Part shown: positions 1 to 64,000 of the stretch, piece after piece
Numbering within the stretch: position 1 is the first letter of the stretch
How the letters are laid out: each line of letters opens with the position of its first letter
Assembly (NCBI GenBank): GCA_001543005.1
Contig: LFLB01000002.1
Location: 62,001 to 126,000 of the forward strand
Reading direction: 5' to 3'
DNA: 64,000 nt
DNA from: Candidatus Spongiihabitans thiooxidans
Lineage (GTDB): Bacteria; Pseudomonadota; Gammaproteobacteria; Arenicellales; Poriferihabitantaceae
Made by a program: the position numbers and the translations under genes
Notes under the pieces: generated by a model
What the model was told of the DNA's origin: nothing
The model's input: the letters and a program-made list of their open reading frames with translations, nothing else
Databases searched by the model: none

Positions 1-278
1 GCATGGATTTGCTGGAACCTGTAGTAAAGGAATTGAAGGCTGAAACGGTGGTCGGAGACACTAATCTGGCGAAAATTTCCGCGGTTGGAGTAGGTATGCG
101 ATCTCACGCAGGAATAGCGACTGCTATGTTTCGAGCTTTATCAGAAAAGGGGATAAATATTCAGATGATTTCCACCTCTGAAATCAAGATTTCTGTTACC
201 ATCGACAAAGAATATACCGAATTAGCAGTACGGACACTTCATAAAGCGTTTGGGCTAGAAAAAATTGGCGCAAATTAG
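1..278 (+). CDS. lysC: Aspartate kinase, C-terminal part (cut by window edge)
   Basis: Only the last ~92 codons are present; the gene enters from the left. The visible part is the second ACT regulatory domain of aspartokinase: the segment around 'KISAVGVGMRSHAGIA' followed by 'GINIQMISTSEIKISV' matches the family's allosteric lysine/threonine-binding region. The enzyme phosphorylates L-aspartate at the start of the Lys/Thr/Met/diaminopimelate pathway. csrA follows on the same strand, the usual gammaproteobacterial order. The ATG at position 3 is internal, not the start. Confidence 0.93.
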   Translation, partial: MDLLEPVVKELKAETVVGDTNLAKISAVGVGMRSHAGIATAMFRALSEKGINIQMISTSEIKISVTIDKEYTELAVRTLHKAFGLEKIGAN

Positions 279-449
279 TGAGAAGTTTTTTGAGTTGCAA
301 TTGAAAACTTGTTGGATATTCCATGGCTTCCCCATTTTGACATCCAGGGAGCATGGAGGTTGTTTCGATTTGGCGAATAGGGTGTCGAGAACATGGTATC
401 AGAATATGGTGTCGGTGAAATTGAAATCTATAATCAGGAGCAGAGAAAA

Positions 450-773
450 ATGTTAATTCTTACTCGCCGTATAGGCGAATCGGTTTACATCGGAGACGAT
501 GTTAGATTAACAGTTTTAGGCGTACGTGGAACCCAGGTTCGAATCGGTATAAATGCGCCCAAAGAGATACCCGTTCATCGAGAGGAGATATACTATCGAA
601 TCAAACATGAACAAGCAGGTGGTCACGGCCAGGATAACGGGCACGATCAGGGTGGTCAATATAATGGTAATCAATCAGATGATGATTCAGATGATTCAGA
701 TGATTCAGATGATTCAGATGATTATGATGATGACCAACCGGATACGGAAGCGGGTGATCCGCACAACGCATAA
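450..773 (+). CDS. csrA: Carbon storage regulator CsrA with acidic C-terminal tail
   Basis: Small homodimeric RNA-binding protein that represses or activates translation by binding GGA motifs in mRNA leaders. Residues 1-~60 are canonical: it opens [18 protein letters not shown] and ends the fold with the [12 protein letters not shown] segment. I start at the ATG at 450, preceded by GGAG at about 437-440; an in-frame upstream ATG at 393 would add 19 unrelated residues. The protein is 107 aa against about 60-65 usual, because of a ~45-residue extension rich in Gly, Asn and Gln, then a run of Asp and Ser encoded by a 9-bp tandem repeat. The tail is in frame and ends at a normal stop, so it looks translated, but its role is unknown. 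Confidence 0.93.
684..719 (+). repeat. 9-bp tandem repeat inside csrA
   Basis: Four perfect copies of GATTCAGAT, each encoding Asp-Ser-Asp, with further degenerate GAT codons on both sides. Because the unit is a multiple of three, copy-number change would lengthen or shorten the acidic tail without a frameshift. Confidence 0.9.
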
Positions 774-825
774 CCCCGGCAACCTTGAACTGTTTTAGCT
801 TGCCGCCGGCTGGTCCGATAATATA

Positions 826-916
826 GGAGAGGTGGCCGAGCGGCTGAAGGCGCTCCCCTGCTAAGGGAGTATACGTTAATAGCGTATCGAGGGTTCGAAT
901 CCCTCTCTCTCCGCCA
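826..916 (+). tRNA. serX: tRNA-Ser (anticodon GCU)
   Basis: A class II tRNA with a long variable arm. The acceptor stem GGAGAGG pairs with the 3' TCTCTCC, followed by a G discriminator and an encoded CCA. The anticodon loop CTGCTAA gives GCU, and the T-arm contains GGTTCGAATCC. It lies between csrA and tRNA-Arg, the standard gammaproteobacterial neighbourhood. Confidence 0.96.
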
Positions 917-1307
917 TCCGTGTAAGCGGCTGGGTAGTAATCACATATTCCTCTACTATGCGACCGCCTATCAAGTGTTCCATGATAATTCTTTCAAGCA
1001 CCTCCGGCGTGCAAGAGTGATACCAAATGCCCTCTGGGTAAACCAGAGCTATAGGTCCATGAGCGCAGACTTGCAGGCAGTTTGCCTTGGTTCGGAAGAT
1101 TCCTCCTTCTTTAACCAACTCGAGTTCTTTTAGACGGGTTTTCAAATAATTCCACGATTCAAGACTTTTGTCCTTTAGAGAGCATTTTGGTTTAGTTTGG
1201 TCGCAACACAGAAAGATATGACGCTTGATGCGATTAACCTTGAGTTCATCCACAGCGGCTGCGAGATTTTTTTTCCGGTTCGCTATTGTTCGGGCTTCTG
1301 GGTTCAT
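876..1307 (-). CDS. (2Fe-2S) ferredoxin domain protein
   Basis: Thioredoxin-fold 2Fe-2S ferredoxin of about 143 aa. The cluster ligands are visible as Cys in '[11 protein letters not shown]' (residues ~33-41) and in 'CLQVCAHGP' (~78-86), followed by '[11 protein letters not shown]', typical of this family. It probably carries electrons, but no partner is encoded next to it. The reading frame runs antisense into the tRNA-Ser gene: the last ~13 residues (ending EGFEPSIRY) are complementary to tRNA sequence, so the annotated C-terminus is an accident of where the first stop falls. The domain ends well before that. Confidence 0.82.
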
Positions 1308-1504
1308 TGGTTAGCGTCCTGGATTGGGAAGTTGGGGGTAAATCGAGATCATTGGTTCAGCGATAATCGGTTGTGTTAGTGGAAATTTGATTGCGCCATT
1401 GATGCCGATTATTCCCGGAATGAAGATATAAAGTGCCGTACAGTAACTTTATTGTCATTGAAATACCATCACGATTTCGGTATTGTTAAACTAATCACCA
1501 AGTT

Positions 1505-1581
1505 GCGCCCGTAGCTCAGTTGGATAGAGTACCTGGCTACGAACCAGGGGGTCGGGAGTTCGAATCTCTCCGGGCGCGCCA
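1505..1581 (+). tRNA. tRNA-Arg (anticodon ACG)
   Basis: A 77-nt cloverleaf: the acceptor GCGCCCG pairs with CGGGCGC, followed by discriminator G and an encoded CCA. The D-arm is AGCTCAGTTGGATAGAGT, the anticodon loop CTACGAA sits between CCTGG and CCAGG, and the T-loop is GTTCGAATC. The ACG anticodon is normally edited to ICG to read CGU/CGC/CGA. Confidence 0.96.
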
Positions 1582-1775
1582 TTAAATATGACTCGAAATA
1601 TTACCTGTTGCTACAAATAAATTTTAATGAAACTTAGCGCCGCCATAATCAAGCGATAGGCTGGATCAGGTGGCAAATGCCATTGTTCAGGCTTCGCAAA
1701 CCGGTAATTGGGGGAGGGTAAGATATTTGTCTATGACTGGGATAAAGCGATTCGGATTAGGACAAATGAACTGGA

Positions 1776-2423
1776 TCAATTGCTTCCATAAGCATCACGG
1801 TAGGCTGCTACGGCATCATAATATTGTCGATATTCCTGAGTCGACTGTAGATAATTAACCAAATCGTCCAGCTTCAGCAGTGACAATACAGGCACGTTGT
1901 ATTGTTGCTCAATTTTTTGAACAGCGGAGTGGGTGTCGCCATCTGCGATTTCCTGGCGATCCAATGCGATGGCGATTGCGCAGGGTTTTGCGCCTGCCGA
2001 TTTAATGATTTTGACTGATTCATTGATTGATGTTCCAGCCGTTATGACATCGTCAACGATGACTACGTCGCCGTTAAGCGCGGCGCCGACTATATTGCCG
2101 CCTTCGCCATGATCTTTGGTTTCTTTGCGATTAAACGCATAAGCCACGTTACGTTTTTGGTGGTTCGCCAGCTGTACCGCAATGGCGGTGGCCAATGGGA
2201 TGCCTTTGTAAGCCGGGCCATAGAGCATGAAATCATTTTTTAATTCAGCCGATATGAGTAACGCGTAGAACTTTGCGAGTTGCCCCAAAAGCTCACCGGT
2301 ATTGAATAGTCCAGCGTTAAAGAAATACGGGCTGGAGCGACCGGATTTCAGGGTAAATTCACCGAAGCACAAAATTTTGTTTCTAACACAGATATCGAGG
2401 AATTCGCCTTTCAAATTTGACAT
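1776..2423 (-). CDS. pyrE: Orotate phosphoribosyltransferase
   Basis: Converts orotate and PRPP to orotidine 5'-phosphate in pyrimidine synthesis; cytosolic dimer. The 215-aa length is typical. The PRPP-binding signature 'VVIVDDVITAGTSI' lies at about residues 120-133, the 'YGPAYKGIPLA' loop at ~68-78, and the catalytic flexible loop with 'FNRKETKDHGEGG' at ~98-110. It is transcribed leftward, with an AmpG-like permease ending upstream on the same strand about 107 bp away. Confidence 0.95.
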   Translation of the reverse strand: MSNLKGEFLDICVRNKILCFGEFTLKSGRSSPYFFNAGLFNTGELLGQLAKFYALLISAELKNDFMLYGPAYKGIPLATAIAVQLANHQKRNVAYAFNRKETKDHGEGGNIVGAALNGDVVIVDDVITAGTSINESVKIIKSAGAKPCAIAIALDRQEIADGDTHSAVQKIEQQYNVPVLSLLKLDDLVNYLQSTQEYRQYYDAVAAYRDAYGSN

Positions 2424-2530
2424 GATGAAATTTGATATAATGGTGGAACTGGAAAGAACTATTTTCTACACGTAAACATTGCCCTCATCGCCGCAACACT
2501 CGGCTTGAATTCGCCACGCATAATTCATCG

Positions 2531-3856
2531 TCATGCAAACAGGTATCTAAACTTGCGCCCGATCCAATATAGCATCAGCAAACTCGGAATAACCATCAGT
2601 GCGGTGATGATGAAAAATGTTATCCAGTCACCGTTCAAGCCATCCACCAATAAACCGCTACCGCTGGCAAATACCGTGCGTCCAAAATTGCCGGCTGATG
2701 CCATTAAGGCGTATTGCGTCGCCGTGTAGGCGCGATTGGTCAGGTGTGAGATGAACGCCACAAAGGCAACGGTTGAAAAAGCGGCGGTAAAGTTATCCAG
2801 CAAAATTGCGATGGCAAGAACCGTGGTATCTGAGCCAACATAAGCCAAATAAGCAAAAATCAAGTTAGTCGACGCCATGGCAATACCGCTAATCATCAGC
2901 CCGCGCACCAAGCCGTAATGCACCGTAATGATACTTGCCAAAATAGAAAACAGCACCGTTAGTGTTGAGCCAACTAATTTAGAATAAGTGGCAATTTCAC
3001 CAACAGTAAAACCAATTTCCCTATAAAACACCAATGACATTCGCCCTAAAAACGCCTCGCCCACCTTAAACAACATAATAAACGCCAAAATAACCAAGGC
3101 AGTTTTGCCAAATCTGGTAAAAAAGTCTGTTAATGGCTCAACCAAAGTGGTCAAGATCCAGGCGCTGATTTTTTGCCATAGATTGTGTCCGCCTAATAAT
3201 TCTTCATAACTCGCTTGCGTGTTGGCTTGTATTTCTTCGCGCGTGCTTGACGGCTCGCGCAACGACAAAGTAACCGCCATAAAGCCAATCATAAACACGC
3301 TCATAAGCAAATAAACCCGGTCCCACGAAGCGCCAAAATCTGATAGATACAGCGCGACCGCACCCAAAAATCCATAACCCACCCACCAGCCTGAGGTTGC
3401 CATCGCCGCCGTGGCCGGCAATTTATCCTTTTCCTCCACTCGCATCACATCAATGCGATAGGCATCAATCACAATGTCTTGTGTGGCGGAGACCGCTGCC
3501 ACTGATAACGCCAGAAAACTCACCCAAACCAAGCTTTGTTTTGGGTCAGTGAATGAAATTAATACGATCAATAACAGCAACAAGCCTTGCGATAATATCA
3601 ACCAGGAACGACGCTGCCCCAGTTTGTACAAAAATGGTATTTTCACCCGGTCCAACAACGGCGCCCACATCCAGTTAATCGAATACACCGCAAACACCGA
3701 ACCAAACAAGCCAATCGCGGTGCGCGTCAGCCCTTCATCCTGGAGCCAAAGCGTCATCGCCGAGCCTATGATTACCCAAGGGAACCCGCTGGCGATGCCG
3801 TTTAAAAAGATCGACAACATGCGCTGGTCCAGGTAGGTGTCCAATATTTTTTGCAT
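2531..3856 (-). CDS. ampG: AmpG-family muropeptide permease (MFS)
   Basis: Major facilitator superfamily inner-membrane protein of the AmpG type, which imports anhydromuropeptides for peptidoglycan recycling. The N-terminus 'FLNGIASGFPWVIIGSAM', then 'LQDEGLTRTAIGLFGSV', and the loop-2 region 'WAPLLDRVKIPF' match that family, and later 'SATQDIVIDAYRIDVM' is a hallmark AmpG segment. About 12 hydrophobic spans are visible. I use the ATG at 3856, immediately before the first conserved helix; an upstream GTG at 3904 would add 16 residues. The gene lies between yggT and pyrE on the same strand. Confidence 0.85.
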   Translation of the reverse strand: MQKILDTYLDQRMLSIFLNGIASGFPWVIIGSAMTLWLQDEGLTRTAIGLFGSVFAVYSINWMWAPLLDRVKIPFLYKLGQRRSWLILSQGLLLLLIVLISFTDPKQSLVWVSFLALSVAAVSATQDIVIDAYRIDVMRVEEKDKLPATAAMATSGWWVGYGFLGAVALYLSDFGASWDRVYLLMSVFMIGFMAVTLSLREPSSTREEIQANTQASYEELLGGHNLWQKISAWILTTLVEPLTDFFTRFGKTALVILAFIMLFKVGEAFLGRMSLVFYREIGFTVGEIATYSKLVGSTLTVLFSILASIITVHYGLVRGLMISGIAMASTNLIFAYLAYVGSDTTVLAIAILLDNFTAAFSTVAFVAFISHLTNRAYTATQYALMASAGNFGRTVFASGSGLLVDGLNGDWITFFIITALMVIPSLLMLYWIGRKFRYLFA

Positions 3857-3924
3857 GATTTGTCTTGGTCTAATTATTCGGGCCGCGATTTGTGACAGCA
3901 ACACTCATGACAGTAACACGGGTG

Positions 3925-4497
3925 CTAGAAAAAAAAGCTGCGCCCGAGATCGGTAATGGGTTGTATCACCAATCTCTGGATCAGGTTCAATGCCAGCAAA
4001 GCCAGCAGAGGAGACAGGTCGATGCCCTGAATCGGCGGAAGAATTTTTCTGAACGGCCTAATGAGCGGATTGCTCATGCTGTTGATTAGATGAACTACAG
4101 GGTGTTGCGACACAGGCGCCACCCAGCTCAGGATGGCGCTACCGAGAATCACAATGATTAAGGTCCATGTTATGGTAGTGAGAACTTCGGCAATGGTTAT
4201 CATCAGTGCTCCGGGAATATTAAACGGATAACCGGACAGGGTGAGCAACAAACCGGTTTTAATAAGCCCAATTATCAGAATCAATGCTACCGACGACAGG
4301 TCAATGCCGTACATTCCCGGGATATAACGCCGCAATATTTTTAAGGGTGGATTGGTTGCGGTAATAATAAATCGGGAGACAGGATTGCGGAAATCCACTT
4401 GTAGCAACTGAAACAGAAAACGTAGTATGACCACAGTCAAATACAATCCCACTATGGTTTCAATGATAAAACTCAACGCATTTTGTATGTAAGGCAT
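3925..4497 (-). CDS. yggT: YggT family integral membrane protein
   Basis: A 190-aa inner-membrane protein with two YggT repeats. Each has a hydrophobic helix, then a 'NPVSRFIITATNPPLKILRRYIP' or 'HPVVHLINSMSNPLIRPFRKILP' type segment and an I-DLS motif. The ATG directly abuts the proC stop codon with no spacer, so the two are probably translationally coupled, as in the common yggS-proC-yggT cluster. The molecular role of the family is not firmly established; links to osmotic or ion homeostasis have been proposed. Confidence 0.88.
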   Translation of the reverse strand: MPYIQNALSFIIETIVGLYLTVVILRFLFQLLQVDFRNPVSRFIITATNPPLKILRRYIPGMYGIDLSSVALILIIGLIKTGLLLTLSGYPFNIPGALMITIAEVLTTITWTLIIVILGSAILSWVAPVSQHPVVHLINSMSNPLIRPFRKILPPIQGIDLSPLLALLALNLIQRLVIQPITDLGRSFFF

Positions 4498-5334
4498 TTA
4501 CATTGCTCCCAGGGTTTTTGCAAGCTCGGCTGATTTTTTGATGGCATCATTAATGCCGAGGGTGATTGTTTCATCGATACCGTGTTTCTCCATAGTCAAT
4601 AATGCCGCTTCGGTAGTGCCGCCCGGTGAGGTGACCTGACGTCGCAATTCACCGGGTAAATGCTCGCTCTTGCTTGCGAGTTTGGCGGCGCCTAAGGCGG
4701 TTTGTAGCGCCAGCGTTCTCGCTACTGTACCACCTAGCCCGTTCGCCTGCGCCGCATTTATCATTATTTCCATCAGTTTAAAAAAATACGCGGGGCCACT
4801 GCCGGAAATTCCGGTAACCGTATCAATATCGCTTTCGGTGTTGACCCATATCACCTGCCCCACGGCTTGCATAACTTGCGTTGCCGATTGCTTGTGAAAA
4901 CTATTTGCATGTGCATTAGCAAGCAATCCAGAGACGCCACAATTCACCAGTGCGGGGGTGTTGGGCATCGCCCGGACAAAAGGCACTTCCTGTCCAATCC
5001 ATTTCACGATATCACTGATTCTGATTCCGGCTACAATGGATATGATCAAAGGATTATTCTTAACCAGGGTTGTTCGAATCGATTCTACGGCTTGTTTCAA
5101 GACCTGTGGTTTTACCGACAATACAACGATATCTGCCTGGCGGATACATTTTTCGTTGTTTTCGTAAATAGTGATGCTAAATTGCTTTTCCAGTAAATTA
5201 CGTTGCTCTTTTGACGGATCTGAGACAAAAATATTTTTCGATGGCCAGCCAGAGGAAACCAATCCTCCAATAATGCTGCGCGCCATATTTCCTCCCCCAA
5301 TAAATGCGATTCGGTTGTTTGCAGATGGTTTCAT
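4498..5334 (-). CDS. proC: Pyrroline-5-carboxylate reductase
   Basis: Last step of proline synthesis: reduces 1-pyrroline-5-carboxylate with NAD(P)H. The Rossmann motif 'IAFIGGGNMARSIIGGL' is at residues ~8-24 and the C-terminal signature 'LRRQVTSPGGTTEAALLTM' at ~230-248. I begin at the Met of MKPSANN (5334), which gives the normal ~278 aa. The open frame extends 46 codons upstream, but that extension is encoded by a repeated hairpin element found at two other loci (5353-5397), so it is leader rather than protein. Confidence 0.94.
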   Translation of the reverse strand: MKPSANNRIAFIGGGNMARSIIGGLVSSGWPSKNIFVSDPSKEQRNLLEKQFSITIYENNEKCIRQADIVVLSVKPQVLKQAVESIRTTLVKNNPLIISIVAGIRISDIVKWIGQEVPFVRAMPNTPALVNCGVSGLLANAHANSFHKQSATQVMQAVGQVIWVNTESDIDTVTGISGSGPAYFFKLMEIMINAAQANGLGGTVARTLALQTALGAAKLASKSEHLPGELRRQVTSPGGTTEAALLTMEKHGIDETITLGINDAIKKSAELAKTLGAM

Positions 5335-5352
5335 TTTGGATTTCTCTATTAA

Positions 5353-5397
5353 GGAAGTCTTGAATAATGCCATCCTGGCGTTATCAGAGCAAGAACA
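5353..5397 (-). repeat. Hairpin repeat element, copy A (upstream of proC)
   Basis: A 45-bp element read on the minus strand, beginning TGTTCTTGCTCTGATAACG and ending ATTCAAGACTTCC. It differs from copy C (45071-45115) at only about 4 of 45 positions and is very close to copy B (13406-13449). The arms GATAACGCC and GGC-TTATTC can pair. It ends 18 nt before the proC start codon. Confidence 0.85.
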
Positions 5398-5496
5398 CCA
5401 AAAATAACCGAACAGCCAAAATAGCCGGTTTAGATTGTCTGTCGAATTTTGCTCGCACATCCTTGTACTCATAGGGACGGCCCTGAATAATCATGC

Positions 5497-6231
5497 CTAT
5501 ATTGGACGAGGGCCGAAAATCGCAGTCCCTATTCGTATTTGTGTTGCACCTTCCAGAATGGCCGCTTCCATGTCGCCGGTCATGCCCATCGACAGTTGAT
5601 TCAGATTGAAACCCTGTTGGTTGAGTTGTTCAAGTGCCATTCTGCAACGCCTGAAAATTGCGCGCTGTTTTTCAAAATCTGGTTCTATTTCAGGAATAAT
5701 CATCAGTCCGCGGAAATTTAAGTTTCGCATTCCATTGATAGAATCGGCCAACTGCGGAAGTTCATTTAAGCAAACACCGGATTTGGATAATTCCTGTTGT
5801 AAATTGAGTTGAATTAAAACCTTTAATGGGGGTCGGTCGCCTCTGTGTTGATTCAGTTTTTCAGCAACTTTTGTGCTGTGTACGGTGTGAACCCAGTCGA
5901 AACACTCGGCGATTTTTGTGCATTTTCTGCTTTGTATGTGGCCTATGAAATGCCAACAAATGTTATTTTCGACTCCCCTGTTTTCCATAGCCAGGTTTTC
6001 AAGAGCAAGGTTTACCCGGGCAATTTTTTCAACCCCTTCCTGCACATAGTTTTCCGCGAAATCCCGATGCCCCAGCTTAATCAGTTCAACTACTTTTTCA
6101 GCATTGTGGCGCTTGCTCACTGCAATCAATTTTACCGTTGATACTCGACCTTGATATTTGTTCGCGTACTCCGCCACCGCGTCCAGCGTTCGCTGATATC
6201 TTTTAGCCAGAGGCGATTGTTCTACGGGCAT
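5497..6231 (-). CDS. yggS: YggS family PLP homeostasis protein
   Basis: Fold-type III pyridoxal-phosphate protein (PLPBP/YggS/PROSC), a non-enzymatic regulator of free PLP and of amino/keto acid balance. 244 aa. The PLP lysine lies in 'VKLIAVSKRHNAEKV' (~33-47), with 'DFAENYVQEG' (~56-65), 'WHFIGHIQSRK' (~93-103) and the phosphate-binding end 'SMGMTGDMEAAILEGAT..RIGTAIFG'. An unusual Asn/Glu-rich stretch with repeating EN (about residues 73-88) interrupts the usual spacing before WHFIGH. It is first in the leftward yggS-proC-yggT cluster and divergent from argC. Confidence 0.93.
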   Translation of the reverse strand: MPVEQSPLAKRYQRTLDAVAEYANKYQGRVSTVKLIAVSKRHNAEKVVELIKLGHRDFAENYVQEGVEKIARVNLALENLAMENRGVENNICWHFIGHIQSRKCTKIAECFDWVHTVHSTKVAEKLNQHRGDRPPLKVLIQLNLQQELSKSGVCLNELPQLADSINGMRNLNFRGLMIIPEIEPDFEKQRAIFRRCRMALEQLNQQGFNLNQLSMGMTGDMEAAILEGATQIRIGTAIFGPRPI

Positions 6232-6446
6232 ATTATTGCGGGTGATTTGTTCTGCGGGTAAACTTTCAATTTAATTTGAAGGTATACTAATAGCCATCAA
6301 AAATGCACGGTTACTTGCACTATTGTTTGATTCTATCAGAGCTGCTACAAGTTTAATGCACACATAAAACATAGAAATTTGGGATGAAAAATTGGATTTA
6401 TCTGAACTGTTCGCTTTTGCGGTAAGGGGTATGACCTCCTGAAACG

Positions 6447-7508
6447 ATGGAAAAATTGACCTCGATAAAGATCGGAATTATGGGTGGTACTGGTTATACC
6501 GGTATTGAGCTACTGCGAATTCTCGCGAATCATCCCTATGCCCAGATAACGGTTATTACCTCTCGAAGTGAATCCGGGCAGTCGGTATCCGAGTATTTTC
6601 CCGCTTTAAAGGGTCACTGCGATATCGCATTTTCTGATCCGAATAATTGTGATTTGACCCAGTGCGATGTGGTGTTTAGTGCAACGCCAAAAGGGGTCGC
6701 CATGCGCCATGCTGAACAATTAATCGCTGCTGGCATCAAGTTTATCGATTTATCAGCGGATTTCAGATTAAAAGATGTGGCCGAATGGGAGCGCTGGTAT
6801 GGCATGAAACACCATTGCCCGAAATTGATTTCCGAAGCAGTATATGGGTTGCCGGAAATTTACCGGGAGCAGATTAGTGATGCCCGGTTGGTCGCAAACC
6901 CGGGATGCTATCCCACGGTCGTACAACTTGGTTTTCTGCCATTACTGGAAAATAATTTAATTGAAACTGATAGCCTGATTGCCGATGCAAAATCAGGGGT
7001 TTCAGGGGCCGGCCGAAAAGCCGCCTTGGCGACATCCTTCTCTGAAGTTTCGGATTCATTTAAAGCTTATGCCGTTTCCGGTCACCGCCATTTTCCCGAA
7101 CTTAAACAAGGATTACACGCAATCAGCAACCAGGCTGTGGAGCTGATATTTACACCGCATCTGCTGCCCATAGTTAGAGGAATTCACGCGACTTTGTACG
7201 CACGGTTAACGGATGAAAGTAATCATTTAACCACCGCTCAGATTCAGTCAATCTTCGAAAGACGTTTTGAGCATGAGCCCTTTGTTGAGGTGTTGCCATC
7301 AGGCTCCCATCCAGACACAAAAAATGTTCGAGGGAGTAACCATTGTCAGATTTCTATTCATCGGCCGCAAGAGGGAAGGACTGTCGTGGTGCTGGCAGTA
7401 GAAGATAATCTTGTCAAAGGTGCCGCCGGTCAGGCTGTTCAGAACATGAATTTAATGTTCGGTTTCGACGAAACCTGTGGCTTGCAGAACATTGCTCTGG
7501 TGCCTTAA
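6447..7508 (+). CDS. argC: N-acetyl-gamma-glutamyl-phosphate reductase
   Basis: NADPH-dependent reduction of N-acetylglutamyl-5-phosphate in arginine synthesis. The NADP motif '[19 protein letters not shown]' is at residues ~8-26, the catalytic Cys in 'VANPGCYPT' at ~150-158, and '[10 protein letters not shown]' and 'HRHFPEL' further on. 353 aa, close to the usual ~345. A 215-bp divergent intergenic region separates it from yggS and must hold both promoters. Confidence 0.95.
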
Positions 7509-7547
7509 CAACGCTTGCAGAGCAACGTAAATTGCTAAAAGAATTGC

Positions 7548-8759
7548 GTGAAAAGCCAGACTAATCCCGAAGTTAATGTGGAACTGGATATAGAACAAAT
7601 TCGGCAAGATACGCCGAGTTGTGAAAGTATGATTCATTTCAACAATGCGGGTTGCTCATTGATGCCTGAGCCTGTGAGCAATCAGGTTCTTGAATATCTC
7701 GCACAGAAACAGGAATTTGGTGGCTATGAAATAGGTAGTCGTAGAAAAGGTGAATTAGAAAAATTTTATACCTCCGCATCAAAATTGATCGGCTGCAAGC
7801 CTGATGAAATTGCATTCTGTGATGGCAACACCTGTGGTTGGCAACATTTTTTCTATAGCCTTCGATTAAATTCCGGTGACAGGATTATTACCACTCGGGT
7901 TGACTACGGCAGCAATATGGTTGCTTACATACAAATGGCCAGGACCAAAGATGTAAAAATTAATTTTATCGCAACCGATGACCGGGGTGATCTGGATATT
8001 GAAAGTCTAAAAGACTTGATCAACGAAAAAACCAAACTGATTTCAATTAGCCATATCCCAACCGGTAGTGGAATGGTTAATGATGCACAAGCGGTGGGCG
8101 CCATTGCGGCACAAGCCGGCATCCCTTATTTGTTGGATGCCTGTCAGTCTATCGGGCATTTGCATCTGGAGGTTGAAAAAATCGGTTGTACCGCATTGTC
8201 GGCAACCGGGCGAAAATATTTGCGTGGTCCCCGAGGAACGGGCGTTTTGTATGTTGCGAGAAGTTATTTTGAGACTGCGGAACCCATGTTCCTGGAGCAA
8301 CAAGGCGTTAATCTGATCGACCACAGTCATTATGAACTGATTGATAGTGCTCGACGATTCGAGAATTTTGAATGTCATATGGCAGGGAAATTGGGGTTGG
8401 CGGCGGCCATGGACTATGCCAGTGAAATCGGTATGACCCATATCGAAAATCGCATCTACAAATTGGCAAAAATTTGTCGTCAACAACTGATAAACATCCC
8501 GAAAGTTACCGTTTATGATCATGGGGCTGTGCAATGCGGCATTGTGACATTTTCTATCAATGGCCAACATCCATCCGAAACCAGGAGCAGGTTAAGCGAA
8601 AATAAAATCAATATCTGGGTTTCTGCAGGCCCGGGCAGCCTGGTTGATTTCCAGAATCGGGGAATCGAGGCTCTGGCCAGGGCTTCGTTGCACTATTACA
8701 ACACAGAAGACGAAATCGAAAAATTTTGTGATGTTATTGCAATGTTAGCGCAACGATAA
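7548..8759 (+). CDS. Class V aminotransferase / NifS-like PLP enzyme
   Basis: Fold-type I PLP enzyme of 403 aa. The cofactor lysine is in 'SATGRKYLRGPRGTGVLYV' (~residues 216-234), and 'MIHFNNAGCSLMPEPV' near the N-terminus and 'YLLDACQSIGHL' (~195) are typical of the class V/cysteine desulfurase-like group. The substrate cannot be told: no conserved catalytic Cys loop like that of IscS is evident. The frame starts with GTG at 7548; the next Met (7629) begins inside the conserved domain, so GTG is preferred despite a weak ribosome-binding site. It starts 39 bp after argC and may be cotranscribed. Confidence 0.85.
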   Translation: MKSQTNPEVNVELDIEQIRQDTPSCESMIHFNNAGCSLMPEPVSNQVLEYLAQKQEFGGYEIGSRRKGELEKFYTSASKLIGCKPDEIAFCDGNTCGWQHFFYSLRLNSGDRIITTRVDYGSNMVAYIQMARTKDVKINFIATDDRGDLDIESLKDLINEKTKLISISHIPTGSGMVNDAQAVGAIAAQAGIPYLLDACQSIGHLHLEVEKIGCTALSATGRKYLRGPRGTGVLYVARSYFETAEPMFLEQQGVNLIDHSHYELIDSARRFENFECHMAGKLGLAAAMDYASEIGMTHIENRIYKLAKICRQQLINIPKVTVYDHGAVQCGIVTFSINGQHPSETRSRLSENKINIWVSAGPGSLVDFQNRGIEALARASLHYYNTEDEIEKFCDVIAMLAQR

Positions 8760-8946
8760 ATTATATTCTTAAATATTCTGGTGCCAGAAAGTTCAAGTCA
8801 ATCTTTTACGAACGCCCGATTGGCGGCGATTTCCCTCATAAGGGCATGTCGTTATGTTTGGCCGATTCATGTTTGATTAAGGCGTTATTTGATAATTTAC
8901 AGCTTGCTGCCGACCACCGTAGTTTCAATTTTTAAGTGCAAATCCA

Positions 8947-11900
8947 ATGTTGTATAAAATAAAAATAATTATTTTTGTTTTGGCTGTTGTATTGCTTATG
9001 CCGCTGGCGGCTACGGTGTTTTTGAATCAAAGCGATGTAAAGAATTTAATTGAATCTTATATGGAATCGAAAACCGGCCGGGTATTTACCATTGAAGGCG
9101 GCTTGAGTGCAAAATGGAGCCTGTCCCCGACGATTTATGCGCAACAAATCAGGCTTGCCAACAGCAGTTGGGCACGAACGCCTTTTGCCTTTGCCGCAGA
9201 CAAATTAACTATTTCGCTTTCTTTTGCTAAATTGATCCAAGGTCAGTTGAAAGTCACCGCTATTGAATTGGACAAACCACAATTGTGGATTGAGCGGCAT
9301 CCTGCAACGAAAATATTTAATCTTGATTTAAGATCACCCAAAAAGACCTCTAAAAGAAACCGATTATTGCCTGATTGGGTGGCAATAGAAGCGCTTACTA
9401 TTCGCAATGGCTGGATATTCTATTTTCATGAAGACCGTGACTGGGAATTTAGAATTGACCATGCCACCGTAGCATCTACGGGGGTCAATCGACCTACTCG
9501 CATTGATGTGTTGGGTGAAGTTGAAAAAACTGCAATTTCGATGTCTGGAGAATTAGGTACCCTGGAATCATTGTTGCGCTTTCGGGAATCACCGGTAACA
9601 CTCAGCGGATACGTTGGAGTGCCCTCCAATCAGGTTTCAATTTCCGGAGTGATCCAGAATTTGTTTCTATGGCATGGATTGAATCTTTGGATTGATGCAA
9701 ACGTGACCAATTTAGCCGATCTGTCAAATTTATTCGGGTTTTGGTTGCCACCATATAGAAATATCTCTGCACAATGGGAATTGATTCAACCGGAAACGCC
9801 CAGAACTATGCGATTGGAGTCCTTAAATTTAGAGTCATCGGAGTACGGATTGCAGGCTTACGTTACGGGAGAAATTGGGCAATTGATAGGATTTAATGAA
9901 GTTGATATTAAATTTCATGCAAAAGGAAATCTTGATAGGGAAATAATATCGCCAAGTATTATTCATGAAGTGAAGCTGGAAACCTCCATTGCCGGAAGTG
10001 TTTTCGGAGACCGGAGAAATTTAACACTCAATATCGAACATGCGGAAATTGTTGCAGAGGGAATCAGCGTCAATGCTACTGGCGCAGTTTCTAATGTGCT
10101 CAACGACTGGTCTGCACCCTTGCCATTGGAAATGAAAATCGAGAGTCCGGACTCATTGGCCAGGCTATTTGACAGGTCTGAGGGAGGGCCCACGGGATTG
10201 AAGTGGCCTGATACTCAAGAGATAAATGTTGTGGCCAATCTAAATCATCAGGCATTGAGTTTTGATTTGATGGACATTAAAATAGCAATCGACAAAATAT
10301 CAAGTGCCACGGAAAGTTTAAATCTAAACGCAACAGGAAAAATAAATGACTTGGGCTCGGGTCAAATCGGTGAAATTGAGTTCGTTGCCGTGATCAATCG
10401 GGAGATGATGAATCAAATTTACCCATCCAGGATGCTGGCACTGGTCGATGAATTATCTCTGGCCGGATCTGTTTCAATTAAAGGTTCATCGGTGACGCTA
10501 TCTAACCTTGAGATTCGCGGACAGGGCGATGGGGTGCAACTAAACGGCATTGGGTCTGCCGGGAATTTGTTAAAATTTCAGGATTTTCAAATGGATATGC
10601 AGTTGGGCGTAAACAATCTCTCCAAACTTGAGTCTCTGGCCAAGCAAAAGCTGCCCAAGGCCGGGCCTTTGAATATAGCCGGCGTATTGCAGCAAGATTC
10701 TGAAGGAAAATTCAATCTCAACAAAATCACCGCAACGCTGGTTGATGCTGATTTAACGATTGATATTGACGGTCAAATCCTTGAACTTGGGGATGCGCCA
10801 AATATAAATCTGAATATAGGATTGCGGTTGGATTCAGTCGATCCAATTGATGATATGTATCCAGATCTTCCGTTTTCTGGTTTGTTATCTCAGTTATTGC
10901 CTTTGAACGGCAGTGCTCAATTATCTGGTCAACCTGTTGAAGGTGAATCTGGTGGCTACTCGCTCAAGAAAATAAATGTGGCTACGCTATCTGATAAATT
11001 CAGCGGACAGATTTTCGGACGCATTGATAATTTGTTTGCCGAGGAGACTTCGCAATCGAGTGATTTACCTGACCGGCTTGCTCAAACGTTATCCGGGAAA
11101 TTGTCAATGGAATTGTCGAGGAATGCAGGCCATGAATTTATGACTGATGTAGATATTCCAGTGTTAAACCCATCTATACTGTCAGGTGACTTGTCCGGTT
11201 CTATGGATATTGTATTCTCGGAGGGTGGGGTTGGTTTGGAAAATATCGATTTGAATATAAATTCAGAGCACGCAACGCTAAATGCCAGTGGCGCATTTAG
11301 CCAAATCTCTCCATTGCAAGCGGATGAATTTGAGTTGAAATTCGATGCCAAGTCACTGGCAGCGATAGTACGGAGTACCGATTTGCCCTTGGTATGGGAT
11401 AATCCGGCGAAGGGAACAATTAGTTTTAAAAATAATCATAATACCCGGAATATCTCGTTTGATATTGAAATAGCAGGGAATGATCTTTCCGGGAAAATTG
11501 GTTTTATTCATTCAAAAGCAGACGACACTTCAGAGGCTAAAAGGAACTATTGGGCTAAACTGGTTTCGAAAAATTTCGATTTAACGGCGCTTTTAGTTGA
11601 AGACGATGATTCGGACAGGTTTTTCTCCCAGACGCCGCTGAAACTCGATTGGTTGATGGATATCCAGGCAGAAATAAATTTTAGTGCTGAACATTTTAAG
11701 AACACCGCCTTTATTTTGGATAATTTCAAGTCAACAATATCAGTTGACAATGGGCATCTGGTCACGACAGTAAGTGGAAAAAGCAGCCGGGGGTCGATTA
11801 ACGCAAATCTTGCACTGGCCCCAAAAAATCAAACCGGGCAAAACCAAAAATTCGATACGCATTTTGAGGTTAATGGTAAAAATGTTGATTTTTCTGCGCT

Positions 11901-12585
11901 AACCAAACTGGGAAAGTCAGCTTCTGACAATGCCGGCGTATTTTCTGTGGGTATTAATCTTGATGGAACAGGTGGCTCTATTTCAGAAATCGCCGGCAAC
12001 GCAACTGGCTCAGTATTGTTAGAGTTCAGTGGGGCGAAAATTAAAAACGATGGTTTGCAACGCATTGGCGGGGACTTATTTCTGGGACTGTTTGATGCGA
12101 TCAATCCGCTGAGTAAACAAGACGAGTATCTGGACATTGAATGCGGGGTAATTCAATTTAATGTGAATAATGGCGTTGCACAAACAAAGTATGGCTTGGC
12201 GTTAAAAACCACCGAGGTTACTTTTCTTGGCGGGGGTGATGTCAAACTGGGTGACGAGAAATTAAAACTTGTTATTAGCCCGAAAGCCAGAAAAGGTTTC
12301 GGAATAAATACCAGTTCTATTGCAAAAATGATTCGGGTGGGCGGGACAATTAAGCATCCTCAAATCAAAACGTACTCTAAAGGTTTAGTAACATCCGCTA
12401 TCGCATTAAGTGCGGCTATCTCAAGCGGTGGGCTAAGCTTGCTCGCGCAAGGACTGTATGATAAAATCCGTGCCAATGCAGATGTATGTCGTATCGCAGT
12501 AGAGGGCGGGTTAAAAAGCGAAGGAGGAAAAAACGACGCCGAAAATGGTGCCGAAAATGGAGCATTACCCATAGAATCCAATTAA
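8947..12585 (+). CDS. AsmA family protein (giant, 1212 aa)
   Basis: Inner-membrane-anchored periplasmic protein of the AsmA/TamB/YhdP group, which contributes to lipid transfer and outer-membrane homeostasis. An N-terminal signal anchor (residues ~5-25, IIIFVLAVVLLMPLAATVF) is followed by an AsmA domain ('GRVFTIEGGLSAKWSLSPTI'). Then come ~900 residues of alternating beta-strand pattern with recurring 'LNLNATG' and 'VQLNGIGSAG' type segments, and a C-terminal AsmA_2 region ('NATGSVLLEFSGAKIKNDGLQRIGGDLF'). The tail has a short repeated DAENGAENGA. It is twice the length of E. coli AsmA. A methyltransferase gene starts 6 bp downstream. Confidence 0.86.
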   Translation: MLYKIKIIIFVLAVVLLMPLAATVFLNQSDVKNLIESYMESKTGRVFTIEGGLSAKWSLSPTIYAQQIRLANSSWARTPFAFAADKLTISLSFAKLIQGQLKVTAIELDKPQLWIERHPATKIFNLDLRSPKKTSKRNRLLPDWVAIEALTIRNGWIFYFHEDRDWEFRIDHATVASTGVNRPTRIDVLGEVEKTAISMSGELGTLESLLRFRESPVTLSGYVGVPSNQVSISGVIQNLFLWHGLNLWIDANVTNLADLSNLFGFWLPPYRNISAQWELIQPETPRTMRLESLNLESSEYGLQAYVTGEIGQLIGFNEVDIKFHAKGNLDREIISPSIIHEVKLETSIAGSVFGDRRNLTLNIEHAEIVAEGISVNATGAVSNVLNDWSAPLPLEMKIESPDSLARLFDRSEGGPTGLKWPDTQEINVVANLNHQALSFDLMDIKIAIDKISSATESLNLNATGKINDLGSGQIGEIEFVAVINREMMNQIYPSRMLALVDELSLAGSVSIKGSSVTLSNLEIRGQGDGVQLNGIGSAGNLLKFQDFQMDMQLGVNNLSKLESLAKQKLPKAGPLNIAGVLQQDSEGKFNLNKITATLVDADLTIDIDGQILELGDAPNINLNIGLRLDSVDPIDDMYPDLPFSGLLSQLLPLNGSAQLSGQPVEGESGGYSLKKINVATLSDKFSGQIFGRIDNLFAEETSQSSDLPDRLAQTLSGKLSMELSRNAGHEFMTDVDIPVLNPSILSGDLSGSMDIVFSEGGVGLENIDLNINSEHATLNASGAFSQISPLQADEFELKFDAKSLAAIVRSTDLPLVWDNPAKGTISFKNNHNTRNISFDIEIAGNDLSGKIGFIHSKADDTSEAKRNYWAKLVSKNFDLTALLVEDDDSDRFFSQTPLKLDWLMDIQAEINFSAEHFKNTAFILDNFKSTISVDNGHLVTTVSGKSSRGSINANLALAPKNQTGQNQKFDTHFEVNGKNVDFSALTKLGKSASDNAGVFSVGINLDGTGGSISEIAGNATGSVLLEFSGAKIKNDGLQRIGGDLFLGLFDAINPLSKQDEYLDIECGVIQFNVNNGVAQTKYGLALKTTEVTFLGGGDVKLGDEKLKLVISPKARKGFGINTSSIAKMIRVGGTIKHPQIKTYSKGLVTSAIALSAAISSGGLSLLAQGLYDKIRANADVCRIAVEGGLKSEGGKNDAENGAENGALPIESN

Positions 12586-12591
12586 ATTAAT

Positions 12592-13242
12592 ATGAAGCCA
12601 TTTTCACAGGCTTGCGAAAATAATAAACAACCTATTCTTGAGGTATTAAAAAATTATTTTGCCAACGCCTCAGGCATCCTCGAAATCGGCTCCGGTACGG
12701 GTCAGCATGCAGTATTCTTTGCTGAAAATTTGCCTGGGCTATTTTGGCAAACCAGCGACCAGGCTCAGTTTCATCAGGGCATTAATCTTTGGATAGACGA
12801 TGTTGCATTAGATAATGTTGGCAAACCCATAACCCTTGATGTGAGACAAGAGGAGCAATGGCCAGCCGATATTGTGAATAAACAGGATTCTGGCGTAAGA
12901 TTTGATGGTGTTTTCAGTGCCAATACCGCACATATAATGTCCTGGGATGCGGTTGTGGAAATGTTCAGAGGGGTAGGGTGTCTGCTAATGGATAATGGAC
13001 TGTTTGTCTTATATGGACCGTTTAACCGTAATGGGGAATTTACCAGCCCAAGCAACGAAAAATTTCATGATGGGTTGCTCTGTCAGGACCTACAGATGGG
13101 AATTCGGGATGATCGCGCCATTGTCGCCCTGGCTAATCGAAATAAGCTATCGCTAATTGACGATATAGCTATGCCCGCGAACAATCGAATTCTGGTTTTC
13201 TCCAAGTGTTTTTATAAAACCTCAGTAAAATCAGCAATATAA
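12592..13242 (+). CDS. DUF938 class I SAM-dependent methyltransferase
   Basis: 216-aa protein. Motif I of the methyltransferase fold, 'ILEIGSGTGQHAVFFA', is at residues ~29-44, followed by 'WQTSDQ' and 'FDGVFSANTAHIMSW', which are diagnostic of the DUF938 family. Substrate unknown. It starts 6 bp after the AsmA stop, so it is probably in the same transcript. Confidence 0.88.
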   Translation: MKPFSQACENNKQPILEVLKNYFANASGILEIGSGTGQHAVFFAENLPGLFWQTSDQAQFHQGINLWIDDVALDNVGKPITLDVRQEEQWPADIVNKQDSGVRFDGVFSANTAHIMSWDAVVEMFRGVGCLLMDNGLFVLYGPFNRNGEFTSPSNEKFHDGLLCQDLQMGIRDDRAIVALANRNKLSLIDDIAMPANNRILVFSKCFYKTSVKSAI

Positions 13243-13405
13243 AATTACCAGGCACAAATGTAGTACATGTCTGGTAGTAAGATGCTCTGGGATAGGGTAT
13301 ATTCGATAATATTAAAGCTGGCGTGATTTGTGTTGTTGATAGTCTTGAAGTTGAGGCGATTATGTCTCGAAAGGAAACGCTGATTAATTCAGTGTTTCAT
13401 TATAG

Positions 13406-13449
13406 TGTTGTTGCTCTGATAACGTCAGGATGGCATTATCAGAGCTTCC
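13406..13449 (+). repeat. Hairpin repeat element, copy B (upstream of glnA)
   Basis: A 44-bp copy of the element also found before proC and rpoE. Here the arms are perfect: GCTCTGATAA at 13413-13422 and its complement TTATCAGAGC at 13436-13445, with a 13-nt middle. It lies 52 nt before the glnA start codon, inside the glnA leader. Confidence 0.87.
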
Positions 13450-13501
13450 TAAATAATTAAATTGCCAGGAGATTTCTGGTATTCGAACCGAGGTTATTTA
13501 T

Positions 13502-14911
13502 ATGTCTGTAGCAAACGCGTTGAAGTTAATAAAAGAAAGTGAAGCAAAGTTTGTCGATTTGCGATTTACCGATACTCTGGGCAAGGAGCATCATATTACC
13601 TACCCGACTGGTATGGTGGATGAGGAATTGTTTGTAGACGGGAAAATGTTTGATGGGTCGTCAATTGCCGGATGGAAAGAAATAAACGAATCCGACATGA
13701 TTCTGATGCCTGATTCGGCCAGCGCAGTCGTGGATCCATTTAGCCAGGATACCACCGTAAATTTGCGTTGCGATGTTATTGAACCCATGGATATGCAAGG
13801 CTATGACCGGGATCCCAGATCCATCGCTAAACGGGCCGAGGCTTATTTGCATTCGACGGAAATTGGTGATACCGCTTACTTTGGCCCAGAAAACGAATTC
13901 TTTTTATTTGACTCAGTGCATTGGGCCAACGACATGAGTGGCGCGTTTTACGACATCGATTCATCTGAAGCAGCCTGGAACAGCGGGAAAGAATACGAAG
14001 ATGGCAACATCGGTCACAGGCCCGGTGTCAAAGGCGGGTATTTCCCGGTTGCACCAGTGGATAGCCAAGCCGATATCAGGGGCAAGATGTGTTTGACTAT
14101 GGAACAAATGGGGTTGGGTGTGGAAGTTCATCACCATGAAGTGGGAACTGCGGGACAAGCAGAAATAGGCTGTGTATTTAATACGTTGGTCACAAAAGCA
14201 GATGAAGTGCAAATTTTCAAGTATGTGGTTCACAATGTCGCCCATGAGCACGGGTTGACTGCAACCTTTATGCCTAAGCCTGTGGTTGGTGATAATGGCT
14301 CTGGTATGCACGTTCACCAATCCATATTCAAAGACGGTGATAACATTTTTTCCGGGGAGCAATACGGTGGTTTAAGCGATCAGGCGTTGTATTACATTGG
14401 CGGAATTTTCAAGCACGCCAAGGCGATCAATGCTTTTGCCAATGCCAGCACCAATAGTTACAAACGGCTGGTTCCGGGTTTTGAAGCCCCGGTATTATTG
14501 GCTTATTCGGCTTGCAACCGCTCTGCATCCTGCCGTATTCCGTATGTTTCAAATCCAAAAGGGCGGAGGATTGAGATTCGTTTTCCCGATTCAACGGCTA
14601 ATCCTTATTTGGCATTTTCAGCAATGCTGATGGCCGGGCTGGATGGAATTCAGAACAAAACTCACCCCGGCGAGCCTAACGATAAGGACTTGTACGAGCT
14701 TTCGCCGGAACAGGAAAAAAAGATTCCTGTCGTGGCTCACGGCTTGGATATTGCCTTGGAAGCACTTGATAGTGACCGCAAGTTTTTGCTTGAGGGTGGT
14801 GTATTTAGTAATGATTCGATTGACGCTTACATCAATCTGAAAATGAAGGAGGTGAATCGCCTTAGAATGGCTACTCATCCGATTGAGTTCGAAATGTATT
14901 ACAGCGTTTAA
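13502..14911 (+). CDS. glnA: Glutamine synthetase, type I (GSI-beta)
   Basis: ATP-dependent ammonium assimilation, glutamate to glutamine; cytosolic dodecamer. 469 aa as in the family. Landmarks: 'FDGSSIAGW' (~50), '[11 protein letters not shown]' (~129), the ATP-site segment '[18 protein letters not shown]', and near residue 395 '[13 protein letters not shown]', the adenylylation loop containing the modified Tyr. It is therefore probably controlled by GlnE adenylylation. No clear sigma-54 -24/-12 box with correct spacing was found in the leader, which is instead occupied by a hairpin repeat. No glnL/glnG follows; hflK is next. Confidence 0.97.
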
Positions 14912-14931
14912 CTTCAGAAATCAAAAGACCA

Positions 14932-14954
14932 AGCGCGCACCATAATAGCGCGCT
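14932..14954 (+). terminator. Hairpin after glnA (possible terminator without U-run)
   Basis: A perfect 7-bp stem AGCGCGC / GCGCGCT around a 9-nt loop starts 20 nt after the glnA stop. No T-tract follows, so it may stabilise the 3' end or act on RNA from either strand rather than be a classical intrinsic terminator. Confidence 0.4.
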
Positions 14955-15070
14955 CCGAACTGACCGAAATTAATGGTGCAACTCTATCGAGAGTGAGCGT
15001 AGCATGGGTCGTTAGATTTTTAACCATTATGATACAATAACCGACTTATTCAATATTGTGGAACTAATCA

Positions 15071-16357
15071 ATGCCTTGGAATCAATCTGAATCAAATCAA
15101 CCTGGATCAAATAAATCTGGAACGGGCGGTAACAACGATGACCCTTGGGGTCAACGTAATCGTCGTGGAACTGGCCGTCAACCGGGACCGCCGGACTTGG
15201 ACGAAATATTTCGGCAAGCAAAAGAGCGTATAGATAATCTGTTTGGTCGCCTAACCGGTGGTGGTGGCAATGGCGGTGGCTCCTCTGGCGGTGGCAAGTC
15301 CGGCGGAAACGGCCTGATTATACTACTGCTGGTTATCGGCCTGGGATTTTGGGTTTCTACCGGCATTTATACCGTCGATCAAGGTGAACAGGCCATCGAG
15401 TTGCGCTTTGGAAAATATACCGAAACCAATGATGCCGGACTGCATTGGCATATCCCCACCCCGTTCGAATCCGTTGAAATAATAAATACCCAAAACGTTA
15501 ACACTGTGGAAGTGGGTTATCGCAAGGGCAATAGAACGGTTCAATCGGTGCCCCGTGAAGCGTTGATGCTTACTCAGGATGAAAATATTATCGATATTCA
15601 TTTTGCCGTGCAATATGATATTAAGGATCCTACGGATTTATTGTTCAATGTCAGTGAGTACAACTCTCGGGATATTGCCGACAGTGTCGTACGACAGGCA
15701 ACGGAAAGCGCGGTGCGGGAAATCGTTGGTCGCAATACCATGGATTTTGCCATTACCGAGGGACGTGCGCAGTTGGCGTCAGAAGCCAAATCGCTGGTAC
15801 AAAGTATTCTCGATCGTTATCAGACCGGTATTAATATTCGTACCGTTGAGATGCAAAATGCGCAACCGCCGGAACAGGTCAAGGATGCATTTGACGATGT
15901 GGTCAGGGCGCGGGAGGATGAGCAGCGGTTGAAAAATCTTGCCGAAGCGTATGCCAACGATGTCATCCCCAAGGCGCGGGGTTTCTCGGCGCGAATCTTG
16001 CAGGAAGCGGATGCCTATAAGGCCTCAATTATAGCCAAGGCGGAGGGTGAAACGGCGCGTTTTGATCAGGTGTTGAGCGAATATAGCAAGGCGCCGGATA
16101 TCACCAGAGATCGTCTTTACCTGGAAACCATGGAACAGGTATTTAGTCGTTCCAGTAAAATGATTATCGATCAGCAGAACGGTGGTAACACTGTCATGTA
16201 TTTACCGCTCGATCAATTGTTAAAAAATCGGAGTCAATTTTCAGAAGAAAGCGATCCGTCAAACCAGAGCAGCGGCAATCGCTCGGCGGGTAATCAAGTA
16301 ACCAATCGTTCTTTACGATCGACCAACCGAAGTGTTGATCGCACAGTGAGGCAGTAA
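15071..16357 (+). CDS. hflK: FtsH protease modulator HflK
   Basis: SPFH/prohibitin-family membrane protein that forms a cage with HflC around FtsH and tempers its proteolysis. 428 aa. The N-terminus 'MPWNQSES' and 'GQRNRRGTGRQPGPPDLDEIF' are typical, then a Gly-rich linker (~62-79), one TM segment (~81-98), the SPFH domain ('TVDQGEQAIELRFGKY' to 'AKAEGETARFDQVL') and a Ser/Asn/Arg-rich tail with near-repeats of NRS. hflC starts 2 bp after its stop. Confidence 0.95.
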   Translation: MPWNQSESNQPGSNKSGTGGNNDDPWGQRNRRGTGRQPGPPDLDEIFRQAKERIDNLFGRLTGGGGNGGGSSGGGKSGGNGLIILLLVIGLGFWVSTGIYTVDQGEQAIELRFGKYTETNDAGLHWHIPTPFESVEIINTQNVNTVEVGYRKGNRTVQSVPREALMLTQDENIIDIHFAVQYDIKDPTDLLFNVSEYNSRDIADSVVRQATESAVREIVGRNTMDFAITEGRAQLASEAKSLVQSILDRYQTGINIRTVEMQNAQPPEQVKDAFDDVVRAREDEQRLKNLAEAYANDVIPKARGFSARILQEADAYKASIIAKAEGETARFDQVLSEYSKAPDITRDRLYLETMEQVFSRSSKMIIDQQNGGNTVMYLPLDQLLKNRSQFSEESDPSNQSSGNRSAGNQVTNRSLRSTNRSVDRTVRQ

Positions 16358-16359
16358 TC

Positions 16360-17238
16360 ATGAACGCTAAATCAACACTCATTCTTGTACTGGTTGCGAT
16401 TGCTGGGGCAATCGTTTTTTCCGCGGCATACTTTGTCGATGAACGGGAGAGGGCCATCGTATTTAAATTTGGTGAAATTGTGGACTCCGATGTCAAACCT
16501 GGACTGCACTGGAAAATTCCATTCATTAACAATGTCCAGTACTTCGATGCCCGGGTGCAAACTATGGATGCTGATCCGGAGTTGTATTTAACCCGTGAAA
16601 AGAAAAATCTGGTGGTCGATTCTTTTGTGAAATGGAAAATCAGGGATGTGCACCAGTATTACACCCGATTGAAAGGTCGAAAAGAAAATGCGCGCTCACG
16701 CTTGTCACAACGCGTGAATGACAGTTTGCGTCAGGAGTTCGGCAAGCGTACCGTGCAAGAGGTGATATCCGGGGATAGAAAGCAAATTATGGAAGTGGTG
16801 CAGAAAATTATGAATGAAGAAGCGGCAACGCTGGGAATAGAAATTATAGATGTGCGTTTAAAAAGGGTGGATCTGGATCCGGCGATTAGCGAACGGGTAT
16901 ATCAGCGTATGGCCGCAGAGCGGCAGCGTGTTGCAAAAGAGCTGCGCGCTCAAGGCGAAGAGGAGGCGGAAAAAATTCGCGCCAATGCTGACCGCCAACG
17001 GGAAATTTTACTGGCCAATGCCGATCGGGATGCTCAAATTATCCGTGGTGAAGGCGATGCTACTGCAACCGCGGCTTATGCAGTTACTTTCGGAAAAGAT
17101 CCGGAGTTTTATAATCTGTACCGCAGTCTTAATGCATACCGAGACAGCTTTAACAGCAAACAGGATTTGATAATAGTCGATCCCAGCTCAGCGTTTTTCA
17201 AATATTTTAAAGCACCGAAAGCTGCGGCAACCAACTAG
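16360..17238 (+). CDS. hflC: FtsH protease modulator HflC
   Basis: Partner of HflK, 292 aa. N-terminal signal anchor (residues ~5-24), then the SPFH domain starting 'VDERERAIVFKFGEIVDSDVKPGLHWKIPF' in overlapping pieces, and a coiled-coil region 'AAERQRVAKELRAQGEEEAEKIRA' split by charged residues. The C-terminal 'GEGDATATAAYAVTFGKDPEFYNLYRSL' is typical. The 2-bp spacing from hflK implies coexpression. Confidence 0.95.
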   Translation: MNAKSTLILVLVAIAGAIVFSAAYFVDERERAIVFKFGEIVDSDVKPGLHWKIPFINNVQYFDARVQTMDADPELYLTREKKNLVVDSFVKWKIRDVHQYYTRLKGRKENARSRLSQRVNDSLRQEFGKRTVQEVISGDRKQIMEVVQKIMNEEAATLGIEIIDVRLKRVDLDPAISERVYQRMAAERQRVAKELRAQGEEEAEKIRANADRQREILLANADRDAQIIRGEGDATATAAYAVTFGKDPEFYNLYRSLNAYRDSFNSKQDLIIVDPSSAFFKYFKAPKAAATN

Positions 17239-17311
17239 TTTTTGTTTGATTATTCGCCGCTCGATTCAAGGGTCTGTTTAAAAAATTGCCTTTCAAATTT
17301 AATACCGGGCT

Positions 17312-18842
<1,531 letters not shown>

Positions 18843-18883
18843 TCCGTTTATCGACAGGCTATATATTATCTTGAGATCAGAGC

Positions 18884-20347
18884 ATGGCAACCATAAAACT
18901 TAATGATTCAAAATTATTCCGCCAGCAATGTTATATCAACGGTCAATGGCGAGATGCGAATAGCGGAGAACAAATAGATGTAACCAATCCTGCCGATGGA
19001 TCAGTTGTTGCTAAAGTGCCAAAAATGGGGGCGGACGAAACACGAGAGGCGATTGATTATGCAAGGATCGCTCAGCTGGGTTGGCGGAAAACGCTGGCTA
19101 ATGAACGCGCGGTTATTTTGCGGCGCTGGTGTGATTTGATGCTGGAAAACCAGGACGACCTCGCCATGCTAATGACGATGGAACAGGGTAAGCCATTGGC
19201 AGAAGCGCGCGGTGAGATCGGTTATTCTGCCTCATTTTTGGAGTGGTTTGCTGGCGAAGGGCGTCGAATCAGCGGTGGCACGATCCCTCAACACCAGGCG
19301 GATAAACGACTTATCGTCATCAAGCAACCGATCGGCGTTTGCGTTGCCATTACACCGTGGAATTTTCCGTCTGCAATGATTACCCGAAAAGTAGGGCCGG
19401 CTCTGGCCGCAGGTTGCGCTGTGGTGGTGAAACCGGCCACCCAGACTCCACTGTCCGCTTTTGCATTGTGTGAACTGGCGCAGCGAGCTGGAATGCCGCC
19501 CGGACTGTTTAGTGTATTAACTGGCTCTGCAAGCGCCATTGGTGGGGAGATGACCTCGAATCCTGCGGTACGCCATTTGAGTTTTACCGGCTCCACAGAA
19601 ATTGGCCGACTATTGATGAAACAATGTTCAGATTCAATCATCAAGGTGGCTTTGGAACTTGGTGGAAATGCCCCGTTTATAGTTTTCGATGATGCAAACC
19701 TGGAGGCTGCGGTACAAGGTGCAATGATTTCAAAATACAGAAACACCGGGCAAACCTGCGTCTGTAGTAATCGTATTTATGTCCAGGATAGCGTTTACGA
19801 TGAGTTTGCCAGAAAACTTTCCAGAGAGGTTGAGAAAATGAAAGTGGGCCCAGGAATTGATGAAGATGTTGTTCAGGGCCCATTGATTAACATGAATGCG
19901 GTGGAGAAAGTTGAACAACATATTGCGGATGCGGTAAGCCTGGGGGCGGAAATTGTAGTAGGGGGTAAACGTCATGAACTTGGAGGGACTTATTTCCAGC
20001 CAACTTTATTAACCAACGTAACCGCTAAAATGAAAGTGGCCAGAGAAGAAACTTTCGGTCCTCTGGCACCACTTTTCAGGTTTACCGAGGAGGATGAGGT
20101 TGTCAAAATGGCAAATGATACTGAATTTGGATTAGCGTCTTATTTTTATAGTAATGATCTTGCCCGGGTATGGCGAGTATCTGAAGCATTGGAATACGGT
20201 ATGGTGGGCATTAATACCGGTTTGATATCCACGGAAGTGGCCCCGTTTGGTGGAATCAAACAATCCGGGCTGGGAAGGGAAGGTTCTTCCTGCGGTATTG
20301 AAGAATATCTTGAAATGAAATATTTATGCATGGGTGGTATCGAATAA
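18884..20347 (+). CDS. gabD: NAD(P)-dependent succinate-semialdehyde dehydrogenase
   Basis: Aldehyde dehydrogenase superfamily, 487 aa. It oxidises succinate semialdehyde to succinate, feeding the TCA cycle. The motifs 'FTGSTEIGRLL' (~230-240), catalytic Glu in 'LELGGNAPFIVFDDA' (~256), and catalytic Cys in 'NTGQTCVCSNRIYV' (~287) are intact. 'WNFPSAMITRKVGPALAAG' and the C-terminal 'GGIKQSGLGREGS' favour the GabD subfamily. No gabT or GABA permease is adjacent, so it appears to be a stand-alone gene. Confidence 0.88.
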   Translation: MATIKLNDSKLFRQQCYINGQWRDANSGEQIDVTNPADGSVVAKVPKMGADETREAIDYARIAQLGWRKTLANERAVILRRWCDLMLENQDDLAMLMTMEQGKPLAEARGEIGYSASFLEWFAGEGRRISGGTIPQHQADKRLIVIKQPIGVCVAITPWNFPSAMITRKVGPALAAGCAVVVKPATQTPLSAFALCELAQRAGMPPGLFSVLTGSASAIGGEMTSNPAVRHLSFTGSTEIGRLLMKQCSDSIIKVALELGGNAPFIVFDDANLEAAVQGAMISKYRNTGQTCVCSNRIYVQDSVYDEFARKLSREVEKMKVGPGIDEDVVQGPLINMNAVEKVEQHIADAVSLGAEIVVGGKRHELGGTYFQPTLLTNVTAKMKVAREETFGPLAPLFRFTEEDEVVKMANDTEFGLASYFYSNDLARVWRVSEALEYGMVGINTGLISTEVAPFGGIKQSGLGREGSSCGIEEYLEMKYLCMGGIE

Positions 20348-20532
20348 GTGGTGATTATTCATTTATGCGGTTTTTTAGGGTAGGATTAAATAAAAATTAT
20401 CTGCATATATCGCTTGCAAAGAGTGGATGTTGGGCGTTAAACTCCTCTATGGGATACTTTAGAAAAGTCATGATCACCGACATAGTTTTTGAGAGCATCA
20501 CATAATATTAATAAAACTAGAGATAAGCTGGT

Positions 20533-20994
20533 ATGCGAAACATATATTTGAAAATGAATTCAGTGCTTAAACCAACCATGATTTTGGTTGTTGCAATCTT
20601 GGTAACCGGCTGTATAAGCGCAAAAAGCAAACCAACAGCAGTTGCTGCTCCCGCTGCTCCCGCTGTTGCTCCTGTTACCCCTGTAGTGGCAGAAGTTGAG
20701 TCTGTAGCCGACGAACTTACGAACTGGACGGTGGTGGTGGGCAACAACCTTTGGTCTATTGCGAGCATAGCAGAGGTTTACAATGTGCCTGAAAGGTGGC
20801 CATTGATTTACAAAGCGAACCTCGACCAGATTATTGACGCTGACCTAATCTATCCAGGACAAGTATTGGCAATACCGAGAGACGCGACACAAAGTGAAAC
20901 AGATGCGGCAATCAACCATGCCAGGGCACGCGGCGCTTGGGCGGTTGGGCCTATCGAAGCTTCTGATAAAGAGTACCTGAAAAATTCAGGCTAG
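20533..20994 (+). CDS. LysM-domain lipoprotein
   Basis: 153 aa. A lipobox 'ILVTGC' places the lipidated Cys at about residue 28, followed by an Ala/Pro/Val-rich linker ('AVAAPAAPAVAPVTPVV') and one LysM domain ('WTVVVGNNLWSIASIAEVYNVPERWPLIYKAN' region, ending 'YPGQVLAIP'). It is predicted to be an envelope lipoprotein that binds peptidoglycan through LysM. The second Met (20566) would shorten the signal peptide to a standard length. A terminator-like hairpin follows. No operon partner. Confidence 0.82.
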   Translation: MRNIYLKMNSVLKPTMILVVAILVTGCISAKSKPTAVAAPAAPAVAPVTPVVAEVESVADELTNWTVVVGNNLWSIASIAEVYNVPERWPLIYKANLDQIIDADLIYPGQVLAIPRDATQSETDAAINHARARGAWAVGPIEASDKEYLKNSG

Positions 20995-21007
20995 TGTTTA
21001 ATTGGAT

Positions 21008-21039
21008 GCACCAGTTGTTGGTCATGGCTGGTGCGTTTT
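21008..21039 (+). terminator. Intrinsic terminator after the LysM lipoprotein gene
   Basis: A perfect 7-bp stem GCACCAG / CTGGTGC with a 13-nt loop, followed by GTTTTGTGT, starts 14 nt after the stop codon. It also lies downstream of the convergent hisG. Confidence 0.65.
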
Positions 21040-21106
21040 GTGTCTGTAGTGCTGAGTCGTACTGGAGATAATACCGTCAATGTTATACCCGGTTATACCC
21101 GGATTA

Positions 21107-21985
21107 TTAAAGCACCATTTTACGTAATTCGAATTCAAGGATTCCTTCAGCGCCCGCCGCTTTCAAAGTCGGTATAATTTTTCTGACTTCCTTTTTGCTC
21201 ACAACAGTTTCAACCGCCAGCCAATCATCACCATAAAGCTGATTAATGGTGGGGGCATGTAAACTCGGAAGTTGCTTAACCAATTCATCAATACGGCGGT
21301 TGGGGACGTTCATTTTTAACAGAACCTTTTCTCGGCCCATTAAGGCGCTTTTCAACAGCAAGGCGATTTGTTCAATTTTTTGCTTTTTCCATGAATTCTG
21401 TAACGCCGTTTTGTTTGCCACGAAAACAGTATGGGTTTCCAGTAAATCGCAGACGATGCGCAAGCCATGGGCTTTTATCGTGCTGCCGGTCTCGGTAATT
21501 TCGACCGCCGCATCGGCCAGACCTTCCACTACTTTCGCCTCAGTCGCACCCCAGGAAAATTCTACAATAGCGTTGATATTTCGGTGTTCGAGATATTGTT
21601 TGGTGAAATTAACTAATTCAGTCGAAATTCTTTTGCCTTCCAGATCTTCTACTGATTTTATTTCAGAGTTGTTTTTAACCACCAATACCCATCTGCATTT
21701 TTGATCAGATGTTTTGGAGTACACGAGATCGGCCACAACCGCAACCTCTGAGTTGGTTTCCACCAGCCAGTCCTGACCGGTCAAGCCGGCATCAAGCACG
21801 CCATTGGTAATGTAGTATCCCATTTCCTGGGAACGTACCAATGAACAATTAATTTCCGGATCATCGATTGATGGAAAATAGTTGCGTGATTGGGTATTAA
21901 TCGACCAGCCAGCCTGAGCGAACAGCGCTTTGGTAGCCTCTTCGAGGCTGCCTTTGGGAATCCCCAGCTTAAGTATGTTTGACAT
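21107..21985 (-). CDS. hisG: ATP phosphoribosyltransferase, long form
   Basis: First step of histidine synthesis, condensing ATP and PRPP. At 292 aa it is the long form with the C-terminal regulatory ACT-like domain (residues ~215-292, including 'NVPNRRIDELVKQLPSLHAPTINQL'), so it should be feedback-inhibited by histidine and not need HisZ. The N-terminus 'LKLGIPKGSLEEATKALF' and the PRPP signature 'EGLADAAVEITETGSTIKAH' are intact. It stands alone: no other his gene is in the window. Confidence 0.95.
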   Translation of the reverse strand: MSNILKLGIPKGSLEEATKALFAQAGWSINTQSRNYFPSIDDPEINCSLVRSQEMGYYITNGVLDAGLTGQDWLVETNSEVAVVADLVYSKTSDQKCRWVLVVKNNSEIKSVEDLEGKRISTELVNFTKQYLEHRNINAIVEFSWGATEAKVVEGLADAAVEITETGSTIKAHGLRIVCDLLETHTVFVANKTALQNSWKKQKIEQIALLLKSALMGREKVLLKMNVPNRRIDELVKQLPSLHAPTINQLYGDDWLAVETVVSKKEVRKIIPTLKAAGAEGILEFELRKMVL

Positions 21986-22040
21986 TGTCTAATCGATAAA
22001 AATAGGGGCGGATTATAACTGAATTAAACTTCGACGAAAT

Positions 22041-22068
22041 GCAGATCAATCACAGCAGATCAATCACA
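22041..22068 (+). repeat. 14-bp tandem duplication between hisG and pntB
   Basis: Two perfect copies of GCAGATCAATCACA, followed by GCAG, in the non-coding gap between the pntB 3' end and the hisG start. Probably replication slippage. Confidence 0.8.
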
Positions 22069-22113
22069 GCAGCCGCCTCCAGGATTTCGGATTTTGCGGA
22101 ACTACCCAAAACT

Positions 22114-23538
22114 TTAAAGCGCCCCAAGCACTTGTTCGATGCTTTCTTTGGCATCTCCAAATAACATTCTGGTATTTTCTTTATAGAATAATGGATTTTC
22201 AACCCCGGCATATCCGCTGGCCATACTGCGTTTTAAGACGACAACGTGATGTGCATTCCAAACTTCTATAACCGGCATCCCCGCGATAGGGCTATCCGGT
22301 GATTCCATGGCTGAGGGATTGACAATATCGTTTGCGCCGATTACCAGGACAACATTGGTATTGGCCAGTTGTTTGTTGATTTGATCCATTTCAAAGACGA
22401 TGTCATAGGGAACTTTGGCTTCTGCAAGTAATACGTTCATATGCCCTGGCATTCGGCCCGCTACCGGATGAATGGCAAAGCTTACCTTGACCCCGCGTCC
22501 CTCCAGTTTCTTTGTCAATTCGGAAACTAAATGTTGGGCGTGAGCAACCGCCATGCCGTATCCCGGAACGATTACCAGTGAGTCGATATTGCTCAATAAC
22601 TCACCAGTCTCATGGGCATTGATCGCAACCACTTCGCCCTGAATTTCTTGTGCACCACTGCCACTGGAGCGGGTAGTGCCAAACCCCCCGATGATGACGC
22701 TCAAGAAAGCGCGATTCATTGCCCGACACATGATGTAACTTAGTATGGCACCGCTTGAGCCGACCAGTGCGCCAGTGACAATCAGCAAATCATTGGAAAG
22801 CATAAATCCTGTTACGGCAGCAGCCCAACCTGAGTAACTGTTTAGCATCGATATCACTACCGGCATGTCCGCACCACCAATGGCCATGACCATGTGTATG
22901 CCAAATAGACATGCGAGCACGGTCATAATCAGTAATCGGCTTAGCCCGGCATCGATTTCATCGGCGTGAACAAATTCATACCCCAAATAGATACAGGCGA
23001 CCAGAATGAGTAAATTAATCCAATGTCGAGCGGGCAGCATTAACGATTTGCTGCCAATTATTCCTTTTAACTTTCCGAACGCAATGACCGAGCCTGTGAA
23101 TGTTACTGCGCCAATTAGCACACCTAAATAAATTTCGATATCATGAATAGTTTTGGCAACACCTGTGTAGTGAACATTGGTGTCCAGATAGGTTGAAAAC
23201 CCAACAAATACCGCTGCCAGCCCAACGAAACTGTGCAAAAGCGCGACCAGTTCCGGCATCGATGTCATTTGTACTCGCGCTGCCAAAATTCCCCCAATGA
23301 CTGCGCCGACTGCCATTGCTACGGCGATTACGCCGTAACCCCGTACCACATCATCATGTGCCACATCGCCCCATAGCGTTGCGGCGATTGCCAGACCCAT
23401 TCCGGCCATGCCATAGAGATTGCCACGTTGCGAGCTTTCCTGACTGCTTAATCCACCCAGACTGAGGATAAAGAAAATACTGGCAACGATGTATGCTCCG
23501 AGGGTAATGCCACTGGCCATGCCGATGCTCATTATCAC
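22114..23538 (-). CDS. pntB: NAD(P) transhydrogenase subunit beta
   Basis: Proton-translocating transhydrogenase, NADP-binding subunit, 474 aa. About 8-9 hydrophobic segments fill the first ~275 residues, followed by the soluble domain III with '[16 protein letters not shown]', '[23 protein letters not shown]', and '[13 protein letters not shown]', all NADP(H)-binding hallmarks. The complex uses proton-motive force to make NADPH. It starts 6 bp after the pntA stop. Confidence 0.96.
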
Positions 23539-23544
23539 GCCTGA

Positions 23545-25113
23545 TTATTTTTTAAACATGTTTAACATGCGTTGAGTGACCAAAAACCCACCAGCAATAT
23601 TTATAGAGGCAATGACTACCGCTGCTATTGCTAACATCGATCCAATCGGCGATGAAGATCCAATTTGCAAAAGCGCGCCAATAACAATGATGCCGCTTAT
23701 CGCATTGGTCACACTCATCAAAGGCGTATGTAATGCCGAGGTAACATTCCAGACTACCTGCCATCCTACAAAACATGCCAAAACAAAAACAGTAAAGTGA
23801 TTCATAAATGCTTGGGGAGCCACCGCACCGACGCCAAGAATTACCAATGCCCCCATTGCAATGCCGGCCAGCGTCTTAAAGGCGCGGTTTCTTGCGGACG
23901 GTGTTTTAGCCATGGCAGGCGCTTTAACTACAGACGCTTTTTTATCGCCCACACGGTGGCTTGCGCTCAGTGCCACTGCCGGAGGCGGCCAGGTAATTTT
24001 TCCGTTATGCACGACTGTTGTTCCTCTGATAACGTCGTTGTCCATATTGATATTCACGACCCCGTTTTTTTCAGGCGTTAGCTCGCTGAGTAAGTGTCGG
24101 ATATTTGCGGCATATAATTGGCTCGACTGTGCCGCCATTCGACTGAGTAAATCGGTGTAACCAATAATGCTGACCCCATTTTGTTTGACCACACACCCCG
24201 GTTCAGTGCACTCACAGTTTCCCCCCTGTTCCGCGGCCAGATCGACGATTACACTTCCTTGCTTCATAGAGGCCACCATATCCTTTGTTATTAATTTCGG
24301 AGCAGGTTTACCGGGGATCAATGCGGTAGTAATAATGATGTCAACTTCCCGTGCCTGCTCTGCAAACAATGCCATTTCGGCTGCAATGAATTCATCGCTC
24401 ATTACCTTGGCGTAACCGCCTTCGCCAGCGCCTTCTTCTTTGAAGTCGAGTTCAAGAAACTCGGCATTCATACTTTCAATTTGCTCTTTGACTTCCAGGC
24501 GGGTATCAAATGCGCGCACTATCGCACCGAGATTCACCGCCGTACCAATCGCGGCCAAACCCGCTACGCCAGCGCCAATCACCATAACCTTCGCCGGGGG
24601 AATCTTCCCGGCCGCAGTGATTTGGCCGGTGAAGAATCGACCGAAGTGTTGCCCCGCTTCGATTACCGCACGGTAGCCCGCAACATGTGACATCGAAGAC
24701 AATGCATCCATTTTCTGCGCTCTGGATATTCTTGGAACCGAATCCATGGCCAGGACGGTTGCCTTTGACTGTTCAAGTTGTCGCATCAAAACCGTATTTT
24801 GGCCCGGCCAAATAAAGCTGATCAAAGTCTTGTTTGCGGTAAGCCAGTCGACTTCATGAATGCCAAACGATTGATGTTGTTCCGGTGGGCGGACTTTGCA
24901 AATTAAATCTGCCTGTTTCCATAGTTCAGGTGTATCATCAACAATTAAAGCCCCGGCGGCTTGGTACTCTTTGTTGAGGTGCCCCGAAGCCAGTCCAGCA
25001 TTTTTTTCGACTAGAACGTCATAGCCTAGTTTGATTATTTTTTGGGTTTCTTCTGGCGTACAGGCAACCCGACACTCATCGACGTGAATTTCTTTTGGGA
25101 TACCTGTTTTCAT
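23545..25113 (-). CDS. pntA: NAD(P) transhydrogenase subunit alpha
   Basis: 522 aa, the undivided PntA of the enteric type: NAD-binding domain I (residues ~1-380; '[22 protein letters not shown]' Rossmann fingerprint, '[16 protein letters not shown]') fused to the membrane domain II (~four hydrophobic helices after residue 410). The start '[21 protein letters not shown]' is typical. Forms the Pnt complex with PntB downstream. The upstream gap to rnr (divergent) is ~190 bp. Confidence 0.96.
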
Positions 25114-25338
25114 CTTGTTTTATGATTGGTCTCGATTAGTGAAGTTTTTTCTGTTTGGAAATTGGTTTGAGTTTAAAGTGCGGACTTCTAACACTTCCGA
25201 GTTAGCTCAGGAATTATATATTAGTTGCGCTTACTGTCAGATATATTTTTAGTGAATAGCATTTAATAAGGGTATTTTATATGCGCCATATCAACATGAT
25301 TGATGGTGCCAGATGTCTCTTGCCGGAACAAAAAAGGA

Positions 25339-27657
25339 ATGAAAGAAAACACAACGCAGAATTCCACTAAATCGGGTTACCGATCAACAGCCTCCGGCGG
25401 AGTGCCTGTTGCATCAAGATTGCAGATACTTGAATATCTTTCCCACAGAAACCAGCCTGCTACGCTTCAGTCTATTTGTGAACACTTCGATATTTTAAGT
25501 CAGGAAGAGGTCAATGCCCTGTCGGGGCGGTTAAACAGAATGAGTAAAAATGGATATCTATTGATTGATCGCAAAAAGCGATACGGCCTGCCCGAAAAAA
25601 TGGATATTGTGACTGGAAGGGTGGTCGGTCATGCAAAAGGGTTCGGGTTTGTCATTCCTGACCAAGGGCCAGACCAAGGCGGCGACCTGTATCTACACCA
25701 TAATCAAATGCGAAAAGTGTTGCATGGCGATCGAGTGTTGGCGAAAACCAAACGTATTGACAGTCGTGGACGAAAAGAGGGGGTGATTGTTGAGGTATTA
25801 ATTGAACAAGATCGTGAAATTGTCGGGCATTTCCATTTACAAGGCGGCATTGGATTCGTAGAGCCCGATGACCCGCGCTTTGCGCGAGATATCAGTATTC
25901 CTGATAATCGCTTCAATGGCGCAAAAAATGGAGATATTGTGGTCGCTCGAATACGTAAACATCCGATCGAACATCAGCATACCGTGGGAGAGATTATCGA
26001 AGTTGTGGGTCGAGATTTAGCCCCGGGCATGGAAACTGAGATCGCGCTGCGAAAACACGAAATACCCCATAGCTGGCCCCGAGCAGTGGACGAGCAACTG
26101 GATGCTATGAGTGATTTATTCAAGGATAATGTAAGCGAGGCGAGTCCTGAATCGAACAGAAAGGATATTCGAGATTTACCGCTGGTTACTATCGATGGCA
26201 TTGACGCACGGGATTTCGATGATGCGGTTTACTGTGAGCCGCTCACTTCGGGACGGCGGCTGGCGGGATGGCGGCTGGTCGTTGCCATTGCCGATGTGAG
26301 TCACTATGTCAAGGTAGGCAGTGCATTGGATAGTGAAGCATATGCGCGTGGCAATTCGGTGTATTTTCCAAATCGGGTTGTTCCAATGCTGCCGGAAAAT
26401 CTGTCCAATGGTATTTGTTCTCTTAAGTCTGATGAAGATCGATACTGCTTGGTTTGCGATATGCAAATAGCCGATAATGGTGCGGTGAGGCATTTTCAGT
26501 TTTATCCCGGACTAATGCGCTCACAGGCCAGATTAACCTATGAACGGGTAAATGCAATTGTTGTTGAAAAAGATCGAGATCAGCGGCAGGCATGGGCGTC
26601 GGTGACCCCGTCTCTTGATCATCTCTATCAAATGAGTCTGTGTCTTCGGAAAAAACGTGATATTCGGGGCGCGGTTGAGTTTGAATTTCCAGAGCCCTAT
26701 ATCGAATTCGATGATAAAAAACGGATTAGCCGGATATCTGTCCGGCAAAGAAATGATGCGCATCGGTTGATAGAAGAATGTATGTTGGCCGCCAATGTAT
26801 GTGCAGCAGAGTTTTTGCAAACACACGAAGGTAAAAATGCAATTTATCGCAACCATGAAGGCCCGGAAATTGATGCGCTGAATAATTTGCGAAAGTTTCT
26901 TGGCGGGTTGGGGTTGACCCTGGAGGGAGGCGACCAACCCGAAACCAGGGATTATTCCAGACTGGTAGCCAGTGTGGCACACCGAGGTGATATTGCGGGG
27001 GTGGTGCAGGCCGTATTGTTACGCAGTTTGAGTCAGGCTGTGTATAGCACAGACCAAATCGGTCATTTTGCACTGGCCTTTCCAATTTATTGCCACTTCA
27101 CTTCCCCCATTCGTCGATATTGCGACTTGGTGGTTCACCGACAGATTAATCAGATTTTAAGCCGTGTTTTAAATAAGGGTAAAGCACGGAAGATTGGCCC
27201 AGCCGGAATCAGCATGAGTCAAATTGGTGAACATTGTTCGTTTGCCGAGCGCCGGGCGGACGATGCCACCCGAGATGTGATTTCCTGGCTGAAGGCGGAA
27301 TTTATGCAGGAAAAAGTTGGGCAGGAGTTTGAGGGAATAATTTCCGGGGTAAAAGAGTTCGGAATATTCGTTCAGTTAAACGAAATATTCGTGGATGGTT
27401 TGGTGCATGTTACCGGTCTTGGAAATGATTATTACCATTTTGATCCTGCTCGATATCAATTGATGGGTGAGCGTAGCGGCCAGCGTTTCCGTCTTGGAGA
27501 CCAGGTAAGAGTTCGTGTGGCACGGGTTAATCTCGATGAAGCAAAAATTGATTTCGACTTAATTTCGCACGCCGCAAAACCCGGAGCCAGGAAAAGCCGG
27601 AAAAAGTCCGGTAAAAAGCACAACACCAAAAATACAATGAAAAATGATCGCAAGTAA
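25339..27657 (+). CDS. rnr: Ribonuclease R
   Basis: 3'-5' exoribonuclease of the RNase II/R family, able to degrade structured RNA. It has an N-terminal winged-helix domain (~residues 20-75), two cold-shock domains ('GRVVGHAKGFGFVIPD', 'EIVGHFHLQGGIGFVEPDD'), the RNB catalytic domain with the metal-binding aspartates of 'TIDGIDARDFDDAVYC', and an S1 domain ('GQEFEGIISGVKEFGIFVQL'). A Lys-rich tail follows. I start at MKENTTQ; earlier TTG/ATG codons at 25300/25303 are in frame but lack a ribosome-binding site and conservation. rlmB begins 3 bp downstream. Confidence 0.94.
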   Translation: MKENTTQNSTKSGYRSTASGGVPVASRLQILEYLSHRNQPATLQSICEHFDILSQEEVNALSGRLNRMSKNGYLLIDRKKRYGLPEKMDIVTGRVVGHAKGFGFVIPDQGPDQGGDLYLHHNQMRKVLHGDRVLAKTKRIDSRGRKEGVIVEVLIEQDREIVGHFHLQGGIGFVEPDDPRFARDISIPDNRFNGAKNGDIVVARIRKHPIEHQHTVGEIIEVVGRDLAPGMETEIALRKHEIPHSWPRAVDEQLDAMSDLFKDNVSEASPESNRKDIRDLPLVTIDGIDARDFDDAVYCEPLTSGRRLAGWRLVVAIADVSHYVKVGSALDSEAYARGNSVYFPNRVVPMLPENLSNGICSLKSDEDRYCLVCDMQIADNGAVRHFQFYPGLMRSQARLTYERVNAIVVEKDRDQRQAWASVTPSLDHLYQMSLCLRKKRDIRGAVEFEFPEPYIEFDDKKRISRISVRQRNDAHRLIEECMLAANVCAAEFLQTHEGKNAIYRNHEGPEIDALNNLRKFLGGLGLTLEGGDQPETRDYSRLVASVAHRGDIAGVVQAVLLRSLSQAVYSTDQIGHFALAFPIYCHFTSPIRRYCDLVVHRQINQILSRVLNKGKARKIGPAGISMSQIGEHCSFAERRADDATRDVISWLKAEFMQEKVGQEFEGIISGVKEFGIFVQLNEIFVDGLVHVTGLGNDYYHFDPARYQLMGERSGQRFRLGDQVRVRVARVNLDEAKIDFDLISHAAKPGARKSRKKSGKKHNTKNTMKNDRK

Positions 27658-27660
27658 GTC

Positions 27661-28419
27661 ATGGCAATAAAACGTCATCATCAAAGATCGAATATTGCAT
27701 ACGGTTTTCACGCCGTGGAGGCCGTCGTGAAACGCAATTGTGAGAAAGTGGTGGAGGTGATTATCGATCGGCAGAGAACCGACCAACGAACAAAAAATAT
27801 TGTGGCTCTACTGGAGAAATCGAAAGTTTCATTTCGATTTGCTAATCGGGAAGAACCGAAAATTACCGATGATGGGGTAAATAATCAGGGCATTGTCGCT
27901 ATTTTGAAAGCTCAGGCGCCGGCTAAAGGCGAAAAACTGGAAGTGATATTGAACGGGTTGACGCAGGGATTGGTGTTGGTGCTTGATCATATTCAGGATC
28001 CCCATAATCTGGGAGCCTGTTTAAGATCGGCTGAATGTGTCGGGGTTGATGCCGTTATTATACCTCGAGAGGGCGCCAGCCCGGTCAATGCTACTGTTCG
28101 AAAAGTAGCGTCAGGGGCGGTTGAAAACGTTAACATTGTTTATGTTGCTAATGTGGCTCAAACCCTGAAAAAACTTCAGCAGTTGGAATACTGGATAATC
28201 GGGGCCGCTGATCAGGCAAATATGACGTTGTATGATTGCGATTTCACCGGCAACGTCGCCATAGTCATGGGCGCGGAAGGCAAGGGACTGCGTAGATTAA
28301 CCGCACAGCACTGCGATTATCTGGCCAGGATTCCAATGCTTGGCGCGGTATCCAGCCTGAACGTATCAGTTGCGACCGGCGTTTTTTTATTTGAAGCGAT
28401 GCGGCAAAAACATCTTTAA
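27661..28419 (+). CDS. rlmB: 23S rRNA (guanosine-2'-O-)-methyltransferase RlmB
   Basis: SpoU/TrmH-family knotted methyltransferase that modifies G2251 of 23S rRNA. 252 aa. N-terminal substrate-binding domain ('YGFHAVEAVVKRNCEKVVEVII'), then SpoU motifs 1 'LDHIQDPHNLGACLRSAE' (~110-127), 2 'VIMGAEGKGL' (~201-210) and 3 'IPMLGAVSSLNVSVATGVFLFEA' in pieces. The rnr-rlmB pairing with a 3-bp gap is the conserved gammaproteobacterial operon. Confidence 0.96.
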   Translation: MAIKRHHQRSNIAYGFHAVEAVVKRNCEKVVEVIIDRQRTDQRTKNIVALLEKSKVSFRFANREEPKITDDGVNNQGIVAILKAQAPAKGEKLEVILNGLTQGLVLVLDHIQDPHNLGACLRSAECVGVDAVIIPREGASPVNATVRKVASGAVENVNIVYVANVAQTLKKLQQLEYWIIGAADQANMTLYDCDFTGNVAIVMGAEGKGLRRLTAQHCDYLARIPMLGAVSSLNVSVATGVFLFEAMRQKHL

Positions 28420-28507
28420 ATTAGGGTGGCTTTCTGACGCTTGCGGCTGTTTCAGATACTATTCCCGTCGGATTGGTTTGCCTTGTTTCCCTGGTTTCCG
28501 CTCCCAT

Positions 28508-28679
28508 TCAAGAGCGGCATCGTGAATAGGAGACCTGCCGCTTGATATGTTCTTTGCCCCAGCCCCGTTTGCTTTGGTGTTCGGCCACGCGTCGGTCTAT
28601 ATCATAAGGCAATACCCGTGTGGACGATTTTGTTAACCTTCTTGAAATGATATTTACAGGTGTCTCTATCTGTTGGCAT
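28508..28679 (-). pseudogene. Frameshifted remnant of a small GIY-YIG-like protein
   Basis: On the minus strand an ATG at 28679 with a good GGAG site opens MPTDRDTCKYHFKKVNKIVH-TGIAL and stops after 25 codons. One base out of frame the reading continues as YDIDRRVAEHQSKRGW then GKEHIKRQVSYSR. Joined, this resembles small bacterial proteins with a 'NKIVH-GIT-DLERREQEHQ' pattern that I associate with a GIY-YIG-like fold. A single-base insertion near 28600 explains the break. The family assignment is from memory of the pattern, so moderate. Confidence 0.42.
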
Positions 28680-28760
28680 TGTCGTTCTCCGAAAGAATTG
28701 ATAAGTATCCGTTATCTACACAAACTCAATTGTATCAAGATGCGCGCAAGTGACAGGGCG

Positions 28761-28778
28761 ATCCTACTTCGGGAGGAT
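28761..28778 (+). promoter_or_regulatory. Putative operator dyad upstream of the PLP-enzyme gene
   Basis: ATCCTACTTCGGGAGGAT, an 18-bp imperfect dyad (ATCCT / AGGAT). It matches 16 of 18 positions of the sequence at 31173-31190 upstream of the ABC-transporter operon. Both are followed by a GATT-CTCACA stretch and a TA-rich -10-like box (TATAGT at 28802-28807 here), which would place the dyad near -45, a typical activator position. The likely binder is the LuxR-type regulator encoded between the two sites. Confidence 0.6.
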
Positions 28779-28873
28779 AGGCGCGGTGATTCCCTCACAG
28801 ATATAGTTAATTATTGGCACCAGCCTTGAGGTGTGTCGGTCAAATGTATGAATATCCTTTTGTGGAGGTGAAT

Positions 28874-30121
28874 ATGCCCGTGTTTATGGTCGATCAGGTG
28901 AGAGAAATGTTTCCGGCACTGGTCTCAAAAGATGAGCAACCGCCCCCGATATTTCTGGATAATTCGGCCGGTACCCAACTGCCTCGCACGGTGATTGAGG
29001 CGGTTGGTCAAGCGATGACGTCCGCCAGCAGCAATCTGGGCGGCATGTTTCCGAGTTCTATTCGCGCGGATGAAATCTGGCGAAGCAGCCACGAAGCCAT
29101 GGCCGATATGCTGGGTGCCTCCTTGATGCGGGAAATAGTGGTCGGCCCCAGCATGACAACGCTGACCCTGCATATTTCCCGAAGCATCGGTCGAACACTC
29201 CATCGCGGAGATGAGATTATTGTCACGCACATGGATCATGAAGGTGATATTTCTCCCTGGCTGTTACTGGCCGAAGACCTGGGCCTGGTGGTTAAATGGT
29301 TGCCGTTTAATCGCGACACTTGGCGGATCGAGGTTGAGGATCTCAATGCATTGCTAACCGACAAGACCGGCCTTGTGGCGTTGAACTACGCCAGCAATCT
29401 TACTGGCAGCATCAACAATATATCCGAGTTGGCGAGCGTCGCTCGCTCGGCGGGCGCGCTGGTTTATGTCGATGCGGTTCAACTGGCGCCGCACCGCCTG
29501 GTGTCCGTGAATGATCTGAACTGCGACTTTCTGGTTTGTTCGTCCTACAAATTTTACGGGCCGCATCTGGGCATCCTGTGGGGCAGGGAATCGGTGCTGG
29601 CCGATCTTGATGCCTATCGTTGTCGATGCGCGTCCGATGATCCACCGGAAAAATTTGAAACCGGCACGCCGCAAACCGAATTGCTGGCCGGCCTGGAGTC
29701 AACGGTTGCGTATTTCCAGCGGCTGGGTGAAATGTGCGATTATTCCGGTTCCAGGCGAGAAAAGATCGTCGGCGCCTACGCCGCTACAACGGATTATGAA
29801 AACGGACTGACAATAAAACTCATTGAGGAATTAAATGAAATACCAGGTCTTTGCATTCACGGCATAACCGATGCCAAGCACATACAGGATCGGGTACCCA
29901 CGGTTTCTTTCACCCACGCCACTGTTTCGCCCGCCGAGATCGCAAAGACGCTGGCGCAAAACAATATCTGCGCCTGGTCCGGCCACAACTATGCCTATGC
30001 AGTGGTGAAACATCTGGGTCTGGATGAAGAACAAGGCGTGCTTAGAGTCGGCATCGCTCAGTACAATACCGAAAACGAAATTAATCGAACACTTGAGGTG
30101 CTGACCCGTTTGCTCGGATAG
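28874..30121 (+). CDS. Cysteine-desulfurase-like class V aminotransferase fold protein
   Basis: PLP enzyme of the cysteine desulfurase-like family, 415 aa from the ATG at 28874, which has a strong GGAGGTG site 3 nt upstream; the open frame extends 20 codons further without one. Conserved: 'IFLDNSAGTQLP' (~27-38), 'DHEGDISPWLLLAEDLGL' (~120), 'VYVDAVQLAPHRLV' (~197), PLP lysine in 'CSSYKFYGPHLGILWGR' (~218-234), and 'FETGTPQTELLAGLESTV'. The reaction is unknown. Shared regulatory sequence with the amino-acid importer downstream suggests it acts on the imported compound. GC appears higher than the core neighbours. Confidence 0.83.
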   Translation: MPVFMVDQVREMFPALVSKDEQPPPIFLDNSAGTQLPRTVIEAVGQAMTSASSNLGGMFPSSIRADEIWRSSHEAMADMLGASLMREIVVGPSMTTLTLHISRSIGRTLHRGDEIIVTHMDHEGDISPWLLLAEDLGLVVKWLPFNRDTWRIEVEDLNALLTDKTGLVALNYASNLTGSINNISELASVARSAGALVYVDAVQLAPHRLVSVNDLNCDFLVCSSYKFYGPHLGILWGRESVLADLDAYRCRCASDDPPEKFETGTPQTELLAGLESTVAYFQRLGEMCDYSGSRREKIVGAYAATTDYENGLTIKLIEELNEIPGLCIHGITDAKHIQDRVPTVSFTHATVSPAEIAKTLAQNNICAWSGHNYAYAVVKHLGLDEEQGVLRVGIAQYNTENEINRTLEVLTRLLG

Positions 30122-30206
30122 ATTATATAACCGAAATGTCCTGCTCATAATGATGTAGAATGAATGCTTTGAACAAACTACTGATTCGAAAAAAGCCACC
30201 AAATTT

Positions 30207-31067
30207 ATGCTGGACATCACTCGCCATACGGCAAGTTACGAAAAGTCGGTACACGGTAGCTGGATTGAGGCAATCGCTGGCGCCATAGATCAGATAAATT
30301 CGGGGTCGTGTCCGAAACACCTGGTGAATGCGATTGGGACCCTGGTTAAGTTCGACATGGCTATGTCGGTGGTTTACAGTCGTCAGCGTAAACCATTCTA
30401 TGTTTGTGATACGTTTCAGACGGAGAAAGCAAAGCAGGGACTCGCGAACTATATAAACAGCACCTATGTACTGAATCCCGCCTATGCCGCTTACTGCGGC
30501 AGATTGAATTCGGGTGTTTACCGGATTCGTGAGCTATCGTCTGGAAACCGGGTCAGTAGCGATCATTATCATACGCTCAAGATTAAACGAATTCTCGGTG
30601 AGGAACTGGAATACATCACCGAATGTTGGCCGCATAACATGGAGGAAATTTTCATTGCTATTTCCTTGCCAGCGAATGAGATGGGTGAAATCAGCCTGTT
30701 GCGGGCCAGATCAAAGGGCGGCTTTGTTGATGCTGATATCGCCCTTTTAAATACGCACTTGCCGATAATTGAAGCGATATATCGGCAGTATTGGATCAAG
30801 GCCCGTTGTTACGCATCGATAGACAATACGGTCACGCCAATGGATTATCTGCTTAAAACCGTATTTGACGGCCAGCTGAGTACCAGGGAAAACCAGGTCG
30901 TGGTGTTGGTGCTAAAAGGGACTGGCGGGCAAGACATTGCGGATGCATTAGGCATATCTTTGACCACGGTGAAAACCCATCGCAAGAACCTGTACAGAAA
31001 GCTGGGTATTACAACCCAAACAGAGCTGTTCTCACTGGCACTGAATACACTGGCACTTCACACCTGA
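30207..31067 (+). CDS. LuxR-type helix-turn-helix transcriptional regulator
   Basis: 286 aa. The C-terminal GerE/LuxR HTH is clear (residues ~220-280: 'LSTRENQVVVLVLKGTGGQDIADALGIS' in pieces, then 'TVKTHRKNLYRKLGI'). The ~200-residue N-terminal part is not a recognisable acyl-homoserine-lactone domain or response-regulator receiver; it looks like a GAF-like or unclassified ligand sensor. Being encoded between the PLP-enzyme gene and the ABC operon, both preceded by the same dyad, it is the probable local regulator, possibly sensing the imported substrate. Confidence 0.8.
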   Translation: MLDITRHTASYEKSVHGSWIEAIAGAIDQINSGSCPKHLVNAIGTLVKFDMAMSVVYSRQRKPFYVCDTFQTEKAKQGLANYINSTYVLNPAYAAYCGRLNSGVYRIRELSSGNRVSSDHYHTLKIKRILGEELEYITECWPHNMEEIFIAISLPANEMGEISLLRARSKGGFVDADIALLNTHLPIIEAIYRQYWIKARCYASIDNTVTPMDYLLKTVFDGQLSTRENQVVVLVLKGTGGQDIADALGISLTTVKTHRKNLYRKLGITTQTELFSLALNTLALHT

Positions 31068-31172
31068 TATGCTACCCGTATTGCACAGTCAGCTACAGAC
31101 TGGATCAGGTTGTCTAAACGAGTATTTTGTTATCGCCGCATATCAACAACAGCGCCGCATTATTGGAACCCC

Positions 31173-31190
31173 ATCCTACTTAGGGGGGAT
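31173..31190 (+). promoter_or_regulatory. Putative operator dyad upstream of the ABC-transporter operon
   Basis: ATCCTACTTAGGGGGGAT, matching the dyad at 28761-28778 at 16 of 18 positions; with flanks it reads CATCC...GGATG. It is followed by GATTTCACTCACA (31204-31216), paralleling GATTCCCTCACA upstream of the PLP gene, and then TA-rich sequence. It lies 85 nt before the start codon of the binding-protein gene. Confidence 0.6.
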
Positions 31191-31275
31191 GGCAGGCTTG
31201 CTGGATTTCACTCACACTTAATGATGCTCGTTTCAAATACTTACACATTTCAAACAGAATCCTGTGGAGGACATA

Positions 31276-32094
31276 ATGAAATATCGTAAATTAAAATCTG
31301 TAGCTCTGGTCGCTCTGTCTATGACACTGTTCGCAAATAGTGCGCAGGCCGAAACCTTGCGCGTTGGGATGGAGTGTACCTACGCCCCATTTAACTACCG
31401 AACAGCGGATGGAGAGTTGACTGGCTATGATGTTGATGTTGCCAAAGGTGTCAGCAGCCTCATCGGCGCGGAAGTTGAGTTCGTATGCCAGAAATACGAT
31501 GGCATGATACCTGCTTTGCTGGCGAACAAGTTCGATCTGATCGTCGCATCCATGTCGATTACCGAAAAACGCCGGAAGAAGATCGATTTCTCCAGCCCGT
31601 ATCGCATTTCCGTTGGACGTCTGGTCGGTAAAAAGAACGGTAACTTTAATTTGTTCAATGCCGACGGTTCGGTGAATGTGGACGGCTTCGACGGTGTCAA
31701 GGTCGGCCTTGAGCGGGCATCAACCTATGAGAACTGGTTCGTGGCTAAAGTACCCGACGCGAATATTCTGAGATACGACAACAACGAAGCAATGTATCTG
31801 GATCTGCAAAATGGCCGCACCGATGTAATCATGACCAACCCGATGAAAGCCTTCCTCAAATTCCTCAGCAAAGAAGACGGTGCGGGTTATGAATTCGTCA
31901 GTCCGGCCATCAATGAAACGGAATACTTCGGAGTCGGTGTTGGAATTGGATTGCGTAAAGGCAATGACGAGTTGCTCGGTCGGATCAATACCGCACTGAA
32001 ACAGCTCACCAATGACGGCTCGCTGGAAAAATATGCGCTCAAGATTTTTCCGTTCGCGATTCATCCGGATAAATGGGTTGACCTGAACTACTAG
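31276..32094 (+). CDS. Amino-acid ABC transporter, periplasmic binding protein
   Basis: Family 3 solute-binding protein (HisJ/ArgT/OccT type), 272 aa. Signal peptide MKYRKLKSVALVALSMTLFA..SAQA with cleavage near residue 25, then 'LRVGMECTYAPFNYRTADGELTGYDVDVAKGV', the diagnostic lobe-1 start given here in outline, and 'DLIVASMSITEKRRKKIDFS'. I use the ATG at 31276 with GGAGG just upstream; GTG at 31264 is also in frame. The binding-site pattern resembles importers of basic or polar amino acids and opines; the exact ligand cannot be read. First gene of a five-gene operon. Confidence 0.9.
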   Translation: MKYRKLKSVALVALSMTLFANSAQAETLRVGMECTYAPFNYRTADGELTGYDVDVAKGVSSLIGAEVEFVCQKYDGMIPALLANKFDLIVASMSITEKRRKKIDFSSPYRISVGRLVGKKNGNFNLFNADGSVNVDGFDGVKVGLERASTYENWFVAKVPDANILRYDNNEAMYLDLQNGRTDVIMTNPMKAFLKFLSKEDGAGYEFVSPAINETEYFGVGVGIGLRKGNDELLGRINTALKQLTNDGSLEKYALKIFPFAIHPDKWVDLNY

Positions 32095-32234
32095 CCCTTC
32101 ATATGGGTGACCTCTCGGACACTCTTCGTCATTTTGGGCGTAGCCATTCAGAGTAACGGTCTCCACCTGCAATTCGACTGGTTGCTACAGCGGTGCGGTC
32201 TGTCCTAATGGATAATTAAGGGAACTTCTGCAAA

Positions 32235-32930
32235 ATGTCAGAAATTGCGGGTTGGGCAGACGACTTTTTCTGGGGAGCGATGGTCGTGATCCGAATTTTT
32301 GCAGTCTCGCTGGTGCTTTCGGTCATCATCGGCCTGATTGGATCGGCGATGAAACTATCCGGGAGTCGAGTAACCCAGGCCATCGTCAACGCCTATACCG
32401 TGATCTTTCGGGGAACACCCGAGCTGCTGGTTCTGCTGCTCATTTATTTTGGTGCGGCGATCTCCCTGACCGCAATTGTTCAGTTCTTCGACCCCACCGT
32501 TAAATTTATTGAAATACCGCCATTTTGGGCAGGCGCATTCGCCATCGCACTGATTGTCGGGGCCTATATGACCGAAACGTTCCGTGGTGCATTCCTCGGT
32601 GTCGACCCCGGCCATGTCGAGGCGGCGCGCGCCCTGGGACTCAGCCAATTCCAAACCTTCGTCTATGTGCGGATTCCGCAGATGTGGCGTCTGGCACTGC
32701 CGAATTTCGGCAATCACATGTTGTCATTGATGAAGGACACAGCACTTATTTCCGTTATCGGTGTGGAAGAAATCGTCTTCGTCGCCGAGATGGCCACTAC
32801 CGTGACCAGTAAACCCTTCACCATGTATATCATTGTCGCCCTCATTTATTTGTGCATCACCACGGTGATAACACTGACGGTGATGGCGTTGGAGAAATAC
32901 GCTAACAAGCACCTGGCGAGTAGCCGATGA
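32235..32930 (+). CDS. Amino-acid ABC transporter permease (HisQ-like)
   Basis: 231-aa inner-membrane permease of the polar amino-acid family. The EAA loop 'EAARALGLSQFQTFVYVRIPQMWRLALP' region (~residues 132-158) contacts the ATPase. About five hydrophobic spans and the 'FRGTPELLVLLLIYFG' signature (~55-70) are visible. Its stop overlaps the start of the second permease by 4 bp, so the two are translationally coupled and likely form a heterodimer. Confidence 0.9.
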   Translation: MSEIAGWADDFFWGAMVVIRIFAVSLVLSVIIGLIGSAMKLSGSRVTQAIVNAYTVIFRGTPELLVLLLIYFGAAISLTAIVQFFDPTVKFIEIPPFWAGAFAIALIVGAYMTETFRGAFLGVDPGHVEAARALGLSQFQTFVYVRIPQMWRLALPNFGNHMLSLMKDTALISVIGVEEIVFVAEMATTVTSKPFTMYIIVALIYLCITTVITLTVMALEKYANKHLASSR

Positions 32931-33625
32931 CATTCGACTTCAGTTTGATATTCAGCAGCATCCCGAAATTACTGAGCGGGCTCGGTCTGACCCTGGAGCT
33001 ACTGATTTTGTCCTCCTTTATCGGTCTGGTGCTGGCCGTTTTTACGTTGCTGATGCGCATCAGTGGCCGCTGGTTTCTGATGGCACCAGCGGTCGCCTAC
33101 ATCTACATATTTCGCGGCACTCCCATCCTGGTTCAGATCTTCGTGATTTACTATGGTCTGCCGCAGTTTGAGTTTATTCGCACCGGCGTGTTGTGGCCGA
33201 TTCTGCGCGAGCCGTTCTGGTGTTGTGTTATCGCCCTCAGCCTGAACGCCGGCGCCTATGTCTCAGAAATATTGCGTGGCGGCGTACTCGGTGTGGACAA
33301 GGGTGTGCTGGAAGCAGCCTCGGCGCTGGGTATTTCAAAATCCCAGCGTTTTATTTATATTACCTCGCCCATCGCCATCAGACTGTCACTGCCCGCCTAC
33401 TGTAACGACACGATCAGCATGACCAAGGCAACCGCTCTAGCCAGTACGGTCACGCTACTGGAGATGACCGGCGTGGCCCGAACCATCGTGGCACAGACTT
33501 TTTCACCTTACGAGATCTTTATTTCGGTAGCGATCATTTATATGGTGATGGCGTGGATGCTACAGAAAGGGTTTGGCCTGTTGGAAATACGAATGAGCCG
33601 ATATCTCAAGGCGACGGCGGGATAG
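32927..33625 (+). CDS. Amino-acid ABC transporter permease (HisM-like)
   Basis: 232-aa second permease. 'FRGTPILVQIFVIYYGLPQFEF' (~residues 62-83) and the EAA loop 'LEAASALGISKSQRFIYITSPIAIRLSLP' region (~127-156) are typical of HisM/OccM. About five TM segments. Overlaps the previous gene by 4 bp (ATGA). Confidence 0.9.
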   Translation: MTFDFSLIFSSIPKLLSGLGLTLELLILSSFIGLVLAVFTLLMRISGRWFLMAPAVAYIYIFRGTPILVQIFVIYYGLPQFEFIRTGVLWPILREPFWCCVIALSLNAGAYVSEILRGGVLGVDKGVLEAASALGISKSQRFIYITSPIAIRLSLPAYCNDTISMTKATALASTVTLLEMTGVARTIVAQTFSPYEIFISVAIIYMVMAWMLQKGFGLLEIRMSRYLKATAG

Positions 33626-33662
33626 TTAAGGAATCTTTTGATTAAACAAGGCCGGAGTCAAC

Positions 33663-34442
33663 ATGAGCAAACAAGAACCAGATATGAATACTAACAAGAG
33701 TGAACAAGAGCCTATTGTCATCCTCGAGCACGTTTGCAAAAACTTTGGTGGATTCAAAGCCCTGACCGATGTGAATCTTACCGTTCACGAAGGGAAAAAA
33801 ATCGTTGTCTGCGGGCCGTCCGGATCCGGCAAGTCCACCATGATTCGATGCATCAACCGTCTGGAGGAACACGACAGCGGCCGCATCGTTGTGGCCGGCA
33901 AGGAACTCACCCATGAACTCAAGGATATCGACGCGGTACGTTGCGAGGTTGGCATGGTCTTCCAGAGCTTTAATTTGTTTCCACATCTGAAGGTGCTGGA
34001 TAATCTCACCCTCGCGCTAAAACTGGTACGCAAAATGCCCAAACTCGAGGCGCGGGAAACCGCGATGCGATACCTCGAACGGGTACATATCCCGGATCAG
34101 GTTGACAAATACCCGAGTCAACTATCTGGCGGACAGCAACAGCGCGTAGCCATTGCCCGCGCATTGTGCATGAATCCTAAAATCATGCTGTTCGACGAGC
34201 CAACCTCCGCACTGGATCCGGAAATGATCAGCGAGGTGCTGGACGTTATGGTGGGGCTGGCGCAGGATGGTATGACCATGATTTGCGTCACCCATGAGAT
34301 GGGTTTCGCACGCTCCATTGCCGACTATATCGTCTTCATGGACCAGGGTGAGATCGTCGAAATAAATCCTCCGATGGAATTTTTCGAAAACCCCAAGAGC
34401 GAGCGCACCAAACTGTTTCTCAAGCAGATTCTGACTCACTAA
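33663..34442 (+). CDS. Amino-acid ABC transporter ATP-binding protein
   Basis: 259-aa ATPase of the GlnQ/HisP group. Walker A '[13 protein letters not shown]' (~residues 57-69), Q-loop '[15 protein letters not shown]', ABC signature '[15 protein letters not shown]', Walker B '[14 protein letters not shown]' and the switch His in '[12 protein letters not shown]' are all intact. Powers the two permeases encoded immediately upstream. Confidence 0.94.
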
Positions 34443-34464
34443 CGTATTTTTCAGGAATCACCAG

Positions 34465-35247
34465 ATGGGCGAAATGAAGGATATTGACGAACTGGTCTCG
34501 TTTGGTACTGCACTGGCGCAGCTAAGCCGTGGCATCATACTCTCGCATCCAATACAGGACGTGAAGTACGAAATAAAGGCGGATGGTTCACCAGTAACAC
34601 GGGTAGATCGGGAGGTTGAACAAAGCTTGAGAGCGTATATCGAGGCTCACTACCCCGATGATGATATTTTCGGTGAGGAGTTACCGAATTGGGACACGGG
34701 TGCGGAACGGGTATGGCTGATAGATCCCATTGATGGCACCAGGCAGTACGCCACCGGCATCCCGCTCTATAGCACATTAATCGCACTGGCTGAAGCGGGT
34801 CGGTTTGTATTTGGTGTGATGGATTTTCCCGCGACCGGTGACCGCTGGATAGGTGGGCACGGTTATCCGACTCGTTGGAACGGCCGAGTGGTGAGGGTTG
34901 CTCAATGCGCCGACCTGCACCACGCGACAGTGGCGCGCAGTGAATCAAACCGGTGCAGTACCGAAGAGAATATTGGGTCGTCGAGACTCGCCGGCGCAGG
35001 GTCATTCAGCGTCTGTGGCGCGGGGAGCTACGGTTTCGCCATGGTCGCATCAGGCAAACTGGATATTGCGATAGACACCGGGTTGGAGCTGTTCGATATC
35101 GCGGCGCCAGTAGCGATCATCGAAGCTGCCGGAGGGTCGGCTACCGACTGGGCCGGTCAGCCGCTCACGCTCAATTTCCACGGCCGTACCCTGTTCCTGG
35201 GCGACTCCGCTTTGCTCGGTCCTGCAATCGACCTGTTACAAACCTGA
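34465..35247 (+). CDS. Inositol-monophosphatase-family phosphatase
   Basis: Mg-dependent phosphatase of the IMPase/HisN/CysQ superfamily, 260 aa. Metal ligands: 'ADGSPVTRVD' (~39-48), Glu in 'DDIFGEELP' (~69), 'WLIDPIDGTRQYATGIP' (~90-106) and 'ELFDIAAPVAIIEAAGG' (~210). The overall pattern resembles histidinol-phosphatase-like members more than true inositol phosphatases. It begins 22 bp after the ATPase gene, so it is probably the last gene of the importer operon and may dephosphorylate an intermediate of the imported compound's metabolism (inference). Confidence 0.85.
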   Translation: MGEMKDIDELVSFGTALAQLSRGIILSHPIQDVKYEIKADGSPVTRVDREVEQSLRAYIEAHYPDDDIFGEELPNWDTGAERVWLIDPIDGTRQYATGIPLYSTLIALAEAGRFVFGVMDFPATGDRWIGGHGYPTRWNGRVVRVAQCADLHHATVARSESNRCSTEENIGSSRLAGAGSFSVCGAGSYGFAMVASGKLDIAIDTGLELFDIAAPVAIIEAAGGSATDWAGQPLTLNFHGRTLFLGDSALLGPAIDLLQT

Positions 35248-35615
35248 CCGCCCTATCTCCGGGGCTATACTCGTACCGACAACCAATAGACGGCCAAGCC
35301 ACGCACCGCCGTTGCCACCCATAGCATCAGCATCCTTACCTTAGTTTTGGTATATATCCTTATGTCCAATCAACCACGCTTTGTACTTTGACCACATCTT
35401 TATCGGCGCAAAGTATTAAGTCCCTGTGTAAAGTCCGCATATCAACGATGGGGTTATCTGTGTCTCTCATTGTGTCAAGCCCATGCGGCATTTAGATCGT
35501 AGTGATGTTTTTAACGTAATTAGCAACTTTCACTGCTTTGCCTGCAGGATTATTAATTTCCCCGATGCCACAACGAATTCCCTGACAAATCTAAATGACC
35601 GAATCTTAAAGTTTG
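35248..35615. other. 368-bp gap between the importer operon and msrAB
   Basis: No convincing gene, RNA or terminator. A 65-codon frame at 35483-35680 runs into the msrAB 3' end and has no family resemblance. It marks the end of the accessory metabolic module. Confidence 0.5.
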
Positions 35616-36791
35616 TTATTCCGAGAATAACGCCAGGTAGTTCGCGTAGCCCTGGTCTTCCATTTTTTCTTTCTCGATAAATTTCAGTGCCGCAGAATTT
35701 ATGCAGTAGCGTAAGCCGGTAGGCGCCGGCCCATCATTAAAAATATGTCCCAGATGGGAGCCGCCATATTTGCTTTTGATTTCTGTTCTTGGTTGCAGCA
35801 ACTTGTAATCCACGCTTTCGACAATAAAGCGCTTATCAATCGGCTCCCAGAAACTCGGCCAACCGGTGCCAGAGCGAAATTTGGAAGTGGATGAGAAAAG
35901 GGGTTCACCGGAAACAACATCGACATATATTCCGTGTTCTTTGTTATTCCAGTATTCGTTCTGAAAAGGGGGTTCCGTGGATTCGAGCTGAGTGACGGCG
36001 TACTGCATTTTTGAAAGCATCGTTTTGAGCGTTTCATCGCCAGGTTTTTTATACGTTTCATATCCGGGCTGCGTTTCGGATGGTTGACTAACCGCCGACG
36101 TTTTTTCGCCGTATTTAAGATGTAGCTGGTCGCCCCAAATTTTTTCAAGATATTGATCACGGCCAGAGCCGTGACGGTAAACCTTATATCGCAAAGGGCT
36201 CTTCTTGTAGTAGTCCTGATGATAATCTTCGGCATCGTAAAACTTATCGAATGGTATTATTTCTATAGATATCGGCTTGCTATAGCGGTCGGATGCTTCC
36301 AATTCATCGCGCGACTTTATCGCAATTTCTTTTTCCGTCTCATTTTGGTAGAAAATTGCAGGTCGGTATTCGCTTCCCCGGTCGACAAATTGGCCGTCGT
36401 TATCGGTGGGATCAATATCTTTCCAGAATCGGTGTAGCAACGCTTCGTAAGACACCACTTTCGGGTCGTAGAAAACTTGTACGGATTCGGTATGCCCGGT
36501 GTTTCCGCCGCCGACTTTGCGGTAGGTTGGGTTGTCCGTATGACCGCCGCTATAGCCGGATACTGCTTCGCTAACGCCATCCAGTTTTTCGAATATGGCC
36601 TCAATGCACCAAAAACAGCCGCCAGCAAAAGTGGCCACTGCCAACCCCGAGCGATCGGTGTTTTTTTCTGTTTCACTGCCAGCCGGTTTGGTTATGACCT
36701 GAGCGGTGATGGTTTCAGATTGACTAGTCGCTAATTTGATCAATACCAGCGCAACGGCCACGAAACCGAGTACGATAAAAATTTGTTTCAT
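35616..36791 (-). CDS. msrAB: Fused peptide methionine sulfoxide reductase MsrA/MsrB
   Basis: Repairs both S- and R-methionine sulfoxide. 391 aa: an N-terminal signal anchor (residues ~4-22), MsrA domain with '[19 protein letters not shown]' (~55-73) and '[12 protein letters not shown]', then the MsrB domain from ~255 ('[12 protein letters not shown]'...'[25 protein letters not shown]'), with catalytic Cys in RYCIN. The MsrB zinc cysteines are absent (GIYVDVVSG where CxxC is usual) and the usual resolving Cys of SGCGWPS is Thr. The protein should be envelope-located, like Neisseria PilB-type fusions but without a thioredoxin domain. Confidence 0.93.
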
Positions 36792-36882
36792 AATATTAGT
36801 AATTGTGTAGATTTAATCTGCACTGTAGAACACATTGACCACCGAGAGTTCAATTTAATGCGCTAATGGAGTCTTGGTCGTT

Positions 36883-37260
36883 TTATAGCATCAATCCCGC
36901 AACTACACTACGCCCGTCGCTGAGGAGAATATTGTAGGTGCGGCAAGCGGCTGCGGTGTCCATTACCTCCATACCAATACCTTTTGCCATCAATGCCTGG
37001 GTGATTGCCGGGTCAGGGAAAACCATAGTGTCTCCGGTTCCAAGAATCAGGACTTCGGCGCCAAGATTTGCAAAATGCACAAAATCCTCATTTTTCAAAT
37101 CAGAAACCTGAGATATTGGCCACATTTCCAGTTTTTCCGGTGTTAAAATTATGCTCTCTTGGTAAAGTGTATCGCCAATCCTGATTTGATACCTATGGTC
37201 GCTTTTTTCGCAGGAGCGGATCATTTGCAATTGCTCAGGATTGTTAAGTACAAGTTTCAT
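36883..37260 (-). CDS. Mth938-like domain protein (DUF498)
   Basis: 125 aa. The family pattern 'LGAEVLILGTGDTMVFPDPAITQALMAKGIGMEVMDTAAACRTYNILLSDGR', shown here only in outline (residues ~67-118), matches the Mth938/NDUFAF3-like family. Its bacterial function is unknown; the eukaryotic relatives assist complex I assembly. Divergent from hom. Confidence 0.85.
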   Translation of the reverse strand: MKLVLNNPEQLQMIRSCEKSDHRYQIRIGDTLYQESIILTPEKLEMWPISQVSDLKNEDFVHFANLGAEVLILGTGDTMVFPDPAITQALMAKGIGMEVMDTAAACRTYNILLSDGRSVVAGLML

Positions 37261-37361
37261 TCTAAAGTTGGCCTGAAATTGGACTGAGTGATAAAAAATT
37301 AAAGCTACAGTTTACCCACTATTCAATTTAATTTCCCCGCAAAGGGATACTTAAAATAATT

Positions 37362-38672
37362 GTGAAAGCAGTCAATATCGGCCTGATTGGTTTAGGCACA
37401 GTCGGTAGCGGCACGTTATCGGTACTGCAACGAAACGCCGAAGAGATCACCCGACGAGCGGGGCGGCAAATCCACGTAATCGCGGTAGCAGTACAAGATA
37501 TCTCAAAGCCGCGTGCGGTTGATACATCCGCTCTACATTTGACCCAGAATCCATTTGAGATCGTCAATCATCCCGATATTGAAATTGTAGTTGAACTTGT
37601 CGGCGGGGACAACATGCCTCTGGAAGCGGTGATGACCGCATTAGACAACGGCAAACACGTCGTGACCGCGAACAAAGCGTTAATTGCGCTACACGGCAAT
37701 AGCATTTTTGAAAAGGCTCAGAGCAAGGGATTGGTAGTGGCTTTTGAAGCCGCAGTGGCAGGCGGTATTCCGATAATAAAAGCCATTCGCGAGGGCTTGT
37801 CGGCAAACCGTATCGAATGGCTTGCGGGCATCATCAACGGTACGTCCAATTATATTCTGACTCAAATGGAAGAGAGCGGCCGGGACTTCAATGATGTTTT
37901 AGCTGAAGCGCAAACGTTGGGGTATGCGGAAGCTGATCCTTCATTCGATATTGACGGCACCGATGCGGCCCACAAACTGACCATCCTGGCATCCATCGCA
38001 TTCGGCATATCCCTGCAATTTGAAAATGTCTATAGGGAGGGTATTACGGAAATTAGCAGCGAAGATATTACTCATGCCCGGGAACTGGGTTATCGTATCA
38101 AACATCTGGGTATCGCCAGAAAAACAGATAACGGCGTGGAGTTGCGCGTGCATCCGACTCTGATACCGCAAAAACGGCTTATCGCCAATGTTGACGGCGT
38201 AATGAATGCGATATTGGTTCAATCCGATGCTGTCGGCCCTACATTATATTACGGTGCTGGTGCAGGTTCAGAACCCACTGCATCTGCGGTAGTTGCTGAT
38301 CTGATAGATGTTGTACGAACGATCACGACAGACCCGGGCAACCGGGTGCCGCATTTGGCGTTTCACCCGGATGCGATAATTGATTTGCCCATATTGCCGA
38401 TGGATGAGATTGAAACGGCGTATTACTTGCGTATGAGCGTAATTAATCAGCCTGGGGTGATGGCATCCATCGCTATGATATTTGGCGGCAGCGATATCAG
38501 TATTGACACAATTTTACAAAAAGGTAGTGGCCAGTCAAATGAAAATGTAACCATAATCATGCTCACCCAAAATACCCGGGAGCGCAATCTGGTGAAAGCA
38601 CTCAAGCAGGTTGAAAGCCTGAATACGGTGAATGGCAGGGTTATGCGAGTCCGACTTGAACAGTTATCCTGA
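37362..38672 (+). CDS. hom: Homoserine dehydrogenase
   Basis: NAD(P)H-dependent reduction of aspartate semialdehyde to homoserine, for Thr and Met synthesis. 436 aa with GTG start. Rossmann 'IGLIGLGTVGSGTLSVL' (~6-22), 'ANKALIALHG', catalytic 'FEAAVAGGIPIIKAIREGL', 'GIINGTSNYILTQM', 'GYAEADPSFDIDGTDAAHKL', and a C-terminal ACT domain from ~350 ('YYLRMSVINQPGVMASIAMIF') for threonine feedback. thrC, its frequent neighbour, does not follow; instead there is a decayed region. Confidence 0.96.
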   Translation: MKAVNIGLIGLGTVGSGTLSVLQRNAEEITRRAGRQIHVIAVAVQDISKPRAVDTSALHLTQNPFEIVNHPDIEIVVELVGGDNMPLEAVMTALDNGKHVVTANKALIALHGNSIFEKAQSKGLVVAFEAAVAGGIPIIKAIREGLSANRIEWLAGIINGTSNYILTQMEESGRDFNDVLAEAQTLGYAEADPSFDIDGTDAAHKLTILASIAFGISLQFENVYREGITEISSEDITHARELGYRIKHLGIARKTDNGVELRVHPTLIPQKRLIANVDGVMNAILVQSDAVGPTLYYGAGAGSEPTASAVVADLIDVVRTITTDPGNRVPHLAFHPDAIIDLPILPMDEIETAYYLRMSVINQPGVMASIAMIFGGSDISIDTILQKGSGQSNENVTIIMLTQNTRERNLVKALKQVESLNTVNGRVMRVRLEQLS

Positions 38673-38786
38673 CCTGTTATTCCAGGAATTATGAGATAAA
38701 ATCAACCCAATGCCAAATTCGATCACCATTTTTTTTGATAAAGCGCCTTTTGTGATCAAAAGAATTGGGAATTTGAGGTTTAATTT

Positions 38787-39023
38787 ATGGAAATATTGAT
38801 GTTGATCGTTGTGTTTGCTGTACTTGGGTTGCTTGCAGGCTGGGTCGGCGATACTAACTATATCAGGATCTTCAGTTTCAAGCATTTGCTCAGCAATCAG
38901 ACAAGAAAATCTTACGCGGAAGCCTGCCGCGCCTCCGATCTTCAGTTTCAAGCATTTGCTCAGCAATCAGACAGCCAGGACAGGGGCCCAAATAATGATG
39001 TGGGGCATAACGATGTAGAGTGA
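38787..39023 (+). CDS. Unrecognised 78-codon frame with one membrane segment
   Basis: Opens with ATG after a GAGG site and begins MEILMLIVVFAVLGLLAGWVG, one clear hydrophobic helix. The rest is encoded across a duplicated 37-bp segment, so the C-terminal half looks scrambled. It may be the remains of a small membrane protein or of gspC, which normally precedes gspD, but no conserved gspC motif can be seen. Treat as doubtful. Confidence 0.3.
   Translation: MEILMLIVVFAVLGLLAGWVGDTNYIRIFSFKHLLSNQTRKSYAEACRASDLQFQAFAQQSDSQDRGPNNDVGHNDVE
38867..38973 (+). repeat. 37-bp direct repeat
   Basis: Two perfect 37-bp copies at 38867-38903 and 38937-38973, each starting GATCTTCAGTTTCAAGCATT and ending CAATCAGACA, with a 33-bp spacer. 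The 70-bp period suggests a single tandem duplication followed by no divergence in the repeat, hence recent. Confidence 0.93.
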
Positions 39024-39440
39024 GTGGGGTTAATCGATTTAACCTTGCAACAGAATATGCAGGATGCCATGCAGCAACTGATTTTCGGGCTACAGAATCA
39101 GCCCGGGCACCAACAGGATTTAGTTGATCGAAACTTAATTGATGAAATCGACAATCCATCCAATAAGTTGTTGCTGGTCCAAATAGCTCAGGTGGCCGAG
39201 CAGGTTGCTGAACCGGAAAGTACCGCACAATTTGCGATTGGTACTACGGAAAGTTCAGAGGCTGCATCCACAGAAGATGTCATCACATTAAATTTTCAAG
39301 CAACAGATATTAATGCGCTGATTAACCTGGTATCTCGGGTAACCAAAAAAAGTTTCATTGTGGATTCTCAAGTTAAGGAGAAAATTACGCTGGTATCCGG
39401 CAGTGGAGTCGGTGTCGGTCGTAAAAATAACGTGTCTTAA
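39024..39440 (+). pseudogene. gspD: Truncated type II secretion secretin GspD (N-terminal fragment)
   Basis: 138 codons. Residues ~87-128 ('VITLNFQATDINALINLVS' then 'RVTKKSFIVDSQVKEKITLVSG') match the start of the N0/N1 domain of GspD-type secretins, where the family reads NFKDADI-VI-VSK-TG-NFIVDP-VKGKVTVIS. After this the frame changes to unrelated residues and stops; the ~500-residue secretin body is missing. No signal peptide is visible. IS1595-type transposase sequence begins immediately downstream. Together with gspL and gspM remnants it indicates a deleted operon. Confidence 0.72.
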
Positions 39441-39479
39441 CTAGATAGTGTCGTCATAAGATTTTAGCCCAAAGCATCA

Positions 39480-39832
39480 TACACCTAATCTGCACAGCTA
39501 GTTAAACGGTTCTTTTCTCAAGTTTTCAAGCAAAATCTTATACCGGTTTTGCCCTCTGAAATGCTTTTTATAACCAAAATCCACCAAGCCGTTATACCTG
39601 CCAACCCTCGGAATGAATGACACTGTCAATGCTGGTTTCACCCTTTATAATGCTCTGTAGCGTTGCGGCCGGGCAGTGGTACTATTTCAGTATAAAACTT
39701 TGCCTGCTCTTTTTAGCAGGCCAAACACAATGGTTTGCCTCTGGTGCTGGTGCCACGACCGCGCTTGCCGCGCATTCGTCGTGTGCCAGAGTAGCTTTCA
39801 TCCACTTCAAGCGATCCTGCCAGCGGAGTGGA
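39480..39832 (-). pseudogene. IS1595-family transposase remnant
   Basis: Read on the minus strand, from about 39822: GSLEVDESYSGTRRMRGKRG then RGTSTRGKP, an in-frame stop, then KFYTEIVP. After a frameshift comes LQSIIKGETSIDSVIHSEGW, after another GLVDFGYKKHFRG, and finally a fragment YKILLENLRKEPF. This is the DDE core and C-terminus of an IS1595-type transposase (the VDE-Y-GG, KGKRGRG, SDGW-GY patterns), broken by at least one stop, two frameshifts and a deletion. Terminal inverted repeats could not be identified. Confidence 0.8.
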
Positions 39833-39880
39833 TTGAAGTGGATGAAGGCACCAAAATTCCAGGCCTTGAAAGATTTATAA

Positions 39881-40322
39881 TTTTGTTGATGGCGTAAATA
39901 TTTAGATGGGTAAATTCAGCAATGTGAGTGGCTGTTAAATCAGCCGCAAAGTAACCAATAACCGCCCTGAATTCTTCTCCGAAATGCGGGAACGGTTGTA
40001 ATACTTATTTTTCCTTGTCATAACTAACATTTTAAGCAATGTTAAATTGCTTAACTCGTTAAGAACCAAAATAATATCCAGGAACCTGATAAAACAACAC
40101 CCAACTCCAATTACCACTGAGTCTCCCGATGTCAGCGACCAACACTTCGCCCATATCATTACTCTGGAGTACGCTAATGAATATTGAAAATCGAGGCGTT
40201 ATGAACGGCCTGTTTTGCGAATTATAACGATGGCGCACACCGAAAAACAACCGCCGGCGTTCCTTATTGATAGCAACAAAAAGCGCAATATGTGGTGGAT
40301 TCATACAATAAAGCATGGACTT
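39881..40322. other. Non-coding stretch between IS remnant and multicopper oxidase
   Basis: About 440 bp with many stops in all frames, lower GC than the oxidase gene that follows. No family resemblance; probably eroded DNA of the former gsp operon or the insertion element. Confidence 0.5.
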
Positions 40323-40351
40323 TTGAAAAGAGGCTTTTATACTCCTATACT
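40323..40351 (+). promoter_or_regulatory. Sigma-70-type promoter for the multicopper oxidase gene
   Basis: TTGAAA at 40323-40328, a 17-bp spacer and TATACT at 40346-40351, followed about 30 nt later by the start codon with AAGGAAAC upstream. The interval between -35 and -10 contains a second TATACT-like string, and no CueR- or CopR-like dyad is evident. Confidence 0.5.
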
Positions 40352-40380
40352 CACTTGCGCGAACCCAAGGAAACGAATCG

Positions 40381-41916
40381 ATGGATATTTCACGACGCCG
40401 GCTCATGGTTGGCGCTGGCGCCATGGCCCTGAGCAGCCTGTTGCCCAACCCGGCCTTGGCTCGCCCGCGCAGACAGTCCCTAAACGTGGACAGCCGAGTG
40501 CTTGAGGTGCGTGGCAAGCCGGCCAAGGTGTTTTCGCTACTCAATCAGGGCGGCACACCCGGTCTGACACTCGATCCCGGTCAGCCCTTTACCGTCCGTG
40601 TCTATAACCGGAGTGCCGCTTCGACCGTCATCCACTGGCATGGGCAAACCCCGCCCAACGACCAGGATGGCGTTCCGGATCTGACACAGCCACCGATTAA
40701 GGCTGGGGCTTCTTATGATTACGACTTCATGCCGCGACCGGGCACGCACTGGATGCATTCCCACGTTGGCCTGCAGGAGCAGCAGCTTCTGGCCGCGCCC
40801 ATGATCATTCGTCGGCCCGAGGATGTTGCCGCCGATCGGCAGGAAATCGTTGTCATGTTGCATGATTTCTCTTTTCGTTCGCCGGAAGAAACGCTTGCGG
40901 ATCTGGTTGCAGGTAAAGGCGCGCACGGCGCCATGGTCATGGGTGTTCACAATCAGGAAATCCCGTCCGCTGACAAGGCCGAAACCCAGGCGCAGTCCGG
41001 CCAAGTCTCGGATGCGCATTCGGAATCCTCCATGTCCATGGATATGAACATGGAAGGCATGGCTGGAATGGAGAATATGGCCGGGATGGAGGGCATGAGT
41101 GGGATGGTCCATCTCAACGATGTCGAGTACGATGCTTACCTCGCGAACGACCGCACGCTTGACGATCCGGAAGTCATCCGGATTGAGTCGGGCGGCCGGG
41201 TGCTGGTTCGTCTCATCAACGCGGCCAGTTCGACCAACTTCACGGTTGATCTGGGTGAACTGCAAGGCCGTGCCGTGGCCGTTGACGGCAACGCCATCGC
41301 GCCCCTTGCCGCTCGGCGATTCCCCCTCGCCATCGCGCAGCGGCTCGATATCGAAATTGACCTCCCCGCCGGGAATGGCGCCTGGCCTGTCACGGCAATT
41401 CGTGAAGGCGCGGCGGCGCGCACCGGAATCGTGCTGGCCACCAGGAACGCGACGATTGCGAAACTGGCCGCCGAGGCAGACGAGAAAACCGGGCCGATAG
41501 ACTCAATGTTCGAGCAACGCATCCGACCCGCAACCCGGTCGCCCGCGCAAACCGCCGATAGGCGCTTGCGCATCATGCTCAGCGAAGGCCCCGGTGTTTA
41601 CGATTGGGGAATCAATTTCCGTATGTGGCCCAATCATTTGCCGCTCGAAGTTCGACAGGGCGAATATGTCACGCTGACGATGGGCAATCCAACCAGCATG
41701 GCGCACCCCATGCATCTGCACGGCGCGCATTTTCAGGTGCTGGCACTCAATGGCAAGCGATACGCCGGCGCCTTCCGTGATACGCTCTTGGTTCCAGCCA
41801 AAGGCATGGCGACGATCGGATTCCAAACCGATAATCCCGGTCGCTGGGCCTTTCACTGCCACAATCTTTACCACATGGCGAAAGGCATGATGACGGAGGT
41901 GCGCTATATCGCCTGA
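40381..41916 (+). CDS. Tat-exported multicopper oxidase with Met-rich loop
   Basis: CopA/CueO/laccase-like oxidase, 511 aa. Twin-arginine signal (MDISRRRLMVGAGAMALSSLL) ends near ALARP. Copper ligands are complete: 'HWHG' (~82), 'HSHV' (~126), 'HPMHLHG' (~441) and 'HCHNLYHMAKGMM' (~493), with Met as axial T1 ligand. Residues ~217-241 are Met-rich (repeating MEGMAGMENM), as in copper-sensing or cuprous-oxidising enzymes. It probably oxidises Cu(I) or other substrates in the periplasm. Codon use and GC (about 60% by eye) are well above neighbours, and it stands among gsp pseudogenes, so it is likely acquired. Confidence 0.92.
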   Translation: MDISRRRLMVGAGAMALSSLLPNPALARPRRQSLNVDSRVLEVRGKPAKVFSLLNQGGTPGLTLDPGQPFTVRVYNRSAASTVIHWHGQTPPNDQDGVPDLTQPPIKAGASYDYDFMPRPGTHWMHSHVGLQEQQLLAAPMIIRRPEDVAADRQEIVVMLHDFSFRSPEETLADLVAGKGAHGAMVMGVHNQEIPSADKAETQAQSGQVSDAHSESSMSMDMNMEGMAGMENMAGMEGMSGMVHLNDVEYDAYLANDRTLDDPEVIRIESGGRVLVRLINAASSTNFTVDLGELQGRAVAVDGNAIAPLAARRFPLAIAQRLDIEIDLPAGNGAWPVTAIREGAAARTGIVLATRNATIAKLAAEADEKTGPIDSMFEQRIRPATRSPAQTADRRLRIMLSEGPGVYDWGINFRMWPNHLPLEVRQGEYVTLTMGNPTSMAHPMHLHGAHFQVLALNGKRYAGAFRDTLLVPAKGMATIGFQTDNPGRWAFHCHNLYHMAKGMMTEVRYIA

Positions 41917-42364
41917 GTGGCCTCCTGGAGGACAGCGGCCGGGGAATTGGTCGCGATGCTTCCACACCCCAATCAAGTGGTCGCGAACCATCGGCCGGTT
42001 CGCTGACGCTACCACAACGGCAACGAATCCTTCAACGGCTGCGGGGCATCTCTAAAAATTCCCCGGCCAGTCCTTGTGACTAATGGATGACCGAAAAAAT
42101 ACAGATATAGTTTCAAAACCTGATAGCACAACAAAAATACGGCCGCCGCATCACGACAGGAATTATTGGATCGTGTATCGCTTCAATACCGCTTGATTGA
42201 GACTCACGCTAAGCCCGGTCTGAATAGACCTCGAATCCAACTAACAAGTTTGATAAATAATGCCAGGTCAGGAAAAATAAAAACACTGGATTTCAACTGT
42301 ACCTGAATGCGGTGAGTAAGATAACGCCAAATCAAGTACTATTCGGCATACTACCCTCTGTTGC
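41917..42364. other. Non-coding stretch after the multicopper oxidase
   Basis: About 450 bp. GC is high for the first ~130 bp, like the oxidase gene, then drops to that of the host, so the right boundary of the acquired segment is probably near 42060. No gene recognised. Confidence 0.45.
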
Positions 42365-42572
42365 ACTTCAGGGTTGAATCCACACAGTAATTGAAGCCAT
42401 TGACTTTCGTGAAAATGATATGATCGTAGTGTGCATAGTAAGAGATTTATCTTCGCTGGATACAATCAAACAAGCGTTGAATGAATTTGGTTCAATAAAT
42501 GCAGAGCTACTGTCATCGTCTGCTCGTGACGGCAAGGTAGCAGATCGGTTCCGCTTAAGCGGTAGGGTGTAG
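42365..42572 (+). pseudogene. gspL: Type II secretion GspL, C-terminal fragment
   Basis: About 68 codons: VIEAIDFRENDMIVVCIV, then RDLSSLDTIKQALNEFGSIN and SSARDGKVADRFRLSG, ending at a TAG. This fits the C-terminal ferredoxin-like domain of GspL (pattern L-ALDFRDG-L-L-L-A-DL-TLE-LRQ-L...G-RV-GRL-L). The upstream >300 residues are gone. A gspM start follows 2 nt after the stop, the normal gspL-gspM spacing. Confidence 0.68.
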
Positions 42573-42573
42573 T

Positions 42574-43027
42574 ATGCAGTGTTGGGCAATTGAGTCTGCG
42601 GGAACGCTTCATTATTGGTTATAGCGTTCCTCTGGTTATTCTGGCCGCAGGTTATTTATATTATTGGCAGCCTATGGCACAATATCTTGAATAATTGCGC
42701 ATCGAAATTCCTCAAAAAGCGGCTGTGCTTGTTTGGGCTGAACACGAATTAATAATGCCAGCGCCTGTTTGGAAAATGACTCATCCACTGATGCACAGCA
42801 ACCAATTTTGACAATTATCGAATCTCATGCCATTGAATCGGAGATACAAAATGCTATTCGAAGGGTGCAGCTGGATAAACAGCAAATCATGGTTCCGGGA
42901 TGTGGTTGCGGATCATTGGTTCGAATTTGTGAATGGCCTTGTATTTGACGGTATCTCAGTGGTTACGGCGACCCTTACTCGGTCAAAGGATGGGAAAATG
43001 AATGTTCGGGTTACCTTTACCCGATAA
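42574..43027 (+). pseudogene. gspM: Type II secretion GspM, multiply broken
   Basis: Readable pieces in successive frames: LSLRERFIIGYSVPLVILAA then GYLYYWQPMAQYLE, a stop, LRIEIPQKAAVLVWAEHEL; then LTIIESHAIESEIQNAIRRV; then WFEFVNGLVFDGISVVTATL and SKDGKMNVRVTFTR. The order (N-terminal helix with WQP, LLAWM, central domain, C-terminal G-V-A-L-R---G-V-ARLTL-R) is that of GspM. At least one in-frame stop and two frameshifts make it non-functional. It lies directly before recJ. Confidence 0.72.
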
Positions 43028-43085
43028 TTTGATCCATAAGCCACATATTGCTCCCTATACTTTCACGAAGTCACCTGGTATTTAA

Positions 43086-44945
43086 ATGGATTGGCAAGGG
43101 ATGAGAAAGATTTGTCGCAGGCAGTCCGATTCTAAGCTGGCCGATTCTAAACGAGAAACCATGTCAGTCGATGGGGCCGACGCGATGTTGTCACCCTTGC
43201 TGAAGCGAATATTCGAAAACCGAAATCTAACCGATCCAGCCGAGTTGACCTACCCACTGGCAAGGATGCTACCACCCGATACGCTAAAAAATGGTGACCT
43301 GGCAGCGGAATTGTTGTTCTCGGCGTTAAAAAGCCAACAGAACATTTTAATCATTGGCGACTACGATACCGATGGCGCGACTGCTACGGCATTGGGGTTG
43401 ATTTGTCTCAGAGCAATGGGAGCGGATAATATCAATTACCTGGTGCCCAATCGGTTTGAATTTGGTTACGGCTTATCGCCGGAAATTGCCGAAGTCGCGG
43501 TGCGGAAAATGCCTGATCTGGTTATCACGGTGGACAATGGAATTAATAGTGTGCAAGGGGTTTCGCTGTTAAAACAAAGGAATATCTCGGTCATAATCAC
43601 CGATCATCACCTGGCCGGCCCAAGACTCCCTGATGCTGATGCAATATTAAACCCCAATCAACCCGGCTGCGGTTTTTCGAGCAAAATGCTTGCCGGGGTT
43701 GGCGTGATGTTCTATTTGCTTTTGTTGTTGCGCGCAAAATTAAAAGCGGCTAACTGGTTTGAAGACATGAATTTAACCCGCCCTAATCTGGCCGAGTATC
43801 TGGATTTGGTGGCTTTGGGCACGGTTGCTGATGTGGTGCCATTGGACTACAACAATAGAATATTGGTTGCTCAGGGTGTCGCCCGAATCAAGGCCGGGAG
43901 AGGCCGGCCGGGCATCCTCGCTTTAATGGAAGTTGGCGCGAGGGACTATCGCAATATTGTTTCCTCAGACCTTGGATTCGTTATCGCGCCGAGATTGAAT
44001 GCGGCCGGCCGACTGGATGACATGTCCATAGGCATTGAATGTTTGTTGACCAATGATAGCGTAAGGGCTCGGGAATATGCGCAGATGCTCAACGAAATTA
44101 ATCTTGAACGTCGAGCGATTGAGCAAAAAATGCAATCCCAGGCGATGAAGATAGTTCGCGGCATCGTTAATTCCGCAAAACAAAATGAAGCCAGGCAAAA
44201 TGAAGCCAAGCAAAATAAAGCCGGGCAAAATAAAACCAGGCAAAACAAAAATGAAAACGAATTAAACTTGAATGGATTTTGTCTGTACAAACCCGATTGG
44301 CATCAGGGGATAACCGGATTAGTTGCCTCCAGGGTAAAAGACAAAACCGACCAACCGGTGATTGCATTCGCGCATGCCATGAATAACAAACTGTCTGGCT
44401 CGGCCCGGTCAATTTCCGGATTGCATATAAAAGATATGCTGGAAAATATTTCATCCGAGTATCCTGAACTCATCGTCAAATTTGGCGGCCATGCGATGGC
44501 GGCGGGATTGACCATTGACGTTGCAGATTTTGATGCGTTCAAGGCTATCTTCCACAACCACGTAGCCGATCACTTCGATAGCGCTGGCGCAACGAGTGTT
44601 ATCCACACCGACGGCGATTTGTCTGAAAACGAAATCACCCTGGATAATGCCGAGCAATTGCGCGTGGCGGCACCTTGGGGGCAGGGGTTTCCCGCGCCAC
44701 TGTTTGATAGCGTATTTATAGTAACGGCGCAAAAGGTGGTGGGGAAACATCACCTTCGTTTTACATTGCAACCACCTGATGGGACTTGCCGCTTTGAAGG
44801 GATCGCATTCAGGGCAATCGAGCCGGGACAGCCGATACCGCAATTAGAGCGAATACACGCCGTGTATCAGTTAGACGTTAACGAATTTAGAGGCAAGCGA
44901 TCATTGCAGTTGATTATTGAGCATTTTCAACCAACATCGGCATAG
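43086..44945 (+). CDS. recJ: Single-stranded-DNA-specific exonuclease RecJ
   Basis: 5'-3' exonuclease for recombination and mismatch repair. 619 aa, somewhat over the usual ~575. DHH-family motifs: 'IIGDYDTDGATATALGL' (~94), 'VITVDNGINSV' (~148), 'VIITDHHLAGP' (~172), 'ALGTVADVVPLD' (~246), then DHHA1 'GSARSISGLHIKDML' and 'FGGHAMAAGLTID'. The excess length is an insert at residues ~362-395 between the DHH and DHHA1 domains, made of five 15-bp repeats. The initiator is uncertain; the Met at 43161 (MSVDG) is also plausible. Confidence 0.94.
   Translation: MDWQGMRKICRRQSDSKLADSKRETMSVDGADAMLSPLLKRIFENRNLTDPAELTYPLARMLPPDTLKNGDLAAELLFSALKSQQNILIIGDYDTDGATATALGLICLRAMGADNINYLVPNRFEFGYGLSPEIAEVAVRKMPDLVITVDNGINSVQGVSLLKQRNISVIITDHHLAGPRLPDADAILNPNQPGCGFSSKMLAGVGVMFYLLLLLRAKLKAANWFEDMNLTRPNLAEYLDLVALGTVADVVPLDYNNRILVAQGVARIKAGRGRPGILALMEVGARDYRNIVSSDLGFVIAPRLNAAGRLDDMSIGIECLLTNDSVRAREYAQMLNEINLERRAIEQKMQSQAMKIVRGIVNSAKQNEARQNEAKQNKAGQNKTRQNKNENELNLNGFCLYKPDWHQGITGLVASRVKDKTDQPVIAFAHAMNNKLSGSARSISGLHIKDMLENISSEYPELIVKFGGHAMAAGLTIDVADFDAFKAIFHNHVADHFDSAGATSVIHTDGDLSENEITLDNAEQLRVAAPWGQGFPAPLFDSVFIVTAQKVVGKHHLRFTLQPPDGTCRFEGIAFRAIEPGQPIPQLERIHAVYQLDVNEFRGKRSLQLIIEHFQPTSA
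44181..44255 (+). repeat. 15-bp tandem repeat inside recJ
   Basis: Five units of the type CAAAATGAAGCCAGG with increasing divergence downstream. They encode QNEAR, QNEAK, QNKAG, QNKTR and QNKNE, a hydrophilic linker between two domains. Confidence 0.9.
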
Positions 44946-45070
44946 TTTTGACCATGATAAACCATTATTTTCAGGAAACTTTTGCCGGAGCACGGGTCGT
45001 TTCCCAAGTGAAATATTCGAACAAAATCAAACAGGGAGTCCACCAGGGTGTCCATCAGCGCCATTTTGGA

Positions 45071-45115
45071 TGTTGTTGCTCTGATAACGCCAAGATGGCA
45101 TTATTCATAACTTCC
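45071..45115 (+). repeat. Hairpin repeat element, copy C (upstream of rpoE)
   Basis: 45 bp beginning TGTTGTTGCTCTGATAACGC and ending CATAACTTCC. About 41 of 45 positions match copy A before proC. It ends 23-32 nt before the rpoE start. Here the right arm is partly lost (TTATTCATAA rather than TTATCAGAGC), so the hairpin is weaker than in copy B. Confidence 0.85.
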
Positions 45116-45147
45116 ATGATATTAAAATTTCCGATGCCTTGAATCAG

Positions 45148-45723
45148 ATGGAACAAGACGAAAACGACATTGTGCTGGTGGAGCGCGTCCAAAATGGCGA
45201 TAAGCAGGCGTTTAACCTGTTAGTCGAAAAATATCAATTTCGAATTAAGCATTTAGTCAGTCGGTTTGTAAAAGATTCGCATGAACAAGAAGATATCGTT
45301 CAGGAGTCCTTTATCAAGGCCTACCGGGCAATATCACGGTTTCGTGGTGATAGCGCGTTTTATACCTGGCTCTATCGAATTGCCGTGAACACCTCGAAAA
45401 ATTATTTGGTGGCCATGAGCAGGCGGCCACCCGCTCAGGATGTGATTGCAGATGAAATGGTACACTCCCGTGGTGCCGAACGGTTGGTAGAGTCAAATTC
45501 GCCAGAACAAATTGCACAAAATGACCAATTGGTAGAGGCGATTAAGCAATCAATAAGCGCACTGCCCGAAGAGCTTAAACAGGCGATCCAGCTCAGGGAG
45601 TTTGATGGTTTAAGCTATGAAGATATCGCGGTTGCGATGAATTGTCCAATTGGAACGGTGCGATCCCGCATTTTCAGAGCCAGGGAAGCGATTGAACAAG
45701 CGATAGCCGATTTGGTGGAATAA
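45148..45723 (+). CDS. rpoE: Extracytoplasmic-stress sigma factor RpoE/AlgU
   Basis: ECF sigma factor, 191 aa from ATG at 45148 (TTG at 45139 would add three residues). Region 2 'FIKAYRAISRFRGDSAFYTWLYRIA' in outline (~residues 55-80) and region 4 'LREFDGLSYEDIAVAMNCPIGTVRSRI' (~150-176) match RpoE/AlgU very closely. Directs transcription of envelope-stress genes; held inactive by RseA encoded 174 bp downstream. A clear sigma-E autoregulatory promoter was not found. Confidence 0.95.
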   Translation: MEQDENDIVLVERVQNGDKQAFNLLVEKYQFRIKHLVSRFVKDSHEQEDIVQESFIKAYRAISRFRGDSAFYTWLYRIAVNTSKNYLVAMSRRPPAQDVIADEMVHSRGAERLVESNSPEQIAQNDQLVEAIKQSISALPEELKQAIQLREFDGLSYEDIAVAMNCPIGTVRSRIFRAREAIEQAIADLVE

Positions 45724-45897
45724 TTAACATACTTAGATGAAACCAATACTCGAGACGCCCTTTCCAGGCGTAACTAAACGAGGTGAACAATTATAGAAAA
45801 TTATCCAGAAAGGATTAAAAAACGCACTTTTTTGTGAACTATCATTAATATTTCAACACTAAAGCCATAGTAAATTAATACCCTGTCAGAAACCACA

Positions 45898-46455
45898 ATG
45901 CATGAAGAAATCTCACAACTAATCGACCAGGAGCTGAACCCGGAGCAGCGCAGTGCGCTACTTGAACGACTCATAAACACTGACACGAGAAACAATGACA
46001 CGGCGAGGAAGTCCTGGAAGTGTTATCACTTGATTGGCAATGTGATTCGCGATGAGGTGCCCAGTACGGGCAAGGATTTATCCGCGCTGGTTCGGGATAA
46101 ACTGGAAAAAGAACCGACCGTGTTAGCGCCGTTAAGCATCAAGAAACCGGGTTCCAATGAGAGACAAAATGCGAGACAAAATGCGAGAAAAGATGTTTGG
46201 AAATCCGTTGGATTATTTGCGATTGCGGCATCGTTGGTCGTTGTTGCTGTGGCAACTTTAATGCCGATGAAATTCGATGGAATAGCGTTTCAATTAACCG
46301 CGAGTAGCAAAGCATTTAACACAAGTCAGGCGATCCGATTTTCCCAGGAGTTTGATGAAATGTTGGTTAAGCATGCAGAGTTTACCGCTTCGCCGGGAAT
46401 GAATGGTTTGATTGCTTATGCCAAGTTAGTCAGCGCCGAGAAACTGCAACAATAG
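45898..46455 (+). CDS. rseA: Anti-sigma-E factor RseA
   Basis: 185 aa. The N-terminal cytoplasmic domain that binds RpoE is clear: 'EEISQLIDQELNPEQRSALLERLI' (in outline) and 'KSWKCYHLIGNVIRDEVPS'. One TM helix (~residues 104-122, VGLFAIAASLVVVAVATLM) and a periplasmic tail follow. Just before the TM helix lies a 12-bp tandem repeat (GAGACAAAATGC at 46161-46184) giving RQNARQNAR. Confidence 0.9.
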   Translation: MHEEISQLIDQELNPEQRSALLERLINTDTRNNDTARKSWKCYHLIGNVIRDEVPSTGKDLSALVRDKLEKEPTVLAPLSIKKPGSNERQNARQNARKDVWKSVGLFAIAASLVVVAVATLMPMKFDGIAFQLTASSKAFNTSQAIRFSQEFDEMLVKHAEFTASPGMNGLIAYAKLVSAEKLQQ

Positions 46456-46485
46456 TTATAATTTGCTATCCGGCTGATTAAAATA

Positions 46486-47454
46486 ATGGCAACTTCATCT
46501 GTCGCTCCAAGGTTAATTACATTTTTGCTGATTGCATTTCTGTCCGAAAATGTTGCGGCGGATGCGTTGACCTGGTTAATGAAAATTAATTCAGCCGCTG
46601 CTGAAGTGAGTTTTTCTGGCACATTCGTTTATATCCATGATGGAGAAATTGAAGCGATGGAAGTTGTCCGACGTGTTAAAGATGGAATGATGCAAGAGCG
46701 TTTGTATTCACTGAACGGCGCGCCGCGGGAAATCATTCGAGGGATGGATAAGGTTTGGTGTTATATTCCCGACCAAAATGTCGTAGTGTACGATTATCGA
46801 CAGATATCCCAGAGCGGGTTTCCGAAAACACTCCCAAGCGATTTTGAACAACTGAAACGCAACTATCGCTTTGTAGAAGGTTCTGATGGTCGAATCGCCG
46901 ATCGCCCGGTACAGCAAATCAATGTCATACCCAACGATGCTTACCGTTACGGGTACAGTCTGTGGGCGGATAGCACCACGGGATTGTTATTGAGGTCAGA
47001 TTTAATTAATCAACAGGATGAGATTTTAGAACAGTACTTATTTATTGATGTCGAAATTGGCGGCGATATTACCGATGAGCAGCTAGTCGCCGTGAGCGAC
47101 AAGGATGAACTTCAGTTGTTCGGAAACAATACACCGATTACTGCTTCGGCAGATTCTTCTGATTGGTTACTCACTCAAATGCCAGACGGTTATACACTGA
47201 GTAAACATATTCGAAGAATGTCGCCTATGGATGCCGGGGAAGTAGAGCATCTGGTATACACCGATGGGTTATCTTCTGTATCCGTTTTCATCAAGGAAAT
47301 ACGGGAAGGGCAAAGCGAAATGAGCGGTTTAAGTCGAATGGGCGCGGTACACGCCTACCGCAAAACCTTAAATAATCACAGAATCACGGTTATGGGCGAG
47401 GTGCCTGCCGAAACTGTGGAATACTTTGCTCGGGGCGTGGAATATTCCAACTAG
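46486..47454 (+). CDS. rseB: Sigma-E regulatory protein RseB/MucB
   Basis: Periplasmic protein that shields RseA from DegS cleavage and senses mislocalised lipoproteins and LPS. 322 aa: signal peptide (~residues 1-25, ending NVAADA), the N-terminal MucB/RseB lipoprotein-like domain ('SFSGTFVYIHDGEIEAMEVVRRV', 'VWCYIPDQNVVVYD') and the C-terminal domain ('SDWLLTQMPDGYTLSKHIRRM'...'EVPAETVEYFARGV'). Starts 30 bp after rseA. rseC and mucD do not follow. Confidence 0.93.
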   Translation: MATSSVAPRLITFLLIAFLSENVAADALTWLMKINSAAAEVSFSGTFVYIHDGEIEAMEVVRRVKDGMMQERLYSLNGAPREIIRGMDKVWCYIPDQNVVVYDYRQISQSGFPKTLPSDFEQLKRNYRFVEGSDGRIADRPVQQINVIPNDAYRYGYSLWADSTTGLLLRSDLINQQDEILEQYLFIDVEIGGDITDEQLVAVSDKDELQLFGNNTPITASADSSDWLLTQMPDGYTLSKHIRRMSPMDAGEVEHLVYTDGLSSVSVFIKEIREGQSEMSGLSRMGAVHAYRKTLNNHRITVMGEVPAETVEYFARGVEYSN

Positions 47455-47514
47455 CACCGATTCTGAAGTACATAAGTTTATGAAATAAATGGTAATGGGA
47501 TTCCCTTGCCGACC

Positions 47515-47551
47515 GAGCGCGGATTTTGCTCTCGACGCTGGGCGCTTTTTT
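47515..47551 (+). terminator. Possible intrinsic terminator after rseB
   Basis: Stem AGCGC / GCGCT (extended weakly) followed by TTTTTT, in the convergent gap between rseB and the acetyltransferase gene. The loop is long (~20 nt), so the call is tentative. Confidence 0.35.
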
Positions 47552-47623
47552 AGTGACCCGAATTCTCTAGGCATTCAGCCAACCAAACCTTGTTGGATTG
47601 GTCATATTCTAAATTTCGGTTGT

Positions 47624-48355
47624 TTATTGGAGTGAAGCCAAAGCATCTCTGGTCAAACTGGACAAGGCGATTTTTTGTTGACCCTGATCATCAAAGTTAT
47701 CTGCAGACAACCATTGCTGGAAAGCTTTTTCAATTACCGGCCACTCCCTGTCGAGCAGGGAATACCACGCAGAATCCCGGTTTCGGCCTTTCACAACCAG
47801 CATCTGTCGAAATGTGCCTTCATAAGTGAACCCAAGGCGTTTGGCTGCATTGCAGGATTTTTCGTTTAAGGCATTACATTTCCATTCATAACGTCGGTAT
47901 CCCATAGCAAACACATTCTTCATCATTAAATACATGGTCTCGGTGGCAGCAATGGTACTTTGGCATTGTGGAGAATAGTTGATGTGCCCAACTTCAATCG
48001 AGCCCTGGATCGGCTTGATTCGCAGATAGCTGGCTACGCCGATCGCCTGTTTTGTAACATTATCCACAACGGCATAAAATTTGGGGTCGCCGTTAAAGCA
48101 GGTTGTATTCATCCAATCGCGATAATCACCGATGCGGTCAAAGGGTCCGTAGGGCAGATATACCCATACCCGGTTTTCCAGATCCTGTTTATAAGCGTTG
48201 AATAACTGCTCGCTGTGGCGTTCCAGGTTTAATGGTTCGCAACGACAATACTGGCCCTGTAGAACATTATCGTTCGGTGTTTGCGCGCAGCCCCAATCTT
48301 TTACGTCAAAGCCAATGGTCAAGCCGAGCTCATTGGTTTGGTTTTCGGGTTCCAT
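47624..48355 (-). CDS. GNAT-family N-acetyltransferase (RimL-like)
   Basis: 243 aa from MEPENQT; the open frame extends 32 codons upstream into the neighbouring gene but without a conserved sequence. 'YAVVDNVTKQAIGVASYLRIKPIQGSIEVGHINYSP' in outline, 'TETMYLMMKNVFAMGYRRYEWKCNALNEKSCNAAKRLGF' in outline and 'YEGTFRQMLVVKGRNRDSAWYSLLDREW' fit the RimJ/RimL-type acetyltransferases with an acetyl-CoA fold. The substrate is unknown. It follows the Cys/Met lyase gene by 35 bp on the same strand. Confidence 0.87.
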   Translation of the reverse strand: MEPENQTNELGLTIGFDVKDWGCAQTPNDNVLQGQYCRCEPLNLERHSEQLFNAYKQDLENRVWVYLPYGPFDRIGDYRDWMNTTCFNGDPKFYAVVDNVTKQAIGVASYLRIKPIQGSIEVGHINYSPQCQSTIAATETMYLMMKNVFAMGYRRYEWKCNALNEKSCNAAKRLGFTYEGTFRQMLVVKGRNRDSAWYSLLDREWPVIEKAFQQWLSADNFDDQGQQKIALSSLTRDALASLQ

Positions 48356-48390
48356 TATTGATGGAAGCGGCAAAATTATCTCAGGATAAA

Positions 48391-49590
48391 TTAAAGAACA
48401 TTGTCCAGATCGGCGATAAGGTCTTCTACATCCTCCAGCCCAACCGAGCAACGGAATAACCCGTCGCCAGCACTCGATTTGTACTTTTCCAGTTCCGCGC
48501 CTTCCAGTCGATAGGACGATTCGATCAGGTCTTTGGTATCCATAAGATAAATCAGGCTACGATGATGACCAACAGAGACTGCGTAGTGAATGATTTGCAG
48601 TTGTTTCATCATCTTCTCGGCAACCCGGGCAGGGTTTTTTACTTTGAAAGACAGTATGCCTGAATAGTTGTCCATTTGATTTTTTGCAATATCGTGTTGT
48701 GGATGGGAAGGGTGACCCGGATACAAAACGTGTTTGACCCTGGCGTCCTGATGCAGGAAGTTCGCTATTGTCATGGCGTTTTCCTGGTGTACACGCATAC
48801 GCAGTGGCAGCGTCGCCGCGCCTCTCATAATGAGCCAGGCGTTGAACGGGCTGATGGTGCCGCCGTAGTGCAGGACCCCCGATTCTCTTAATCGGTTTAT
48901 AAACTCAGTGTTGCCCAGCACCGCCCCGCCCAATGCGTCACCATGCCCGCCGATATATTTGGTGAGGGAATGAACCACCAGATCAGCGCCTAATTCCAGC
49001 GGGCGTGTCGCTATCGGGCTGGCAAACGTGGAGTCGACCACCAGCAGCGCATTATGCGCATGAGCAATTTCCGCAACTTTTGCGATATCTATAATATGAA
49101 GCAATGGATTCGAGGGTGTTTCAATCCATATCATTCGTGTTTTCGGTGTAATCGCTTTTTCGATGAGCGCCAACTCAGTGGTATCCACCGGGCTGACATC
49201 AATGCCTTTTTTGGGAAGTTGGTCTCTTGCGATTTCCGCTGTGCCTGGATAATTGGTGTTGCTCATTATCAGATGATCGCCGCTGTTCAATTGGCTGAAC
49301 AAAACCGCCGAGGACGCGGCCATGCCGGACGCAAAGGCAAGACATTGATCGGCATGCTCCAGCAGCGATAGTTTGATTTCCAGTTGTTTGATAGTGGGAT
49401 TCGACCAGCGCGTATACATGTACGGCGTGTTTTGGTCGACGTTAGTCACCGAAAAACTGGTCGGCTCATCAACCACGAATGTGCTGGACATTACAATATT
49501 AGGTACAGTAGCCCCAGTTTGCTGATCCGGGGATTCGCCGCCATGTATCGCGGTGGTTTGAATGCCGATTGAGGCTGGTTTTTTATTCAT
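48391..49590 (-). CDS. Cys/Met-metabolism PLP enzyme (cystathionine lyase/synthase type)
   Basis: 399-aa fold-type I PLP enzyme. 'YTRWSNPTIKQLEIKLSLLE' (~57-76), 'FASGMAASSAVLFSQL', 'WIETPSNPLLHIIDI' (~153), and PLP lysine in 'LVVHSLTKYIGGHGDALGG' (~203-221) place it in the MetB/MetC/CGL family. Which reaction it runs (gamma-synthase, beta-lyase, gamma-lyase, or methionine gamma-lyase) cannot be told reliably. Upstream of the acetyltransferase in a probable two-gene leftward operon. Confidence 0.9.
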   Translation of the reverse strand: MNKKPASIGIQTTAIHGGESPDQQTGATVPNIVMSSTFVVDEPTSFSVTNVDQNTPYMYTRWSNPTIKQLEIKLSLLEHADQCLAFASGMAASSAVLFSQLNSGDHLIMSNTNYPGTAEIARDQLPKKGIDVSPVDTTELALIEKAITPKTRMIWIETPSNPLLHIIDIAKVAEIAHAHNALLVVDSTFASPIATRPLELGADLVVHSLTKYIGGHGDALGGAVLGNTEFINRLRESGVLHYGGTISPFNAWLIMRGAATLPLRMRVHQENAMTIANFLHQDARVKHVLYPGHPSHPQHDIAKNQMDNYSGILSFKVKNPARVAEKMMKQLQIIHYAVSVGHHRSLIYLMDTKDLIESSYRLEGAELEKYKSSAGDGLFRCSVGLEDVEDLIADLDNVL

Positions 49591-49814
49591 AGTGGGCGTG
49601 ATTCATAGTGGTCGCGACAGTGACAGAAATAGACTAAATTCAGATTGTATAGGAGAGGGTATGGATAGGGTGATAAATGTGCAGTTTGCCGTATTCATAA
49701 CAAAGGATTTATAGCACGGATTTATAACAAAACTTGACGTTGCAACACCGCTACAGGTTATCATTGAATATAATCACGGCATGCCAATTACGGCAACAAA
49801 CAGGAGAAAATGAA

Positions 49815-50627
49815 ATGAGACCCCCAATCAATCTGCCCAAGTCGCTAATGCTTGGCCTAATGCTTGGCATGGGACTTGCAATGGTGCTGGCGCTCAGTGC
49901 CGCTGCTGCCCAGACAATAAGCGCCATTCAGCCGTTCACGGCCAGCCAGGCAATCGACCTGACCCAGCCGATGCACGATGATATGGTTTTCTGGCCCGGC
50001 GGGGTGCCGTTCAAGAAAGAGCGGTTGGTGGACTACGACACCGGCGGTTACCAATTGCACAAGTTCATCATGGGCGAGAACACTGGCACCCATGTCGATG
50101 CCCCGTCGCACTTCATCAGAGGCAACAAACCGATCGACCAGCTGGCGCTCAATCAGCTGATTCTTCCGATTGTCGTGCTCGACGCGCAATACGCAGTCGC
50201 CAAGAATGACGACTATGAACTGACCCCGGCGGATATCAAAAACTGGGAAGCGAAACACGGCAAAGTGCCGGCCAATTCGCTGTTTGTCATGAACACTGGC
50301 TGGCACAAGCGCTTCGACGATCCGCAAAAATATATCAATATGGACGGCGATAATGTGATGCGTTTTCCCGGCTTCTCGGCCGCCGCCGCCAAATTGTTGG
50401 TGGCGCGGGATGTGGCGGGGATTGGCATCGATACGTTGAGTTTGGACCACGGTCCTTCCAAAACCTTCGCCGCGCATGTGGTGATGCTTGCCGCCAACAA
50501 ATACCAAGTGGAAAATATGGCTTTGCTTGATGCGTTGCCGACAACCGGTGCCACCGCCATCATCGGCGTGCTGCCGGTGCGCGGCGGCTCCCAAGCGCAG
50601 GCGCGAATCTTCGCGCTAGTGCCCTAG
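49815..50627 (+). CDS. Exported cyclase-family (kynurenine formamidase-like) hydrolase
   Basis: Metal-dependent hydrolase of the cyclase/KynB family, 270 aa from the ATG at 49815, which has CAGGAG upstream. A signal peptide (~residues 1-33, MLGLMLGMGLAMVLALSAAAAQ) predicts a periplasmic enzyme, unlike cytosolic KynB. 'AIDLTQPMHDDMVFWPGGVPF' in outline and the metal motif 'GENTGTHVDAPSHF' (~91-104) are present, but the family's first His (HxGTHxDxPxH) is Asn. 'GIDTLSLDHGPSKTFAAHVVMLAANKYQVENM' in outline ends the domain. Substrate unknown. Confidence 0.85.
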   Translation: MRPPINLPKSLMLGLMLGMGLAMVLALSAAAAQTISAIQPFTASQAIDLTQPMHDDMVFWPGGVPFKKERLVDYDTGGYQLHKFIMGENTGTHVDAPSHFIRGNKPIDQLALNQLILPIVVLDAQYAVAKNDDYELTPADIKNWEAKHGKVPANSLFVMNTGWHKRFDDPQKYINMDGDNVMRFPGFSAAAAKLLVARDVAGIGIDTLSLDHGPSKTFAAHVVMLAANKYQVENMALLDALPTTGATAIIGVLPVRGGSQAQARIFALVP

Positions 50628-51050
50628 CACTCCATAAGGCTGCTTCGACACCCCGATTTATGCGGGGCGGCAATCAAGTTTGGGACCTGCTGGAATTTTG
50701 AATCCGCGGGCGATTACGCAGACAAAACAGACCAAAGCAACGCTTTTCTTGTCATTCTGAACGATTTGAATAAGGTTGACAATATGACTTGGCAAGGTTG
50801 ACAAATAACCGATGAATTGTGGCAGGTATTCGTAAAACAAGTGAAAACATTCGTCAATCTTTGTAACTGAACTGGCAGAGAATGCCATTGACCATTCTGC
50901 GGGAAAGTCCATGTTCAGGTTAGCAAAACGGCAATAACCACCAAAATTGTAGCCTGACACGTAAGGGGTATAACCGAATCACAAAGCCGGGCGGCGCATG
51001 GCTTTGTTTGATATATTGTGTCCCAACCTTAAAAAGATGAAAAAGTAATC
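50628..51050. other. 423-bp gap upstream of sucCD
   Basis: No gene or RNA recognised. It must contain the sucCD promoter if the operon is transcribed separately; a convincing -35/-10 pair was not resolved. Upstream TCA-cycle genes that usually precede sucC are absent. Confidence 0.5.
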
Positions 51051-52244
51051 ATGAACATCCATGAATATCAGGCCAAGTCATTGTTGGCTCAATATGGCGT
51101 CACGGTACCGAAGGGCCAAGTGGCATTTAATGTGGAGCAGGCGATGGCGGCGGCCAGGGATTTGGGTGGCCCGGTATGGGTGGTCAAGGCGCAGATTCAT
51201 GCCGGTGGAAGAGGCAAGGGCGGCGGGGTTAAAGTGGTGGACTCGCTGGAAAAAGTGGAACAAGCTGCCAGCGAGATTCTGGGGATGCGGTTGGTCACTC
51301 ACCAGACCGGACCCGCGGGCAAGGAAGTCAAGCGCATTTATATCGAGGACGGTTGTGATATTGCGTGCGAGCTTTACTTAGGCATGCTGGTTGACCGCGC
51401 CAGTAGCCGCGTAACGGTGATTGCTTCTACCGAAGGCGGCATGGAAATTGAGGAAGTCGCCGCCAGCGCCCCGGAAAAAATCATCAAGGCGGCCATAGAC
51501 CCGGCCATTGGCCTGCAACCTTTCCATGCGCGCAAACTGGCTTTTGGGCTTGGGCTCACTGACAATCAGGTGCGTTCGGCGATTGCCTTTCTCAGCGCCA
51601 TGTACAAGGCGTTCACCGAGTTGGATGCGAGTATGGTTGAAATTAATCCATTGGTGGTGACCGGCGACGGCGAATTACTGGCTCTGGATGCGAAGATGAA
51701 TTTTGACAGCAACGGATTATTCCGCCATCCGCAAGTAGAGGAATTACGCGATCTGGATGAGGAAGACCCGGCCGAAGTGGAGGCCAGCGAACATGAATTG
51801 AACTATATCAAACTGGACGGTTCGATTGGCTGCATGGTCAATGGCGCAGGCTTGGCCATGGCGACCATGGATATTATCGAATTATACGGCAGCTCGCCGG
51901 CGAATTTTCTCGATGTCGGCGGCGGTGCCACCGCCGAGCGGGTAACCGCGGCATTCAAGATAATTTTGTCCGACCCCAATGTTAAAGGCATACTGGTCAA
52001 CATATTCGGCGGCATTATGCGTTGTGATGTTATCGCTGAAGGGATTGTGGCTGCGGCAAAGGAAGTGGTGCTCGATGTGCCGCTGGTGGTGCGGTTGGAG
52101 GGCACCAATGTCGAACAGGGAAAAGCTATTCTGGCGGATTCCGGGCTGCCGATAGTATCGGCGGATAATCTTGGGGATGCCGCCGAAAAGGTGGTAAAAA
52201 TCGTTAAATCCGGCAAATCTATTTTTGGCGGAGAGGCCGCATAA
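51051..52244 (+). CDS. sucC: Succinyl-CoA synthetase, beta subunit (ADP-forming)
   Basis: 397 aa. Starts '[17 protein letters not shown]', typical; ATP-grasp domain with '[20 protein letters not shown]' (~43-62) and '[25 protein letters not shown]' (~195-219); C-terminal ligase domain with '[22 protein letters not shown]'. Converts succinyl-CoA to succinate with substrate-level phosphorylation. The stop TAA shares one base with the sucD ATG. Confidence 0.97.
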
Positions 52245-53116
52245 TGTCCGTACTGATAGATAAAAACACACGATTACTCTGTCAGGGTTTCACCGGCGCC
52301 ACTGCCACGTTTCACAGCCAACAGGCAATCGAATATGGCACCGATCTGGTCGGCGGAGTAACCCCTGGAAAAGGCGGCCAAACGCACCTTGATTTACCCG
52401 TATTCGACACAGTCACAGAAGCGATTGAAAAAACCGGCGCCAATGCCTCGGTGATTTATGTACCACCGCCGTTTGCCGCCGATGCCATTCTCGAAGCCAT
52501 TGATGCCGAACTCCCGCTGGTGGTGTGTATAACCGAGGGCGTGCCGGTGATGGATATGATCAAGGTAAAAAGAATGTTGGAAAATTCGACGACTCGCCTG
52601 ATCGGCCCAAATTGCCCAGGGGTAATCACGCCGGGAGAATGCAAAATCGGGATTATGCCCGGCCATATACACATGAAGGGGTCAGTCGGTATTGTTTCCC
52701 GCTCGGGCACCTTGACGTATGAGGCGGTGGCGCAAACTACAGCGGAAGCAATGGGGCAAAGCACTTGCATCGGCATTGGCGGTGATCCGATAACCGGCAC
52801 CAGTTTCATCGATTGCCTGGAAATGTTTTTAGCCGACGATACGACCGAAGCGATCATCATGATCGGCGAAATCGGCGGCAGCGCCGAAGAAGAGGCTGCG
52901 GAATTTATTAGCCGGAACAAAGTGAAGAAGCCCACCTGTGGTTTCATCGCCGGATTAACCGCACCACCGGGCCGACGAATGGGTCACGCCGGCGCGATTA
53001 TCGCCGGCGGCAAAGGCAGTGCCGAAGACAAGATCGAAGCCTTCAAACAAGCCGGCATCGCCGTGGCGGATTCGCCCGCCTCGTTGGGTAGCACCTTGAA
53101 AAAAGCGATGAAGTGA
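52244..53116 (+). CDS. sucD: Succinyl-CoA synthetase, alpha subunit
   Basis: 290 aa. CoA-binding '[19 protein letters not shown]' (~17-35), '[21 protein letters not shown]' in outline, '[10 protein letters not shown]' and the phospho-His in '[16 protein letters not shown]' (~244-259) are intact. Translationally coupled to sucC. Confidence 0.97.
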
Positions 53117-53242
53117 AAATACACAAGCGTTGTCCGCAGATGACGCAGATAAGCCCATTTTGTTATTCCCGCAGCCCCCCGCCAAGCCTACCGTTCCCGC
53201 TTTTTACAATGTCGCGCTACCCCGCAAATTGGCCTATCCGCG

Positions 53243-53374
53243 CATAATCAGCGTCGGCATGGTTCAGTCCACCCAAAGCCATAGATTCGGCAACTTCGTT
53301 GCTAACGGCTCCGTATTTTTCAAGTAACGCTTCAGGTACGCCAACCATTTCAGCTTTTGTGGCGTTGCTATAAG
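53243..53374 (-). pseudogene. Diverged fragment of cinA
   Basis: 132 bp that align without gaps to 55639-55770 inside the intact cinA, same orientation, with 14 mismatches by my count (about 89% identity). It encodes an uninterrupted piece (EMVGVPEALLEKYGAVSNEV and flanks). About two-thirds of the differences are synonymous, so the fragment diverged while still under selection in another genome rather than decaying in place. The sequence outside the 132 bp is unrelated to cinA. Confidence 0.88.
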
Positions 53375-53519
53375 AAATCTCCGATTAAACGTGCGATAAT
53401 CATATCATCACTAAACGGGGGTATCATGCGTATCCTGTATATCCATGTAACTAAAGAATCTATGAATATCCTCTAGTTTATTCAAAAATACTGTCAAAAT
53501 TAAGGTAGCAATATGCAAT

Positions 53520-55217
53520 ATGAAGAATCAAGAAATTACAATTAGAAAAATCACGAAACAGTTAAACGAACCAGATGCTACGGATGGTGGTTTTTGGCTT
53601 CCAAATATTCAAAGAAATTTTGTATGGAAAGAAGATCAAATAGAACGACTGTTTGACTCTCTAATGCGGAATTATCCAATTGGAACACTATTGATATGGA
53701 AAACAAAAAAAGGCGATATAAAACACAGGAAATTTATAGATATTTATAAAAATGACACAAAATACACTGATCAGTATGTGCCAAAAAATGACAAATGTAA
53801 GTTACTTGTTTTAGATGGTCAACAACGCCTGCAAAGTTTATTTATTGGGTTGTGTGGCAGTTATAACGAAAAAGAATTGTATTTTCATACCCTAAGTGGC
53901 TCCTATGAGCCCCCAGAAGATATTAAATATATTTTCAAATTTAGAAAAGAAAAGCCTGATGACACTTGGATTAAACTAAAGGATATTGTGTTCGGGGAAC
54001 AAGATAATTATTCTGACCAACATGACATCTTAAAATCCATACATACTGAAATAACGGATGATGAAAAAAACCGGATACCAAAAAACATTTCCACAATACA
54101 CCAAGTGTTTAAAACAGAAGAAAGAATTGTATACCAAGAACTTGATAGTGTAGATTATCCTGAATTATATAGTGATGATGATGTGGTGGAAATTTTTGTT
54201 CGTGCAAATTCTGGAGGGACGCCATTAGGGAAATCTGATTTACTGTTTTCATTATTAACCTCCGAATGGAAAGAAGCTGAAGAGAAAATGGAAGGTTTAT
54301 TGGAAGAATTGAACAAAGAAGGATATGCTTTTACAAGAGATTTTGTATTAAAAACTTGCTTAACTTTATTGAACACAGGTGCAAGTTATAAGGTCGAAAA
54401 ATTTAGACAGCCCAAAGTAAAAGAAGAAATGATTCACAGGTGGGCTGATATAGAAAATTCAATAAAGAGTGTTAAAGATTTTTTATATGGTCAAACATAT
54501 GTGAGATCCAAAAAAGCTCTTAAGTCATACTTAACCCTAATCCCCCTTATTTATTTTCATTATCACTATAAAAGCCAATGGGACTCTTTACGACACCTGG
54601 ATAATTATATACTAAAAACTCTTTTGGCGGGTTCTTTTGGTGGTAGCCCTGATGGTCTTATAGATAATTGCATAAAGGAAATCAAAGAGAGCGGAGACTT
54701 TAACACGAAAAAAATATTCAATGTAATACTAAGTAGCGGTAGAAGTTTAGAAATTTCAAAAGAGGATTTGCTAAACCAAAATTATTCAAAAAGAAATGAT
54801 CTACATCTGCTTTTTAATTTGTGGTACAAAGATATGAATTATTGTCCATCATATTCAGGCAATGAATTAAATATTGATCATATATTCCCAACTAGTATTT
54901 TGCGAGAAATTAAATTCGACAACGATGTTAGAAGAGTGAAGTATAAAAAGGAAGACAGGGATCAAATTGGCAATTTAATGTTATTAACAAGGGAGGAAAA
55001 TGGGGCTGGTGGTAAAAGTGATACAGAGCCATCAGAATGGTTCAAGGATAAGGATGAGAAATATCTCAAACGTCACTTAATACCAAACAAGCCGGAACTA
55101 TGGAATATCGAAAAATTTGATGAATTTATAAAAGAAAGAAACCAATTACTTACAAATAAATTCAGAGATGAATTAGGTGTGTTAATTAAAGAAAAAAGAA
55201 ATAGAAATATCATTTAG
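53520..55217 (+). CDS. DUF262/HNH-type nuclease (GmrSD-like)
   Basis: 565 aa. N-terminal DUF262 with 'NIQRNFVWKEDQIERLFDSLMRNYPIGTLLIW' in outline and the nucleotide-contacting 'LLVLDGQQRLQSLFIGL' (~97-113); C-terminal HNH-like DUF1524 portion with 'NELNIDHIFPTSIL' (~451-464) and 'RDQIGNLMLLTREENGAGGKSD'. This is the architecture of GmrSD-type modification-dependent restriction and related single-protein phage defence. It is strikingly AT-rich and lacks partner genes. Start ATG at 53520; no strong ribosome-binding site is evident. Flanked by two versions of cinA. Confidence 0.85.
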   Translation: MKNQEITIRKITKQLNEPDATDGGFWLPNIQRNFVWKEDQIERLFDSLMRNYPIGTLLIWKTKKGDIKHRKFIDIYKNDTKYTDQYVPKNDKCKLLVLDGQQRLQSLFIGLCGSYNEKELYFHTLSGSYEPPEDIKYIFKFRKEKPDDTWIKLKDIVFGEQDNYSDQHDILKSIHTEITDDEKNRIPKNISTIHQVFKTEERIVYQELDSVDYPELYSDDDVVEIFVRANSGGTPLGKSDLLFSLLTSEWKEAEEKMEGLLEELNKEGYAFTRDFVLKTCLTLLNTGASYKVEKFRQPKVKEEMIHRWADIENSIKSVKDFLYGQTYVRSKKALKSYLTLIPLIYFHYHYKSQWDSLRHLDNYILKTLLAGSFGGSPDGLIDNCIKEIKESGDFNTKKIFNVILSSGRSLEISKEDLLNQNYSKRNDLHLLFNLWYKDMNYCPSYSGNELNIDHIFPTSILREIKFDNDVRRVKYKKEDRDQIGNLMLLTREENGAGGKSDTEPSEWFKDKDEKYLKRHLIPNKPELWNIEKFDEFIKERNQLLTNKFRDELGVLIKEKRNRNII

Positions 55218-55423
55218 AGGTACAGGAGGGATTAAAAAGCAGCGATCTCATTCAACAATGTTAAACGGCAAAAAACCATCGGCATCATTCGTTCAACGGT
55301 ATGGATTGGGGCTGATGGAAAGGTGAAAAACATTGGCGCAAAGTCCCTAACACTGCAACCTACCCAGTCAAGGTCTTGCAGGTTTCGCAGAGTAATTAGC
55401 ATCCGCTAAACTTGCCTTCTTGC

Positions 55424-55963
55424 TTATCTATTTACGGAATGTTCGTTCTCCAGAATTTTTAACAGTCCGGCAAGGGAATGCACTATGGTTTGGCAACGCA
55501 CCGCATCCCGGTCCCCTCGAAATATTATCTTTTCCGCCTGAACATAGTTGTCTGGCCCGGCCCAGCCGAAACAAACTGTGCCCACCGGCTTGTCTTTAGT
55601 GCCGCCATCTGGACCGGCAATGCCCGTAACCGACAATGCATAATCAGCATCGGCATGTTTCAGTCCACCCAAAGCCATCGCTTCCGCGACTTCGTTGCTA
55701 ACCGCGCCGTATTTTTCGAGTAATGTTTCAGGTACGCCAACCATTTCAGTTTTCGCGGCGTTGCTATAAGTCACATAGCCACGCTCGAACCAGTTTGAGC
55801 TTCCCGAAATCGCCGTTAAGGAATGAGCGATTCCGCCTCCAGTGCACGATTCAACTGTGGTTACTGAATGGCCCAGTTGAACCAGCCTGTTGCCAATAAT
55901 GGCGACTAACTTATTTGGACTATTTGCATTGTTCATAGGTATAAATTCCCATATAAATTTCAT
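55424..55963 (-). CDS. pncC: CinA-family nicotinamide-nucleotide amidohydrolase (PncC)
   Basis: 179 aa, the stand-alone C-terminal CinA domain, which deamidates nicotinamide mononucleotide. 'VTTVESCTGGGIAHSLTAISGSS' in outline (~36-58), 'GYVTYSNAAKTEMVGV' and 'ALSVTGIAGPDGGTKDKPVGTVCFGW' are typical. ATG at 55963 or 55936 (MNNAN). It starts 9 bp after the M16 peptidase stop and is probably cotranscribed with it. Part of its sequence is duplicated at 53243-53374. Confidence 0.93.
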   Translation of the reverse strand: MKFIWEFIPMNNANSPNKLVAIIGNRLVQLGHSVTTVESCTGGGIAHSLTAISGSSNWFERGYVTYSNAAKTEMVGVPETLLEKYGAVSNEVAEAMALGGLKHADADYALSVTGIAGPDGGTKDKPVGTVCFGWAGPDNYVQAEKIIFRGDRDAVRCQTIVHSLAGLLKILENEHSVNR

Positions 55964-55972
55964 GAGTCAATC

Positions 55973-58897
55973 TCACTGAAACGATTGCCTGAATCGGGTG
56001 GCATCCGCAGTTTCGACATAGCCTTGCGATGGAATACGGCCCATGCCAATATCGACATCCGCGCCCGACGATTGAACCAGCAACTCACCCGCGCGTTCCG
56101 CAATGTTATCCTTGTAATACGCCTGCATGTCTTGCAAGGTTAATCCGGTCACCGCATCAGCAAACTGCTGTTGGCTATCAAATTGATATTCCTCAAGATC
56201 GATTTCACGCCAGTAGCGTTGCGATCTTGTGCTTAAATTTTTGTCTTGGCGTAGTATCTTGGTCACCAATCCAGATTTTAATTGATCGAATTGTTGTTCG
56301 CTCATTTCATCCAGAGTTTCACTGAAGTCACTAATAAACGCATCGTACAGTTTGTTGATTTCTACTGGCGAATGGCTTGGACTCTGAACTGAAAATAACA
56401 ACCCTGGGGTCTGGTCTATATTTAACGTGCTGGTATGGACGAGGTAGCCGACACGGTTAACAGTGCGAAGTTGGTTATAAAAAGCAGGCTCCAGCAAGTG
56501 CTTGAGCAGCGCAACTTTTGCCCGTTCAATTCTGGAATCGTCGTTGCCCTGAAAATAGGCGGCCAGCGCTGAATCGGAATGGTCTATATCGAGACTGCGC
56601 AAGTACCGTTTTTCGCGATCCAGCTTGCGTATTTTTGGCTTCTCTATCGGGTCAATAAACACACTGTTTTTCAGCAATTTATCGAGCATCTCGCTACGCG
56701 CTATGGCATCCTCCAGGCTAACATCCCCATGCGACAATACGTTCACAGTAACTTGATTGAATAATTCGGGCACGAATTTTGCGACATCGTCTATGGTTAC
56801 AGAATCGAGCGCCGCAATCCTTTCTTGTTCAGTCCAATACGGCCGCATTAAAAGTCGATATATTTCATGCACAACCTGAGTGGACGGAGAATCTTTTGAA
56901 ATATTGCCTAACTCACGAAGCAACCCGGCTTTTATGACATTGAATCTGTCTTCATCGTACTCGGGATTTTCCAACGCATCAATGATGATGCTGAGGAGTG
57001 CCGATTGCTTATCCTCAAACCCACTAATACGTACCGAAATGCCGCGTGCGTGGCGATACAGGCTATAGTTCAAATCTGCCAGATAGGCGGGATAAATTAT
57101 TTTATTTAACTGGCTATTGACTAGCCGAACATAGAGTTCCGTCAGCACCAAATTTTCCGCGCTACTATTCGCCAGGGGCGACATAATGTTGAAATAAAAA
57201 TTGGCCCGCGGCGTTGCGAATTGATTGTCTGGTTGATACCAGAGGGTGGCCCCACGCTTTGGTGAAATTTGCACTGTGGAAAGTTGTGCCGCTGAAATTT
57301 CCTCAGGCATTGTTTGTTCTGAATCAATTTCAAGCAAATCCAGCCGCTCCGGTATAAACGGATTTTCTGCAGGCAATTGCAGACTTTCGTGAGCTATTTT
57401 AGTTTTCCATAGATTCAGGGTTTCAGGTTCAATGGGCGCCAACGAATACGCCACATCGTAGTACTCGGAAATTGTATCCGTCCCCAGAGACTGCGCCAAA
57501 GACTGTGAAGAGACGTGCAAATTAACGTTATCCGGGTTCAAATAATCCAACAGTGTTTTGGTTCGATTTGGCCTAAACGATTCCATCAGATATGGCCCCT
57601 GTAATATATCTTTTGCCGGATAACGCTGAAGCCTGAACGCCAGCGACTGCACTAATCGCCCTGGATCACGCTCCTGCTCAAATCGAAAGGCAATTTTTGC
57701 CAACTTGCTTTGTTCCTGAAAACGCCATTCATCAATTTCTTTTTGTTTTATTAAGTCGATTGTCTGGAAAACCAGCTTACCGATGTCTTCAATATGATTC
57801 ATTCCCGCTTTTGTCAGGTTTATGCGGATGCTAAATTCACCCTGCGCTTGATCCATATATCCTGCTCCAGCACTCAAGCTCTCAACCCAACCACGATCTT
57901 TCAACACAGAGTACAAAGAACCAGCACCTTCGTGGCCGAGCACATTTGCAATGTAATTCAGCGGCTTTGACCGGTACTCTTCATAAGTGGAGGGAATGGG
58001 AAACACAAAGCGTGCAGAATTTTGTTCTTTCTCCGGGATGGAATTCAAACGCACTGGCATTAATTCAGCATCCATATATTGCTGGGTGAATAACGGTGGC
58101 GCCACATCGCGGTCCGGGATTTGCGAAAACCGATCAGATACCATTTGCTCGAGCTGATCCAGAGACTCCTTGCCCAAAACGGTCAACGCCATTATATTCG
58201 CTGAATAATATTGGTTATAAAATTTGATCAATGTTTCTCTAGCGCTGGCCTCCTCCCTATCGCGCAGGGTCTCCATTGAGCCTACCGCGAACCTGGAAAA
58301 TGGATGGTCTTTATTCAACCATTGCTTTTGCACATCCCAGAGCCTGCGATGTTCATCTTTTTTCCGCGCTTGATACTCCGAGTGGATGATTGATCTCTCC
58401 CGATCGACATAGGTTGCATCGAAAGTGGGATCGATAAAAAATCGTGAAAACCGGTCCAGTGCAGGTTCAAAATGATCGGTGGCAATGCTGAAATAATAAT
58501 TGGTATGGCTAAACGATGTAAACGCGTTATTGTTGCCGCCATTGTTTTTTATGAACGTCTGATATTGACCGGCGGCCGGGTACTTTTTAGTGCCGAGAAA
58601 AAGCATGTGCTCAAGAAAATGCGCCAACCCCTGCCAGCCCGTGGGGTCAGAGCCGCTGCCGACATAAACGTCAAGCGCCGCCGCCGACTTATCGGTTTCG
58701 CGATCAGAAATAAGCAATACCTTTAAGCGATTGTCTAACTCTAAATAACGATATAGTTTTTGATCAATTGGACTTTTGATTACGATGTCTTGTGCGACAT
58801 CTTGCGCGTTGCCGGCATAACTTGTGCTGGCCATAAAAACCAGGCCGGTTATAAAAATCAGAATGAGACTGGATATTCTAGGCATATTGAAATTCAA
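55973..58897 (-). CDS. M16 family zinc metallopeptidase (pitrilysin/insulinase-like)
   Basis: 974 aa with a signal peptide (residues ~8-29, ending TSYAGN). Inverted zinc motif 'GLAHFLEHMLFLGTKKYP' (HxxEH at ~90-94) with the distal Glu in the 'DRERSIIHSEYQ' segment. Four M16 domains over the length, as in E. coli protease III. It should be a periplasmic peptidase that degrades small proteins and peptides. Upstream of cinA on the same strand; the next gene upstream, hsdR, is divergent. Confidence 0.92.
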   Translation of the reverse strand: MNFNMPRISSLILIFITGLVFMASTSYAGNAQDVAQDIVIKSPIDQKLYRYLELDNRLKVLLISDRETDKSAAALDVYVGSGSDPTGWQGLAHFLEHMLFLGTKKYPAAGQYQTFIKNNGGNNNAFTSFSHTNYYFSIATDHFEPALDRFSRFFIDPTFDATYVDRERSIIHSEYQARKKDEHRRLWDVQKQWLNKDHPFSRFAVGSMETLRDREEASARETLIKFYNQYYSANIMALTVLGKESLDQLEQMVSDRFSQIPDRDVAPPLFTQQYMDAELMPVRLNSIPEKEQNSARFVFPIPSTYEEYRSKPLNYIANVLGHEGAGSLYSVLKDRGWVESLSAGAGYMDQAQGEFSIRINLTKAGMNHIEDIGKLVFQTIDLIKQKEIDEWRFQEQSKLAKIAFRFEQERDPGRLVQSLAFRLQRYPAKDILQGPYLMESFRPNRTKTLLDYLNPDNVNLHVSSQSLAQSLGTDTISEYYDVAYSLAPIEPETLNLWKTKIAHESLQLPAENPFIPERLDLLEIDSEQTMPEEISAAQLSTVQISPKRGATLWYQPDNQFATPRANFYFNIMSPLANSSAENLVLTELYVRLVNSQLNKIIYPAYLADLNYSLYRHARGISVRISGFEDKQSALLSIIIDALENPEYDEDRFNVIKAGLLRELGNISKDSPSTQVVHEIYRLLMRPYWTEQERIAALDSVTIDDVAKFVPELFNQVTVNVLSHGDVSLEDAIARSEMLDKLLKNSVFIDPIEKPKIRKLDREKRYLRSLDIDHSDSALAAYFQGNDDSRIERAKVALLKHLLEPAFYNQLRTVNRVGYLVHTSTLNIDQTPGLLFSVQSPSHSPVEINKLYDAFISDFSETLDEMSEQQFDQLKSGLVTKILRQDKNLSTRSQRYWREIDLEEYQFDSQQQFADAVTGLTLQDMQAYYKDNIAERAGELLVQSSGADVDIGMGRIPSQGYVETADATRFRQSFQ

Positions 58898-59045
58898 AGG
58901 GTATGATAAAATTTCATGGCATGGCGTTCAAATCGCCAAAAGCGTAAATTTGCGTAACCGATTTTTTGCTTTTCCGTCATCATTTTTAATTCTGATTATA
59001 TGACGACATTATGGCAAGTTGGAAACTATACTCAAGTGGTAGCCC

Positions 59046-61430
59046 ATGACCTCTAAAAAAGACCTGTCGGAAAGAGACATCTGCACAAAATACATCCAGC
59101 CAGCTTTGGAAAAGGCCGGTTGGAATTTGCAGACACAAATTCGAGAAGAAGTTACTTTTACCGATGGTCGAATCCATGTCAGGGGCAATTTAACCAGTAG
59201 AGGGAAAAAGAAAAGAGCGGATTATATCCTTTACTACAAACCTAATATTCCGATTGCCATTATTGAAGCGAAGGACAATAAGCACTCGGTTAATGCAGGC
59301 ATTCAACAAGGTTTGAATTACGCGGAAATTTTGGATATTCCATCCGTTTACAGCAGCAATGGCGATGGGTTTTATGAACACGACCGCACTTGTACGGATG
59401 GCAGGATAGAAACAGAACTCAATCTTGATAAATTCCCCTCGCCAGAAACGCTCTGGCAACGCTACAAAAAATACAAAGGCATCACTACCGAAGCGCAGGA
59501 GCGCATCACGACACAAGATTATTTCTTCGACGGTAGCGGCAGGGCGCCGCGCTACTATCAACAAATTGCTATCAATAGAACGGTAGAAGCCATTGCCAAA
59601 GGGCAAAATCGTATCTTGCTGACTATGGCAACAGGCACCGGAAAAACCTACGCCGCATTCCAGATCATTCACCGCCTGTGGAAAAGCAACACTAAAAAAC
59701 GCATCCTGTTTTTGGCGGATCGCAATGTATTGATAGACCAAGCCAGGGGTAATGACTTTCGTCATTTCAAAGATAAAATGACAGTCATAAAGCAAAAGAA
59801 AATAGATAAATCCTACGAAATCTATCTCGCTCTCTATCAAGGCTTAACCAACTACGATGAAGATAAAGATGCTTATCGGGAATTCAGTCCAGACTTCTTT
59901 GATCTAATCGTCATTGACGAATGTCATCGTGGCAGTGCCGCCGAAGACAGCGCGTGGCGTGAAATTCTCACGTATTTTTCCACCGCCACCCATATTGGCT
60001 TGACCGCAACCCCAAAAGAAACTGACAGCGTTTCCAGCGCCGAATATTTTGGCGACCCGATTTACACCTATTCTCTCAAGCAAGGCATACAAGACGGTTT
60101 TCTTGCGCCTTATAAAGTCTTGCGGATCAGTTTGAATGTTGATCTGGAGGGATGGCGGCCTGAAAAGGGCAAAACCGACAAGCAAGGCTTGCTCGTAGAT
60201 GACCGCATCTACAATCGCACAGATTTTGATAGAAACCTGGTCATTGATGAGCGAACAGAAATCGTTGCCCGCAAGGTGACAGAATTTTTAAAAAAGACCA
60301 ATCGCTTTGATAAAACCATTATCTTTTGTGTAGACATTGACCACGCCCAGCGAATGCGCGCCGCCATCGCCGATGAAAACAGCGACCTGATGGCGCAAAA
60401 CAGCAAATTCGTTATGCAGATTACCGGTGATAATGACGAAGGCAAGCGGGAACTGGACAACTTCATCAACCCTGCAGAAAAATACCCGGTCATCGCCACT
60501 ACTTCAAAATTGATGACCACCGGGGTTGATGCTCAAACCTGCAAGCTCATTGTGCTTGATAGCAATATCGGCTCCATGACTGAGTTCAAACAAATCATCG
60601 GCCGCGGCACGCGCATCAATGAAGATTTTGGCAAAAGGTTCTTTACCATTATGGATTTTCGTGGTGTGACTGATTTGTTTGCCGACCCGGCTTTTGACGG
60701 TGACCCGGTCCGGGTCAAGGAATTGGGTCAAGATGATGAATTCGAATCGCCCGAAGATGAATTAGAGGCGAATGAACCTATCACCGATGAAGATGGCGAC
60801 GAGATTATTTTTGTCCCACCAGCCGATGATCCGGGCATCATTGATGGCGGTGACATCGTTGCCGAACCTAGGGAGAAATACTATGTCAACGGCGTCAATG
60901 TTGCGGTGCTCAACGAGCGTATCCAATACATGGACGGCAACGGCAAACTCATTACCGGTAGCCTGAAAAATTACACCCGTCAAAAAGTGCGCGAACAATA
61001 CCAATCGCTGGATGACTTCCTGAGAAAGTGGAACCAAGCCGACAAGAAGCAGGCGATTATTAACGAGTTGGTGGGGCAGGGCATTGTTTTTGAATCGCTC
61101 AAGGAAGCCATCAACAAAGAGATGGATATATTCGACATGATCTGCCACGCCGCCTTTGACCAACCGCCGCTGACCCGAGCCGAGCGAGTCAACAATGTGA
61201 AAAAACGTGATTACTTCACCCAATACGGCGAGCAGGCCCGCAAAGTGCTGGAAGCCCTACTGGATAAATACGCCGATGAAGGTATAGAGAACATTGAAGA
61301 CATGAAAATACTGCAAGTTAAGCCGTTAAATGAGTTTGGTTCGCCGCTGGAAATTGTTAAACTGTTTGGTGGTAAAATGCAATATCTTAAAGCACTGGCG
61401 GAATTGGAGAAAGAGATTTATGCAGCATAA
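59046..61430 (+). CDS. hsdR: Type I restriction enzyme R subunit (HsdR, EcoAI-like)
   Basis: 794 aa. N-terminal nuclease of PD-(D/E)xK type: '[10 protein letters not shown]...IAIIEAK' (~57-76). SF2 helicase: Walker A '[12 protein letters not shown]' (~196), '[16 protein letters not shown]' (~291), '[11 protein letters not shown]' (~317), 'IGRGTRI' (~518). The C-terminal part ends '[20 protein letters not shown]', the natural HsdR end, so it is complete. HsdR needs HsdM and HsdS to form an enzyme, but neither is in the window; a C5 methyltransferase overlaps its 3' end instead. GC is host-like, unlike the two genes after it. Confidence 0.92.
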
Positions 61431-62490
61431 TTCAAGGTCCAGATCAAGCGCAAAAGGCATGAAAATAGAAGCAATTGATCTATTTTGTGGAATAGGAGGT
61501 CTAACTTATGGTCTCCGGCAAGCGAATATAAAAGTCCTTGCTGGGCTTGACAATGACTATTCGTGCAAATTTGCATACGAAAAAAATAATCTAAATAAAT
61601 TTATTCATGCAGATGTTTCTGATTATGACTTTAGTGAACTTGTTAGTTTATATTCAAACGATAGTATTAGAGTTTTGGTAGGTTGTGCGCCCTGCCAACC
61701 CTTTTCTACACATACACATAAAATAAAAAAAATAGAAAATGATCCGAGATGGAGCCTAATTGATTATTTCGTTAAGGCAGTAAGAAAATTAGATCCTCAT
61801 ATCATATCTATGGAAAATGTCCGAGGCATTACAAAAACTGATGTCTTTAGAAAATTCATTGCCAGCATTACTGATGCAGGGTATCAAGTAGACCATAAAA
61901 TTCTTTATTGCCCTGATTATGGAATCCCACAAAACAGAAGTCGGCTAGTTTTATTAGGTTCAAAACTAGGTCAAATATGCGTCCCTGAAAAAACACATGA
62001 ACAAGAAGAATATGTAACCGTAGCGGACATAATAAAGCAATTACCGGAAATAAAAGCAGGGGAAGTAAGCGCTAACGACCCTATCCACAAGTCAAAAAAC
62101 CTAGAACCAATCAACATAGAAAGAATAATACAATCAAAACCGAAGGGAACTTGGCGTGACTGGGATAAAAAATTGCTCCCTAGTTGTTATAAAAAGAATA
62201 GTGGAAAAACTTATGCCTCTGTTTATGGGAGAATGACTTGGGATGAAGTATCTCCAACGATTACAACTCAGTTTTTTAACTATGGCTCTGGTCGTTTTGG
62301 CCATCCACAGCAAGATAGAGCTCTTTCAGTAAGAGAAGGGGCTTTATTGCAAACATTTCCTCACGAGTATGATTTTGGTGAATTAACTTCATTATCCCAA
62401 ACAGGTAGACATATAGGAAATGCGGTTCCACCCCGCTTGGGTTTTGTTATAGGAAAATCAATTTTAGAACACTTGGAAAATACCTTATGA
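61420..62490 (+). CDS. DNA (cytosine-5-)-methyltransferase
   Basis: C5-type methyltransferase, 356 aa from ATG at 61420, which overlaps the hsdR stop by 11 bp; the Met at 61459 (MKIEAIDLF) is an alternative start. Motif I '[14 protein letters not shown]', motif IV '[11 protein letters not shown]' with the catalytic Cys, motif VI 'SMENVRG', motif VIII '[11 protein letters not shown]', and motif X '[14 protein letters not shown]' are all present. AT-rich. Its stop overlaps the next gene's ATG by 4 bp. It would mark self DNA for a nuclease; recognition sequence unknown. Confidence 0.94.
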
Positions 62491-64000
62491 CAAACAACAA
62501 TAAAACAGATTTTAACTTTGAAATATCGCTAAGTGTTTTAGACCATTTAGGTCGAAATTTATATCGCAGTTTCACTACGGTTCTTGGGGAGGCAATTTCT
62601 AACTCATGGGATGCTGACGCAGATAATGTTTGGATTACAATTGATAGGAATAATAATAATTTCGTCATCAAAGACGATGGTATCGGAATGTCTAAAAACG
62701 ATTTCCAAACAAAATTTCTAAAAATAGGTTACACAAAGAGAAAACACGGCATTTCAAATTCAGTGAGAGGCCGGCCTTTCATAGGCAGGAAAGGTATTGG
62801 TAAATTAGCATTATTGTCGTGTGCTGAAAGAATTAGCATTATGACTAAAACTAACAGTACCGATTACATCGGTGGAGTGATTGATAATTCAGGACTTGAT
62901 GATGCCATTAATAATGATGTTACCGCGCAAGATTATGCCCTTGAAAAAATAAATGATACAGTATTCTCAAGATATACAGATGTACATGAGAAAGGAACTA
63001 TTATCCATTTTGAAAATATTAATGATCGGATAAAAAACAGGCTAGAGTATATCAAAATATTGATAGCTTTATATTTTAGATTTTCTCTTATAGACAATTC
63101 TTTTAACATATTTGTTAACGAAGAAAAAATCACAGTAGAACAACTTAAACCATTAGCCGATACAACTCAGTTTCTGTGGATAATAAAGGAACTGGATGAT
63201 CCTTATATTCGTATGCTGGAAAAATTAAAAGAACGAAACGTTATTGGTTCATCATTGGATATAAAGGGTTTTATTGCTTCGGTTGAAAAACCAAGTAATT
63301 TAAAAATTAAAACCACGGATGAAAAAGTAGGTATTGATCTTTTTGTTAATGGAAGACTGAGAGAAAAGAATATACTCGACCATTTTTCGGATTTTTCAAC
63401 AAGAGTGGTTGCCAGTTATCTTTATGGACAAATTCACTTTGACAGATTAGATAATGGAACTGGGGACGATAGATTTACCAGCAGTAGAGAGGGAGTAAAA
63501 GAAGGGGATGTTGAGTATGAAAGATTATTAGCAGAACTAAAAAATATATTGGTAAAAATTTCCGAGAAATGGGACGAATGGAGAATTGCGCATAAAGAAG
63601 ATGGGGATATAGAAAACACAAGAATTACCCCCAAAGAACGAAAAGCAAGATCACTTGTAAACGAAGTTAGTAATGAATTTACGCTATCAAGCGAAACAAT
63701 AAGTAAAAGTGAAGTTGATAAGTGGATAAACAATTTAAGAGATGATGCACAATTTAATGTATCAGCTTATATAGACTGTTTTATGTCGGAGAATTTGATA
63801 AGAAAACATATCGAAAATACGCCAGTACAATTATCTAGTGAGGCACAAGAAAACATAACTAAACTTCGAAAAAGAGAACAGGATAGCAAAGCTGCTGGTT
63901 CTGTCAGCATTGATATCAGAGTTCCTGATAGAAGTTTAAATCTAAGTTATTTGCAGATGGATGAACTCGCCAATTTAGTAGATAAAGGAAATACTACAAA
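62487..64000 (+). CDS. MORC/MutL-like GHKL ATPase (cut by window edge)
   Basis: At least 504 codons with no stop before the window ends. GHKL (Hsp90/MutL/histidine kinase) ATPase: N-box 'GEAISNSWDADADNVWI' (residues ~36-52), G1 'VIKDDGIGMSKNDF' (~62-75), G2 'GRKGIGKLALLSCA' (~98-111). The remainder is charged and helical with no recognised domain. Such MORC-like ATPases accompany C5 methyltransferases in bacterial restriction-type operons. It starts with ATGA overlapping the methyltransferase stop, so the two are coupled. AT-rich. Confidence 0.85.
   Translation, partial: MTNNNKTDFNFEISLSVLDHLGRNLYRSFTTVLGEAISNSWDADADNVWITIDRNNNNFVIKDDGIGMSKNDFQTKFLKIGYTKRKHGISNSVRGRPFIGRKGIGKLALLSCAERISIMTKTNSTDYIGGVIDNSGLDDAINNDVTAQDYALEKINDTVFSRYTDVHEKGTIIHFENINDRIKNRLEYIKILIALYFRFSLIDNSFNIFVNEEKITVEQLKPLADTTQFLWIIKELDDPYIRMLEKLKERNVIGSSLDIKGFIASVEKPSNLKIKTTDEKVGIDLFVNGRLREKNILDHFSDFSTRVVASYLYGQIHFDRLDNGTGDDRFTSSREGVKEGDVEYERLLAELKNILVKISEKWDEWRIAHKEDGDIENTRITPKERKARSLVNEVSNEFTLSSETISKSEVDKWINNLRDDAQFNVSAYIDCFMSENLIRKHIENTPVQLSSEAQENITKLRKREQDSKAAGSVSIDIRVPDRSLNLSYLQMDELANLVDKGNTT

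Follow-up and report, generated by a model that had tools for sequence, protein, structure and literature searches.

A short sequence recurs in front of three unrelated genes, proC, glnA and rpoE, within a 64-kb stretch of the Candidatus Spongiihabitans thiooxidans genome (64,000 nucleotides; hereafter the window). What kind of element is it, how did it reach these positions, and does it serve the genes downstream? The initial annotation described a hairpin of ~45 bp in three copies and offered two readings, a mobile hairpin that inserts near starts or a cis-acting leader element, with a neutral REP-type repeat (copies at both ends of genes and in both orientations) as the alternative. We followed the element through the window, its genome and other genomes.

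Copies in the window and across its genome

The core GCTCTGATAACG occurs with zero mismatches at three window sites, 5379-5390 on the minus strand and 13413-13424 and 45078-45089 on the plus strand, always 5′ of the next gene and codirectional with it; proC, glnA and rpoE were identified by Pfam. The distances to the start codons are 18 nt for proC (start at 5334), 52 nt for glnA and ~34 nt for rpoE (if its start is 45148), bearing out the description of three codirectional leader copies 18-52 nt from starts. The site named at proC was correctly placed, but the copy is longer (Table 1) and matches positions 31-152 of a full-length profile, R2, at 5354-5469 (E 2.6e-6). Hairpin formation by all three copies was upheld in part: the glnA copy alone folds as a near-perfect hairpin (RNA fold z -3.3), the rpoE copy is intermediate, and the whole proC element folds no better than shuffled sequence (z 0.24).

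Table 1 Features of the element and related genes in the window
Feature	Position	Strand	Basis or remark
Putative decayed full-length IS5-type MITE copy, filling the yggS-proC junction	about 5350..5497	-	Outer limits by inspection of ends
Conserved right end, hairpin H5, proC copy	5353..5397	-	Site named in the initial annotation
-35-like hexamer TTGCTC, proC copy	5387..5392	-	Pattern match and sigma-70 scoring
-10-like hexamer CATTAT after TGG (extended -10), 17 nt from the -35, proC copy	5364..5369	-	Pattern and sigma-70 scoring
GTACAAGGATGT, H2 hairpin remnant, perfect CsrA SELEX consensus RUACARGGAUGU	5457..5468	-	PMC7652899
proC, likely true start 5334	4498..5334	-	Frame extension to 5472 inside the element
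Short glnA copy: left-end-like hairpin GGAAACGCTGATTAATTCAGTGTTTC and right end H5, 10-bp stem	13373..13450	+	
Promoter-like TTGCTC-17-TGGCATTAT at glnA	13411..13439	+	Pattern and sigma-70 scoring
Right-end copy before rpoE; loop GGA changed to AGA	45061..45115	+	
Promoter-like TTGCTC-17-TGGCATTAT at rpoE	45076..45104	+	Pattern and sigma-70 scoring
csrA (CsrA domain), outside the element; encodes the predicted hairpin-binding protein	450..605	+	PF02599, E 4.4e-24; G000:C16:62450-62605

As had been claimed, the element also prolongs the open frame of proC, which runs on upstream to give 324 aa instead of the 278 aa from the likely start; the 46 extra codons occupy window positions 5335-5472 (minus strand). 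Comparable extensions through element copies are found at purM and at a gene on contig C32. Automatic start calls may therefore be too long at these three genes.

Three copies is the count for the window but not for its genome (2.69 Mb, 42 contigs), where a profile search yielded 13 (E < 1e-6). The 29-mer TTGCTCTGATAACGNNNNGATGGNATTAT, allowing up to 3 mismatches, had 10 genome matches, against 0 for the reversed-pattern control. Profile R2, built without window-genome sequences, recovered 11 window-genome copies at E <= 0.005 and one weakly, so the choice of query does not account for the copy set. Genes downstream include proC, glnA, rpoE, pyrC, a tusA-like gene, purM-purN and rsmI, those outside the window being named by eye from translations. 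At 11 of the 13 copies the next gene is codirectional; six of these 11 are flanked by divergent genes, which makes their orientation meaningless, and the informative contrast is 5:1. The copy on contig C20 has no codirectional gene close downstream.

Relatives in other genomes

Beyond the window genome, a profile is needed to detect the family. Scans for the exact pattern in viral and genome contigs gave no match, and neither did a plasmid search or a pattern search of other genomes. Profile R1, made from window-genome copies only and run against 194 genomes, matched 25 copies in G189, 24 in G129 and 21 in G035 (E down to 3.5e-14), seven related copies in G127 and one copy in each of three further genomes; the 23 other members of the organism's own family had no copy at E <= 1e-4.

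These profile matches include full-form copies, with inverted ends GGAASCTCTGAWT, in other gammaproteobacterial families. The 45-bp core of the window is, in the relatives, the right end of a ~150-bp unit (usually 149-153 bp). Terminal inverted repeats read GGAACCTCTGAT... on the left and GGAAGCTCTGAAT... on the right in 34 full-length relatives and are degenerate in the window genome. Exact 4-bp target-site duplications, mostly YTAR (for example TTAA, TTAG, CTAA and CTAG), flank 26 of 48 relative copies, compared with 9.8 after shuffling (p < 1e-4); they are not discernible in the window-genome copies. The element is short, non-coding and multicopy, with 13-25 copies per genome and no transposase inside.

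A 1,169-bp insertion sequence in G189 (L247) encodes an IS5-type transposase (PF01609, PF05598), and it has ends that match those of the unit and a 4-bp duplication, TAAG. The inverted ends, the target duplications and this matching insertion sequence mark the unit as a MITE, presumably mobilised by IS5-type transposases. The element family is mobile, judging by the target duplications and IS-like ends of the relatives, and the mobile hairpin proposed at the outset is to that extent confirmed by full-length homologues elsewhere. The window genome itself retains an IS5 remnant, a broken gene with the end ATCAGAGGTTCC, which is the sole such IS5-type gene found there. A second, different MITE-like unit, which has the ends GGAAACTCTGATTAA...TTAATCAGAGTTTCC and a CTAA duplication and contains a TTTCGCAGGAATGAC palindrome, lies at G000:C35:12880-13000, directly behind a short IS5-type (DUF772) gene.

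The same homologues bear on two other origins. That the element is a conserved, non-mobile operator-promoter of one regulon would accord with a palindrome, overlapping a promoter-like site, that precedes metabolic genes in many copies in one genome. We set this reading aside on homology as very improbable, given the target duplications and IS-type ends of homologues in other families, the full-length homology at proC, and the fact that neither 23 family members nor the glnA locus of 47 relatives yielded a clear copy. An origin as a REP element mobilised by a RAYT (Y1 transposase) is exceedingly improbable: the element is palindromic and extragenic and the genome encodes a single Y1_Tnp (RAYT-type) protein (G000:C3:24450-24779), but no copy was found beside that gene, and the target duplications and the matching IS5-type insertion sequence argue against such an origin. 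On the opposite strand, a reversed sigma-54-like GG-N10-GC site was judged weak by eye and set aside.

Gene contexts in three of the other genomes, defined by ORF length alone, do not demonstrate insertion near starts. Copies occur on either side of genes and in either orientation; the next gene is codirectional in 37 of 65 cases, and between codirectional genes the preference for codirectional placement is modest (21:9, p = 0.04); in G035 all orientations are about equally frequent. The neutral REP-type alternative suits these genomes better, the window genome less.

Hairpins with CsrA-type loops

The full unit comprises five covarying hairpins (RNA fold z -12 and -9 in two examples). Across 34 copies, 92% of pair cells hold standard pairs, and 92 cells are changed on both sides, versus 33 when shuffled and at most 16 when slid. 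Two loops, those of H2 and H5, stay constant while their stems vary. H2 reads C-ANGGAN-G in nearly all relative copies (A in 32, G in 33, G in 34 and A in 31 of 34, both N being free) on the stems GGCAC/GTGCC, GGTAC/GTACC and GGCGC/GCGCC. The H5 loop of the relatives is NNGGAT, mostly CAGGAT closed by C-G, on the stems ATTC/GAAT, ATGC/GCAT, ACGC/GCGT, AGTC/GACT and AATC/GATT.

Known sites of the Csr/Rsm type include the RsmE loop ANGGAN, the CsrA SELEX consensus RUACARGGAUGU and the CsrB repeat CAGGA(U/A/C)G (PMC7652899), and the H5 loop CAGGAUG is the CsrB repeat motif (PMC7652899). The H2 and H5 loops match CsrA/RsmA site types exactly in kind, and CsrA binding is predicted from their sequences. 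Both present GGA in a loop (ANGGAN or CAGGAUG) in the relatives, and partly so in the window genome. A csrA gene is present in all eight genomes examined. The CsrA-type hairpins appear to be part of the ancestral design of the element.

A mobile CsrA/RsmA-binding leader, in which insertion would add GGA-loop hairpins to the downstream mRNA leader for CsrA to repress or stabilise, draws on the fixed A and GGA of H2 amid covarying stems, on the CsrB-like H5 loop, on the general presence of csrA, on the perfect SELEX consensus at proC (0.03 matches expected by chance in the window) and on sense orientation between codirectional genes (26:10). For the window genome we nevertheless consider this reading unlikely. 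Four of the 12 H5 loops there have a missing or displaced GGA, about the background rate, and H2 is kept in just two right-end copies; the proC leader folds no better than shuffled sequence, and the hairpins would be absent from the mRNA if the element's own promoter were used.

In G127, four tandem copies with a unit of ~124 bp (G127:C1:2569112-2569526) place repeated GGA-loop hairpins between small ORFs. This arrangement resembles a CsrB-style array and, as RNA, would be a multi-GGA array; no GacA box was found near it. Rfam contained no family for the element, the best CsrB/Rsm match being RsmV at 17.6 bits (cut-off 100, E 0.67). A separate sub-threshold Rfam match, to Rickettsia sRNA47, lies at L031:329-458 (G000:C3), with 48 bits (cut-off 60, E 3e-9).

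Relics with a promoter-like right end, and known systems

Left halves are unrecognisable in the window genome except at proC, at C3:283700 and partly at glnA. Pairwise identity there is 0.41 on the left (0.32 when shuffled) versus 0.76 at the right end, the corresponding values in G189 being 0.81 and 0.86. The right end of most copies reads TTGCTC-17-TGgCATTAT, an extended -10, sigma-70 promoter-like sequence of moderate score; a -35, a -10 and a spacing of 15-19 nt are present in most copies, and activity is predicted. Beyond TTG the -35 match is poor, and 9 of the 12 intact copies have a promoter-like site of higher score within 150 nt. TTG is found in 12/12 intact window-genome copies, versus mostly GTG in G189 and G129 (promoter score 7.3 vs 4.6), and could be an ancestral state of the subfamily without need of selection. 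Promoter positions, noticed before testing, carry 3/132 substitutions versus 23/216 at the other core positions (p = 0.003); the other four genomes have no such difference. Unlike these positions, the GGA loop and stem are not specially conserved in the window genome, where the suggested cis-acting leader element, though possible, is the less supported for it.

Given right ends kept, left halves lost, promoter positions conserved and downstream genes codirectional, we conclude that the window elements are relics of an IS5-type MITE whose surviving right end was probably kept as a promoter. We place the probability of this reading at roughly 55%, the promoter case resting on small numbers of copies. 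An IS5-type transposase would have moved the MITE, which in the window genome would have ceased moving and then decayed, while selection retained copies whose right end gave the downstream gene an outward-facing sigma-70 promoter, TTGCTC-17-TGgCATTAT. RNA polymerase would start ~7 nt past CATTAT, which at most loci would give leaders of roughly 20-100 nt; for proC, transcription continuing from yggS would still include the two CsrA-like sites in the leader of that gene.

Neutral MITE debris, persisting by chance and without function in the window genome, is a rather doubtful alternative. The even orientations in G035 speak for it, as does the comparison of 11/13 codirectional genes with 37/65 in the other genomes, which reaches just p = 0.07; against it stand the retention of right ends beside decayed left halves and the greater conservation of promoter positions than of their neighbours. 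A left-half-only copy (H1 and H2, AAGGATGTGCGAGC) at G000:C12:32951-32983 is antisense to the downstream gene, so the promoter pattern does not hold for all relics; the window genome was surveyed by searches and stretches, and such copies may be undercounted.

A wider reading, which we advance tentatively, is that a transposon spread patchily through gammaproteobacterial families with two covarying CsrA/RsmA-binding hairpins, which may act as mobile CsrA decoys or control neighbouring genes; arrays like that of G127 might be CsrB-like sponges, and the promoters would have been domesticated in the window genome. A transposon distributing CsrA sites would be the more novel part, and it draws on the relatives rather than on the window. 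The open-access literature yielded neither a description of a MITE with CsrA-type hairpins nor a connection between MITEs and CsrA: MITE papers and a MITE review left CsrA unmentioned, CsrA papers left MITEs unmentioned, and the element's sequence strings were not found. If true, the reading would join two subjects hitherto studied separately, small transposons that bring ready-made control sequences with them and the Csr/Rsm network. If CsrA binds, a mobile element would have seeded sites of a global post-transcriptional regulator in several families, a testable route of regulon growth. In the window genome, some dozen relics with one end retained and the other lost form a natural series.

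Among known systems, CsrB/RsmZ-type RNAs and CsrA-target leaders (PMC7652899) share the GGA hairpins with ANGGAN or CAGGAUG loops, several of which follow one another in the four tandem copies of G127; unlike CsrB/RsmZ-type RNAs, the element is transposable, repeated genome-wide and without an Rfam CsrB/Rsm match above threshold. IS5-type insertion sequences (PF05598 and PF01609) have, in G189, ends GGARCCTCTGAWCAATT that are nearly those of the MITE and the same 4-bp length of duplication, whereas the MITE lacks a transposase and its interior is made up of consecutive hairpins. "Promoter propagation" by putative mobile promoters is a known concept; such promoters too consist of one promoter-sized sequence repeated before unrelated genes, but for the present element the transposon of origin is identified. 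Promoter-bearing MITEs are established, as Correia elements of Neisseria, MITEAba12 and QMITE1 (PMC10969869, PMC6382973, PMC5896051), and these resemble the present family in being short and non-autonomous, with inverted ends, a target duplication and an outward sigma-70-type promoter near genes. They differ in ends and size, and CsrA-type hairpins are unmentioned in those three papers; MITEAba12 duplicates 9 bp, compared with 4 bp in the present family.
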